Shown here piece after piece: positions 1 to 64,000 of a DNA stretch of 64,000 bases. A program made the translations under genes and the position numbers. The notes under the pieces are model-generated. The model searched no databases, had not been told where the DNA came from, and saw nothing but the letters and a program-made list of their open reading frames with translations. Source of the stretch: Liolophura sinensis (lineage: Eukaryota; Mollusca; Polyplacophora; Chitonida; Chitonidae); the NCBI RefSeq assembly GCF_032854445.1, contig NC_088295.1:12327385-12391384 (forward strand), given 5' to 3'. The first letter of the stretch is position 1, and every line of letters starts with the position of its first letter.

Positions 1-3000
1 GATCTTTATGGATGTTCTTTAAAACATTTCCCTTCATTCCACTGAAATTTCATAGACGTTTTAAGCGCGCATGGAAATAGAAATGTTTCGAATTTGGACA
101 ACAGAATGGCCAAGGTTTACAGCATAAACCAGTGAATAATATACTTTCTACACTGCGATCTTCAGACCCATAATCAACAGTCTGGCTAAGTTATATAACT
201 AACGGTACTACGGTGCGTTCATATGAATGGAATGATGATTAAACTGGGTGTGATAGACATATCAGTGGATCTACAATAAAAGGTGTGTACAGTAACATAT
301 TGATATCAAACACAGAGGTAAACATATTAACAGGTGATCCTGGGTTACACACATATATTCAGTGTTGTGATATCTGACGATTGGTGCTGACAATTAGTTC
401 TCAGCTTAAGTGATAAATGAGGTCCACATCGCACTTAGTTACATGAAGCTTGAACAATAGGATACTATATGGGATGGCACCGAAGAAAGACTATGTTGTC
501 TCGGTGTATAAATCATGCAAAGTTTATGCCATATGCTTCACTCGTCTGTCTTACCTCAAACAATTCTCTCATTATTCTCTCGTCCTGACAGAAACCCATA
601 AATTTCTTTGATTTATGAAAGTTTCTGGGTTAAGTATATATTTGACGCCCCATACGGGACATTTACCATGTCTGTGTTAATTATACACTGGCCTTTCCCG
701 CTAACCCCGTGTGTCTTCTCACTACGAATCCATGATTAATGGCGTTAAACCCACACCGCCTTTCAACAGTGCCAAGTAAATGGGTATTCGATGACGACTT
801 TTCCATGCAAGGCTTGTGGAAAGATCGGTTTTAGTGTGCGGTTAAAATGCAATCACTGAGCTCAGTACTAATCTGGAGAGAAAATCAAAGATATGTCAAT
901 CAAAAGCGGGTTTTTAGCGAATGTCAGTGGCCATTTGTAAACAACATGGATGCCAAATGACCTACGCCCCACTAATTTCGTGACGTAAATATAACGTCAT
1001 CGTATTTGATTCAGTCGGTGGTATGATTAATATCCTAAGGCTGGATACAAAAGAGGATGGTTGTAAACAATTAAGGGTTTCGTGAAAGTAGTCAAGGTAA
1101 TACAAATCATATTAAGTTCCATTAATTAAGAATTTGTAAATATTCTTCTTACTAATTCGTTCACATTGGAAGACATACATAAAATCCTATAGGCTGCTTA
1201 AGTGACCTGTGTGTCGATTTTCAACGCAAACGCTTTCCATCCAGTTTTGGGACTCTATAACTTTCCTTTATGTTAGTAAAATCATTTTTGGATTTTGCTG
1301 ATTCATTTACCTTTCGTATAGCTGACTTAAATGCTTAAATTATTTTTTTCCTATGTGACAAACGAACACATGACTCCACACTAATGTATTTCAACTGCAA
1401 TTCCTGCAGGGAAATCGAGATTGGTTTGTGTATACTGATTTTCAAAAACGGACACACATATTATTTCAAGTTCACCCAGGAACTGCCTTGAACTATTCGC
1501 TATATTCCATTCCAATCCGTCCCTTTGACGTCGTTGTATAGTCCCAGTAGCTGGCATTGTGTATGTGTATGATTAGTATCCTGTGATCGTAGTTTGGCCT
1601 CAGTCAGCACCCAGCCCTCCTGACACGCCTCTCTGGGATGAGTACAACAGGAGATGAGGAACTACAAATGGCTGTTGGGATGAAGCCGTGTTGTTAACTC
1701 GCTTCTTTGATTACCTTGTCGACATCGCCAGGAATCCCCTTCTTTGATCTTACCAACAGCCCCGCCGGCCATCACTTTGGTTCTCGCACAGCAAGGGGAA
1801 ATGCCTCTACAATCTGTATCCCTTCTTTTTTTATCCGTCGGCAAAAACGTCATTTGACGAATGTTTCTCATCGAGATTGTCTATGGAAGCCGAAAGCGAC
1901 CACTCACGCTACAGCACGTTTGCCTCGGGCCGCTTGTGCAGTTTCAAACAAGATGGCAAAAGATTTGGATTACACGTGGCCTCAGGGGTGTAGAGAGAGA
2001 GAGGACACCACCATGGTTGGGAAAAAGTAGCAACATCATTGTATAAACCAGTCTCTGTTAATGACTGTCATAGAGAGGCGTGAAAATCATAGGATCTGCA
2101 GATAAAGAGAGAAAATTAATTGTGATTCAACTCTCAAAAATGAGCTTGCCCATTCCACATTTGTTCCTGCATGGGTACAAGTTCCAAACAGTGTATGCCA
2201 CAATACCGATGCCCACTTTGGTCCTCCATACTGCAGGCTGGTTTTATCCTTATCTTTATTTTGAGTAATGGGCTTGTAAGCGTTGATGAAAACAGTAGAC
2301 CGGTGTGTTGATTTGAGTGGCGTGTACCCTGCCGAGTGATAGCCCTGTAAAAGACTGCCCCTCAAGCATGAGGCCGAGATTTGGGTGGCTGTGAGGGGAG
2401 AAAGCCGGCTGGATGTAGTTCTCAGTCCAGAGAGTTTGACACCCCGCTGACTGATATCTTACACCTGCTCTCCCCAACCATATACACATCTACGCTTCTC
2501 CACAATCTCTCCACGCCACCTTCCATCAGAATCTACACACACACCACAAATTATAATAAATACCCCAAGTGTTTTTCCGCTTAAATATTTTATAACTCAG
2601 TGTAAATAAGTAAGTTTGTTGAAAGACACCCTTGAGCGTCGAAATCGATCCTTGTGGCCGTAAGCCAGAAGTGAAGACTAGCATGTAAATAGCCTCCTCT
2701 CCGATGTGTTCCTACAGCCTTTATCCCGTGTTCAGAGAACTGCCAGAATACCATCAGTCAGCACCGTTGCACAAGGGAAATTTAGGGAGAGCATTTTACA
2801 TTTGGACACACAAGTCGTTTGAAATGTGAAAAAAAAATAAGCCACACCCCCGAGGCAGAAGTCACATACATTTATTTTTCATGTCAAGTCTTTCGGTGGT
2901 CTCAGTAAAAACATTTTAAAACATTCTTCTGTATTTCAGAAAGCATAGTTTCAAACATTTTTAATCAAGAACAACCCATATGTCCTCTGTATCTTACACA

Positions 3001-6000
3001 TACCATGGATGTCTTCTGTATCTTACACATACCATGTAGTCGTATTATTAGATGGGACATCTTAGATCTTAGAAGTCCACAGGGTGCCTTACAGGAGTCC
3101 GACATGTAACGGTTCTTGTTTCCATTTTGGCTGCTGATTGTTGAGACGAGATAATGAAAACAAAATTAACGGGACAAATTAAATCTCTTGGGGAGTTTCA
3201 TGTAATTTGGTTGTGTTAAACTGATAAAGCATGATGGCCATACTTGAATTCCAGGGCGTATAGACATGAACATCTGCGGTCTGGTTATAACAGTATACTG
3301 TATTACGCTTCTGTCAAATACAGAAAGGAATATTCAGCACATTTATGGTTGAACATCTTACAGATATTGGCATTTGGAATCATGTTAATATCTAAAGTGT
3401 CTTTTGTGTTATTATCAAATTCTTGTACGTTTTTGAAAGTATTTCATGGCACAAATGAATGTTAATATTATACAAGACAATTGCTGTAAGGTGCCTGTCA
3501 GAACTACTTTTCATTATTTCTTCAGACATTAAGTGAGACGTGAATAACTCTTATTAATTACCGGTAACATCTTAAGAAATATTCACACACTGGGTCAGCG
3601 AGCGGGGAGTGTATCAAAGCGACGACCAGCCTTTCTTTGCTAGGTGTTTATCACGCTAATCGCTGCATTTGAAGCTGTTACCGGTCTCAAAGTCCTGCAA
3701 GAAAGCAAAATGAAAAAGTTGGTTGGTGTAAGGATGCTGGATGTAGAATCAAGTGGAGCATTAGAATCAAGCCTGCCAGACTAGCGTCTATTATCAAAAT
3801 CCAATTTCAGGCGGTATTGGCGCAGTGGGGGTTGCGGGCCGCAGTGAAGAGGGCGAGTGAGAGGCGAATCATCACCGATCTCATTGACTTCTCTGATGGA
3901 AAGGGCCTTGAGGAGACCATTCGCCTCTGGATATCATTAGGGGTTCAAATTCAATAGTCTTTGATGGCAGGCTCATTAGCCAGCACTCGCAAGAGATCGT
4001 ATTTACATGCTAATAATTTGTTTTCATAACTCAATGCAATAGTTCAATTTGGCGCTAATGCCGATCCCGAGTGCAATATCTTGTAATTGCGTTTGTTGCT
4101 TTCACTTTGGAGATCGTTACATTTGCCCTTAAGGAAGTCCGTATACTTTCTTTTCTGCTTCTATTATTGTGGCTATTTTTTTACCCGAAGCCCTTTTCCG
4201 ACTAGTCTCCCGGCGATGGCCTTCCCGTGTTTAACGAGCTGTAGAAAAACTCCGGGGATTAAACCATCCCTCAACCATGGCGTCGTTAGCATACATAAAT
4301 CTTTTTCGTGTAGCCATTCCAGGCGAACTCTCCGTGGCCGATGCTTCAAAGGGGCCAGGAGCTGCAGACAGAGTAGGACAGCTCGGGCCTTCAGTTATTG
4401 GTAAATGGGACACATTTCCATCAATGTCATTTTGATGGACGAAATTACTTGGTTCGTTGGAAATTTGCATCTCATCTGTTGATTGACATGATCATCGGGT
4501 TCAAAGGAAGCCTCCATGAACTGACAAACACTATCCACTTCCAAACAATTCGCTTCGTGCTATCCAACTGCCAAATTACGACAGCAGTATCCTGAATATC
4601 ATATAAAACATGATGTAATTGTCTTCCTCCCTGATAAAGTCAGATCAAGGCTGCACGAAGGTCCAGTCGATAGTCTAACTGCCAGTATACAGCAGAATTT
4701 CACCACTCTACATCGACTGCCAGATATTAGAGCTGTACATGCGTATATTTAACGATTTACAATCTTTACGACATTGATGAAAAATCAGCGGTTTGCCTTT
4801 CTACATCTATATCAATGTTTTTGTCTCCGAGAATGTTCTGGGTCTACGGCAATAGGGACAGAAAATGACAGAGGAGTCAAGATGCTCGGTGAATTTTACA
4901 ACTTGACAAAACCTTTTCCCCTCTTAATACAGCATCGTGTAAACGAACTAACGTCTATTTTCGTTCCACAAAACTGTCACTGTGGATGTCGTCGGCTGTT
5001 TACGGTAATTAAAACTGTCTACATTTATCTCTGCCACGCAATTTGTACGTGAGAACTATGTCACATACCAACATCAAAACACCAACATGGTATTTTATAT
5101 CCAATACACAAACAAACGACCATGAGGTTGCTGGGTGCATAGAGCCGTGTGACTTGACTAATTCAACAAATGAAGTGCTGTCATTACGGCTCGTTTCCTA
5201 ATATCAGATGACGGCGGCGTCGTTAAATAAGTATCTTAACGCATACAAGTCGTCAGCAAGCCGATCAGATGACACGAGGCATGTGTATTGTTGACAGATT
5301 CATCATCTGATCGGATACCATGATTAGGCAATCAACATTTACTTGTCGTTGATCAATCCTGTCGCCTGATAAGAGAAGGTGGATCTCTGCCTTATCCCCG
5401 ATCGCTGGACGCGCCAAACCCACATACCCATCACGTGTGAATCCATGGTGTCTTTCGTCAGGGAACTTGTGTCCCCGTGCCATCAATCTTGTCGCCAGTC
5501 CCTTCTGTGTATCCCTGAGCGTCCCAGGAGTCAGTCATCCAGTCCCATGCCTTCGTCCCTCGTCCGCAGTTCCAATCAGCAAGTTTACCGTAACTGATTC
5601 TCTTTGTCGACTTCCCGTCACAAATTTGCAGTGACCTCTACAAACCCATATTTCGTTCATGGATGACCATCTCTTTTCCACCCCTTGTTGCCACGGTGTC
5701 AAAGGCCATTAACAAACACTGATAGGAGAGAAAATTCTCGTTTAATGAAGAAAATGATTTTTATTGATTATATTTCAAGAATGTATAAAAAATATCACAC
5801 CACCGGTATTTAAACTTCCTAACTTTCACACCAGGCATGTGCCGTCATCACAGATACGATAACTGTATGAAACTCAAAATAAGCATCCAATATTGTCCAA
5901 CCAAGTGAAGCTGCGATGGTGTTATATTACAACGTTTTGCGTACTAGTATACGTACATCAAATAACCTCTATAAGTCATCATCACTAATTTTGGAATAGC

Positions 6001-8957
6001 TGATACCTATTCTGTTGTTTAAACAATATATTCGATATTTTCGTGCGGCGAAAAACATTCTCGGGTACTCAAACTGAGCATCAATCGGGATTTGTGGTCT
6101 GGAAAAGCTTTTAGAAAACCACCTGCAGAGACAAAGAAAAAACGGAGTTGTTCGATTGAAGCTGGATCTGTTAAAGTTCTTAGTGGTCTGGCCGCCACTC
6201 AGCTGTCTTAACATCATTAATCACCCGTGCAATAGTCTACAGAACTGGAACAAAGAAACGACTGTAAATGTAATACACGGGGCGAAACTCAGAGTGACAG
6301 GGGACAGGGCTGACATGGATAGGCCCATAATGCCTTCATCAGCTGCTTATGTCACATAAGTGCCTACAAATTTGATGTGAAATGTAGAAAAGAAGGCTAT
6401 ATTGAGCCATTGGCATTCACCGTATTACACGGTACACTTCATGTTCTCACTAATCACTATGTTGTATCTCAGTCCGATAGCAATGTTGACCACACGCGGG
6501 AGAAGCCAAGTAATGGCCGAACAAGGCTTCGACCAACACTCATTAACAGAATATCACATACAGGCGGCAGTGTGGTTTTAAACTGCATGAACTCCATCTT
6601 TAAGAATCACAGTTTATGATACTAAATTTGATCCTTTCTTGTGGATGTTTCTTGTCTTTGTAGTATGCATATATCATTCTGCATACACAATGAGCGTATA
6701 TGCCTGACCGGTCGACATGCAGGAGGCCTCTGCGAGGTTGGCAGTGAGACAATGAAGTATTAGATTGGACTTCGCCAGAGTAACCCGGATAGGGTTTTTG
6801 TTTCTAATTGAAAGATAGAGAGATAACAAACATGACAATATAATGGACAAGGGGACCAATTTCGATGGTTGCAAGTTGACGAAATCGAAAACAAATTTGA
6901 CCATTCTTTATCAGGAGACTTCTCGCGCCGTTCGGGCGGTGTTGATGGATGGGGGAAGGGGTAGCGCTGCATTAAGTAGGCAGCCAACCAACTCTTGTAT
7001 TGGATTATTCTTTTTCCGAAGACAGGATCTACTTGGGACGGGATAAGAAAAAGAAAGTCCCATCTGATGGATACACATCGGGGAACAGCGGGCTGGGTTG
7101 AGTGTCAAAGGGGAATTTAGTGAGGGTTGACAACTCTCAACGGTGCTGGCCCCATCAATGGCTCATGCATCAGAACTGAGTATAGAGAAATCACATTTGT
7201 CTAGCACCTTGCCAGTTGTTCGGTCACTCATTGGATAGCTCCCCGAAGATTAATTTTCTAGCCTAAACAGAAAAGCAGTTAGATTAATGTGCTGGATCTC
7301 CTCTGGATGTGGAGAAACTCGGATGAGATATGAGCAGTTTCCTGTGGCGTCCATCGGCTGGTAATTCCTTGTCGGTTACTGTGTCTCGCACGCTCCGTGT
7401 TTTTCAGCTCAGAGATGTTCCTGCGGCCAGCTAGCCTCATTCATCAGATAACACTCATTAGTCGGCACATGTTTCCTTAACCCATACAAGTTTCTCTCTT
7501 TCACGGAATTCTGCGGGACAATCCCCGCCGGACTGCTCGCGAGACATGCCGTCCAAGACAAGAGAAATACATCCGTTTGTTGGGCTACAGTCACTTAATC
7601 GTTGATGTAAAGCTAATTTGGCATTCTGGCAATTCAAGAAACTCTTTTAAGCAAACTCTTGAGGGATTAAGTAGCCGACAGCTTGTTTGAGATGAAGGAG
7701 GCTAATGGTAATGAGCCTGAATAAAAGGAAAAAGCTAATAGGAGTAGCTCGTGTCTCTAAGCCATTCACCTCAGCGGTTCTCCAGAGCGGAGCTTGCAGC
7801 CCAATAAAACACTGACGATAAGTAATCGGTCATAACCGTAAGTCTGAATGTTCCTATACGAAAATAGCCTGCCCTTCTCAACCAACTGAGACATACTGTG
7901 TCACGAACTTGTATTCTGATGAAATAATTTCATAGTATATAAAGAATGAATGTAATAGCGCAGGGTGAGGTGGATTCAAAGTGCATTAAATAATCAAGAA
8001 AAGATCACATCTATATATATTTGTCGGACAAAGGAGCTAACAGAAATGGTTTACTCAGAAATACGCTGTCCAGTCAGGTAGCCAGCCCAGTTAAATGTGT
8101 TATGAGAGGACAGGGGATTTTCTCAGCGGTGCACAGCAATGATGTGATTGTCAGCAAGAGAGGAGGCCCGCGGCAGCCTGACAGGGACCTGGGTGACAAA
8201 TATCCCTCTATGCCACCCTTGACTTAAGCGGAGATGGGGGCTTTCTCGCCAGTCATCGCTCAGTTCAGACAATATTAGGATAAAACATCTCCTGGGAAAT
8301 ATTACTTTACTTCAGTACATTATTCATCCCATGTCCTTTAATATTTAATCTCAATATGACTTTACCTGTCAAGATTCAGAAAAAGTAACATTTGTCATAA
8401 TTAATGGGTGTGCGATGGAAGTTGTCTCCGTCTCTGCGATCTAACTCTCTGGCGCGGTCGGGCCGTGGCCGAGGAATTTCGGTTACCTTGCAAACAAAGC
8501 AAACAAGCAGAACTGTGCGTGGGCGTGTTCTGAGGTTGTGTTGGGACCCAACCACCTCGGTGCACAGTCTCGAAGAAACCCGATCCGTAACGCGATACCT
8601 AGCATCCAACTGACAGTCCGTTAATATAGAACCCTTAAAATTGTAAATGCATCAACAACCGCGAAAGCAACTTTTGACTGGCTTTTTATTATTTGCATGC
8701 ATGGGATGTTATCTACGTTATCCACAAAGGTTATGCATGTTGTTCTATCAGATACCTTCAACGATGTGGTATTCTGGACGTTCAGTATTAACGGAGATGT
8801 TTTTGTGGGAAAACTGGTCCGTTTCGCATTTGACATCAGGCGAGTGCTCAAGCTTTCTGTTTCGGTAAGGACGAAAGCGCTACCTAACAATACATACAGA
8901 AGCTTCCCAGCAGGAGTCGAGTCCAGAACTGTAAGAGTAAAAGTATTTCCATGTGAA
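1..8957. other. Non-coding stretch, no recognisable gene
   Basis: All open frames here are short (under about 110 codons) and none resembles a protein family I know. The sequence is mostly unique with no large repeat. One exact-looking tandem duplication of about 29 bp lies near 2980-3036 (copies ending in TTACACATACCATG). Blocks at 3600-4080 and 7600-7850 are of mixed composition with homeodomain-type TAAT/ATTA cores. They could be regulatory DNA of the zinc-finger gene downstream, but nothing in a single sequence proves conservation. Confidence 0.6.
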
Positions 8958-8981
8958 ATATATATATATATATATATATAA
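8958..8981. repeat. (TA)n microsatellite
   Basis: About twelve uninterrupted TA dinucleotides directly abut the left edge of a decayed minisatellite. Confidence 0.9.
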
Positions 8982-9280
8982 GGTGCCAGGATTCTAGTCC
9001 AGTACTGGTATACTACCAAGAAATATATTCAGAAGGTGCTAGGATTCCGAGTCCAATATCGGTATGAATGAGAGTACTGCCAAGAGATGTATACAAAAGG
9101 TGCCAGGGTTCATGTCCAGAACAGGTTAGAGCGAAGTATTACCAAGAAATATACACAATGTGCCAGGACTCAGGTCCAGTATCGGTAAGAACAGGAGTAA
9201 TGGTAAGAATTAAGTTCGCAGGATTCAAGTCCTAAATTGGTGAGAGCAAAAGTGTCGCTAAGAAATATATATGTAGACGG
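8982..9280. repeat. Decayed tandem repeat, roughly 60-75 bp period, about five copies
   Basis: A phrase of the type GGTGCCAGGATTC...GTCCAGTA...GGTA..., followed by a (C)CAAGAAATATA segment, recurs near 8982, 9033, 9098, 9159 and 9219. Spacing is irregular and the copies differ by many substitutions and small indels. This is an old array, not coding. Confidence 0.7.
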
Positions 9281-9826
9281 TCCCGAAGCATTAAACTGAG
9301 TATTTGTTTTAGATTGTGTATCCTATAGGAAGTCCGGTCGGTCCGTGAAGTCTACGCTAGTAATGGACCTGAGCGGGCTAAATGAGATGTTCCGTGCAAT
9401 GTTTTACTGGGCACAAAACGGGTTCCTATATTTCACTTATGACCAGTTTGCTTACATAGCGAGCAAATCATATAACCAATTTGAGGTGGGTTTACAAGAG
9501 TGACATTGACGGACGCAGGGTCCCAAGGGGGGTTACCGTCACCTGATAACTGATCAATCGATAACAGTACACTGTCCTTCGAAATTGACAAGAAGCAGAA
9601 ATATTTCTTGTCGGCTTGAATCTGCCGTTTTTGATATTGTGCGACGTGATTGAATTCACGTTTTTGCATTATGTCAATTCTGAGAGAATAAATTGAATAA
9701 TCGCAAAATCACAAACTATAAATTTACAATCGCCAACTACCCGTTGTAATATCCACCTCTGTCATATTGCATTAGCCTTACTGGTGGCTCAAAGACTAGC
9801 TAATGGCACTGCACCGACTGTTCGTT

Positions 9827-9855
9827 GGGAGGGGGAGAGGGAGGTGGGAGGGGGT
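9827..9855 (+). other. Potential G-quadruplex motif
   Basis: Five runs of three to five G are separated by loops of one to four bases (GGGAGGGGGAGAGGG followed by AGGTGGGAGGGGG). This fits the usual G3+N1-7 rule. Folding or function cannot be judged from sequence. Confidence 0.6.
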
Positions 9856-12800
9856 CACCGGGGTTGTCTTACCTCGGCCGTATGGTTTTCCAACCCCCAC
9901 GCGACCACTCACACAGAAACAGCTTTCTCGTATCAACCGCGCAGAAGAAATTGAATCTGACACAAAGCCATATTAACTTTATATGCTGATAGATTGATTT
10001 TTCAAAGCTTTCTGGCGACAAACATAAACCATATCCACCCAGAGATGCAACCCGCTTTCATCAGCCAGTTCTTCAGTAATCAACAAATCCCATTATTTCC
10101 TCCATTCCCTCGGCTCGATTTTCTGTTTTTTGACGTTCTGAGATTGACTTAAAGACTTGTGTCGTAACTTCTGCTTCTTTGCTAGTTAACTGCTTGATAA
10201 TGCCGCCTATAAATTGTCAATATGGCTCAATAAAAAACGGCGCATTGATGACTGATGAAGACAAACGGTATATTAATGACAAAAGCTGACAGTTAACAGG
10301 TGTTCTTGGCGGAAGATAGAACTATCAAGCAGGCTGTTTAGAGGCTTGGATCAGTTCTGCAATATCCAAGCTACATGCATTGTTCGCCTTCGTAACCTTT
10401 TTCCCCAGCCGATCAATGATTTAACGCACGATTGTGTACTGTGGCATATGCATCCGTTTTATAGTTGATATCAGATAGCTTATTTTGTTTGCTTCAGATT
10501 TCAGCATCCGAACTTTTTTTTCTGTCTTTTTTTTCTCTCATGATTAAGCATAGGCACACCGGTATCCACTGCATAATGGCGTTTTAGAGCAAAACTGAAC
10601 GAGGTCATACTTGTTATGACAGGACGGACTAGGACCTGGAGTGTTTCAAGTTTAAGCTTTTTGTCGACTTTGCCATCATGCGCATCTTGCAGTCCTGGCT
10701 TCATATCGGAGAATGGTATATGAATTATCAGTCACAAAGTTACCCTTTGACGCCCGTATCCCAATATTTCATACAAGGTCCACGCAACTCGCATGACTTA
10801 AAAAACAACGTCGGATATTAAGGTTTATCCAGTATATTACCGACAAAAATCCTTTAAATGAACCGTATATGAGCCCATGTGCAGATTCAAAGGCATCTTG
10901 AAATGATTATGTACCATAGTGTGTTCATAAACGCTTGTTAGCGTGAATGGACAGAAATAAGAATTTTTAACGACAGGTTCGAGACTTGTTCAGAATAGAA
11001 GAGAGAAGGCCATTTGGGTCTAAATAGTGCAGTGCTGCGGCATATTTTAGTCATATCGTGACAATATAAATGCTGAAGATGACAAAAATAGGCTATTCTT
11101 TCTAAAGTTTTATTCCGATTTATCTGTGACAACATCCAGAGTAAATTTCAACCATCCTGTGGGCCTACACGTGGCTTCCACACTTTGTGTAACCTACACA
11201 TCTATACATGTGGATGTGTACTTTGGCATAAACATCGGTTACTTCACATCAGGGCATCATTTAAACGTAACAATAACCAAAGACAAATGCTAAAGCAGGG
11301 ACGGCACACGATTGCTGAAAAATAATCCTTTTTATATCTCTTCATTTTCCACAAATTGTAACCCTTCAAATACAACATATATAAGGCTAACATATTACTG
11401 TGTGGTCACACAAATCTGCACAATAGGCCATGTGTAAGCGTCTAATGCCTGTGATGTAGTCTGAAAAAGACGCGATGAATGCCAGCTTGGACGATAAATT
11501 GGCGAGATGAATCAAGAACAGGGTTATAAAACAATCGGACAAAGGTCGCTTTTAACTCCCACCCGTCAATTCCCCTGGTTAATTTTCCCTTTAGGGGAGG
11601 CCCCCATCTTCTGTCAAATTGAGGGATATTCGAGCTGGCATAAAAGCTGCCTTTGGCCCTCTGCTTTCTATCAGACATGGCGAAGGTTTGTGCGGTTCGC
11701 CTCACAAAGTACATCAGAGCGATGGCGGCCCAGTCAGCCGAGCTACCCGCCTTCACGCCCTTTCACACACACTCACTTTTATGAATTTTTCATATTTGTC
11801 ATATCATTCGAGTGGATGTCTGCGGAAATTTACGGCCATTTTCACGAGAGTATGAAATTATAACGGTAATATTTTACGGCGGCGAAACCGTGTTGGTCAG
11901 GTCTTTGCCTCAGATGATGCTGGTCAAACGGTCTTAAAATCGTTTACCCGGTCGCCGTTACCACTACGACGCATAGTTCCCATCACAATGCTGTTAAAGG
12001 ACCAGAAGCACACACCTTGTAAAATGTATGAATATCCGTTTATATATTATGAGACATAAGCAAAATAACGGCGATCATTCGTCATTGCTAAAGTCTACTG
12101 TTGACATGTGATTGCACTGTAATTAAATGAAACAAGTTGATTATGAATGGGAGACAAAAAAAATTGTATGTATCTAGATATTATAGTCGGTCCCGTCCTT
12201 ATATAAGTCCAGATGAACATATTTGTATTCTTCACAAAGTTGTACCACGGCGTAAGTGTGATTGATGGAACAGCGAAGTCAGTCTTTCGGGATAGGCTGA
12301 ACACACAATATCTGATATATGCGGCTGTTCCCATCCGTTATACATCTCTCTAAAATCACCTTGTGGGTCAGTCAACGATGAGCCTGTATTCAGATGACAC
12401 ATATGGTACTTGGTAACTTACAGTCCTTCCGACAGAACACGACACTCCTTCCCCCACGGGCCAAATCTCTGGAATAAGGAATTGCTGAACATGTAAAGCC
12501 CATAGAGTGGTATAGGGTGGGCAGATCGGCTGCAAACGTTCATCACAATGAGTCACCTGCATGGGCGGTTTCACCGGATTGCCTTTGATCTAAGGTGATC
12601 AGCGACAACACCGTCCTTAATCCACCCAATATGACGGCCAGGCCGCCATAGTGATTAGGCCAGGTATCCTGATGTACAACAAGGGCTGTAGGTTGTATAC
12701 AATACCTGGTCATAGCCGTTCTGAAATAGCTAATCATCCGTACGACCAGTCACCGTACAATTAACGTATTATTTACGCACAATTAGGCTCATGTCGCCGA

Positions 12801-14507
12801 AAGGAGTTTGAGAGAGATACACCAGCAGGACCTCTGAGTTCTGTGGTCGAGAGGGATCCGACCGAGGGAGAGAGGCATTCTGGGAGAAGATGAGGGATCG
12901 ACCCAGTGACCGGAGAGAAAGAGCTGTGGTCAGTGAGAGCCGTTATTTACCACCACTGTCTTGTGTCGTTTTAATTAAACATAATTACGCATAGATCACC
13001 TTTGAGATAATGTTGTATTGTCTAATATCACATTCAGAAAGTGACCAGGAACACAGACAGAACGTAAGAGACAAATAATACTTCAAAGTGATTGGATGAG
13101 CTTTTGTGTTGGTTAACAGAATGAGTGTTACTTATGTCGAGATCGGCAAGGAAGAGTATCGAGTGAGGGCAGGAGTTTGAGATCACGGTCCCCTAGATCA
13201 CGGCTCAGGATCAAGCCCCCTTGTGAGACGGTATAACCCGGGCGATCACATAAACCTGTTAGTGTGTGGTATGCGAGGAGCGGGAGAGAGATGAAGCGTC
13301 GACTTGATTGACAGGTGGTCTTGTAGGCTGGCGGGTTGATTGGCAGCCTCACAGCTCAGTACCTGTAACCGATCCCTGTGGTGTTGTCTGTCTATAAGCC
13401 CGTGTCGGAGCGTACCTGGCTGTTTCTTTTCACCTGTGCTTTCTTAAATTACATATCTAACTCGACTACATTATTTATCACCCAGGTACGAGAGGCTCTA
13501 GAATTTCAAGCCTTTTCAAACGTCGATGAGCCTTGTACAAAACTGTATACTGTGTCGCAACATGTGGCGAAGGATGTGTTCTTGCATGGGGCTTTAGTTC
13601 AGCTTTATCTCCGTGACATGTTCATAAAGGGAAGCCGATGCGCTTTGTTCCCCTCTGCTTCTCTTTGATTCCCTTCATGCATACCACATTAGCTAGCGGC
13701 AAACGGCTCCAAAATGGTTTGAATTATTTATAAAACGTTGATTTATAGCAGGGAGATAGGACCGGGGCTTTGTGAGATAGACGATTTATCTATATGCCTG
13801 CATTAGCTGACGGCTGGGGGCAAAAAGTGTTGGGGGCTGTCAGAGGGCTATAACTCATTCCCTCGCCCATTAAATACCCTGCTAGTTTTTTCTGGGCAGG
13901 GACGAGGGGACTAACCAGGCAGCAGGCAACCAGGGGTCAACCATGTCCGTTTGGACCGCCTTTGCTGTTCATGCTCTTCATGCATCGTCACCACCCCCAG
14001 AACACCCGTCTAAACGTCCACACCCATCGGCGTGTAAGTACGTTAATAGGGCAGGTATGGGTTTCACTGTGGCATTACCCATAGATTATCTTACATCAGC
14101 TGAACACGACTAGTTCACATTAAAGCGGACTTATTAACTGATAAAATTCCTGGATCACATTAAATAAAGCGATGACGGATTGGGTTTAATGCGCTCTCTT
14201 AGACTGCCTCTTCATGCGGGACAATCATTGATCACGAACACCATCGAACGCCAGGAGGCCACACATTAATCATATCTCCTCTCAAAACCCCTGCTTCAGA
14301 ACAAAGTTCTCTCCACAAAAAGATATTAGACTATTATGATAAATTACAGTTAAAATATTCCTTTAAGAGAGTAAATGAGATGTGTCTATTTAAAAACATG
14401 AAAGAGAAAATTACAAGATGGTGATCATTATACAGTCTGTACGATCATGCCAGATGCCCACCCAAACTGGTTACACCTCTCTCTGGGATGGGAAGGAGCG
14501 GAGGGAC

Positions 14508-14521
14508 GGGGGGGGGGGGGG
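14508..14521 (+). repeat. Poly-G run (14 bases)
   Basis: A homopolymer of fourteen G follows a G-rich lead (GGGATGGGAAGGAGCGGAGG). Its length is likely unreliable in any assembly. Confidence 0.85.
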
Positions 14522-14700
14522 AGTGTAGTCGTCAATCAAAAACTGACTGTTTGAAATTGCATTCCATGACATGTAATCAAAAACAAAAGTATGAAGCAAT
14601 CAATTGTATCACAATGACGCTATAATTACAGTCATATTTCATTTGAACGATTTCATGACCCTGTATAGCTGTAAGATATCTATGTCTATGATATATCTAT

Positions 14701-14925
14701 GGGCTGTGCTTGAACTCACAGCGACCACATTGATGAGAGGGTTCATGTTTAAGGCCGTATACGCCGTTCAAGTTTAAGGGTGCAGGTGAACCATCCTCAC
14801 TGAAAACACAAGAACATTCATTTATACACCAGCGGAATGAGGGAGAACTGGATTCGAACACGCAGCGTCAAGGATCAACGGCCTGTAAGGCGGTCCAGCG
14901 AGATAGTAATTTAGCCGTTTTAAAC
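14701..14925 (-). mobile_element. tRNA-derived SINE-like fragment
   Basis: Read on the minus strand there is a tRNA-like head with a good B box (GTTCGAATCC, about 14847-14856) after an anticodon-arm-like palindrome. Toward the 3' side, AATGTGGTCGCTGTGAGTTC matches the body of the SINEs at 48681 and 49023 (AATGCGGTCGCTGTGAGTTC). It could be a composite or rearranged member of the same superfamily. No clear A box or target-site duplication was found. Confidence 0.5.
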
Positions 14926-14974
14926 ATGTTGAGCTCTCCCTGCATACAGGCCTATATCGTCTCGATTTGTCATG

Positions 14975-15560
14975 CAGTATACTGGTATATCACACGAAGC
15001 TGACATGTTATATACTGATATATCGTCACACGAAGCTACCATGCTGTATACTGGTATATCGTCACATAAAGCTATCGTGCTGTGTACTGGCATATCGTCT
15101 CATGAAGGTGTCATCCTGCTTACCGGTATATCGTGACATTAAGCTGTCATGCTGTAAGCTGGTATATCGTCACCTGAAGCTACCATGCCGTATTCTGGTA
15201 TATCGTCTCATGAAGCTACCATACTGTATACTGGTATATCTTGTCACAAGGTGCCATGCCCCATACTGGTATATCTTCACATGAAGATATACCAGTTGTA
15301 TACCGTTATATCGTCCCATGCTGCCATGCTGTATACTGGTATATCGTCCCATGCTGTATACTGGTATATTTTCACATGAAGCTACAATACTGTATGCTGG
15401 TATATGGTCTCGTGAAGGTATCATACTCTATACGGGTATATCCTCACATGAAGTTACCATGTTGTATACTGGTATATCCTCACATGTAGATGACGTGTTG
15501 TATGCTGGTATATCGTCTCATGAAGCTACCATGCTACATGGACATCGCATCGTGAAACTG
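14975..15560 (+). repeat. 36-bp minisatellite, about 16 copies
   Basis: The unit centres on ATACTGGTATATCGTC followed by ACATGAAGCTACCATGC. Most copies are 36 bp, with 33-bp and irregular variants. Because 36 is a multiple of three, several frames stay open and give an apparent 12-residue repeat (ILVYRHIKLPCC-like on the plus strand). There is no start context, splice signal or family similarity, so I do not call a gene. Confidence 0.9.
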
Positions 15561-18500
15561 TCACGTTTGTAAAGGATATTGACACATGCCATGCTTGTTT
15601 GATTTTGTAAAATGCATACGTATGGTGCAAAATCGCTATAAAACATCTGTAGCTATGTACAAGAAAATGTTCCCTTATTTTGATACAAAGCCATGTCATT
15701 CAATAATTCCATGACAGAGCTTGAATCCAGGCAGAATATTTCAGTGCCGGTATTTAATTCGCATTGAAGTTCATTGAAACTAGTCATGTTCATGTGTTTT
15801 GATATTCACAATGCTAGTCATCATGAATGTTGTGTGTAGTTACATATATAATTACACTACTACAGTATCATACGGCTGTATTCATTAATAGGATGGATTT
15901 ATAATTATATCCATTGCTTTATTTCTGGTTGACACTTCATCCGTTTTCTGATTATCCTCGCTTGGTTTTGTATTGTTACATATATTTTTCATCATTTGAC
16001 TTGTTTTCATTATTTTCATCATTTGAAGTACGAAATCTATACATACACGCGGATGAAGCTATAACATAACACGACACAGACATCTGTTTGCCTACCCTTA
16101 AGTCTAGACCTTATATGTCGTATTTCAGTGACATTTAAATGTGCTATATGTAGTGTATAGCCGGGAATGGATATATATATGTTATGATGGAATATGTAAA
16201 CTGCTCTTATTAGCGTGGATTTATGCAATAATTCATAGCTTGCGAATTGTGTGTCTTGAGGGAGTATTTTTATATGAAAGCCTGCATACATATAAGCCTG
16301 CTAAACACACGCAATATCACACCACGACCTAAAATCCATCTACATCTACATTATAACTAACTCATAATCAATGTCATTTGAAGTGAAATTGATATCGTCA
16401 TTTTTGTCTTTGTGAATTTCCATCCATTACTATACAATTAGCGAAAACATAATTTTGTCTGCAAAATGTTTAATACCAGTTACAGAACGCAGCCTCCATT
16501 TTAACATCATGTCTGCGCTACCAATTTCTCTGATATATATATTTTTTTCGATTTTTCTTTATGTAGATTTAATTACAAAACAATTATACAATTCGATAAT
16601 TAAAACCTTGTATGCTCATTCTATAATGCGACTCTCATATATATACAGTAGTTATATATTTGCTCTTTTGCCAGTCTTCATACATGCTGGCAAGTTTTCA
16701 TGTGTCCAAATATTGGTCTACTACTTCCTTTAAGACGCCAGTGTAATTAAAAGAACCCTGTGTTAACAATGTGAACGTTGTATCTGAAAAAAAAAAATGC
16801 CCGTTCATTTAAAATTACACAGGTATGTTCATCATACACAAATTAACCAACTGTCGTCGTTGTGTCTATTCTCTGGAACAAGAGTCAGATTTGCTACCCT
16901 GTCACGGTAATGTCCCATTACGAGTGCTGAGATACAAAAAAGAAGGTGAAGTTATTGACTTTTGTTGTTCCATTCCAGCAGACGATGGATAACAGGGTGT
17001 TTATATATACTGATGTTACATGTTCAATGACATATAAGAGTTCCTGAATGTTTTTACAATCAACTGTCCATTACGATATTTTAATTATACAGCGGGCTGT
17101 ATATCTGCTGTACGGAGCTTCCTGTGTACATGCTCCGGTAAAGAGAAAATGTCGATTCTGAATATGGAGTATATGTGTGTTTTAATTTGTCCCGTTACCT
17201 GTAGATTCTACACCGTTTCTTAATCCTTTTCATCAGTTGTTGTTTTTGTTTCTCACCAGAAGCTTACTATATATTAATGATTAGTTGACAGCTTTAATTT
17301 ACGCCCAGTTAACACTTTCTACACACTTTAAGTTTTATACTATACATGAGGTTACCTTCTTCATTAAGCATGTTACCTTTTCCACCAGACAACCACTTGC
17401 TTTCTATAACTACTATGGCGCTTAACAAGCGTAGAATAGACCTACTACAGTTAGTTAGGTTTTCTACATTATAAATGTTGTACTTTCTTTACGACTGCAA
17501 ATTGTCCACTCTACAGGCATATCCTTCTAATATAGCCTTGTTTAACCGTCTGTAGAGGTGTCAGGGCACGTTGGGGGTGGGGGGAGTACCGGAAACAGGC
17601 GGTGACACAGGGCGGAACCTGTGGGCATCTCCAGCACCGTCCTAATCACACCATATCATTCTGGAACTGGGATCTAATTCTGGCCAAATTCGGAGAGAAT
17701 CTTTCAACCTGTCCACTTGGACGTGTTGAATCCTGTAGTTGTAAATGGAGCTGTGAGAGAAATAACAAGTTTGTCTTGTTCAGGGAGTTAGCCCGAGGCG
17801 ATTGATGGTAACAGAGAATAGGCCGAGCTATCGACAAGTCATCGGCAGACCATGCGGGGAGGGCCGGGCAAAGGGCACCTATACAACCCCTTTCCCTAAT
17901 CACCGTGGGTAGTGACGGTTGCCTTGTGCGGGTGACAGTCTTACTGCCCATGTACACAGATACTGAAGCGATGTGCCCCGCGGACCCTTACCCCCAACAC
18001 CGAGCTATAACCCGACCTGTCCAACGCTAGGCTGACGAGACGGAAATTGTCACCGTGTAATGCCACAAAAGGACCAGGTAGAGGGCAACAAAAGACCTCT
18101 GTTACAACAACAACTTAATGTGAAAACATGCGAGATCTGCGGACCTCTTCATCAGCTCGTGCATTGGACATCTGATACAATACAACATCAGTGGGCCTGA
18201 GTGGGCGGTATTTAATAAACACTGGCGATGTTAAAAACTGATACAAAATAATGAACTGTGTACACAAGTGTGAAAAATTCAGAAATAACCGAAACAATAC
18301 GAGCTGCTCAGTACATTAAAGACGAAGGTGATAAAACTTCATACCTGATACAATATGAACTATATGAGCATTAAAGATAATTAAAAGTGGAAGATTTCAC
18401 ACAGGACTTGCATGCATAAGTGGTGCACGCTTACGACTTCAAATAGGAGAAAACTTCAGAATGAACAAAAACACACTATAAATGTTCATTTTTAGTGATT

Positions 18501-19004
18501 TTCGGTGCCTCAAAAAAGTTTAGAAAAAATAACCCGGGCGTTTGCAATGACGAGGTTAAACCGTGGAGAAGAGATTTTTTACATAAATATATGTGCACAT
18601 AAGCTGTATGTATATGCCAGGAAGAAATGATTCAGTAGGACGTACTAGGTACGAATTAATGACAAACAGGAGGGAGCTGATACATGAGAGGCGTGTGTAT
18701 TTACTTGTGTATTTACTAGATGGCTGCTTAACGCTACATCGGAATTTAATCCTACATGAGAAAATGGACACATCTTGTGAAATGTGTACTGGATCCATTA
18801 CGTATAAATCGCGCGTGAGAAATCATTTGCACTATATAACGTCATATAAGCGATGTGGCAAGGATGGAAATTAATCCAGCTGATAAGATCACGAGATCGA
18901 ATCCAGCATCCACCACTTCATAATGCGTGTGTCTTTAAGTCATACTTCGTTCAGACTTTCTCTGCATGTAGTGAAGTCTAAGATCCTGGAAGCCTATACA
19001 CATA

Positions 19005-19007
<3 letters not shown>
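15561..19007. other. AT-rich non-coding stretch
   Basis: Low-complexity AT-rich sequence with no recognisable coding exon. A GC-richer patch at about 17560-18080 stands out from its surroundings but shows no known domain in any frame. Confidence 0.6.

Positions 19008-19045
<38 letters not shown>
19008..19045. repeat. (TG)n microsatellite
   Basis: About nineteen uninterrupted TG dinucleotides. Confidence 0.95.
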
Positions 19046-19047
<2 letters not shown>

Positions 19048-19870
19048 GTACATGTATATAGATTGTTTCTCCATCTCCATTATATACAGAAGTCAATAAT
19101 CATGGATGGTTCTTGCATACATATATGTGACTGTAGTCTTCGGTTATGGAAGGATGAATCAAGAGGCTGATTAAGTTCATCGTATGTACTATGCTGTGGT
19201 TTATATTGGGCCTACACGTATATACTACGGTATAATACTACATGTATTCCTTGTATTTTAACTTAAAGGAAGGCGCAGCATACTATAATTATAGAACCCA
19301 ATGTTGATAGCGGAATTACCTCTATTAATACCAGTTATACATATACATACAGAATATCAACATATACATAAGCTACAAAAGTATATAGGTGTATAGTATC
19401 TTCACGCCGATCTCTCGGCTTCTACAGATTTTCCATTAATTTATTTATTTATTAATGTGAACATTTTGTCTTGTGGCAAATTCAAGTCGTGGTTCAAACA
19501 GAATTATAAAAAGAACACGATATCCTTGAATTCTATGCGGTTAATATTTCATCCACGTGTAAATAAATCAAGCAAACTTCATCAAAGAAATGATGCCATA
19601 AATGCTATACACACAAGTTTTAAGTACCAGTAATAGTTTTATAGTTTTAAAATTATTTCACAGGCAACTGAGCGAAACTATTCCATTCAAAACGCGTAGA
19701 ATTTTATTGCAAAGGATTCACATTTTCTATACACCAGCAGGATTTATCCCGAAAATTTTTTTTTGAATTCATGCAATACATAAATGTCACCAGGAACCAA
19801 TCATCAATTTGTACTATATTCATGTTTTTCATTCACTCTTCTTCTAATAAAATTTAATGGTTGTCTCGGT

Positions 19871-19996
19871 ATTTATTTTATTTGATTTATTCGATTTGTG
19901 TTTTACGCCGGCGGCCAATATTATGGTGGGTGGAAACCGGGCAGAGCCCGGGGAAACCCACGACCATCCCCAGGTTGCTGGCAGGCCTTCCCACGT
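19871..19996 (-). mobile_element. 5'-truncated SINE, minus strand
   Basis: On the minus strand the sequence runs through GTGGGAAGGCCTGCCAGCAA, the CCCGGGCTCTGCCCGG segment, CACCATAATATTGGCCGCCGG and the CGTAAAACAC tail, ending in AAAT-like DNA. It matches the 3' half of the SINEs at 48681-48962. The tRNA-like head is missing. Confidence 0.8.
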
Positions 19997-22900
19997 TGTC
20001 TTGGTATAAGGATATAGCCTACATGTATAATGTATTATTTGTATAATGTGATATGCGATGGATTTATTTTTATACTGCATTGGTTTTCAGTGAAGTAGAC
20101 CGATTATGTGACTATATATAGTAATAAACCAGTCTTTGCAATACATATCCACCATCAAACCAAAAAAAAAGAAATACATACATAGGAAGGAAAAAAATTT
20201 TTCTAAGTTTCTAAGCATGGGGTATGTTGGTTATATAGCCTGCTTCACTTATAGTGCATGGATTGGGAAATTATTATTTATAGCTCGATATTAATACATT
20301 TAGGTCCTATCGAATTAATAGGTCTACTACAACAATCAACATCCGCATACGAATCCTTACTACAGAAAAACATCTGATATATGTTAGTTCCGGAGAACTA
20401 ACAATCATGTATGCAAACTTAATTCTATGATATTAATAAATTATTTCACAAAAACGATCGCATAAATAAAAAACAGATGAAGTGACATGAGAAAAGATCA
20501 AGAAAAAAAATCCAAAACAATGAATTCAATAAAATATACAATAATTACCGATCTCATTTACAAGTTGAACAATTCAAAATTTGGTTTGAATTTATGTAGG
20601 TCCATATTATGAATATGCGATTGTTTCAGCCGGATTTTTGCGCCAAAAATAATGAATGTGACATGTACACTTCCCCTCAAATAACATATACGGAGACGAT
20701 AACCTACAAAGATTGGCAATGGGTTAATATCCTGGTTTTCAAAATATTTTTTGCATTCATTTTAAAACAGCCCAGTGTGATTAGCAACTAATTTTTTGTA
20801 CATTAATGACATCTAAATATCTTTCAGGAAAGGCGGATATTAGTGCCATGTTAATATTTATAGTCATGAGTCAGGTATTCGGGAAACGGAAAAAACGATG
20901 AAGATTTTTTTTCCATTTTTTTCATTATCCTTGTGTACTTGTCCTAAAACAAAATATAACCTTACTGTCAAAATATTTCCAAGAAGACAGAAAGCGTTTT
21001 AAGAGATGATAATGGCAATGAATGCATACCGTACATTTCATGCAAACATGCAAAATAGTGACATACTGGTATACTGGATATTGGACATTATCCCACCAAG
21101 GATTACACATATAACATGCATATAAGAGATTCACTGGTGAGGATTTATTTTTAAAAATTAATATATTACACAGACTGAGGTTTACATTTCACGAATGTGA
21201 AGGCAGCCAGGTAAGGGAGTTAAGCACCTGGACAGCACTGTTAGAACATCACATCCATGCGCAATGATGTTTGTAAGCTCTGCGCTAAAATATCAGGTAA
21301 CACCGAGTATTTCCTCTTCAAGCCCGTGCTGTACAGCCATGCACCGGTGTAATGTTGTTTGTATAACAATGGACCTTAGTGAAGACTAACTCTACAGCGT
21401 TGAGGATCAAGGTCTTTAGACTGAAGTAGATCAAGGGTGAAATTTGTGTCCGCCGAATTAACTTGTACTGTGGAATGCTTTAAGCGCATTCAAATTTTTT
21501 GTAAGATACGCTTATTTTTACTGAGTCATTAAACTGGAAAAGGCAGATACTATAAGTCAAAGAGCTTAAATGCCAATCCATAAATGTTGCCTTGTTGATA
21601 CAGCAAAAAAGCATGGCACAGTGTCGGGATATTTAGGCTTGGGAGGGTGTTGTAACTGGAGATTCCGCTTCCTCACTTCACTTGTCTCACCAAGAACGGC
21701 ACATAGCTCGAAGACGTCTGTCTTAAAACCATCGTCTTGTGACCAGACTTTGACAGATGGATACAGGTTAGGAGATCAGAAATAGAGCTTAAGACATGTG
21801 TTTACTTCAAAGCTGTCAGCTCTTACCATTTACAGGCTATGTATCAGCGCCTTATCCCGTGACCGCGCGTTGAGTGACAGTGATGGGGTCGGTCATTCTC
21901 CTTGCCTAGGTAACATCCGGATACTTGGAGAGTGGTCTGTTGTAGAATAGGTTTCATTATACAACGATCAAAAGGAACTTGAAATAGAGGACAAACGTCT
22001 AATTCACAATGTGTTGTAAGGGTAAAGGTTAAACCATTGAGTACAAAGCTCTGTCTGTTAGACTGTGCAATGAAACTTCATTCCAGGCATATTTTCAAGC
22101 ATTTCTCTTTGTCACTCGGTTTAGTCGTTTATCAGGAATTGCTGTTATATTTCCTTGTGAATAAATAGTGATAATGGAACCATGCCATGAGTAAACAAAA
22201 GGGAGAGTTTTCGTGTATAAGAAAGTATCTGTTTATATCAAATTGCGTGGAATTCCCAAGAAAGGTTATGTATATGAAATTACTTCCTTTTAAATACAAG
22301 TTAATGTTAAATCATAAATATTAATATATTATACAGTACCTGTTTATTTCAGGACTAAATTATGTATAAGGCATGTAATTGTTTCATATCTTACTAGCTT
22401 TATGAATTGAACAAACTGTTTCCATTTAAAAGAAGCGGGGGTAGCTTTTTGGCCACCATTGCTCTGGTACATTTTCGTTCACAAATGGTTAATCAGTTGC
22501 GAGTCTCCCAGGAATCTCGTGTTTGTGTGATGTATAGTTCAGAGAACTTGCAACTCACTATAAATGTGATGCATCAAAAACATTATTACACATGTCTGTA
22601 ACTTTATATAAAAGGAATGTTTCTGCAAAGGACAGTAAAATGAAGCAATTCAGATAACGTTATAAACAACCATTATGAAAGGCGGAAAGTAAAATCAGAG
22701 CAAATGAAACAAATCGACAGGTTTCATTTACAGAGCTGCATAACCTTCGTTTAATATTTTTCAATCATTTGTATTTAATGTAAATTTTGAGATCAGTGTA
22801 TAACTTTTTCCTTTCTCTATGACTATATACATGTATACACTGGTATGGAACCATGCCGTACGCCGATAATCAGTGAGATGCGCGATGCGAACAGGCAGCC

Positions 22901-24375
22901 TGATAGTAACTACCGAGTTATTCCCGCTGGCCTTGGTCAACCTCTGACCCCGGGCCCCCCTATACGCCCGAGTAGTCCTGGAAATAACGGTGGCGAAGAT
23001 TAGTCGCTGGTAGACGTAACGTGGACCTTCTGAACTACCATACACTTATTCACTTCTGACATTTAATTACCACGTTGTTCGATAGTCTATAAGTGTAATG
23101 TGGTGAAACATCAGAGACAGTCAGGAGGCCAGCACTATCGTATTACTTAGATTGTTCGAAATTAGGCGTCAATTTGTGGAGCGGGTGGTGTATTAGCGAG
23201 TGGACAGGACAGACTGGCACCGGTAGGCCTATTATCCAAGGCCTGCTTCCCTTATGCTAGGGAGAGCAGGAGTGTGGGCTTGAACAAATGACCATCCTGT
23301 TCTCAATGCTGTTACGGCACCGTTACATCAGTCCAGCCGTGTATCTCTTCAAAGTACCAAGTTGTTTATGTCAAGACACGTTCTCTAGTGGGAATGATCG
23401 CCAGGTCTGTCATCACTGCTTGACATCATATCAGACCTCTCTTACAGTCTTCCTTACTCGAGTCTCGTTTGTCAAACACACAGGCCAGCACATCTATATT
23501 TGAAAGACATGTTTAGCCCTGTGACAATGCCAGTAATATGCTGCAATAGCCTTTGTATGAAATCTTCTATCAGCAGAAGGAAGACATCTGCTCATCGTGA
23601 AGAGGGATTTGTAATAGAGCTGATTGGGTAGGACATTTTGTGAAGTATATGTTTGGGCCCTATATGCAGACCAACATAAGTATACTCCCACTACCCATAC
23701 ACTGTGTTACATGCTTTTTTCAGAATTATTGTAACGGTGCCCAGCTCTCCAAGGGCTAAGTACCTTTCCTTTATTCGAGGATCAATGGTCTAAATGACAG
23801 AGATAATTTGCCTTCAACCCCAGACAGTTATGACATAATCCCATCTGGCAACATATGAATACATTATGTGTCGGTTCATGACAGTTGATTTACGGATAAC
23901 GATTTGGCGCAGCATTTGTTCTTGATAAACAGCTTAGGCCAGTAAATCAACCAAGTTTCATTTTTCGCCGCGGAGTTAGGAGTCCATAACCTTACCTTAT
24001 TAATTAGTTTTATATTTTTTATCAATACTTGATGCATTCTATGCTGTGATTTAATTCGTAAATCTTTTCCAGAATAAAGATAATTACAAAAATTTTTTTT
24101 TTTATGAAAATTGTCGCTAACAACTTCCAACTTGTTTGAATATTCATTATCATCTCTCGCTACAGAAATCTAAATCAATTACCGTAAATGAAATCCGTTT
24201 TATTCTTGTTGTGTACAATGCGATCATATATCGTGCACATTTTAAATACATAAATTAGATTATTTGAAGATCCAAATGTCATTCTATGCTTCAATATACC
24301 ACGTATTTTTACATTTCAATAACATCTGGAATCATTGTATATTTTTTTCAGTCGACGCTCAAACATATTACCTGG

Positions 24376-24412
<37 letters not shown>

Positions 24413-25949
24413 AATAAATTCATTCTGCCTTAAAATTCTTTTCCACCTCAGAGCAAATTCTGGGTTTTCTTGCATTTGCGTTTTGTCGCATGTCTGTGTT
24501 GCTAAATTATGATCAAAATAAACTGTCGAATCAAGTCAGTTATCTGATCAATACATGGAACGGAGATGAATGTCCATTCAACGCGTTTTTTTGTCTGTCA
24601 CAGGATGGTTTCTCCCACCCCTGGCAGCTGTGCAGCGGTTTACGATGCCCAGGTTAGCTGAACACTGATACCTAGACATATACACCGATCTGTATATATG
24701 TATGTATACCACGATGACACCATCGGTCAGGGACTAAATAAATATTAACCAAATATGTCCGGTTTGTAACTTTCAAACACTGTACACACACAAAACAACA
24801 AGTCCCATTTTATAGTCTCTGGACAATTCAGATTTATTTATATAAAATTCCAATTTCTTCGTCGCCTTACGTTTTTTTTTCTCATCACGAAAGACTTGTT
24901 AATAATTAAATAAAAACATTTGAGAGAGCATGGTAACAGTTGCATAAAATGCGCATACTTTCTATACATTAACATTAAACGAGTGAAAACAAGATGAGAT
25001 TGCATGCTGACAGTTTGAGACCCGAGTTCTGGACCACTGTCCCCTCTATTTACATCACTCAGCACGTGTACTGTCTACAGCAATCTCTATCCTCACCAAG
25101 TTTTACTTGCCCCTCACAGTTCACATTACTACAACACCAGGATCATATCCAGGTAATAATTATTTATTATAGCACTAAAACATAAACTGGGGTGTGAAGA
25201 GAACCCTTTGGAAGCTCCAGAGAAATGGCGATATACCAGAACAAAACCTCCCTGTGCATTTTGTTACCATCATGTCATTCTCTCCACGATTTACTAATCC
25301 TTTCAATTGAGCACTCTCCAGTGGGACATGTGATATAGCCCTTCTCCAACAGTCAGTTCTCCTTGTCTCGGTGAAGTTCAACAAGGCCACAATCCACGGA
25401 GAAATACCGCGGATTAGTGGCAATGTTCCAACAACGACGCTAGCTCAGACCACGGTTTGTCCCTTGACTATGTGGCGGCGGTTTGTGTAGACGGGAGAGT
25501 TGACCAAGCCGGGTATTGTTCACGCAGATGTCCCCAGTCAATACCCTTGAGAATCAGAGGCCTTAGCAGATAGGGAGCCGGGTAACGGTTAGGCCGTCCA
25601 ACCTGTCACATCAAACAGTTCTGAGACACAGGATTACAACGCATCCGTCCCTATCAAAGGACAACAGGTAATGCCACAAATTGAAAAAGTTCCAAAACTG
25701 CGAAGACTTCCACACGGCGTGAAGATGGCACAAGCAAGTTAATCCATTAGCTGATACAAACAATTTACTGCAATAACCCAATTAATCCTGTTCAACTCAG
25801 GGGAAACACAGTCACGAGGAGTCCCGCTCTCGTGTACGCATGTGACATACACCAGTAAGAACCATTAAATTAAAAGTGTCATGAGAATAGTACTTTTTTT
25901 GTCCACATCACAAGTAAGGGTACCTAAAGTTGGCCTGGTCAGCCGTATG
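19997..25949. other. Non-coding stretch downstream of the zinc-finger gene
   Basis: AT-rich, with a (TA)n tract at 24379-24409. No recognisable exon. The part nearest 25950, possibly from about 25160 where a minus-strand AATAAA lies, could be the 3' untranslated region of the zinc-finger gene. A GC-richer patch lies at about 22840-23040. Confidence 0.5.
24379..24409. repeat. (TA)n microsatellite
   Basis: About fifteen uninterrupted TA dinucleotides. Confidence 0.9.
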
Positions 25950-27437
25950 TCATGGGACCGCGGCTGCACCTAGTCGCTGTCCATACAGGGTGTACGGGGA
26001 GTAGTACGCCCCGAGGGTGGAGTGAGACAATCCGGCACCCGGAACCTGGGGTACACCGGCTAAAGGTTGTAAGGGTGATACCGGCTACTTCCCAGCATAT
26101 TACTAACCGGACTTAAACTGAGGGGGTAGCCCCTTCTGATGGAGTTGGGGCTGAGAGAGCCCGGGTGCAGTGAGGTGGCTGTGACAGGCGGCCAGCGCCG
26201 AGGCGGAAGGCAGTCCGAAAGCTGTATGGGGGAGGGCAGCGAGGCCACATCACTGGCAGAGTGGTGTGAGTCCGTAAGTGCTGTAACAGCTCCTCCGATG
26301 TGGGGAATCTTTTCCCACAGTAATCACTGCCTGACACCCAGTTACACACGTAAGGTAGTCTATGAGCAGCTGACAACATGCTGTGTGGGTAGAGAGAGCT
26401 GAGATAGCAGAGTTCGAGGCGGACACACCAGCCAGGGCTGCTGAGAAAGTCCTGGGTGAAGCGGTAATCCCGAAGGGAGACTTAAACTTGAGGGAGGGTA
26501 AAGACGCTGCCGTGAGAGCTTTCTCGTGGGCACACTGTGCACACCCAGAAGCTGTACACGTGGAAGACAGGTGGGCGTTTCTGCAGTGTCAACTGACAGT
26601 TCGTACAGTAAGGTCTCTGCATATGGGTACTAATGTTGAGCCACCGGCTGGAGTTCGAACGCGAGCGTAAGCCACATAGGGCGACACAGAAGAAGCCCGT
26701 ACTTCATAGCCGCAGCACCCGACAAGCCGAGGCCAGCATGAGCCCCCAGGGACGAGTGGTAGGCCTGGGAACTTGCGAGAGAGTCAATGGGCACTCCATG
26801 TCCCAGCAGTGGGCAGTGAGAGAGAGCTGGGGTAGCCCGAGATACCTGCGGCCGCATACGCCAGAGGATGAGGCGCGTGTTTGGAGATGGAAGAGCTGTG
26901 ACTGGAGTAAGGAGACGACGTGAGCGACGAGGAAGTGGTGGTTTGGGAGGTGGCCGGTTTAGTCAGACCTGAAGAACTGGACGACTCGTGGTGATTCACC
27001 TCCAGTAACATGTTGCCACAGCTCAAGCTGATGCGACTGTTGCTCTGAGTACCAGTAGGTCGGGGTGGTGGCGGAAATTGGGTGCTGTATAACACTAGTT
27101 ACGGAAGGCGAGGTTGATCTTGACTTTCTGGAATCCAGCCTGTTGGTGGACTGCGCGAGTGTTCGTCTGAGGAACTCGCTATAGGCACCAGAGGAGGGAC
27201 TTCTTTAGGAGGTGCAGACGAGCGATGGGATGAGGTTTTATGGGAATCCCGACTTGAGTCTTTCTTCTCTTCAGATGCCGACTTTTTCCCATCTCTGCTG
27301 CCGGGTTTCTCTGGGGTTCCTTTGCCAACTTCTTTTTTCTCAATCGGTGGAATTATTGTCTTGGAAGGAGAGGAATCTTTTCCGATGCTGCTGCATGTTT
27401 GAGCCAGCAAGGCAAGAGGACTTTTCTTAGCATCAAG
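25950..27437 (-). CDS. nlz: NET-family zinc-finger regulator (ZNF503/ZNF703/noc/elbow homologue), exon 2, frame-broken
   Basis: The exon opens after a TTGCAG acceptor with LDAKKSPLALLAQTCSSIGK, containing the Sp motif SPLALLAQTC of NET and Sp/buttonhead proteins. Further on come a Ser/Thr-rich region, SVSPYVAYARV, a C-R-D then P-Y-C box, a TCTASGCAQCAHEK cysteine segment, the finger C-x8-C-x12-H-x3-H (VCNW...YCGKRF...HLRTH), LSPVSN...SRYHPY and the C-terminus AYYSPYTLYGQRLG...VP with TGA at 25950-25952. Known members are nuclear co-repressors acting in limb, eye, trachea and neural patterning. The motifs are in family order but in different frames. Changes lie near 27135, 27060, 26802, 26696, 26611, 26570, 26395, 26255 and 26075, and probably near 26218 and 26160. 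Net frame change is zero. No substitution-type stop or lost motif is evident, so I favour indel error over decay. Confidence 0.88.
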
Positions 27438-28203
27438 CTGCAATTAATAAAACACACAACATGATATCATGTCCGTATGAATTAAGCGTTACTTATGACG
27501 GTAATTTGCATCACGATTTTACCATATGACATAACAGATAAATCTAGCGATACACCCTGAATTTGACAGGCTATTACACGGCAGATAGGTGTACTTCTGA
27601 TTTTCTTTACTACCACATATACCGACACACTCTGGCCTAAATCCTGTGCGTCAATTGCATGCTCCTACACTTTAAAATATATCTACTGACATAAACATTC
27701 CTTTATAGCTTGCAAAGGCTTATCAGGAGGATTCGACAACTTTATCGTCAACAAACGTGTACGCTTTAATGTATAAACTGGACTGGTACAATTCAATGGC
27801 TATACTAAACTTGATACCCTGTTTTAGTACAGCAACTGTCTATGACGGACAATGTTCCATTAAGTTCCCGCAAGGCCTACATAGAACCAAGACTCTAGAG
27901 GTTACTTCAACTGATGATTCACTCAGTCACATTGAGTCACGGGAAAGGTTAAGCTGTGTGGTATGGGAAGTAAAATTGTGCGTCTTGACCACCTTAACTG
28001 TAGAAAGTGGTCAGACTGTTCTTGAAAATTACATGAGCGTTTGAAGAAAGCTGAAACTGTTACACCCGCATTACCCGCAGAACAGTGTACACTCCGCGCC
28101 GCTGACTGGGCGATAATGTCTTAACTATAAACCTGAATGAAGAAAACATACACAGAAAAGACCAATAGATCACCAAAATCACAACAATTTGAGCACCACC
28201 TAC
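27438..28203 (-). other. Intron of the NET-family gene
   Basis: The intron is 766 bp and phase 0, with donor ACG/GTAGGT at 28203 and acceptor TTGCAG at 27438. Joining the flanking codons gives PLPTT followed by LDAKK, which is how family members read through this point. No repeat or other gene is seen inside. Confidence 0.85.
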
Positions 28204-28266
28204 CGTTGTTGGTAAAGGTTGCAAATAATCCGGGTGGAGATACTGAGCTGTGCTTGAAGTCAACAT
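28204..28266 (-). CDS. nlz: NET-family zinc-finger regulator, exon 1 (N-terminus)
   Basis: This short exon encodes 21 residues (MLTSSTAQYLHPDYLQPLPT plus T). The core YLHP-D/E-YLQPL is the invariant N-terminal signature of ZNF503/ZNF703 and of noc/elbow, where it directly precedes the LDAKKSPLALLAQTC Sp motif. The ATG at 28264-28266 has A at -3 (CAAAATG). The exon ends in phase 0 at a strong donor. Vertebrate members have a longer N-terminus with a Lys-Met at this spot. Here TCTTACCCAG immediately upstream of CAAAATG also looks like a splice acceptor, so a 5' exon, coding or not, is possible. Confidence 0.88.
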
Positions 28267-28700
28267 TTTGCTGGGTAAGAGATGTCCAGGGTAAAGTGCC
28301 GTTGATAGCCCGCGGCTGACAGCAGCCCGTTAACGCCGGGTCTCTCCGTACACACTAAGCCCGTGAGTCTGCGAGCAGCGAAGCGACGTGTTCCTCAGCT
28401 CTGACAGCTAACAGGGTAACAGCACCACACACAAGTTTTACTGAAACATGCCGCCCAGCGAGACAACATACAAAACATAAATTTGCCCTCAGCACTTGTG
28501 TGAATTACACAAAGATGAAACGACTTGCCGCCTACCAATCAAATCTTAAATTAGGAGTGATTTCTTGCCGCGATTGGCGGATTAGCTCGACGTGACGTCA
28601 ACTTTGATAAATGTTGGTCATGATGAATTGCTCTGTGTAACGGCTCCTCCAATAGAAGCCCGGCAAGATAATGATTTTGGCAGCTAGCCAGCCGTCATTC
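28267..28700 (-). promoter_or_regulatory. Putative 5' flank or promoter region of the NET-family gene
   Basis: The first 150 bp upstream of the start codon are GC-richer than the surroundings. On the gene's strand a CCAAT core occurs inside CCGCCAATCGCGG (about 28562-28574). I found no convincing TATA box. This is assigned by position only. Confidence 0.3.
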
Positions 28701-31700
28701 TAAGCCAGGGTCATCAATCAATTTGATGGGCTGTCTGTCAGTCATCTGCAGATGTATGCCACCTCATGTTGTTAAAGTATACATACTGAAGAGGCAAATA
28801 AAAGCTGAAGCACACTGTATTGGCACTGCCTATAGACAAAAATAAACGACGTTTGCCATTCGCTTAGCCGAGTGGCCATCACTCAAACTGTCGACTGGCC
28901 AAGCCCACACGGGTAGGTTTTCCCAAACAGACTTGGAGAGGCGGCTAAGGAATGCTTTATATTGTGGGGAGAATGTTGTCTTGTGTGACACTAATGGGAG
29001 GGAGAGAGACGGCGGCCGACTTCAAAGCGACTGGCATATTATTGCGATCCTTATCAATCAATCTCACACAAGTAGGGGTGTTTGAAAACAGATTCAGATT
29101 GACGTGTTGAAAGACTTGACATCTGAATGTTGACAGATTGGACAATTAAGCGGCAACATCAAAGCGATCCAGCCAGATTCTTATCGCGTACAATAAACAC
29201 TTGGTGTAACCCTATCTTTACACTGAAGCTCGAACCCATGCCGGACGGGACACCGGTTGCGCCGAGCAAAGAAAGTAGCGAGAAAGACAGTATGTGGGAC
29301 CGGTCGACATTCCCGCGGACAAATCCCTCTTCAGAATTCAGCCGGTTTACAGATCTAAAAACGGTATTCTACTGACGACTGGTCATAAACAGCGTGTGCG
29401 AATCCTACCTTCATTGCCCGCCCAGTAAAGAAGAACAGAGCGATTTACAGCCCTGAGCTACTTTTCAAGGAGTTTGCAAAGGCTAAGAGGTGTAGAAAGG
29501 ACCGGGTTGTCTTTTCAAGCCCACACAAGTTCAGGCTGGCTGGCTGAGGTCAGGCCTACGGCCCATCAATCAAGAGAGATCCTGCGCTAGGGCACGGGGG
29601 ACTCGCTCAGGCTTCGCTCGCTCTCTTCTAAACACCATCCGTTCACCTTTGAAATTTTAACCAACCCTTATCTTTAGATGAGAAAACTATTTTTCCCGGG
29701 ACAATTTATGGCCTGTCCTGCCTGAGAAGATTAATGTCTAGGTCGTTACTGCAAATGACTATCTGACTCACAGGCGCAAAGCAAGGCTGATAGATATGTA
29801 TTTGTAGCAGTTAATTGCCTTGTTTCCAACCGCTTTTTCTCCTCTTAGCTCTGCGCCAACCCCTCTATCACATGTCACGGCAGTTTCAGCTTTTTCTCCA
29901 CCAAATCGTTGACTGGGTTAATAGGGGTTTAAAATTTGCTTGTCAGGTCAGCTCATTCCCTACTTAATCGCCCAAAATTTGTTCTGTTCTTGATGGGGTT
30001 CGATCCCTGCCCCAGGCCACACTTTCTTAAGGAGCGCTCGTGTAACTGAATTTTGTCGCGGAAATGACGGGAGATCTCTTCCCGCAGGCTGTCTCATCAA
30101 CTCGCCTAGTCACGCTCAATCGCAAATTGTCGGCCGCCATTTCCAAAATTACAGAAAACTTCATTGCTTCTTAAAACTCTAAGCCGAACATGTAGCATGC
30201 GAGAAAGACTTGAGTGGGGGATGTTGAGAGATGGAATGGCCCCGGGGTCACGATTAGGGTTACAGTTTGACAAGCAGGCCTGATACATAAATGATAGCTG
30301 TAAATGTATCTAGAGGGCAAGATTTTAGAAAGTAGTCTCAACTTGTACGTTGGCAGTCGGCGTGACTGACCTGTCGGTGTGCTGATGCGATATCAGAGAT
30401 AGATGTATGTTAATAGATGGTTTGTCAGAGCCTGCTATAGATCAGTTCGGCCTCGCTGAGCAGCTGACAGTCGGCCGTCTGTGTAGGGGCCGGGCCTCCT
30501 GTCACAACAGTCAGCGGGCACTTGAGACAGGCGGCTGAGTCCGCCCACTGCTCAGCCGGCCGTTGAGTGCTGGGGAAGTGTTCAGTCAGCCCCGCTGGAT
30601 GCGGGCAGTTGATCGTCAATTGTGAACGGAGAAGAGGGATTGTCAGAGTAGTCGGTTGAAAGGATGCTGCGGATGGAGGTGGTTAACCGATCAGACCAAA
30701 CAAGGCCACTCTTGATCTGCCCCGCCTATCTTGTCTCCCGCAGTTATCGCGGCAGGAAAGCAAACTATTCCAAGAATGTGTCAATCAAACGTGATTGACG
30801 GCTCGTTTGATTGACAGTGCCTCAGCTTCAAATTACAGTCTGATGTAGAAATTGACAGCTTAGGTGTAGCTATCTTATTATGGAATTACAAGGGAGAAGC
30901 AATTAAAGCTGATCTCATTGCAGACGTTCCCCCTGCCGTGACAAAGCGGATTTAAGAGACCACTGACCCTGTGGGAATTTTAGTAAACTTTAAACTCTCG
31001 ATAAATAAAACTGTACATATACCAGGTAGGCAACAGCTACAATTTATGCTTAAACCAACAGGGTCGGGAAAAGTCGCGCTTTGAAAACTAGTTCGGCCCT
31101 TGTAACAGAATGATTACATGTCACGACACATTATTCTACACGGAGAAAACTTCACCAGACCGATGAACGTTTCAACTTCAACAACAACACATCCATGCAA
31201 ACTGTATAGAATTTAGGTTCTATGTCTGACAAACCAACACGAAACCGGTATACAGGCCAATTTCTCATATGTTAGGAGAAAAGTTTACACAATAATATAC
31301 CATTCACTCGGAACAGCCACAGGGACACAAACGTGATTTTTCACACAATGCAAGGGCGATATCCCTTCTCACGAAGACGTTTGTTACAAGTTTTAAACAG
31401 AGAGATATCGTAAGTATCTATTGTTGTAGCTACCATAAAGTTATGTGATATCTTTTGAGGAAGGCACATTTGAAAATTAGTTCAATAATGTTAGATAAGA
31501 GAAGAACAAGAGGTTTTTTCTTGAAAGATGTAACCATATATATTTCATTTCTCAGAGAATGGAGAAACCTCTGAAAGAATACAGTTTCTTAGAGAAACGT
31601 TATCCGATGCCTCCGCCCCACCTTGGTACATTGTACAGGATGAGCTGTCACAGTGACAGAGATCAGCATCAAAGCTGTACAAACGTAAAGACAAGGGTCA

Positions 31701-32134
31701 CTATAGATCACAGGTTTTCAAAGGGACAGGAGAAGACAAGGCCGGCTGTTAGAGCGCAGTGTGAGGGGAGGCCCAGACAGGAGTTAGACTCAATAGCACA
31801 GGGGTGGGAGGGGAAGTACATGTGGTTGTAACGGGAGAAGCAGCATGTTCTCCTGAACATTGATACCCTTGTTACCGCTAAACATACTGGACAAAAGCCT
31901 CTTAACTAGTGTTCTAAGCACGTCCACAGGACAAACATATGTCAGCGTTAGGCCAGCACGTCCCCAGAGCATTCAGGATGGAAGGGCAAGACCCCAAGGG
32001 ACCCCACCGTGGACCCCACCGTGGACCCTGATAGCCACACCTGAGTATAAACAGGGTTTAAGAATTTTTCACTGAGAAGGCGGCTTACATTGAATACACT
32101 AAACTCCCTTGAAATCTCTTCTAGTATGACGGCA
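28701..32134. other. Non-coding upstream region of the zinc-finger gene
   Basis: No recognisable exon. The sequence is largely unique. Blocks at about 29640-29990 and 30720-30960 have mixed composition with TAAT and TGATTGAC cores. A 14-bp direct repeat (GGACCCCACCGT) lies near 32002-32030. A B-box-like GGTTCGATCCC at about 29997-30007 has no tRNA fold around it. Confidence 0.5.
30781..30817 (+). promoter_or_regulatory. Cluster of PBX/MEIS-type TALE homeodomain sites
   Basis: Three sites lie within 37 bp: TCAATCA (reverse of TGATTGA) at 30781, TGATTGACGG at 30792 and the exact composite TGATTGACAG at 30808. TGATTGACAG is the established binding sequence for PBX with PREP/MEIS. The cluster lies about 2.5 kb upstream of the start codon of the NET-family gene, which makes an enhancer role plausible. 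Binding is inferred. Confidence 0.4.
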
Positions 32135-34420
32135 TTTTGCGTTGGTCTGTGAGGCGATGCTTGCTTATATACTCTTCACGAGATGGACACTTGTCTGTGG
32201 GGCGATGTTTATCTATAAACTCATCACGAGGTGAGCATTTGTCTGTTGAGGCGATCTTAACCCAATTATTCTTTATGTGGTGGGTGCGCATCTGTGAGGC
32301 AGTGCTTACTTATATACTCTTCACGAGATGGACACTTGTCTGTGGGGCGATGTTTATCTATATACTCATCACGAGGTGAGCATTTGTCTGTGAGGCGATC
32401 TTAACCCAACTATTCTTTATGTGGTGGGTGCGCATCTGTGAGGCAGTGCTTACTTATATACTCTTCATGATATGGACAATTGTCTGTGAGGCGATGCTTA
32501 TCTATATACTCTTCATGAGGTGAGCACTAGTCTATGAGGCGATCTTAACCCATATTTTCTTCATGAGATGAGCACTTGTCTGTGAGGCGATGCTTAATTA
32601 TATGTTCTTCATGAGGTGGTCGCTTGTCTGTGAGGTAATGCTTGCTTATATACTCGTCATGAGGTGGATACTTACCTGTGAGGCGATGCTTATCTATATA
32701 CTCTTTATGAGGTGAGCACTTTTCTATGAGGCGATCTTCACCCATATATTCTTCATGAGGTGAGCGCTTGTCTGTGAGGTGATCTTAACCCAACTATTCT
32801 TTATGTGGTGGGTGCTCATCTGTAAGGCAGTGCTTATTTATATACTCTTCATGATATGGACAATTGTCTGTGAGGCGATGCTTATCTATATACTCTTCAT
32901 GAGGTGAGCACTAGTCTATGAGGCGATCTTAACCCATATTTTCTTCATGAGATGAGCACTTGTCTGTGAGGCGATGCTTACTTATATGTTCTTCATGAGG
33001 TGGTCGCTTGTCTGTGAGGTAATGCTTGCTTATATACTCGTCATGAGGTGGACATTTATCTGTGAGGCGATGCTTATCTATATACTCTTTATTAGGTGAG
33101 CACTTTTCTATGAGGCGATCTTCACCCATATATTCTTCATGAGGTGAGCACTTGTCTGTGAGGTGATCTTAACCCAACTATTCTTTATGTGGTGCTTACT
33201 TATATACTCTTCACGAGATGGACACTTGTCTGTGGGGCGATGTTTATCTATATACTCTTCACGAGGTGAGCATTTGTCTGTGAGGCGATCTTAACCCAAC
33301 TATTCTTTATGTGGAGGGTGCTCATCTGTGAGGCAATGCTTACTTATATACTCTTCATTATATGGACAATTGTCTGTGAGGCGATGCTTATCTATATACT
33401 CTTCATGAGGTGAGCACTAGTCTATGAGGCGATCTTAACCCATATTTTCTTCATGAGATGAGCACTTGTCTGTGAGGCGATGCTTACTTATATGTTCTTC
33501 ATGAGGTGGTCGCTTGTCTGTGAGGCAATGCTTGCTTATATACTCGTCATGAGGTGGACACTTATCTGTGAGGCGATGCTTATCTATATACTCTTTATGA
33601 GGTGAGCACTTTTCTATGAGGCGATCTTCACCCATATATTCTTCATGAGGTGAGCGCTTGTCTGTGAGGCGATGCTTATCTATATACTCTTCATGAGGTG
33701 AGCACTAGTCTATGAGGCGATCTTAACCCATATTTTCTTCATGAGGTGAGCGCTTGTCTGTGATGCGATGCTTATCTATATACTCTTCATGATGTGGACA
33801 CTTGTCCGTCAGTCGATGCTTATTTATATATTCTTCATGTGAGCGCTTGTCTGTGAGGCGATGCTTATCTATATACTCTTCTTGAGGTGAGCACTTGTCT
33901 GTGAGTCGATGATAACCCATATATTCTTCATGAGGTGAGCGCTTGTCTGTGAGGCGATGCTTATCTATATACTCTTCATGAGGTGAGCACTAGTCTATGA
34001 GGCGATCTTAACCCATATTTTCTTCATGAGGTGAGCGCTTGTCTGTGATGCGATGCTTATCTATATACTCTTCATGATGTGGACACTTGTCCGTCAGTCG
34101 ATGCTTATTTATATATTCTTCATGTGAGCGCTTGTCTGTGAGGCGATGCTTATCTATATACTCTTCTTGAGGTGAGCACTTGTCTGTGAGTCGATGATAA
34201 CCCATATATTCTTCATGAGGTGGGCGCTTGTCTGTGAGTCGATGTTAACCCATACACTCTTCGTGAGGTGGGCGCTTGTCTGTGAGTCGATGTTAACCCA
34301 TACACTCTTCGTGAGGTGGGCACTTGTCTGTGAAGCGATGCTTATCTATATACTCTTCTCGAGGTGAGCACTTGTCTGTGAGTCGATGATATCCTCTTCT
34401 TGGGTTTGACACTTGTCTGT
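32135..34420 (-). repeat. 48-bp minisatellite, about 47 copies, with higher-order structure
   Basis: The unit reads, on the plus strand, CTTGTCTGTGAGGCGATGCT then TATCTATATACTCTTCATGA then GGTGAGCA. Variants of 45 bp and some with TTAACCCA substitutions occur. On the minus strand units read as a 16-residue motif (KHRLTDKCPPHEEYID), interrupted by stops every four to five units. Larger blocks are duplicated: 33723-33920 and 34008-34205 are essentially identical at an offset of 285 bp, and related blocks begin at 32545, 32929 and 33435. Confidence 0.92.
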
Positions 34421-34569
34421 TTATACTTCGCCCCATTCCTCGTTTGCACAACTGTGAGTTATATGCAATCCTTCCATCACCGCCCATAAAGGTATAACCA
34501 GCTTCAGTCTCAGGCGGTTGTGTATATGATTATATGCGCACAAAATTTTCTGATAATCGGAACGACCAT

Positions 34570-35230
34570 TGGAAATCAAATAAATAATTAAATATGCGAC
34601 CGTTTTGCACGGATCTGGCTGGTTTCCGAATTTGAATTGAGTTCCCGAGAACCTGAGCAAACATTTACATGTAAAACATATAAATCGGACAACAACTGAC
34701 GCATTCATTGCACAGGAACCAATGCAAGCTAGCAAATGATTAAATATGCAAAACCTATCCAAAGATGCAAAAGGATTTCAAACTTATTCTGAGTTTACAC
34801 AAAATGAACATGCACATAATTTTATCTAAATGAACAATATTTAGGACAGTTATTGTACACAGTGCAATGACCATTGTATAACCAATATGCATAGATGCGT
34901 AAGCAAACTAAACAAACGTAGACAGAGCAGAATTATTAACTTAATCAAGTTCACATAAGATGAATCTGCACAATGGACAATGTTTCGAACAGTTATTGCA
35001 CAGAAAACAATGATAAGTGCGAATCAGTAAATATGCCAAACTTCTGGACAAATTTAATCTGGGGTTGAAAAAAAATCAACCTGCACACAAAATGTTATAA
35101 AAATCGGATAGTATATACAGTAGTTATTGCACAGTAGCCAACTAGCAATTGGAATCACGAAATTCATTAAATATGCAAAACGTAGGCGCGGAATGAACCA
35201 GTTTTCGAAGCTGATCTGAGGTTTCACACA
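34570..35230 (+). repeat. Decayed tandem repeat of about 145 bp, about five copies
   Basis: AATATGC-containing anchors fall at about 34589, 34741, 34884, 35028 and 35168, spacings of 140-152 bp. Between them recur, in the same order, a segment like TTTACACAAAATGAAC with CTGCACA, and a segment like CAGTTATTGCACAG with ACCAATG. The copies are strongly diverged. It directly follows the 48-bp array. Confidence 0.65.
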
Positions 35231-38200
35231 CTCAATGTAATCATTGAATTTCCAGATTTTCCTTAGTGAAAAAAACATGAAAAAAAATATATGAAAAAAA
35301 AACAAAAACAAAAACATAAAAAAGACACGAAAAAACATGGCCCACGGACTGGAGCATAATACACGTATGTGTATGCTAAATTTCAAAGGAACATCTGGCT
35401 AAATATACGCTGTTTATTATTGTTACGTTTGTGGCTTTGCTGCTGTAAGTATATCGTTTGGAATATACGCTTCATGATTGAAATGATGGATAGCGCATGT
35501 GTCCTAGCGTGTTAAAGTACATGGCAGCAGTCATCATGGAATACGTAGAGTTACGAAAATCACCCCCAGCGTTCCTCTCACTGACCTAAACAAACGAATT
35601 ATTCTAGGCAAAAGTGTAGATGTGACGTAAATAATACCTTCTGGGTCACAACAGGCGACTGTAGAATCTATCTTTTAACACAATATTGCTACGTTAGAAA
35701 AAAAATCTTAAAAACATAAATCAATCTATTTTCCTGAAGAGTTTTAAATGGTCTTTCATCTGATATATACTTCATTTTGGAGTGGTCTTCACCTTATTGG
35801 AATATGCGTATATGCGTAAAACATATCCAGTGAATATTGGTGTATAAACTCAGTATGTCTCAATTTAGCCATTCAAAGAACATACATTAACATATATGCG
35901 TAAATCCACCTATAACATTCTTTTAGGTCTCTTAAAGCACAGATATATATGTACAAATCCACCTAGCATTCTGATTATACCGAGCTCATCAGAAAAGCCC
36001 GGATATTTCCCCCCTGTTAATAGCGCGAGGCTTTGACTGTTTAAATCGCAGGTTTATTCTGAGATCGACGGTAAACCACAAGTGAATGTTACTTGTTAAC
36101 ACGTATGTGTTATAGCGTCGGGGAGAAATTAAGGAGTCCTGTGAAGACATGTGTCACCTATGTGGCGAAAATAAATACAAGATGTTGTGTTACATTCCAT
36201 GAGCCCTTCTAGTCAAGTTATCCCGCATTTTTATCCTGTATAAATATTTCACCGTGCCGTATCTCGTATAGAGTGAAACTGGCACTGCAGCGAGTAACAG
36301 CCTGATTTTCGCCTCTGTATCGGACGGTGAAAGTTTCTAACTGCCTCCGTCCAGCGCGTTATGCGACGGACATGACAGGTTTACGAGATGACAAGCTCCC
36401 ATCCCCGCCTTCCCCGTCATCGCTAGCCCCGCCCTGATCCAAGCTTCAGCTGCCCGCGATCGGCACAACCGTCCGATTATGCCAACACAAGACGGCTGAT
36501 AATTACGCTCAACAAAGGCTACATCACGCCGTGGTGTCCACGGTAAAGACCCCAACCACCGAACTCATGGATGAACCGCAACAACACAATAGCACACGTT
36601 TTGTCTGCATTGTTCCCATATCTGACATAACTCTGATGTCCTCCGTGGAATGGCTGCAGAGATAAATCAGCGCCAGGACCCGACAACCTCGACGTATATA
36701 CTTACATACTTAACAAAACAACCTGCTCTCCTATACACCGTTTCTTCTCTTTCCCCTAAATCAGTCCCTCGCCTGCTTTACCACCGTTCTGGTCAGAAAA
36801 CAATGTCCCCACCCCTCAACTCCCTCTAACAGACTCTGTAACAGACAGTCCAGCACAAACTGTAAATATGCCATCAAATAAATCCATACAATTTGCAGGC
36901 TGTGAATATGAGTGCCATTATAAAGAATAGCAATGTACTGAAAACGAAAATCATGTCTTTGAATAAAAAAACAAACACACCAACATTTTTCAGATATATC
37001 TGTTATCCCCAATTTTCTGGAGAACAATTTCACGTGATTCAGTTCTTTAGGGTCCAAATGCGTGTTTTTCGAAGGTCCACATACCAAGTGACTGAAATCC
37101 AAATCATATATAATATTTTTAATTTTCGTGCACACTTCGTGACAACATATCGTACCTCACACGATTTGAAAGAGTGAAAAAGGTATGGTTAGAAAGTCAT
37201 CAAGTTCCATTAAGAATTTCGAGAACAGCAATGATGGTAATACAAGAAACGCTGCTATATGAGTTCTTAAGTTTATGTGAGTATATGCCTGCACCCAGTT
37301 TACATAACACAGTCTCTACGAACATTGGGGGGTGACTATCACAAAACACTTGTAGTTCCTGCAGTAGTAGTGTTGAAAATACGATCACGTATTCAACTGT
37401 AAAATCCAACCGTAATTCCGATACTCATGCAGAACATTCTCCGAGCTCTGAGTCAATGAGACTGTGTAAGCCTGTGATTACCAAATGTATCTTTTATAAT
37501 AATCGGCATTTCCCATGTGCAGCTTCGGTTGCTGAAATAAGTTTGCTACTTTCACTACAATGATACATCTCTATATCAAAAACACCAAGGGTATGCAATC
37601 ACAACGGACGGGAATATATGTACAGGTTAAACATCTCGGACATGTCCAACCGTGAGTTGAAAACAGATAATCAAAAAACAGGGAAACGTTGAAAACAAAT
37701 AAAATGCAATGTGTACGTAACTGAATATATACATGTAGTCATATATGTTGGTATGCAAATATGCATGTATACACATAGTGCGCGCTGTATAGACCTAGAC
37801 CAGCTGATTTGTTTCTGCTTAATAGGGCCTACTGGTGTGATACGCATATTAAGATCAACATAGCCCATGTGCATGGTGCTGAACTTGTGCAATGGTATAC
37901 ATAAAGCCAACCAGTTTCACCTTGATATAGCCTTAAAAACCATAAAGACAATCAACGCATTTTACATCATCGTTCCATCTCACGCGTGGTGTGAGAACAC
38001 ATGGTTAAAAAGAAAATAGGCCGTTGGACATGACAACAGCAAGAACACCTCTGCTACAGTCACCAGATGGACACGATGGAGAAAAGTTGTCAAATATTTT
38101 CTGTCGTCATTTATTAAGAAACTGTCCATTTGAAATTTATCCACCTGAAATTGGTTGTTTAAATTGCACTACAACATTTCCGAATCTACCACGGTCTGTC

Positions 38201-38251
38201 CAAGTGACATACCCCCAATCTAACAGAAAGCTGCAGTCTTTTCAGTATATT

Positions 38252-38358
38252 GGGGGCATCCCTGGCCGAGTGGAAGGTTTCACCATAATGCTGGCCGCCG
38301 TGGTATAACTGAAATATTCTTGCGAGTGTGACGTAAAACACCAAACAAATAAACAAAC
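38252..38358 (+). mobile_element. Internally deleted SINE with a different tRNA-like head
   Basis: The 5' end GGGGGCATCCCTGGCCGAGT carries a perfect RNA polymerase III A box (TGGCCGAGTGG). It jumps directly to the common 3' region (CACCATAATGCTGGCCGCCG, then GACGTAAAACACCAAACAAAT). The body and B box are missing, so this is a short internally deleted copy. The head differs from that of the copies at 48681 and 49023 (TGGCTCAGTTGG). Confidence 0.75.
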
Positions 38359-39265
38359 CAATTTCTCCAGTATACCATGTACGTCATTCTGCGACGTCCG
38401 AGGGTTTCGTCGTAGAGGCTTTTTCGGTCCATGAACTATAACATTAAGGTTGCTGTTCGTAATTCTCCTTGATTGAGTTTGTTTTTTTAGATGGATGACC
38501 CAGGTAAAACTCTCTTTAGCAGGGAGTGTTGCCCTCAGTCATTCGGAATGAGGAGGATCAGCAATTAAAGGCCCCTATTTGCTGGAGAGGTTGAGCAAGT
38601 CCTATGATGGTGGCAACATGTCCTGCAAGGTGTCTGGCTACAGCGTTTGGAAACTTACACCCTTGAACCATTCCAACGGTCTTTCCTCTTTGCTGGGTCG
38701 TGAGATTAGACATCGTTTGTGTGAAGTATATATACCGTCTAACGTGAAAATACTAAACGTTTCGGTAAAACTCTTCTTTTTAAAGGGCCCTGATAATTTA
38801 GAATGAACGCCTTTTCAACCAAACCATGTGCAATATTCATGATTTTGACTCACCGAGTTCGTGATTGACGCCAACTACTGCGTCATTTTATCAGGATCTT
38901 TTGCACAAGGTCAATGGTTATACTGTTATGACATTTTTTCGGACTTTCCAGCCATTTAATTTCACTTATACTACTGAAAAGTGATCGCAGCAGTCATTTC
39001 ATTGATGACATGCCATCCTCTGCCCAAGTTTATATGTAATCTGTTAAATGTTTTTTACATGGCCAAAGTTGAACGACCATGTAATCATGATTGCCGCAAC
39101 GGACATATTTTGTTTAACGCAGACAGCTGAAAACGATCCCAGCCGCCATCTTGCTAATCTTGCTAATGTCTCGAATATAAATCCAGGGTCAATCCTAGGT
39201 CAAGTCACACCTAAGACCTTAAAAGAGGAAGTTGTAACTTCCTCGCTTGGCGTTCATCATGAAGG

Positions 39266-39483
39266 AGATAGTGCAACGACTGGTTGACCCGTATCGGTGG
39301 ATCGGGCGGGGCATCTTACTTGCCTTCCGTAAGGCGTCTCAGTGAAGCAGCACTAGATAAAAGAGCGGTGGAAAGCCGACCTGCAACAAGGAGGCACATT
39401 ACACGTACCCTAAGGAGTCCTTCGTCGTTAGATGACTGAAAAATTGTTAAGTACCACGTTAAACCTCAAGCACTCACTGACTC
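39266..39483 (+). mobile_element. Dispersed repeat with ACGTTAAAC...CACTCACT tail
   Basis: A 3' end reading AAAAATTGTTAAGTACCACG then TTAAACCTCAAGCACTCACT, preceded by AGTGAAGCAGCACTAGATAA, resembles a common short interspersed element I recall from molluscan genomes. The recall is not a database result. No target-site duplication was identified. Confidence 0.6.
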
Positions 39484-39599
39484 AGGTTTAAAAGCAAAGG
39501 TGAAAACTTCTTGAGCAAGTGGTTATATGACTAATTAATATTACTGATGTCATGCGGCTGACAAAGTGTGAAGACAATCAGTCAAAGCCTTCTCAAACT

Positions 39600-39845
39600 G
39601 TTATCCACACAAAGTTAAACATGCTGAAACCAAAGATGACTGCAGCGGCAATAGTGTTTTATACATACATCTGGAGACCAATGCCAACAGTCCTCTCAAG
39701 GAGTCGTTTCCAAAACTCAGTTAATTGGTGTAAGCGTTCTTCAGATATTCCCCCGATAAAGTTAACCAACTCGAAAACAAAGATGACCCCGGTGCCCATA
39801 CTGATTAACGCACCTCATTGAAAACCAATCCCAGATGTCCTCTCA
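39600..39845 (+). repeat. Degenerate two-copy tandem repeat, about 150 bp
   Basis: AAAGTTAAACATGCTGAAAC at about 39610 and AAAGTTAACCAACTCGAAAA at about 39760 are each followed by AAAGATGAC and, further on, by a CCAATGCCAACAGTCCTCTC / CCAATCCCAGATGTCCTCTC pair. The offset is 150 bp with heavy divergence. Confidence 0.55.
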
Positions 39846-42748
39846 TTGTTGGCATAGCACTTTGAAAGTTTGAGGGCAAATGGTCGTGGCGTTGCGGAGT
39901 TATGTCCCGGATATCGTTTGTGGCGGACAGTGCAAATCCTGAAATCTCTCTACTGGACTGAAAAAGTGCCAAAAATACCCTGTAGTTAAAACTACCCGAG
40001 ATTAATACATTTGGAACTCTCCTTGGAAATTTGAAAAAAAAAAGAAAACATAAAAATATCAACAAATTCCACCCAGATGTACAACGCTATAATCTTGAAA
40101 GATCTGACCAAATCACTTAAAATAAAATCATAATCTCTCTTTTTTGAGCAGCACATTTTATCGCTTTTAAGCTAATTAACGCCCGCAAGGTATTTCTTAA
40201 ATCCAAGTATTTTGCCATTTTTAGGGCGTGAATCAGATTTTTCCAAGTTTCCCACCTGTGTGTCAGGTACGAGAATGGAGTACATAATAGGACAAATGTC
40301 CTGTGTCCACTTTTTACTATACATTGTATTTCGCATTTGACTGACACAAGAATTTTTACTACTAAGTGGCGAATGGCAGCACCCGTCGTGCATACATGGC
40401 CCAAATACAAATTTTTGTGCTGCCAACTTTTATGAAGTTATTATGGTATAAGCAGTACAATAAGGTGTGATGGTAACGGCAGATGATGTTGCGGTTGGGT
40501 TGGGTCAACAGCATTAAGTGTTCATCGGCCTATCTATAAGTAGTTCAACAAGTAAAATATACTATGTGTGTATTTCAATAATTCCACTCGCTTGCGATAA
40601 CACACTGTTCATTGAATCTCGCTGATGTTGATCATGATGACGCACTATTTTCGATTGAGCTTTATGTTTTTTCGGTGGATTATAGTGATAGCGTGCATAA
40701 CGAAGCTGGTCTGGTTTGAAAAGCTCGGGCCATTACTCAGCTGTCGGGGAAGACAATGGGAAGATCTGACCGGAGATAAGCCGTCCAGATTGCCGGCGCA
40801 ATCAGCAACATAATAGACTCGCACTGTGTTTTATAGAGGTGTATCACAGCAAATTGCGTGTCAGGTACCATCAGCTCAGTTTAAGATGTGACTATAATGG
40901 ATTAAACAATATTTACCGGATTACTTCGGATTGCGATAGATATCTTAATGGCGTAAATGGTTTGGAAAGATATCGGACGCGGCATACACTAGAAGTGGGT
41001 GGATTGATACATATTTTGGTATCTGTGTTCTGTGCTGTCAAGCGAAAGTTAATGCGTAAGCAGGGTGGAGGATTGTAGACGGCTGCACATATGATCCAGC
41101 GCAAATTAAAGTGGGGTTCAGAACCGAATTACGTTTTCAGTCACAACATTATGTGGAAGTGATTTGTTAATCTAATATGATATGTATGCAAGGATCCGTG
41201 GAATCGGGTCATGGGATGGGGTGAAAGAGTGGGGATGGGATAAGAGGGTGGTGAGGGCTTCAGTGATTTGTTTAAGAGCGGCCATTAGACCCTCGCTTAA
41301 TTTGGTTGTTATAGTCATCAACCTCCGTCTGTCCACCTCGGAAATAGATCCAAGTCGTTAACAGGTTCTGTACTGCACACATGACCAATGCTACACACAA
41401 AATTCAGACCAAGTCTACGGTTATATTTACCAAATTTTTAGCTTACATCATGCGATACTTAGAGGAGATTGGCGAATGTGAGCCAAATGTTGTATATGAG
41501 AAATACACTAGATGTACCCATTTTACTGTAACCTATGTCTGTAAACTATACTATGAACGCAGCAGCTTATATTAAGTGATGCCAACACGCCTTAGAGCTT
41601 TTCACGTTAATATATACCGAAAGCACGTGACTGCATTACTCATGACGGTCTTCACAATGGTTTTTAATAATGCACACTTCTGCATTTCACTTTACGTTAC
41701 TTTACCTTTGCAATGGTGTATGTGACAGACACCAATTTCAAACTAAAAAAGAGTTGCTCTCTTTCATAATTATGTCACCGGTTCTGCTTCCGTGATACTA
41801 CAAGTCTGTATTTGCCATTAAAAATAGATTTCTAAGAGAGCAAAGAGCTTGCCTGTAGTCGATATATAAATGCAAGACTTAAACGGAATACATAACGTAC
41901 TAAAACATTTACCTTAACATGGGTTCTAATATACAAAACACGTGAAGGTATGTAAAACATGAGCTCAGTACATGTAGTACTTTTTGAGAACATTTACCAT
42001 AAGCCTTGATTTGTGAATTTTGTAATTTACGGCAATTAATATGCATACGTGGGTAAAATGAGGGAACATCCCCGTCATGTTATTGTGCTTTACATGTATG
42101 CACAATCACAAAACATGTTAAGATACCACCTTCAACATCTTGCCATAACATTTCTCCTAATATTATTGACTATATTGATGACATCGACGCTGGGGGCTGG
42201 AAATGATCTTAAAATTCTTATTGATAGTGCATTGACCAAAGCATCTAAAGCAATAATTAAACAAAAAAAAAAACAAAAAAACACAGCCGCTAGATTCGTG
42301 CACAAAAAGGCTTGGGAGCACGCAGTTCATGACCAAAGGGAGACAACCGCTCGTTAATGGCTTATTACACGATCTTGTCCGAGTTAAAACCAACCGTGTA
42401 AGTAACTACTTTCTAAACAGCAATCTGCGCAGAGTTGATTCACAGAATTTAACATTTGCGTTTAACTGAGAAGCTATTTAAATGCCCAGTGATCTTGCGA
42501 CATATTTAGGATTATTTCACTACTGAATTTGTAGAAAAACTGCATAGCCCACAGTAGCCTTACACCTACACAGGCCTACAACAACCTTAGAAACGCTTAT
42601 CCCTATAGCCAGGCCATTTCCATCTGCTCCACATACGACGATATCAAAATTAAACCTCTTTTAATCTAAACTTCTTCCATAGAACTGTTCCAAGTAGCAG
42701 GAGACAACTCTCTGGAATTCTAAAAATCGCTGTAAATGGAACAATCTC

Positions 42749-42894
42749 ATTTATTTATTTACTTGTTTGGTTTTTTACGCCGTGCTCCAGAATATTTCAC
42801 TTATATAGCGGCGGCTAGCATTATGGTGGGAGGGAACTGAGCAGAGCACAGGTGAAAACCAATGACCATCCGCTGTTGCTGACAGACCTTCCCA
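42749..42894 (-). mobile_element. 5'-truncated SINE, minus strand
   Basis: The minus strand reads GGAAGGTCTGTCAGCAACAG, then a CCTGTGCTCTGCTCAG segment, CACCATAATGCTAGCCGCC, AAATATTCTGGAGCACGGCG and a TAAAAAAC...AAAT tail. It is the same 3' half as the SINEs in the 50-bp array, more diverged. Confidence 0.8.
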
Positions 42895-43768
42895 ATTAAT
42901 TACTATCCACAATTGTAAACAGCTATACCTGTGGGAATAGGTTCGATCTCAGGTATTCCACAGACTGCGATCAATGACACTTCCAGTCTGAAGTGTCTAA
43001 CGGTAAAATAGACAAGTTCAGAGAGAACCCGCCAGCGCGGACATCATAGCGTAACACACCAACTTGCGATCTAAGGGAGGCAACCGTTCCCGTAGTATAG
43101 TTGTCTCATAGCGTACTGCTTTTGTTCGTTTTTAGCGTGCATGGTTAGGCATGTTTAAGAAGTCGAGGCTCCAGTTCCGGGTGAGCATATCCTGTTCAAA
43201 AAACGCAATGCATAGATATATACCGTATATTTATTAAAAGCATCAATATAACACAATGAACATAGTCTTTTAGGCAAAGTTTGCCAACAGTAAATATTAT
43301 ATTATGTGGGTAACATGCATGGCTTTCCAGATTAAGTTATGAAGTAAAGAATTAGAATAACAGATAGTTTAAAATTTATAGAGATCACTTTTCTAATATA
43401 TGTGATATTGTCAATGTGAATACAAATACAAGATCTGTCTATTCAGTAGTCTGAGCGTATGAATACTTCTTGTATATATATATATCTATCTATATATATT
43501 TATATTAGTAATATGAAATAACTTGATAATGGAGACTACATTAAGAAAGCTTACTTTCGAGAATATTCAACCTGAATTTCAACAGCGCTCTGACAAAAAA
43601 AGAGCTACCAAAATATACAATCTAGTTAGATAACATTATGTGGCAAAACAATAATCACACAAAATAGGAATACCACTGAAGTCAATAAGAACTGTTCCAG
43701 AAATAGTAAACTTGTAACATCACAACCATGAAAGTGTAGCCTATATTTACATTTACGAAGCACAGCAT

Positions 43769-43774
43769 TTTAAT
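43769..43774 (-). terminator. Candidate poly(A) signal ATTAAA
   Basis: This is the common single-base variant of AATAAA, about 60 bp beyond the proposed stop codon. It is supported by position only. Confidence 0.3.
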
Positions 43775-43833
43775 TTTTCCAACAATTTATGATTGATGAA
43801 AAGCCTATTTTGAAACTCTTTCATGGAGAATCA

Positions 43834-43868
43834 TCACTTGTCAGACCTTGTCTCTGTCTCCACTGGGA
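43834..43868 (-). CDS. Ephrin-receptor-like/EGF membrane protein, terminal coding exon
   Basis: A pyrimidine-rich acceptor (TTTTTTCTGTTTTAG) is followed by 35 nt that complete the split codon from the previous exon. They encode VPVETETRSDK and stop at TGA (43834-43836), giving a short acidic and basic tail. It fits in splice phase and is the first good acceptor and stop I found downstream, but no motif confirms it. A weak minus-strand ATTAAA poly(A) signal lies at 43769-43774, 60 bp past the stop. Another terminal exon in the 2.8-kb intron cannot be excluded. Confidence 0.5.
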
Positions 43869-46703
43869 CTAAAACAGAAAAAAAATAAACAGAAAGTATG
43901 TTAAGGGTAGGGTTTGTCACTTAATGTGCTGCATATGTGGCCAGACTTATTTCCTCAACCTTTTCCCATATGAAAGAGCAACTTTAAGTGCAATTAATGC
44001 TTATTTTTAATTTGATTTTGGAGACAAAACTACATTGCTTGGATTGGCCAGTTTCAGGGCTTCACAAAAAGTACAATTTTGTCAGTCTACACAGTATAAT
44101 GCCTTCAGAATATGCTTACATAAACACCAAGCAAACATGCGAAAAGGCTGAAGAATTACAGGAGACTTTTATCATATAACAGAAATGATCAAGTTAAATC
44201 ACCGGTAGCTTAATGAATGGGACCTTGCTATGCACAGTTTTACTCTCTGATCATTAAGGGTACTTTTGCCTTGTTTGGCCCAAAATATCGATCAAATTGC
44301 CACATGTGTATGTTTATTCCGAAAGCAAAAATGTTTTCAAACTTTCTTTAAAACTTTAATCTTTCTTTTGCTTTTCTAAGTGCTGTTTTTTCCCTCACCA
44401 ATTATCAATAATTTAAAAATACATGTGTTATTGTCCAACTGCACAGTTTACTTTTTAAACTAAAAATGGTCCCACAGATTTATTTCATATTCATCTTGGA
44501 CTTTTCTGAGCGATCATTTAAAGCCTTCATTGACTTGGGCCAATAAAGTGTGATAAATTTTAAAAGTATTTTGAAATCAGCGCTCTTTCTGCTTTCAGGA
44601 TTTTTCTGAAATACCCCTTTCATCCAAAAACATTTCCAAAAATAAAAAATACAAAAACCTTAAAAGAAATGACAAGACATCATGTTGCTAGTTTGACTTC
44701 ATACAGAATGTTTCATGGGCCATTCATGGTTTGCACTGATTGTATTACTGGTACATCCAGTTTGAATGGAGAAATGTAGCAATCGAAGGAGAAGACAGAG
44801 TACATGAAAATCCACAACTGCTCTAAGTACCTGAATGGAGTAATTACGAAAATGAATTACGAAAGTAATTACCCAATTGTGATCAAACTTAAGAATGCAC
44901 AAGTTCAGGTGAGAGACAAGATGTATGATAAGTTTCATCAAAATAGGTGCTGTAGTTTGGCAGGAGATGCATGGACAATATCGTGCCCATAGGCAGAAAG
45001 ACAGACAGGGTGATTCCAGTATATCCCGCTAAACTTAGTCGAGGGGGGTATACAAATTATTTGGATTGGAACACAAAATTCTTGTTATGGTAGTTCCTAA
45101 GCGTTAATAATATTTCTGTCCTTGGATGTTGTGTACACAAAATTTTGAAAGCTTTTATGACAATCCTCACATTCTTTGTCATTCAAATTTCTCGAAATAT
45201 AATTAACTGTCTGTCTAAACAGAACATATCAATACTTACTCATACACAGCAAAGTCTGCATGTAGAGATGGCAAAAAGAAAAGAAACTATTAGACATTTT
45301 GCCATTACCAGGGTTCTCAACATTAATACGTACTTAACAAAATTAGAAATTATATCTGCATTCAGTATAATTTTTTAACATTCAAGTTTTAAATGATTGT
45401 GATTTAAAGCCAAAGAGTATGAATAATCTGAGCAGCGTAGACTGGACAATATCCACAATCAAACAAGATCATACTATGCTTGGAGAAAATATAGATCTGA
45501 TTAAAACAAAGTTGTTCTTCGCCGCAAACCTGTGACACAAGTTCCCTCGCACTGTAGAAAAGATAGTATCTGATTAGCATTGAAGAAATAGTCTTCAAAA
45601 GCACAGTTATTGATCACAAACAAATCTATAATACAACATACAATTCCCTGATATTTCAAGCCACACTCACAACTTAATGACTACCAAACTGTGCCCCTCC
45701 GACACCCACATATTAGTCAGCAGCCAAAAAGAATCCCAATATTTCTGTGGTAATCAAGGGGAGGCCAACAGCTAAAATTATGTTAATAAACTCTTGACAA
45801 TGTCACATGGGTGAAAAAAAATGTTTGTAAGAAACACAAACATATAGAGCTTGAATATACATTAATTGAACTGGTGTCATTCACAAAATTACTCGATGTT
45901 TTCTTACATGGCAAGACCATGTTGATTACCTATATAAAAATATTTCAAAATTTCTTAAAATTTTAAGGCAGAAAAAAGTTTATCCGGTTTTTAAGATAAG
46001 ACTGAATCTTTTTTCTCACACTCAGTATTGCGGTTCAGTATGGTGTACAGCAAACACTCACTTACTGACAGACTATTTAAGCTTAGCATACTTCTAATAT
46101 AGCTTCTTAGATCAGCTGTTAAAAATCGTCATATTGATAAACTGATGAACACAATGCACTGAAACATCATGGAATATATCATCAGAACAGCACCTTCAAC
46201 TGCTGCTTTTCAATCATGATAAATTCATTTTGAATATTATTTTGGACACAAACATAAAATTTGATATTTAATGACTGCAGCTTATATTTATAACAATGTA
46301 TCATTGACTCTCTGACTCTCATTGACTCTATTTTTAAGAATGCAATGGTATATTGTTAAAATCTTTAAATAAATTTCAATTTAATAGAATGGAACACTCA
46401 ACCAACTGTACACGGCCAGCGCTGGAGCTTTATCAGGTGACATCATCATTGCCCAAAACTTTTTTTTTTTTAACTCAAATGTGTAGTTTGTGTGTGAACG
46501 ACCACAAGTTTGTGGTGTTGCCTCATAGGGTCAAGTATGTCATTCTTTGGACCGTCTACATACTGTCAGCATACCGAGAAGAGGTAGAATTGGCCAATGC
46601 CCATGGAACCAAACCCCATTTATTGAATGGTCAAGCTGTGGTCAAATGTGACTTTATTTATGTTCCATATGTGAAACTGTGAACTTGTGTATACAAGACT
46701 TAC
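43869..46703 (-). other. Intron before the terminal exon
   Basis: AT-rich, with donor CAGG/GTAAGT at 46703 and acceptor TTTTAG at 43869. It holds one copy of a dispersed repeat (44918-45055). No other exon was recognised in any phase. Confidence 0.5.
44918..45055 (+). repeat. Dispersed repeat, copy 1
   Basis: A segment reading AAGTTTCATCAAAATAGG, GGAGATGCATGGACAATATC, GACAGGGTGATTCCAGTATA and a final GGGGGGTATA matches, at lower identity, the segment at 52195-52375. It is a dispersed element of a type I recall as frequent in molluscs, with no coding capacity. Confidence 0.6.
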
Positions 46704-46915
46704 CCTGGTCATCCACAGATGTATTCTGAAAGCCACGGAATTCATATCCGACATTTTCCTCTGGTCCTGACAGCTTAAGGAAACTGCGGCCCATCTCGAT
46801 TGAGCCGGCCATAGACCTGTCCCCATAGTAGTAAGGATCAGTGATCATGTGTGGAGCACCCATAAATGTAGAGCTCTCAGATCTCTTCAAACGGCGATTC
46901 ACACGCTTTTTCCGT
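46704..46915 (-). CDS. Ephrin-receptor-like/EGF membrane protein, cytoplasmic exon
   Basis: The 212-nt exon runs from a TTTGCAG acceptor to a CAGG/GTAAGT donor. With the split codon from the transmembrane exon it begins RRKKRVNRRLKR, a strongly basic stop-transfer cluster expected just inside the membrane. It continues through SSTFMGAPHMITDPYYYGDR and a GYEFRGF segment. Several tyrosines (YYY, GYEF) could be phosphorylation or docking sites, by inference only. I do not recognise the tail as a named domain, and no kinase or death domain is present. Its reading frame is intact. Confidence 0.85.
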
Positions 46916-47074
46916 CTGCAAATATCAGAGTATTTCAGTCAGCCTGGTTATACATTATGATACACAAACCTATGAGGTGTATGGCTTGAGTAAGCGTTCT
47001 GCAAAACTTGGGAATTTCTTATAGCAAAAGTCTGGTTAATCTTTAGTAATGTCAGTTTAAACTGTTTTGCTTAC
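46916..47074 (-). other. Short intron between cytoplasmic and transmembrane exons
   Basis: 159 bp, phase 2, with donor ATGAG/GTAAGC and acceptor ATTTGCAG. Confidence 0.8.
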
Positions 47075-47186
47075 CTCATGATGATACAAACACCCATGAT
47101 GACTAATACCACCACGATGAGGAAAATGACAGTGCCAATCACACTGCCGACGATGGTTGCCTGATTCTGACCCAAGGTTTCAGCAG
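47075..47186 (-). CDS. Ephrin-receptor-like/EGF membrane protein, transmembrane exon
   Basis: The 112-nt exon begins with AAETLGQNQATIVGS and passes into an uninterrupted hydrophobic stretch of about 23 residues (VIGTVIFLIVVVLVIMGVCI), ending IIM before a basic cluster in the next exon. This predicts one membrane-spanning helix of type I orientation: extracellular cysteine domains upstream, basic residues downstream. A G-x3-G pattern (GSVIG) near the outer leaflet could favour helix pairing. Acceptor is TTCGTTCAG and donor ATGAG/GTAAGC. This exon changes the phase from 1 to 2, unlike the symmetrical domain exons before it. Confidence 0.88.
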
Positions 47187-47454
47187 CTGAACGAATAACA
47201 GAGAGAAAACATCATACATGATGTATATGCACTAGTTACAATGATCCAGTCTTCTAGGTCAACATCATCTGCAATTTCTCAATTTATTCATATCTATAAA
47301 TACATGAAAGCTGTCATAGGTTAAAAAACCTCATTGGAGATAAGTAAACAGGAAGTGGCCTGAACAGAGAGAGAGTCCAGGCAGACGGCTTGGCCAGCCA
47401 GGGCCTTCAGTGTTATTTTATATTACTGACAATCATCCCTTCCTAATTACTCAC
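47187..47454 (-). other. Intron between transmembrane and EGF exons
   Basis: 268 bp, phase 1, with donor AGAG/GTGAGT. No repeat or other feature seen. Confidence 0.75.
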
Positions 47455-47568
47455 CTCTGCGGGTTTGGCACCTTTTGCCTGTATACACTGTGGTACAAAC
47501 ACAGTGAGCGTTTATACCGCTCTGACAGGTTCCTTGATTCTGGCAGTAATTTGGTATCTTACAAATAT
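47455..47568 (-). CDS. Ephrin-receptor-like/EGF membrane protein, EGF-like domain exon
   Basis: A 114-nt symmetrical 1-1 exon encodes one EGF-like domain: DICKIPNYCQNQGTC, then HCVC and TGKRC. The six cysteines follow the C-x5-C-x5-C-x7-C-x-C-x8-C pattern and CQNQGTC is typical of the family. It lacks the D-x-D/E consensus of calcium-binding EGF modules. It sits between the last cysteine-repeat exon and the membrane helix, so it is the membrane-proximal extracellular module. Acceptor is CCTTTGCAG and donor AGAG/GTGAGT. Confidence 0.92.
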
Positions 47569-47766
47569 CTGCAAAGGTGAGGAATTTACATTATAACAAC
47601 ATTAAAGCATGATTCCTGACCAAACAAGCTCAAATTGTGAAACATTTATCTTTGGCTTTGTCAAATTGATCCCAGCACATTTATTTCTTTGATTCTTTCA
47701 TATTGATTCTTTTCATGTTATAAGTTGTAGAATTTCAATTTCATCCACGACAGAAGTCTGTGCATA

Positions 47767-48380
47767 AAGTCCCACATCACATCCCATGATCAATGGCTGC
47801 TTGTCACCAATGTATCTGGAGACGATGCCCAATCATCACCAAGTTTTTCATAATACAGCAGTCCCAAGTCACACCTGGTAATAAAAGGCTGTTTGTTACC
47901 AATGTGTTAAGAGGGGATGCCTAGTCAACAAGCTTTTCATAATACAGGAGTCCCAAGCCACACCTGGTAATAACAGGCTGCTTGTCATCAATGTGTTCAG
48001 AGAGGATGCCTAGTCAACAAGCTTTTCATAATACAGGAGTCCCAAGCCACACCTGGTAATAACGGGCTGCTTGTCATCAATGTGTTCAGAGAGGATGCCT
48101 AGTCAACAAGCTTTTCATAATACAGGAGTCCCAAGCCACACCTGGTAATAATGGGCTGCTTGTCATCAATGTGTTCAGAGAAGATGCCTAGTCAACAAGC
48201 TTTTCATAATACAGGAGTCCCAAGCCACACCTGGTAATAACAGGCTGCTTGTCATCAATGTGTTCAGAGAAGATGCCTAGTCAACAAGCTTTTCATAATA
48301 CAGGAGTCCCAAGCCACACCTGGTAATAATGGGCTGCTTGTCATCAATGTGTTCAGAGAAGATGCCTAGTCAACAAGTTT
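47767..48380. repeat. 89-bp minisatellite, about seven copies
   Basis: The unit includes CAACAAGCTTTTCATAATAC, AGGAGTCCCAAGCCACACCT, GGTAATAACAGGCTGCTTGT and CATCAATGTGTTCAGAGA. Spacing is exactly 89 bp between successive GGTAATAA anchors (for example 47966, 48055 and 48144). The first two copies on the left are decayed and the last four are nearly identical. It does not match any exon in the window. Confidence 0.92.
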
Positions 48381-48680
48381 TTCCTTTAAATAACCTTTGG
48401 TGAAATGCTTTTGAATGCCCATGTTACAGTAAATGGAAACAAAAATAGTTTGCCTACCATTTTTCACAGAACAAATGATAAGACAGGATCATTTTTATCT
48501 TCAGCGATAAAGAGTTCAGACTAAAAAATCCCCTCCATTATTAAAACATATGCCATCTTAAAACTGAACCAGAAGCTTACCTATACATTCAGTGCCCCTG
48601 TACCATTTGATGTGGAACCAGAAGCTTACCTATACATCCAGTGGCCCCTGTACCATTTGTTGTGGAACGAGAAGCTTACC

Positions 48681-48962
48681 AGGGGGCCTCCGTGGCTCAG
48701 TTGGTTAGTGCGCTAGCGCAGCGTAATGTCCCAGGAGCCTCTCACCAATGCGGTCGCTGTGAGTTCAAGTCCAGCTAATGCTGGCTTCCTCTCCGGCCGT
48801 ACGTGAGAAGGTCTGTCAGCAACCTGCGGATGGTCATGGGTTTTCCCGGGCTGTGCCCAGTTTCCTCCCACCATAATGCTGGTCGCCGTTGTATGAGTGA
48901 AATATTCTTGAGTACGGCGTAAAACACCAATCAAATAAATAAATAAATAAATAAATAAATAA
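48681..48962 (+). mobile_element. tRNA-derived SINE, full length, inside the 50-bp array
   Basis: The head GCCTCCGTGGCTCAGTTGGT contains a perfect A box (TGGCTCAGTTGG) and is followed by a B-box-like GTGAGTTCAAGTCC. The body has CGTGAGAAGGTCTGTCAGCA and CACCATAATGCTGGTCGCCG. The 3' end GTACGGCGTAAAACACCAAT passes into (AAAT)n. It interrupts an array unit at GAAGCTTACC. AAGCTTACC repeats after the tail, consistent with a target-site duplication of about 9-11 bp. No protein is encoded; such elements depend on LINE enzymes. Confidence 0.93.
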
Positions 48963-49022
48963 GAAGCTTACCTATACATCCAGTGGTCCCTGTACCATTT
49001 GTTGTCGAACCAGAAGCTTACC

Positions 49023-49275
49023 AGGGGGCCTCCGTGGCTCAGTTGGTTAGCACGCTAGCGCAGCATAATGACCCAGGAGCCTTTCACCAATGCGGTCGCT
49101 GTGAGTTCAAGTCCAGCTAATGCTGGCTTCCTTTCCGGCCTTACGTGGGAAGGTCTGTCAGCAACCTGCGGATGGTCATGGCTCTGCCCAGTTTCCTCCC
49201 ACCATAATGCTGGCCGCCGTCGTATGAGTGAAATATTCTTGAGTACGGCGTAAAACACCAATCAAATAAATAAAT
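49023..49275 (+). mobile_element. tRNA-derived SINE, second copy at the identical array position
   Basis: Nearly the same element as at 48681-48962, with the same head, boxes and tail. It interrupts a 50-bp unit at exactly the same base (GAAGCTTACC then AGGGGGCC) and is followed by GAAGTTTGCC. It differs by a short internal deletion in the GTTTTCCCGGG stretch and a shorter AAAT tail. The shared insertion point shows that a SINE-bearing block of the array was duplicated, not that there were two insertions. Confidence 0.93.
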
Positions 49276-51076
49276 AAGAAGTTTGCCTATACATCCAGTG
49301 GTCCTTGTACCATTTGTTGTGGAACCAGAAGCTTACCTATACATCCAGTGGCTTCTGTAGCATTTGTTGTGGAACCAGAAGCTTACCTATACATCCAGTG
49401 GTCCCTGTACCATTTGTTGTGGAACCAGACGCTTACCTATACATTCAGTGGCCCTTGCACCATTTGTTGTGGAGCCAGAAGCTTACCTATACATCCAGTG
49501 GCCCCTGTACCTTTTGTTGTGGAACCAGAAGCTTACCTATACATCCAGTGGCCCCTGTGCCATTTGTTGTGGAACCAGAAGCTTACCTATACATTCAGCG
49601 CCCCTGTACCACCTGTTGTGGAACCAGAAACTTACCTATACATTCAGTGCCCCTGTACCATTTGTTGTGGAACCAGAAGCTTACCTATATATCCAGTGGT
49701 CCCTGTACCATTTGTTGTGGAACCAGAAGCTTACCTATATATCCAGTGGTCCCTGTACCATTTGTTGTGGAACCAGAAGCTTACCTATACATCCAGTGGC
49801 CCCTGTACCATTTGTTGTGGAACCAGAAGCTTACCTATACATTCAGTGCCCCTGTACCATTTGTTGTGGAACCAGAAGCTTACCTATACATCCAGTGGTC
49901 CCTCTGCCATTTGATGTGGAACCAGAAGCTTACCTATACATCCAGTGGTCCCTGTACCATTTGTTGTGGAACCAGAAGCTTACCTATACATCTAGTGGTC
50001 CCTGTACCATTTGTTGTGGAACCAGAGGCTTACCTATACATTCAGTGCCCCTGTACCATTTGATGTGGAACCAGAAGCTTACCTATACATCCAGTGGTCC
50101 TTGTACCATTTGTTGTGGAACCAGAAGCTTACCTATACATTCAGTGGCTCCTGTACCATTTGCTGTGGAACCAGAAGCTTCCCTATACATTCAGTGGCCC
50201 CTATGCCATTTGTTGAGGAACCAGAAGCTTACCTATACATCCAGTGGCCCCTGTACCATTTGTTGTGGAACCAGAAGCTTACCTATACATTCAATGGCCC
50301 CTGTGCCATTTGTTGTGGAACCAGAAGCTTACCTATACATTCAGTGCCCCTGTACCATTTTTTGTGGAACCAGAAGCTTACCTATACATTCAGTGGCCCC
50401 TGTACCATTTGATGTGGAACCAGAAGCTTACCTATACATTCAGTGCCCCTGTACCATTTTTTGTCGAACCAGAAGCTTCCCTATACATTCAGTGGCCCCT
50501 GTACCATTTGATGTGGAACCAGAAGCTTACCTATACATTCAGTGCCCCTGTACCATTTGATGTGGAACCAGAAGCTTACCTATACATTCAGTGCCCCTGT
50601 ACCATCTGTTGTGGAACCAGAAGCTTACCTATACATCTAGTGGTCCCTGTACCACCTGTTGTGGAACCAGAAGCTTACCTATACATTCAGTGCCCCTGTA
50701 CCATTTGATGTGGAACCAGAAGCTTACCTATACATCCAGTGGTCCCTCTGCCATTTGTTGTGGAACCAGAAGCTTACCTATACATTCAGTGGCTCCTGTA
50801 CCATTTGCTGTGGAACCAGAAGCTTCCCTATACATTCAGTGGCCCCTGTACCATTTGTTGAGGAACCAGAAGCTTACCTATACATCCAGTGGCCCCTGTA
50901 CCATTTGTTGTGGAACCAGAAGCTTACCTATACATTCAGTGCCCCTGTACCATTTCTTGTGGAACCAGAAGCTTACCTATACATTCAGTGGCCCTTGCAC
51001 CATTTCTTGTGGAACCAGAAGCTTACCTATACATCCAGTGGCTTCTGTACCATTTGTTGTGGAACCTGAAGCTTAC

Positions 51077-51232
51077 CTATACATTCAGTGGCCCCTATAC
51101 CATTTGTCGTGGAACCAGCAGGACAATCTACACAACTCTCCTGCCATTTAATATTCTGGTATGAACCCTCAGGACATGGGACACATGTTTTCTTTTCCAC
51201 ATTATGGTACGTCCCAGGACTGGTACAGTTGG
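51077..51232 (-). CDS. Ephrin-receptor-like/EGF membrane protein, cysteine-repeat exon 4 of those visible
   Basis: A 156-nt symmetrical 1-1 exon encodes one ephrin-receptor-like (GCC2/GCC3, PF07699-type) module: ANCTSPGTYHNVEKKTCVPC, then PEGSYQNIKWQESCVDCPAG, then STTNGIGATECI. The C-x-x-C-P-x-G-x-Y-Q pattern and the closing C-x-x-C-P-x-G-x-T...C are diagnostic of the repeats found in SCUBE and SVEP1 proteins and in ephrin receptors. Acceptor is TTTTTAG and donor ATAG/GTAAGC. The last 42 bases are the founder of the 50-bp minisatellite filling the next intron. Reading through the donor meets a stop after about one repeat unit. Confidence 0.93.
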
Positions 51233-54200
51233 CTAAAAAGCAAACACAAAATGGAATTCTCAACTTCTTTTAGATGGAATATCCTTTGTCAGTACATGTA
51301 TACAATACCATACAAATAAAACAATAAGAAAGCATTCAGAGGAGACCGACAGCTTGCCTGATTGAGCAATATCTGCTCTAGCTATTTTACAGCTGAAAGC
51401 TGCGACATATACACAGCCGAATTTCCACAACAACACTTATGAAATACTATTAACTGATTTGAAAAACTGTACAGAGATACATGTAGTAAACTCTGTACAC
51501 TGTAATGCCAGCGTTCACATACGTACATGATTCTATTTGGAATGCAGACAATTACATGTGCTGGTAGTTGTCATCGCATATAGGTATGAATTTTGAATCC
51601 CTCACAGAACAGAATGATATCTATTGTGAAGCAATCTGAGGGAAAGAATAGTAAATAAATATAAAATCTTACATAACACAGAAAATGTACCATGTAACAC
51701 AGTTTAAAACTATGCCTTACCAGTCCATATATTGTCAGTGCAGATGAAAACGCCTTGACAAAGATCAAAATTCAAGGTCTGAAAACTCAGAAGTCTGGCC
51801 AGAGATGTCAGTGTCCTAAATCTGAACTTGAATGTTGTTGACTATGGGTTCAAATTAATACGGCTGTATATTTCCTTCTGAGTAGCTAGAATCCATCTCG
51901 AAGATGACATCGATTTGATATGAATCCCTAGGTTATTTAGGCAAGCTAGACTTGGGTAGGCCATCTTTTACATCACCCACTAAGCCGTACCGGGAGGGTG
52001 GTGAATGGGCTAGGGCAGTAAATCTATTGTTTTTGGTGGATTTAAAGTTATTATTACGTTTCTCAGAAGCCCTCCTGGGTAACATAATGTTCAAACAGGT
52101 CGTAATCTTTATCATTTGGGTCAGTAGCTAAATCTTGACACTTATCCTGTAAGCACACTTACACTTAAGTTTACATGATATGGAAGATGTATGCTACATT
52201 TCATTAAAATAGGTTTAATACTTTAGGTAGAGTTGCATAGACAAAATCTGATTACAAGGAAAGTTTTGGAGGAGATGCATCAACAAAATCGTGTGTACAG
52301 ACAAACAGATAGAAGGAAAGACAAGTTGATTCCAGTTTGCCCCCTGCCCCCAACTTCACTGAGGGTAGTATAAATACTTAATGTCTAAATTATGAACTGA
52401 CTGGGGCATGTCACACAGTCTTACATATGACACAATCACTGCTGGAATGAGAGGCTGTAGTCTGGGTTATGAACTGACTGGGGCATGTCACACAGCCTTA
52501 CCTATGTCACAATCACTGCTGGAATGAGAGGCTGTAGTCTGGGTTATGAACTGACTGGGGCATGTCACACAGCCTTACCTATGTCAAAATCACTCCTGGA
52601 CTGAGAGGCTGTAGTCTGGGTTATGAACTGACTGGGGCATGTCACACAGTCTTACCTATGTCACAATCACCCCTGGACTGAGAGGCTGTAGTCTGGGTTA
52701 TGAACTTACTGGGGCATGTCACACAGCCTTACATATGTCACAATCATTCTTGGACTGAGAGGCTGTAGTCTGGGTTATGAACTGACTGGGGCATGTCACA
52801 CAGCCTTACATATGTCACAATCACTGCTGAACTGAGAGGCTGTAGTCTGGGTTATGAACTTACTGGGGCATGTCACACAGCCTTACCTATGTCACAATCA
52901 CTGCTGGACTGAGAGGCTGTAGTCTGGGTTATGAACTGACTGGGGCATGTCACACAGCCTTACCTATGTCAAAATCACTCCTGGACTGAGAGGCTGTAGT
53001 CTGGGTTATGAACTGACTGGGGCATGTCACACAGCCTTACCTAAGTCACAATCACTGCTGGACTGAGAGGCTGTAGTCTGGGTTATGAACTGACTGGGGC
53101 ATGTCACACAGCCTTACCTATGTCACAATCACTGCTGGACTGAGAGGCTGTAGTCTGGGTTATGAACTGACTGGGGCATGTCACACAGCCTTACCTATGT
53201 CACAATCATTCCTGGACTGAGAGGCTGTAGTCTGGGTTATGAACTGACTGGGGCATGTCACACAGCCTTACCTCTGCCACAATCACTGCTGGACTGAGAG
53301 GCTGTAGTCTGGGTTATGAATTGACTGGGGCATGTCACACAGCCTTATCTATGTCACAATCACTGCTGGACTGAGAGGCTGTAGTCTGGGTTAACTGACT
53401 GGGGCATGTCACACAGCCTGACCTATGTCACAATCACTGCTGAACTAAGAGGCTGTAGTCTGGGTTATGAACTGACTAAAGCATGTCACACAGCCTTACT
53501 TATGTCACAATCACTCCTGGACTGAGAGGCTGTAGTCTGGGTTATGAACTGACTGGGCTATGTCACACAGCCTTACCTATGTCACAATCACTCCTGAACT
53601 GAGAGGCTGTAGTCTGGGTTATGAACTGACTGGGGCATGTCACACAGCCTTACCTATGTCACAATCACTGCTGAACTAAGAGGCTGTAGTCTGGGTTATG
53701 AACTGACTGGGGCATGTCACACAGCCTTACATATGTCACAATCACTCCTGGACTGAGAGACTGTAGTCTGGGTTATGAACTGACTGGGGCATGTCACACA
53801 GCCTTACCTATGTCACAATCACTGCTGAACTGAGAGGCTGTAGTCTGGGTTATGAACTGACTGGGGCATGTCACACAGCCTTACCTATGTCACAATCACT
53901 CCTGGACTGAGAGGCTGTAGTCTGGGTTATGAACTGACTGGGGCATGTCACACAGCCTTACATATGTCACAATCACTGCTGAACTGAAAGGCTGTAGTCT
54001 GGGTTATGAACTGACTGGGGCATGTCACACAGCCTTACCTATGTCACAATCACTCCTGGACTGAGAGGCTGTAGTCTGGGTTATGAACTGACTGGGGCAT
54101 GTCACACAGCTTTACATATGTCACAATCACTCCTGGACTGAGAGGCTGTAGTCTGGGTTATGAACTGACTGAGGCATGTCACACAGCCTTACCTATGTCA

Positions 54201-57200
54201 CAATCACTGCTAGACTGAGAGGCTGTAGTCTGGGTTATGAACTTACTGGGGCATGTCACACAGCCTTACCTATGTCACAATCACTGCTGGACTGAGAGGC
54301 TGTAGTCTGGGTTATGAACTGACTAAAGCATGTCACACAGCCTTACCTATGTCACAATCACTGCTGAACTGAGAGGCTGTAGTCTGGGTTATGAAATGAC
54401 TGGGGCATGTCACACAGCCTTACCTATGTCACAATCACTCCTGGACTGAGAGGCTGTAGTCTGGGTTATAAACTGACTGGGGCCTTTCACACAGCCTTAC
54501 CTATGTCACAATCACTCCTGGACTGAGAGGCTGTAGTCTGGGTTATGAACTGACTGGGGCATGTCACACAGCCTTACCTATGTCACAATCACTCCTGGAC
54601 TGAGAGGCTGTACTCTAGGTTATGAACTGACTGGGGCATGTCACACAGCCTTACCTATGTCACAATCATTCCTGCACTGAGAGGCTGTAGTCTGGGTTAT
54701 GAACTGACTGGGGCATGTCACACAGCCTTACCTATGTCACAATCACTCCTGGACTGAGAGGCTGTAGTCTGGGTTATGAACTGACTGGGGCATGTCACAC
54801 AGCCTTACCTATGTCACAATCACTCCTGGACTGAGAGGCTGTAGTCTGGGTTATGAACTTACTGGGGCATGTCACACAGCCTTACCTATGTCACAATCAT
54901 TCTTGGACTAAGAGGCTGTAGTCTGGGTTGTGAACTTACTGGGGCAGGTCACACAGCCTTACCTATGTCACAATCACTGCTGAACTGAGAGGCTGTAGTC
55001 TGGGTTATGAACTTACTGGGGCATGTCACACAGCCTTACCTATGTCACAATCACTGCTGGACTGAGAGGCTGTAGTCTGGGTTATGAACTGACTGGGGCA
55101 TGTCACACAGCCTTACCTATGTCACAATCACTGCTGGACTGAGAGGCTGTAGTCTGGGTTATGAACTGACTGGGGCATGTCACACAGCCTTACCTATGTC
55201 AAAATCACTCCTGGACTGAGAGGCTGTAGTCTGGGTTATGAACTGACTGGGGCATGTCACACAGCCTTACCTATGTCACAATCACTGCTGGACTGAGAGG
55301 CTGTAGTCTGGGTTATGAACTGACTGGGGCATGTCACACAGCCTTACCTATGTCACAATCACTCCTGGACTGAGAGGCTGTAGTCTGGGTTATGAACTGA
55401 CTGGGGCATGTCACACAGCCTTACCTATGTCACAATCATTCCTGGACTGAGAGGCTGTAGTCTGGGTTATGAACTGACTGGGGCATGTCACACAGCCTTA
55501 CCTATGCCACAATCACTGCTGGACTGAGAGGCTGTAGTCTGGGTTATGAACTGACTGGGGCATGTCACACAGCCTTACCTATGTCACAATCACTGCTGGA
55601 CTGAGAGGCTGTAGTCTGGGTTATAAACTGACTGGGGCATGTCACACAGCCTTACCTATGTCACAATCACTGCTGGACTGACAGGCTGTAGTCTGGGTTA
55701 TAAACTGACTGGGGCATGTCACACAGCCTTACCTATGTCACAATCACTCCTGGACTGAGAGGCTGTAGTCTGGGTTATGAACTGACTGGGGCATGTCACA
55801 CAGCCTTACCTATGTCACAATCACTGCTGGACTGAGAGGCTGTAGTCTGGGTTATGAACTGACTGGGGCATGTCACACAGCCTTACATATGTCACAATCA
55901 CTCCTGGACTGAGAGGCTGTAGTCTGTGTTATGAACCGACTGGGGCATGTCACACAGCTTTACATATGTCACAATCACTCCTGGACTGAGAGGCTGTAGT
56001 CTGGGTTATGAACTGACTGGGGCATGTCAGACAGCCTTACCTATGTCACAATCACTGCTGGACTGAGAGGCTGTAGTCTGGGTTATGAACTGACTGGGGC
56101 ATGTCACACAACCTATGTCACAATCACTGCTGGACTGAGAGGCTGTAGTCTGGGTTATGAACTGACTGGGGCATGTCACACAGCCTTACCTATGTCACGA
56201 TCACTCCTGGACTGATAGGCTGTAGTCTGGGTTATGAACTGACTGGGGCGTGTCACACAGCCTTACCTATGTCACGATCACTCCTGGACTGAGAGGCTGT
56301 AGTCTGGGTTATGAACTTACTGGGGCATGTCACACAGCCTTACATATGTCACAATCACTGCTGGACTGAGAGGCTGTAGTCTGGGTTATGAACTGACTGG
56401 GGCATGTCACACAGCCTTACCTATGTCACAATCACTGCTGGACTGAGTGGCTGTAGTCTGGGTTATGAACTGACTGGGGCCTGTCACACAGCCTTACATA
56501 TGTCACAATCACTCCTGGACTGAGAGGTTGTAGTCTGGGTTATGAACTGACTGGGGCATGTCACACAGCCTTACCTATGTCACAATCACTGCTGGACTGA
56601 GAGGCTGTAGTCTGGGTTATGAACTGACTGGGGCATGTCACACAGCCTTACCTATGCCACAATCATTCCTGGACTGAGAGGCTGTAGTCTGGGTTATGAA
56701 CTGACTGGGGCATGTCACACAGCCTTACCTATGTCACAATCACTGCTGAACTGAGAGGCTGTAGTCTGGGTTATGAACTGACTAAAGCATGTCACACAGC
56801 CTTACTTATGTCACAATCACTCCTGGACTGAGAGGCTGTAGTCTGGGTTATGAACTGACTGGGGCATGTCACACAGCCTTACCTATGTCACAATCACTCC
56901 TGGACTGAGAGGCTGTAGTCTGGGTTATGAACTGACTGGGGCATGTCACACAGCCTTACCTATGTCACAATCACTGCTGGACTAAGAGGCTGTAGTCTGG
57001 GTTATGAACTGACTGGGGCATGTCACACAGCCTTACATATGTCACAATCACTCCTGGACTGAGAGGCTGTTGTCTGGGTTATGAACTGACTGGGGCATGT
57101 CACACAGCCTTACCTATGTCACAATCACTGCTGGACTAAGAGGCTGTAGTCTGGGTTATGAACTGACTGGGGCATGTCACACAGCCTTACATATGTCACA

Positions 57201-60200
57201 ATCACTGCTGGACTGAGAGGCTGTAGTCTGGGTTATGAACTGATTGGGGCATGTCACACAGCCTTACCTATGTCACAATCACTGCTGGACTGAGAGGCTG
57301 TATTCTGGGTTATGAACTGACTGGGGCATGTCACAGCCTTACCTATGTCACAATCACTGCTGGACTGAGAGGCTGTAGTCTGGGTTATGAACTGACTGGG
57401 GCATGTCACACAGCCTTACCTATGTCACAATCACTCCTGGACTGACAGGCTGTAGTCTGGGTTATAAACTGACTGGGGCATGTCACACAGCCTTACCTAT
57501 GTCACAATCACTCCTGGACTGAGAGGCTGTAGTCTGGGTTATGAACTGACTGGGGCATGTCACACAGCCTTACCTATGTCACAATCACTGCTGGACTGAG
57601 AGGCTGTAGTTTGGGTTAGGAATTGACTGGGGCATGTCACACAGCCTTACCTATGTCACAATCACTCCTGGACTGAGAGGCTGTAGTCTGGGTTATGAAC
57701 TGACTGGGGCATGTCACACAGCCTTACCTATGTCACAATCACTCCTGGACTGAGAGGCTGTACTCTGGGTTATGAACTGACTGGGGCATGTCACACAGCC
57801 TTACCTATGTCACAATCACTCCTGGACTGAGAGGCTGTAGTCTGGGTTATGAACTGACTGGGCCATGTCACACAGCCTTACCTATGTCACAATCACTCCT
57901 GGATTGAGAGGCTGTAGTCTGGGTTATGAACTGACTGGGCCATGTCACACAGCCTTACATATGTCACCATCACTGCTGGAACAAGAGGCTGTTGTCTGGG
58001 TTATGAACTGACTGGGCCATGTCACACAGCCTTACATATGTCACAATCACTCCTGGATTGAGAGGCTGTAGTCTGGGTTATGAACTGACTGGGCCATGTC
58101 ACACAGGCTTACATATGTCACAATCACTGCTGGAACGAGAGGCTGTAGTCTGGGTTATGAACTGACTGGGGCATGTCACACAGCCTTACCTATGTCACAA
58201 TCACTGCTGGATTGAGAGGCTGTAGTCTGGGTTATGAACGGACTGGGGCCTTTCACATAGCCTTACCTATGTCACAATCACTGCCGGACTGAGAGGCTGT
58301 AGTCTGGGTTATGAACTGACTGGGGCATGTCACACAGCCTTACATATGTCACAATCACTCCTGGACTGAGAGGCTGTTGTCTGGGTTATGAACTGACTGG
58401 GGCATGTCACACAGCCTTACATATGTCACAATCACTCCTGGACTGAGAGGCTGTTGTCTGGGTTATGAACTGACTGGGGCATGTCACACAGCCTGACCTA
58501 TGTCACAATCACTGCTGGACTGAGAGGCTGTAGTCTGGGTTATGGACTGACTGGGGCATGTCACACAGCCTTACCTATGTCACAATCACTGCTGGACTGA
58601 GAGGCTGTAGTCTGGGTTATGAACTGACTGGGGCATGTCACACAGCCTTACCTATGTCACAATCACTCCTGGACTCAGAGGCTGTATTCTGGGTTATGAA
58701 CTGACTGGGGCATGTCACAGCCTTACCTATGTCACAATCACTCCTGGACTGAGAGGCTGTAGTCTGGGTTATGAACTGACTGGGGCATGTCACACAGCCT
58801 TACCTATGTCACAATCACTCCTGGACTGACAGGCTGTAGTCTGGGTTATAAACTGACTGGGGCATGTCACACAGCCTTACCTATGTCAAAATCACTCCTG
58901 GACTGAGAGGCTGTAGTCTGGGTTATGAACTGACTGGGGCATGTCACACAGCCTTACCTATGTCACAATCACTCCTGGACTGAGAGGCTGTAGTTTGGGT
59001 TAGGAATTGACTGGGGCATGTCACACAGCCTTACCTATGTCACAATCACTCCTGGACTGAGAGGCTGTAGTCTGGGTTATGAACTGACTGGGGCATGTCA
59101 CACAGCCTTACCTATGTCACAATCACTCCTGGACTGAGAGGCTGCACTCTGGGTTATGAACTGACTGGGGCATGTCACACAGCCTTACCTATGTCACAAT
59201 CACTCCTGGACTGAGAGGCTGTAGTCTGGGTTATGAACTGACTGGGCCATGTCACACAGCCTTACCTATGTCACAATCACTCCTGGATTGAGAGGCTGTA
59301 GTCTGGGTTATGAACTGACTGGGCCATGTCACACAGCCTTACATATGTCACCATCACTGCTGGAACGAGAGGCTGTAGTCTGGGTTATGAACTGACTGGG
59401 CCATGTCAGACAGCCTTACATATGTCACAATCACTCCTGGATTGAGGGGCTGTAGTCTGGGTTATGAACTGACTGGGCCATGTCACACAGGCTTACATAT
59501 GTCACAATCACTGCTGGAACGAGAGGCTGTAGTCTGGGTTATGAACTGACTGGGGCATGTCACACAGCCTTACCTATGTCACAATCACTGCTGGATTGAG
59601 AGGCTGTAGTCTGGGTTATGAACTGACTGGGGCCTTTCACATAGCCTTACCTATGTCACAATCACTGCTGAACTGAGAGGCTGTAGTCTGGGTTATGAAC
59701 TGACTGGGACATGTCACACAGCCTTACATATGTCACAATCACTCCTGGACTGAGAGGCTGTAGTCTGTGTTATGAATTGACTGGGGCATGTCACACAGCT
59801 TTACATATGTCACAATCACTCCTGGACTGAGAGGCTGTAGTCTGGGTTATGAACTTACTGGGGCATGTCAGACAGCCTTACCTATGTCACAATCACTGCT
59901 GGACTGAGAGGCTGTAGTCTGGGTTATGAACTGACTGGGGCATGTCACACAGCCTATGTCACAATCACTGCTGGACTGAGAGGCTGTAGTCTGGGTTATG
60001 AACTGACTTGGGCATGTCACACAGCCTTACCTATGTCACGATCACTCCTGGACTGATAGGCTGTAGTCTGGGTTATGAACTGACTGGGGCGTGTCACACA
60101 GCCTTACCTATGTCATGATCACTCCTGGACTGAGAGGCTGTAGCCTGGGTTATGAACTTACTGGGGCATGTCACACAGCCTTACATATGTCACAATCACT

Positions 60201-61563
60201 GCTGGAATGAGAGGCTGTAGTCTGGGTTATGAACTGACTGGGGCATGTCACACAGCCTTACCTATGTCACAATCACTGCTGGACTGAGTGGCTGTAGTCT
60301 GGGTTATGAACTGACTGGGGCCTGTCACACAGCCTTACATATGTCACAATCACTCCTGGACTGAGAGGTTGTAGTCTGGGTTATGAACTGACTGGGGCAT
60401 GTCACACAGCCTTACCTATGTCACAATCACTGCTGGACTGAGAGGCTGTAGTCTGGGTTATGAACTGACTGGGGCATGTCACACAGCCTTACCTATGCCA
60501 CAATCATTCCTGGACAGAGAGGCTGTAGTCTGGGTTATGAACTGACTGGGGCATGTCACACAGCCTTACCTATGTCACAATCACTGCTGAACTGAGAGGC
60601 TGTAGTCTGGGTTATGAACTGACTAAAGCATGTCACACAGCCTTACTTATGTCAATCACTCCTGGACTGAGAGGCTGTAGTCTGGGTTATGAACTGACTG
60701 GGGCATGTCACACAGCCTTACCTATGTCACAATCACTCCTGGACTGAGAGGCTGTAGTCTGGGTTATGAACTGACTGGGGCATGTCACACAGCCTTACCT
60801 ATGTCACAATCACTCCTGGACTGAGAGGCTGTAGTGTGTGTTATGAACTGACTGGGGCATGTCACACAGCCTTACATATGTCACAATCACTCCTGGACTG
60901 AGAGGCTGTAGTCTGGGTTATGAACTTACTGGGGCATGTCAGACAGCCTTACCTATGTCACAATCACTGCCGGACTGAGAGGCTGTAGTCTGGGTTATGA
61001 ACTGACTGGGGCATGTCACACAGCCTATGTCACAATCACTGCTGGACTGAGAGGCTGTAGTCTGGGTTATGAACTGACTGGGGCATGTCACACAGCCTTA
61101 CCTATGTCACGATCACTCCTGGACTGATAGGCTGTAGTCTGGGTTATGAACTGACTGGGGCGTGTCACACAGCCTTACCTATGTCACGATCACTCCTGGA
61201 CTGAGAGGCTGTAGTCTGGGTTATGAACTTACTGGGGCATGTCACACAGCCTTACATATGTCACAATCACTGCTGGACTGAGTGGCTGTAGTCTGGGTTA
61301 TGAACTGACTGGGGACTGTCACACAGCCTTACATATGTCACAATCACTCCTGGACTGAGAGGCTGTAGTCTGGGTTATGAACTGACTGGGGCATGTCACA
61401 CAGCCTTACCTATGTCACAATCACTGCTGGACTGAGAGGCTGTAGTCTGGGTTATGAACTGACTGGGGCATGTCACACAGCCTTACCTATGCCACAATCA
61501 TTCCTGGACTGAGAGGCTGTAGTCTGGGTTATGAACTGACTGGGGCATGTCACACAGCCTTAC
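51233..61563 (-). other. 10.3-kb intron dominated by the 77-bp donor-junction array
   Basis: Phase 1, with donor ATAG/GTAAGG at 61563 and acceptor TTTTTAG at 51233. About 9.2 kb is the 77-bp array. The remaining 51233-52390 is AT-rich unique sequence plus one dispersed-repeat copy (52195-52375). No additional exon with cysteine-repeat spacing was found between the array and the acceptor. Confidence 0.85.
52195..52375 (+). repeat. Dispersed repeat, copy 2
   Basis: It contains TTCATTAAAATAGGT, GGAGATGCATCAACAAAATC, AGTTGATTCCAGTTTGCCCC and a final GAGGGTAGTATAAATA, in the same order and orientation as the copy at 44918-45055. It abuts the left edge of the 77-bp array. Confidence 0.6.
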
Positions 61564-61609
61564 CTATGTCACAATCACTGCTGAACTGAGAGGCTGTAGT
61601 CTGGGTTAT
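52390..61609 (-). repeat. 77-bp splice-donor minisatellite, about 120 copies
   Basis: On the minus strand each unit reads ATAACCCAGACTACAGCCTC, TCAGTCCAGCAGTGATTGTG, ACATAG/GTAAGG, then CTGTGTGACATGCCCCAGTC and AGTTC. The rightmost unit is the real 3' end of the exon at 61564-61731: 46 exon bases (61564-61609) plus 31 intron bases. Almost all units keep GT at the donor. A common variant has ACATAT/GTAAGG, and a few lose the consensus. Length is nearly constant, with occasional 71-75-bp units. Shared variant strings show larger duplicated blocks, such as about 57250-58630 repeated at about 58635-60010. Confidence 0.97.
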
Positions 61610-61731
61610 CCACTCTATTGGACATCTGACGCATTCAGCCTGTGGCATTCCATCTTCCCTGTAACTGCCCCTCTCACATGGAGTACAAGTTTTCGAAGAG
61701 TCTTCAAATTTGTTACCTGCAGGACATTTCT
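61564..61731 (-). CDS. Ephrin-receptor-like/EGF membrane protein, cysteine-repeat exon 3 of those visible
   Basis: A 168-nt symmetrical 1-1 exon encodes one ephrin-receptor-like module: EKCPAGNKFEDSSKTCTPCE, then RGSYREDGMPQAECVRCPIE, ending in FSSDCDI. Cysteine spacing matches the neighbouring repeats, although the usual CP-x-G after the C-x-x-C is CERG here and the second CP-x-G is CPIE. Acceptor is TGTTGAAG, with a weak pyrimidine tract, and donor ATAG/GTAAGG. The last 46 bases founded the 77-bp array filling the next intron. Reading past the donor meets TGA after four codons. Confidence 0.92.
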
Positions 61732-62231
61732 CTTCAACACACAAAGAAAGCATAAACTCAATTCATCTCTTTCATTTGCACACAATAGTTGTAATTATTA
61801 CCTACTCTAAATACACTCAAAAGAAGCCATATTGGAATGTTCAGTTAGTGTTTGATTGATGTGAATTCACATCAGGAATGTACAAAGAATGAAAATCCTG
61901 GCTGATTAAAATATCAAAAAAAGTATGGAACAAAGGTCAGATGAGTTGTTGGCGAAACAAATGTGAAAAAGCTAAGAACATTCACAGTCACAAAAGATTC
62001 ATGGGGAGGGCAGTTTGTGGGGTGCATAACTTATTGGGGTGCCATTTTCTGTGTACTGGCAAGGTTCTCTTGCAATACAAGTGTACTACATAAGCCCGTT
62101 TTCACATAAACTAACATGACAATGGCAAGAACGACCAATGATGTCCCAACATTCATAAAACTGTATCAATTTAAAACTGTGTCAAATCAACACTGCTGAC
62201 AGCACGCATAGCATATTCACGAAAAGCTTAC
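61732..62231 (-). other. Intron between cysteine-repeat exons 2 and 3
   Basis: 500 bp, phase 1, unique sequence with donor GTTG/GTAAGC at 62231. No repeat array. Confidence 0.8.
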
Positions 62232-62390
62232 CAACACACTCAGCATGTGACTTTACTCCCTGCTTGATTGTGGTTTGAGTTTGGGGACAGATCAAACACT
62301 TATCCTGCCACTTCTCAGGCTGGTACATCCCCAAAGGACAGAGCTGACAGGTGTTGGTTTGTGTTCTGTATTGGCCAGGGTGACAGGCAG
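62232..62390 (-). CDS. Ephrin-receptor-like/EGF membrane protein, cysteine-repeat exon 2 of those visible
   Basis: A 159-nt symmetrical 1-1 exon encodes one ephrin-receptor-like module: ACHPGQYRTQTNTCQLCPLG, then MYQPEKWQDKCLICPQTQTT and HAECV. It shows the full C-x-PG-x-Y ... C-x-x-CP-x-G-x-Y-Q ... C-x-x-CP ... C signature. Acceptor is TTCGTAG and donor GTTG/GTAAGC. The frame is intact and contiguous in phase with both neighbours (split codons ACT upstream and GAG downstream). The AAGCTT right after the donor occurs at the next repeat exon's donor too. Confidence 0.93.
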
Positions 62391-63065
62391 CTACGAACAC
62401 AGGAATGAAGACCTCTTATTGATTCTCAGGACACAGAACACAGAAATAAGTCACATGTAAATGGAACTACCATAGAGCATTTCAGGAAAACTTATAGTGT
62501 ACATGCAATAGTTCGATCATAACTGTTGTTCAGGGTCCATGAACAACTATGTGAATTTCTGAAACACGCATTCGTCAGTTCAACATCACACTTTGAAAAC
62601 TGAGAAGTAGGTGACAGTTTTAGCTAGCACGTGTGCGTTTGCTGTCATAACATCGTACAGATGGGGACCTCCGTGACTGAGGCGGTTAGTGTTCAAGGGC
62701 GGTGCAATGGCCCAGGAGCCTATCACCAATGCGGTCTCTGTGTCCAGTTCATCCTGACTTCCTCTTTGGTCGTATGTGGGAAGTTCTGTAACCAACCTAC
62801 GAATGGTAGTGGGTATCCCATGGGCTCTGCCCGGTTTTCTCCCAACTTAATGCTGGCCACTGTCGTATGAGTGAAAAACTCTTCAGTAGTGTGTAAAACC
62901 ACAAATCAAATAAATAAATCCCATGCAGACAGTCTAACCTCTTTGCGGATGGTTCGGTCACCCTTTGTAGATTAAACTGAGGGAAAACTGAAATCAACAC
63001 AAAAATATTAAAATGAAAACAAAAAGATTTGAACACTCCGTTATAAGTTTCGCCCCTTTCCTTAC
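62391..63065 (-). other. Intron carrying an old SINE
   Basis: 675 bp, phase 1, with donor CAGA/GTAAGG at 63065. Contains the SINE at 62659-62923. Confidence 0.8.
62659..62923 (+). mobile_element. tRNA-derived SINE, diverged full-length copy
   Basis: The same family as at 48681: a head GGGGACCTCCGTGACTGAGG with degraded A box, body ATCACCAATGCGGTCTCTGT and GTGGGAAGTTCTGTAACCAA, 3' region TTAATGCTGGCCACTGTCGT and the AAATCAAATAAATAAAT tail. More substitutions than the array copies, so an older insertion. It lies antisense to the host gene. Confidence 0.88.
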
Positions 63066-63224
63066 TCTGACTGCAGTCATCCTGTTGTTTAGATCCCACC
63101 CCCAGAGTGGTGGTATTTTCAGGGCAGGCCTCACAGGTAACGGTCACCCCACCACTACTGTAGTATCCACGGGGACAAAGAGAGCAGGAGCCATCTGATA
63201 TAGCCTCACCAGGGGAGCAGAGTA
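63066..63224 (-). CDS. Ephrin-receptor-like/EGF membrane protein, cysteine-repeat exon 1 of those visible
   Basis: A 159-nt symmetrical 1-1 exon encodes one ephrin-receptor-like module: LCSPGEAISDGSCSLCPRGY, then YSSGGVTVTCEACPENTTTL and DDCSQ. Acceptor is CCACTTTCAG and donor CAGA/GTAAGG. The exon starts with a split codon, so at least one more coding exon lies 5', beyond 63225. I found no further module in 63225-64000. The protein therefore has at least four tandem modules ahead of the EGF and membrane segments. Confidence 0.88.
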
Positions 63225-64000
63225 CTGAAAGTGGCAAACAAACACTAATATAAGTGAATGAAACCAACAATACACTGTAAGAAAACATTTCAAAATTCAA
63301 ATTTACTCGTAGAAATCACTTGGAATGAGACTGTAAGTCTTCAAGTTTGAACCATGCAAATGTACATAGTATGGTAATGGTACTCCATCGCTATTTATTT
63401 AGTTTCTTTATTTGATTCATTGTTATTATGGGCCATTCTGAAGAATTTTTCACTTAAGATGGCAGCAAGAAAAACCAACGTCTTTTGGCAAGTAACTCGC
63501 TAACTGTTTCATGTGTGACATATACATGTAGATATGCATGTGCATCATGCACTAGTTGTCTCAACTAATGGCCACACTAGCATGACTGCATGGCGACTTA
63601 TTGTTACCAAAGCCCCACAAGCAGTGAGAGCATTGGAATCCACATACTCCATGACCAAGGCTGGGTGTCCATGGCTATGCTCTACCATTTCTTACTATAA
63701 CAACCCGTACCTAACAACTGGATCTTGACCACAATGGCTAAGAATCAAACAGTACTTAGCTTCTTTCCATTTTTACCATCATGTCTGGAAAGAAATACTT
63801 GAAGAAATAATGTAGTGGCCTAATGCACTTCCTGTTATTACAGCCAACAGGTCAAGGGAGATAATTTTACTAAGAATGTTCTTCACCTGTTGCACTCTGG
63901 GTCTTATCAGTCTTCCTTTACCAGCATGACAGCATGACACTCTCCAGTCACTCTAGTGGTCCTAACATATGCTATGTAACATTGCTAGACATGTAGATGT
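63225..64000. other. Part of the intron upstream of the first visible exon
   Basis: Nothing recognisable as an exon on the minus strand. A stretch at 63390-63450 (TTTATTTGATTCAT...AGAATTTTTCACTTAAGATG) resembles a very decayed minus-strand SINE 3' end. The rest looks like unique intron sequence. Confidence 0.5.

Follow-up and report, generated by a model that had tools for sequence, protein, structure and literature searches.

How is an exon closed at the right place when its 5′ splice site is followed by a long row of near-copies of itself? The question is raised by a gene in a 64,000-nucleotide stretch of the Liolophura sinensis genome (hereafter, the window), in which an exon encoding one Ephrin_rec_like module ends in a tandem array that spans its donor (array 1; Table 1). 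Array 1 is probably a "mirage", a minisatellite whose unit straddles an exon-intron junction, presumably neutral and tolerated, with the first donor presumably used.

Anatomy of array 1

TRF reports array 1 as 120.1 copies of a 77-bp period with 94% matches, and a unit-by-unit parse of the sense (minus) strand gave 120 units, the authentic junction counted in, in line with the roughly 120 tandem copies of an exon end plus 5′ splice site put forward in the preliminary description. Unit length is 77 bp in 113 units, 75 bp in three, 72 bp in three and 74 bp in one, and identity to the consensus averages 0.967, with a minimum of 0.909. The same parse bore out the proposed composition of the unit, namely, the last 46 bases of the exon (61564-61609) joined to 31 intron bases, in sense orientation with the gene. 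The first unit is the junction of the exon itself, so that the repeats adjoin the authentic boundary and run into the intron. The exon boundaries were sought in phase 1.

Table 1. Positions of the exons, arrays and insertions in the window
Feature	Position	Strand	Basis
Upstream Ephrin_rec_like exon, donor without tandem repeat	63066..63224	-	
Upstream Ephrin_rec_like exon, donor without tandem repeat	62232..62390	-	
Exon with one Ephrin_rec_like module, 168 bp, contributing its final 46 bp to the array 1 unit	61564..61731	-	PF07699, E 1e-8
Authentic 5′ splice site GT (ATAG/GTAAGG)	61562..61563	-	sequence
Array 1, 120 units of ~77 bp, each with 46 exon and 31 intron bases across the donor	52390..61609	-	TRF and unit parse
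Next Ephrin_rec_like exon downstream, 156 bp, source of array 2	51077..51232	-	PF07699, E 8.2e-13
Array 2, 37 units of 49-50 bp, each with ~40 exon and ~10 intron bases across the donor of exon 51077-51232	49277..51118	-	TRF, sequence
Two SINE-like insertions (our own reading, no database match) flanking a fragment of array 2; limits approximate	48681..49276	+	sequence
Distal piece of array 2, detached, beyond the inserted SINE-like elements	48566..48680	-	TRF, sequence
EGF-like exon, boundaries by eye	47452..47571	-	EGF, E 2.5e-4
Probable transmembrane exon, boundaries by eye	47085..47188	-	

The GT dinucleotide is retained in 117 of the 120 units and the longer AG/GTAAG in 84, and in 27 units, GT is unchanged but position -1 is T and not G, which makes a weaker donor. 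The initial figure of about 120 near-identical AG/GTAAGG donors was thus somewhat high. Identity between units hardly falls with distance, from 0.947 at lag 1 to 0.939 at lag 80, a profile such as would arise under concerted evolution. Translation past the true donor reads GKAV and then TGA, confirming the stop that had been described four codons behind it.

All length data for array 1 come from one haplotype. According to the accessible text of its description, the published assembly was built from HiFi reads with a mean length of 8,347 bp at 14x (PMC11068029), and because the mean read falls short of the 9.2 kb that the array occupies, its exact number of copies is uncertain. The same disparity would favor an assembly artefact, in which the copy number was inflated or the array misplaced, but we consider this very improbable: the repeat unit starts, in place, with the sequence of the exon itself, the units are not identical to one another, and arrays of the same kind that are far below one read length are present elsewhere in the genome. 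Furthermore, a query consisting of the exon end and donor gave at least 118 matches, and all matches listed fall at the array 1 locus.

Junction arrays in the same gene and elsewhere in the genome

Besides array 1, the gene has two further donor-spanning arrays, with 50- and 18-bp units. The 18-bp array recurs in three tandem gene copies, always at the same exon, and differs among them in length and content. For the gene's arrays with 36-, 51-, 45- and 43-bp units and for the 89-bp one in the window, no spanned junction was found; the array with the 51-bp unit ends 12 bp short of an acceptor.

Arrays also lie across donors of unrelated genes, namely, those for ankyrin, branching enzyme, SNF2 helicase, iron-hydrogenase-like protein and OGDH, and in the conserved genes with donor arrays the coding frame continues to the first donor. 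In the gene itself, arrays affect 3 of the 20 donors tested and none of the 20 acceptors; the donor-only rule that these counts could imply was rejected because two acceptor-spanning arrays (L033 and L041) were identified, both at LDL-receptor-type exons. Across 15 junction arrays, the unit length is divisible by three in four (18, 39, 48 and 33) and not in the others (77, 50, 53, 35, 31, 46, 38, 40, 52, 55 and 32), which is roughly the proportion that would arise in the absence of coding constraint.

In the first 6.95 Mb of C1, there are 18 triple-donor arrays, the 5′ edge of which was covered in 16 (L058 and L062 were left out). An exon end had clear protein support in five of these 16, weak support in two and none in nine, so that the view of every array with donor-like words as a junction array was rejected. 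Among the nine, five (L061, L064, L067, L070 and L075) were searched in Pfam without yielding exon support, including L075, which has 54 open codons up to the donor yet no Pfam match; the other four (L060, L068, L069 and L071), which were not in the Pfam set, have no open frame longer than 24 codons reaching the first donor. The pattern matches listed seem to be concentrated towards the beginning of C1.

Are donors favored over chance?

Donor-spanning arrays look commoner than chance. The gene has three against 0.27 expected, a count reached in 1 of 1500 runs, for a gene that was ascertained by its array, and the survey has three against 1.24 expected. Junction overlaps of all kinds in the survey number five where chance placement predicts 2.5, and about 9% of 1500 runs reach five. 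Genome-wide, the triple-donor pattern has 1790 matches compared to 929, 1360, 376, 1113 and 1265 for five control words, which likewise occur within arrays; as single matches, the donor word (50,973) and its reverse (47,894) have similar frequencies.

Given that the donor-array counts exceed expectation and triple donors exceed the controls, arrays may be biased towards donors, by mutation or by selection. A bolder proposal, which we hold tentatively and consider rather unlikely, is that in this genome, in what may be hundreds of genes, minisatellites are preferentially seeded and kept at 5′ splice sites, and that the spliceosome, bound to the first donor or to exon definition by a strict rule, routinely ignores tens to about a hundred near-identical donors directly downstream of the correct one. 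The arrays would then amount to many natural experiments on donor competition, and introns could grow, and possibly arise, from them.

Do the decoy donors have a function?

The 9-base donor window of array 1 shows no more conservation than the remainder of the unit, since 12 of the 77 windows are equally or more diverged; in array 2, where this holds for 39 of 50 windows, conservation of the donor window exceeds the average without standing out. Across these two arrays, the decoy donors show no consistent sign of selection, and the functions initially envisaged for array 1, that is, a sink for U1 snRNP, a suppressor of early polyadenylation or a switch for transcript decay, find no support in these comparisons. 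Regulation of splicing or RNA decay, with the choice of donor, or its failure, tuning exon skipping or the amount of non-productive RNA, could draw on the 84 units that keep AG/GTAAG, on the stop after four codons, which would render extended isoforms non-productive, and on the implication, in the title of the 1995 IFI6 paper, that repeated donors can be used. We nevertheless regard it as unlikely, given that the donor columns of array 1 are no better conserved than the others, that 27 of the 120 copies have the weakening change at -1, and that amphioxus mirages are reported, in the accessible parts of the papers, to splice normally (PMC3087553, PMC3902484). A U1 sink, or the suppression by U1 of early polyadenylation within a long intron, would exploit the dense sense-strand GT sites (117 within 9.2 kb), but is very unlikely: the U1-pairing window of array 1 is no better conserved than the rest, conservation in array 2 is unremarkable, and the idea leaves the acceptor-spanning arrays unexplained.

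Recursive splicing, whereby each AG/GT would serve as a ratchet point and the array would be removed stepwise, appears very unlikely. AG precedes the donor in 10 of 13 array donors compared to 5 of 17 donors without arrays, a share biased by the discovery of seven of the 13 (L059, L063, L065, L066, L072, L073 and L074) with an AG-containing pattern, and the upstream pyrimidine fraction is 0.56 in the 13 compared to 0.44 in the 17. However, the polypyrimidine tract that recursive splicing requires before each AG/GT was not detected: the 20 true acceptors of the gene have 0.75 pyrimidines, compared to the 0.56 of the array donors, and the array 1 unit, inspected by eye, has no clear tract before its AG.

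A probable neutral junction minisatellite

We infer the origin of array 1 as a neutral minisatellite, the use of its first donor and the route of duplication from the anatomy, copy spectrum and homogenization of the array, from the other cases in the gene and genome and from the lack of consistent conservation among the donor copies. A short tandem duplication would have arisen across the 5′ splice site of the exon and would have been amplified and homogenized to about 120 copies by unequal exchange or slippage. The array would be tolerated because the copies sit in the intron, where, by eye, they seem to have no good acceptor of their own, and because only the first donor would close a definable exon. 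Since this donor alone would end an exon with a real acceptor and the normal length of 168 bp, exon definition would favor it; with donor k, the exon would be 168+77k bases long and would run straight into a stop. As the length of the exon is divisible by three, an occasional failure might do no more than omit one module while the frame is kept. Among the ideas in the preliminary description, first-donor preference through exon definition is, we believe, the most plausible.

Comparison with known systems

Array 1 resembles the amphioxus mirages described for Adh3, troponin C and the globins BflGb6 and BflGb9, along with similar PGBD5 repeats; in the accessible text, AG/GT is kept in many but not all copies, clusters undergo concerted evolution, and regular splicing is reported for Adh3 and the globins (PMC3087553, PMC3902484). 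The units given there are 10-72 bp in Adh3, 150-160 bp in BflGb6 (six and three units in two haplotypes) and, in PGBD5, 60 bp (two or seven units) and 108 bp (three or six units) (PMC3087553, PMC3902484). The array 1 unit likewise spans an exon-intron boundary, adjoins the authentic junction and extends into the intron, keeps AG/GT in many but not all copies and is evenly homogenized; unlike the mirages as described in these texts, array 1 is in a mollusc and has about 120 units over 9.2 kb. Going by its title, the 1995 paper of Turri, Cuin and Porter on the minisatellite of human IFI6 (6-16) reports a similar kind. The unit of the IFI6 repeat is 12 bp. In human segmental duplications, variable internal tandem repeats at exon-intron boundaries alter the intron structure, with units of 30 bp on average, repeated four times, in recent primate paralogues, according to the accessible text (PMC2812944). 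In contrast to these, array 1 is a very long array inside a single intron.

The initial statement that no donor junction expanded to this size had been described therefore needs to be divided: the kind was known from amphioxus (PMC3087553, PMC3902484), whereas no equal in size was found in the accessible texts. No case from a chiton or another mollusc was found among the titles and abstract beginnings listed, subscription papers being mostly beyond that search. The size of the array and the prevalence of such arrays in this genome are unusual, but the kind is already known.

Implications

Array 1 looks less like a new device than like an experiment in splicing set up by nature. How the choice falls between two donors of nearly equal strength is a classic problem in the field, and a gene whose protein depends on the first of some 120 near-identical donors, just past which lies a stop, provides a strong natural test of exon definition. 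The same genome offers shorter versions of such arrays, which differ in spacing and copy number. The arrays of Liolophura sinensis also show one route of intron growth and a possible starting place for new introns.

Array 1 and its host gene

The exon at 61564-61731 codes for one Ephrin_rec_like module (PF07699, E 1e-8), and its authentic junction is the first unit of a long tandem array (array 1; see table), for which TRF reports 120.1 copies of a 77-bp unit with 94% matches. On the minus strand, which is the sense strand, the array parses into 120 units with a mean identity to the consensus of 0.967; exactly 77 bp is the length of 113 units. This parse confirms the unit proposed in the preliminary description, namely, the last 46 bases of the exon joined to the first 31 bases of the intron. 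The suggested set of about 120 near-identical 5' splice sites (donors) stands as a count of units, but AG/GTAAG occurs in only 84 of the 120; GT is present in 117, and in 27 units an intact GT is preceded by T at -1. Reading through the true donor meets TGA after four codons, as previously described, and the 168-bp exon is a multiple of three, so that the frame would survive exon skipping. The copy number is not secure, because the 9.2-kb array exceeds the typical HiFi read of this assembly (8,347 bp on average, at 14x; PMC11068029).

The host gene lies on the minus strand and extends beyond the window end; at its 3' end, the Ephrin_rec_like exons are followed by one EGF exon and one that probably codes for a transmembrane segment. 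We tested 20 Ephrin_rec_like exons (C1 12378471 to 12412009) with a 25-base probe across each junction, allowing up to 6 mismatches. The probe recurred in tandem at 3 of the 20 donors (116, 39, and 32 further places) and at none of the 20 acceptors, and two other donors had one isolated match apiece. Array 2 starts at the next exon downstream of the array 1 exon, and a long, degenerate array comes after the third array. PF07699 exons repeat in three closely similar blocks ~90 kb apart (C1:12.41-12.63 Mb), and thus, the host-gene region looks tandemly duplicated. The 18-bp array is also found at the corresponding exon in two more tandem gene copies, with identical first units but a different length and intervening sequence. 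This array therefore predates the gene duplications or was carried along with them, and it has changed since then. The SINE-like elements within array 2 are flanked by pieces of its own unit, which suggests insertion into the array.

Repeat features of the host-gene region and of the window (C1, the contig holding the window at 12327385-12391384, in the Liolophura sinensis assembly G000; bare coordinates count within the window)
Feature	Position	Strand	Description
Array 1	52390-61609	-	77-bp unit; donor of exon 61564-61731
Array 2	49277-51118	-	50-bp unit, 37 units; donor of exon 51077-51232
Array 2, detached piece	48566-48680		
SINE-like elements	48681-49276		two, similar; AAATAA tails
Third array	begins at exon C1:12409858-12410019, outside window		18-bp unit; donor GG/GTATGT
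89-bp array	47795-48383		6.6 copies, 94%; intron before EGF exon, ~224 bp from acceptor, not at junction
51-bp array (locus L023)	G000:C1:12394853-12397194		~46 copies; most of one host-gene intron; ends 12 bp short of acceptor; unit contains GTGAGT
48-bp array	32145-34388		21 and 25 copies in the two main TRF rows; unit contains words resembling donors on each strand (+, GAGGTGAGC; -, TATAGGTAAGC)

Neutral or functional donors

If the decoy donors mattered, the donor window would be expected to be better kept than the remaining unit. This does not hold for array 1, where mean divergence is 0.051 in the donor window, compared with 0.036 for the exon part and 0.026 for the intron part. Of its 77 nine-column windows, 12 are at least as diverged, and the divergence of GT itself is 0.021. 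The donor window of array 2, with GT in 33 of 37 units, is kept better than average (0.018 vs 0.052), but not to an extreme extent, 39 of 50 windows being as diverged or more. Unit identity in array 1 hardly changes with increasing distance (from 0.947 to 0.939), as homogenisation would predict, and only 4 of the 15 junction arrays have a unit length that is a multiple of three. The upstream pyrimidine fraction averages 0.56 in array donors (n=13), a value intermediate between the 0.44 of other donors (n=17) and the 0.75 of true acceptors (n=20), and thus gives no support to recursive splicing. We favour the interpretation of array 1 as a neutral junction minisatellite. Duplication across the donor would leave the exon and the first donor intact, the extra copies would be intronic, and only the first donor would close an exon that has a genuine acceptor and a normal length.

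Junction arrays elsewhere in the genome

Our survey covered 52 loci surrounding exons of PF07699, PF00057, and PF00084 (20, 16, and 16, respectively), 5 of which are in the host gene; among the other 47, some overlap or are near-identical copies. A donor-spanning array at the hit exon itself was found at 1 of these 47 loci (L057, 53-bp unit). The same test flagged locus L016, where the array starts within the intron, past the donor, and an acceptor candidate at L019 that was judged not to be the true one. At neighbouring exons, inspection and exon search identified donor arrays with units of 35 bp (L019) and 39 bp (L052) and acceptor arrays with units of 55 bp (L033) and 32 bp (L041). In a placement simulation (118 exons, 39 arrays, 1500 runs), the survey loci showed 3 donor overlaps vs 1.24 expected and 2 acceptor overlaps vs 1.23 expected, and a total of at least 5 arose by chance in ~9% of runs. 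For the host gene (3 donors vs 0.27; 0 acceptors vs 0.28), three donor overlaps were reached in 1 of 1500 runs, an excess that counts for less because it was the array that brought this gene to attention.

Genome-wide, three AGGTRAGT words with 12-42 bases between them gave 1790 matches, compared with 929 for the reversed word, 1360 for the permuted TGGATRAG (its reverse, 376), and 1113 for the permuted ATGAGTGR (its reverse, 1265). Taken singly, the donor word occurs about as often as its reverse (50,973 vs 47,894). Among the matches listed for the first 6.95 Mb of C1, we counted 18 donor-word arrays, compared with 6 for the reversed word, 10 for TGGATRAG (2 of which are donor-word arrays again), and 7 for ATGAGTGR. 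Thus, donor-word arrays are in about two-fold excess over the control words, and the pattern is not exclusive.

The 5' flanks of all 18 listed donor-word arrays were examined and the array edge was reached in 16, with clear support for an exon ending at the first donor in 5, weak support in 2, and no protein support in 9 (Pfam run on five of these). The clear cases are exons of ankyrin (E 2.1e-9), a core-2 branching enzyme (E 1.4e-6), an SNF2 helicase (Pfam 9e-6), an iron-hydrogenase-like protein (E 1.8e-12), and 2-oxoglutarate dehydrogenase (PDB 8.9e-20; Pfam E 0.021, under cut-off); the weak ones, both under the curated cut-off, are HEAT (E 7.8e-4) and alpha-L-fucosidase (E 5.4e-4). The nearest PDB sequences to the SNF2 exon are four entries named helicase-like protein (2.6e-18), which we take to be Mot1, so that this exon appears BTAF1-like. 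Loci L065 and L066 (G000:C1:4179598-4193414) hold two donor arrays on the same strand, ~12 kb apart. Their exons, including the weakly supported HEAT exon, may be parts of a single Mot1/BTAF1-like gene, which would then perhaps be another gene that carries several donor arrays.

Relation to known repeats

Junction-spanning minisatellites are already known. A 1995 paper, to go by its title, reportedly describes a minisatellite that provides several donors in an interferon-induced gene of humans. The mirages of amphioxus are repeats of the same kind as array 1, spanning exon-intron boundaries, and they are described at both 5' and 3' boundaries, with splicing reportedly undisturbed (PMC3087553, PMC3902484). 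Human internal repeats at exon-intron boundaries have also been described (PMC2812944). Among the titles and abstracts listed in literature searches on molluscs and chitons, none described such a junction array. As far as our searches go, the host, the size, the occurrence of three arrays within a single gene, and the additional arrays elsewhere in the genome are new.
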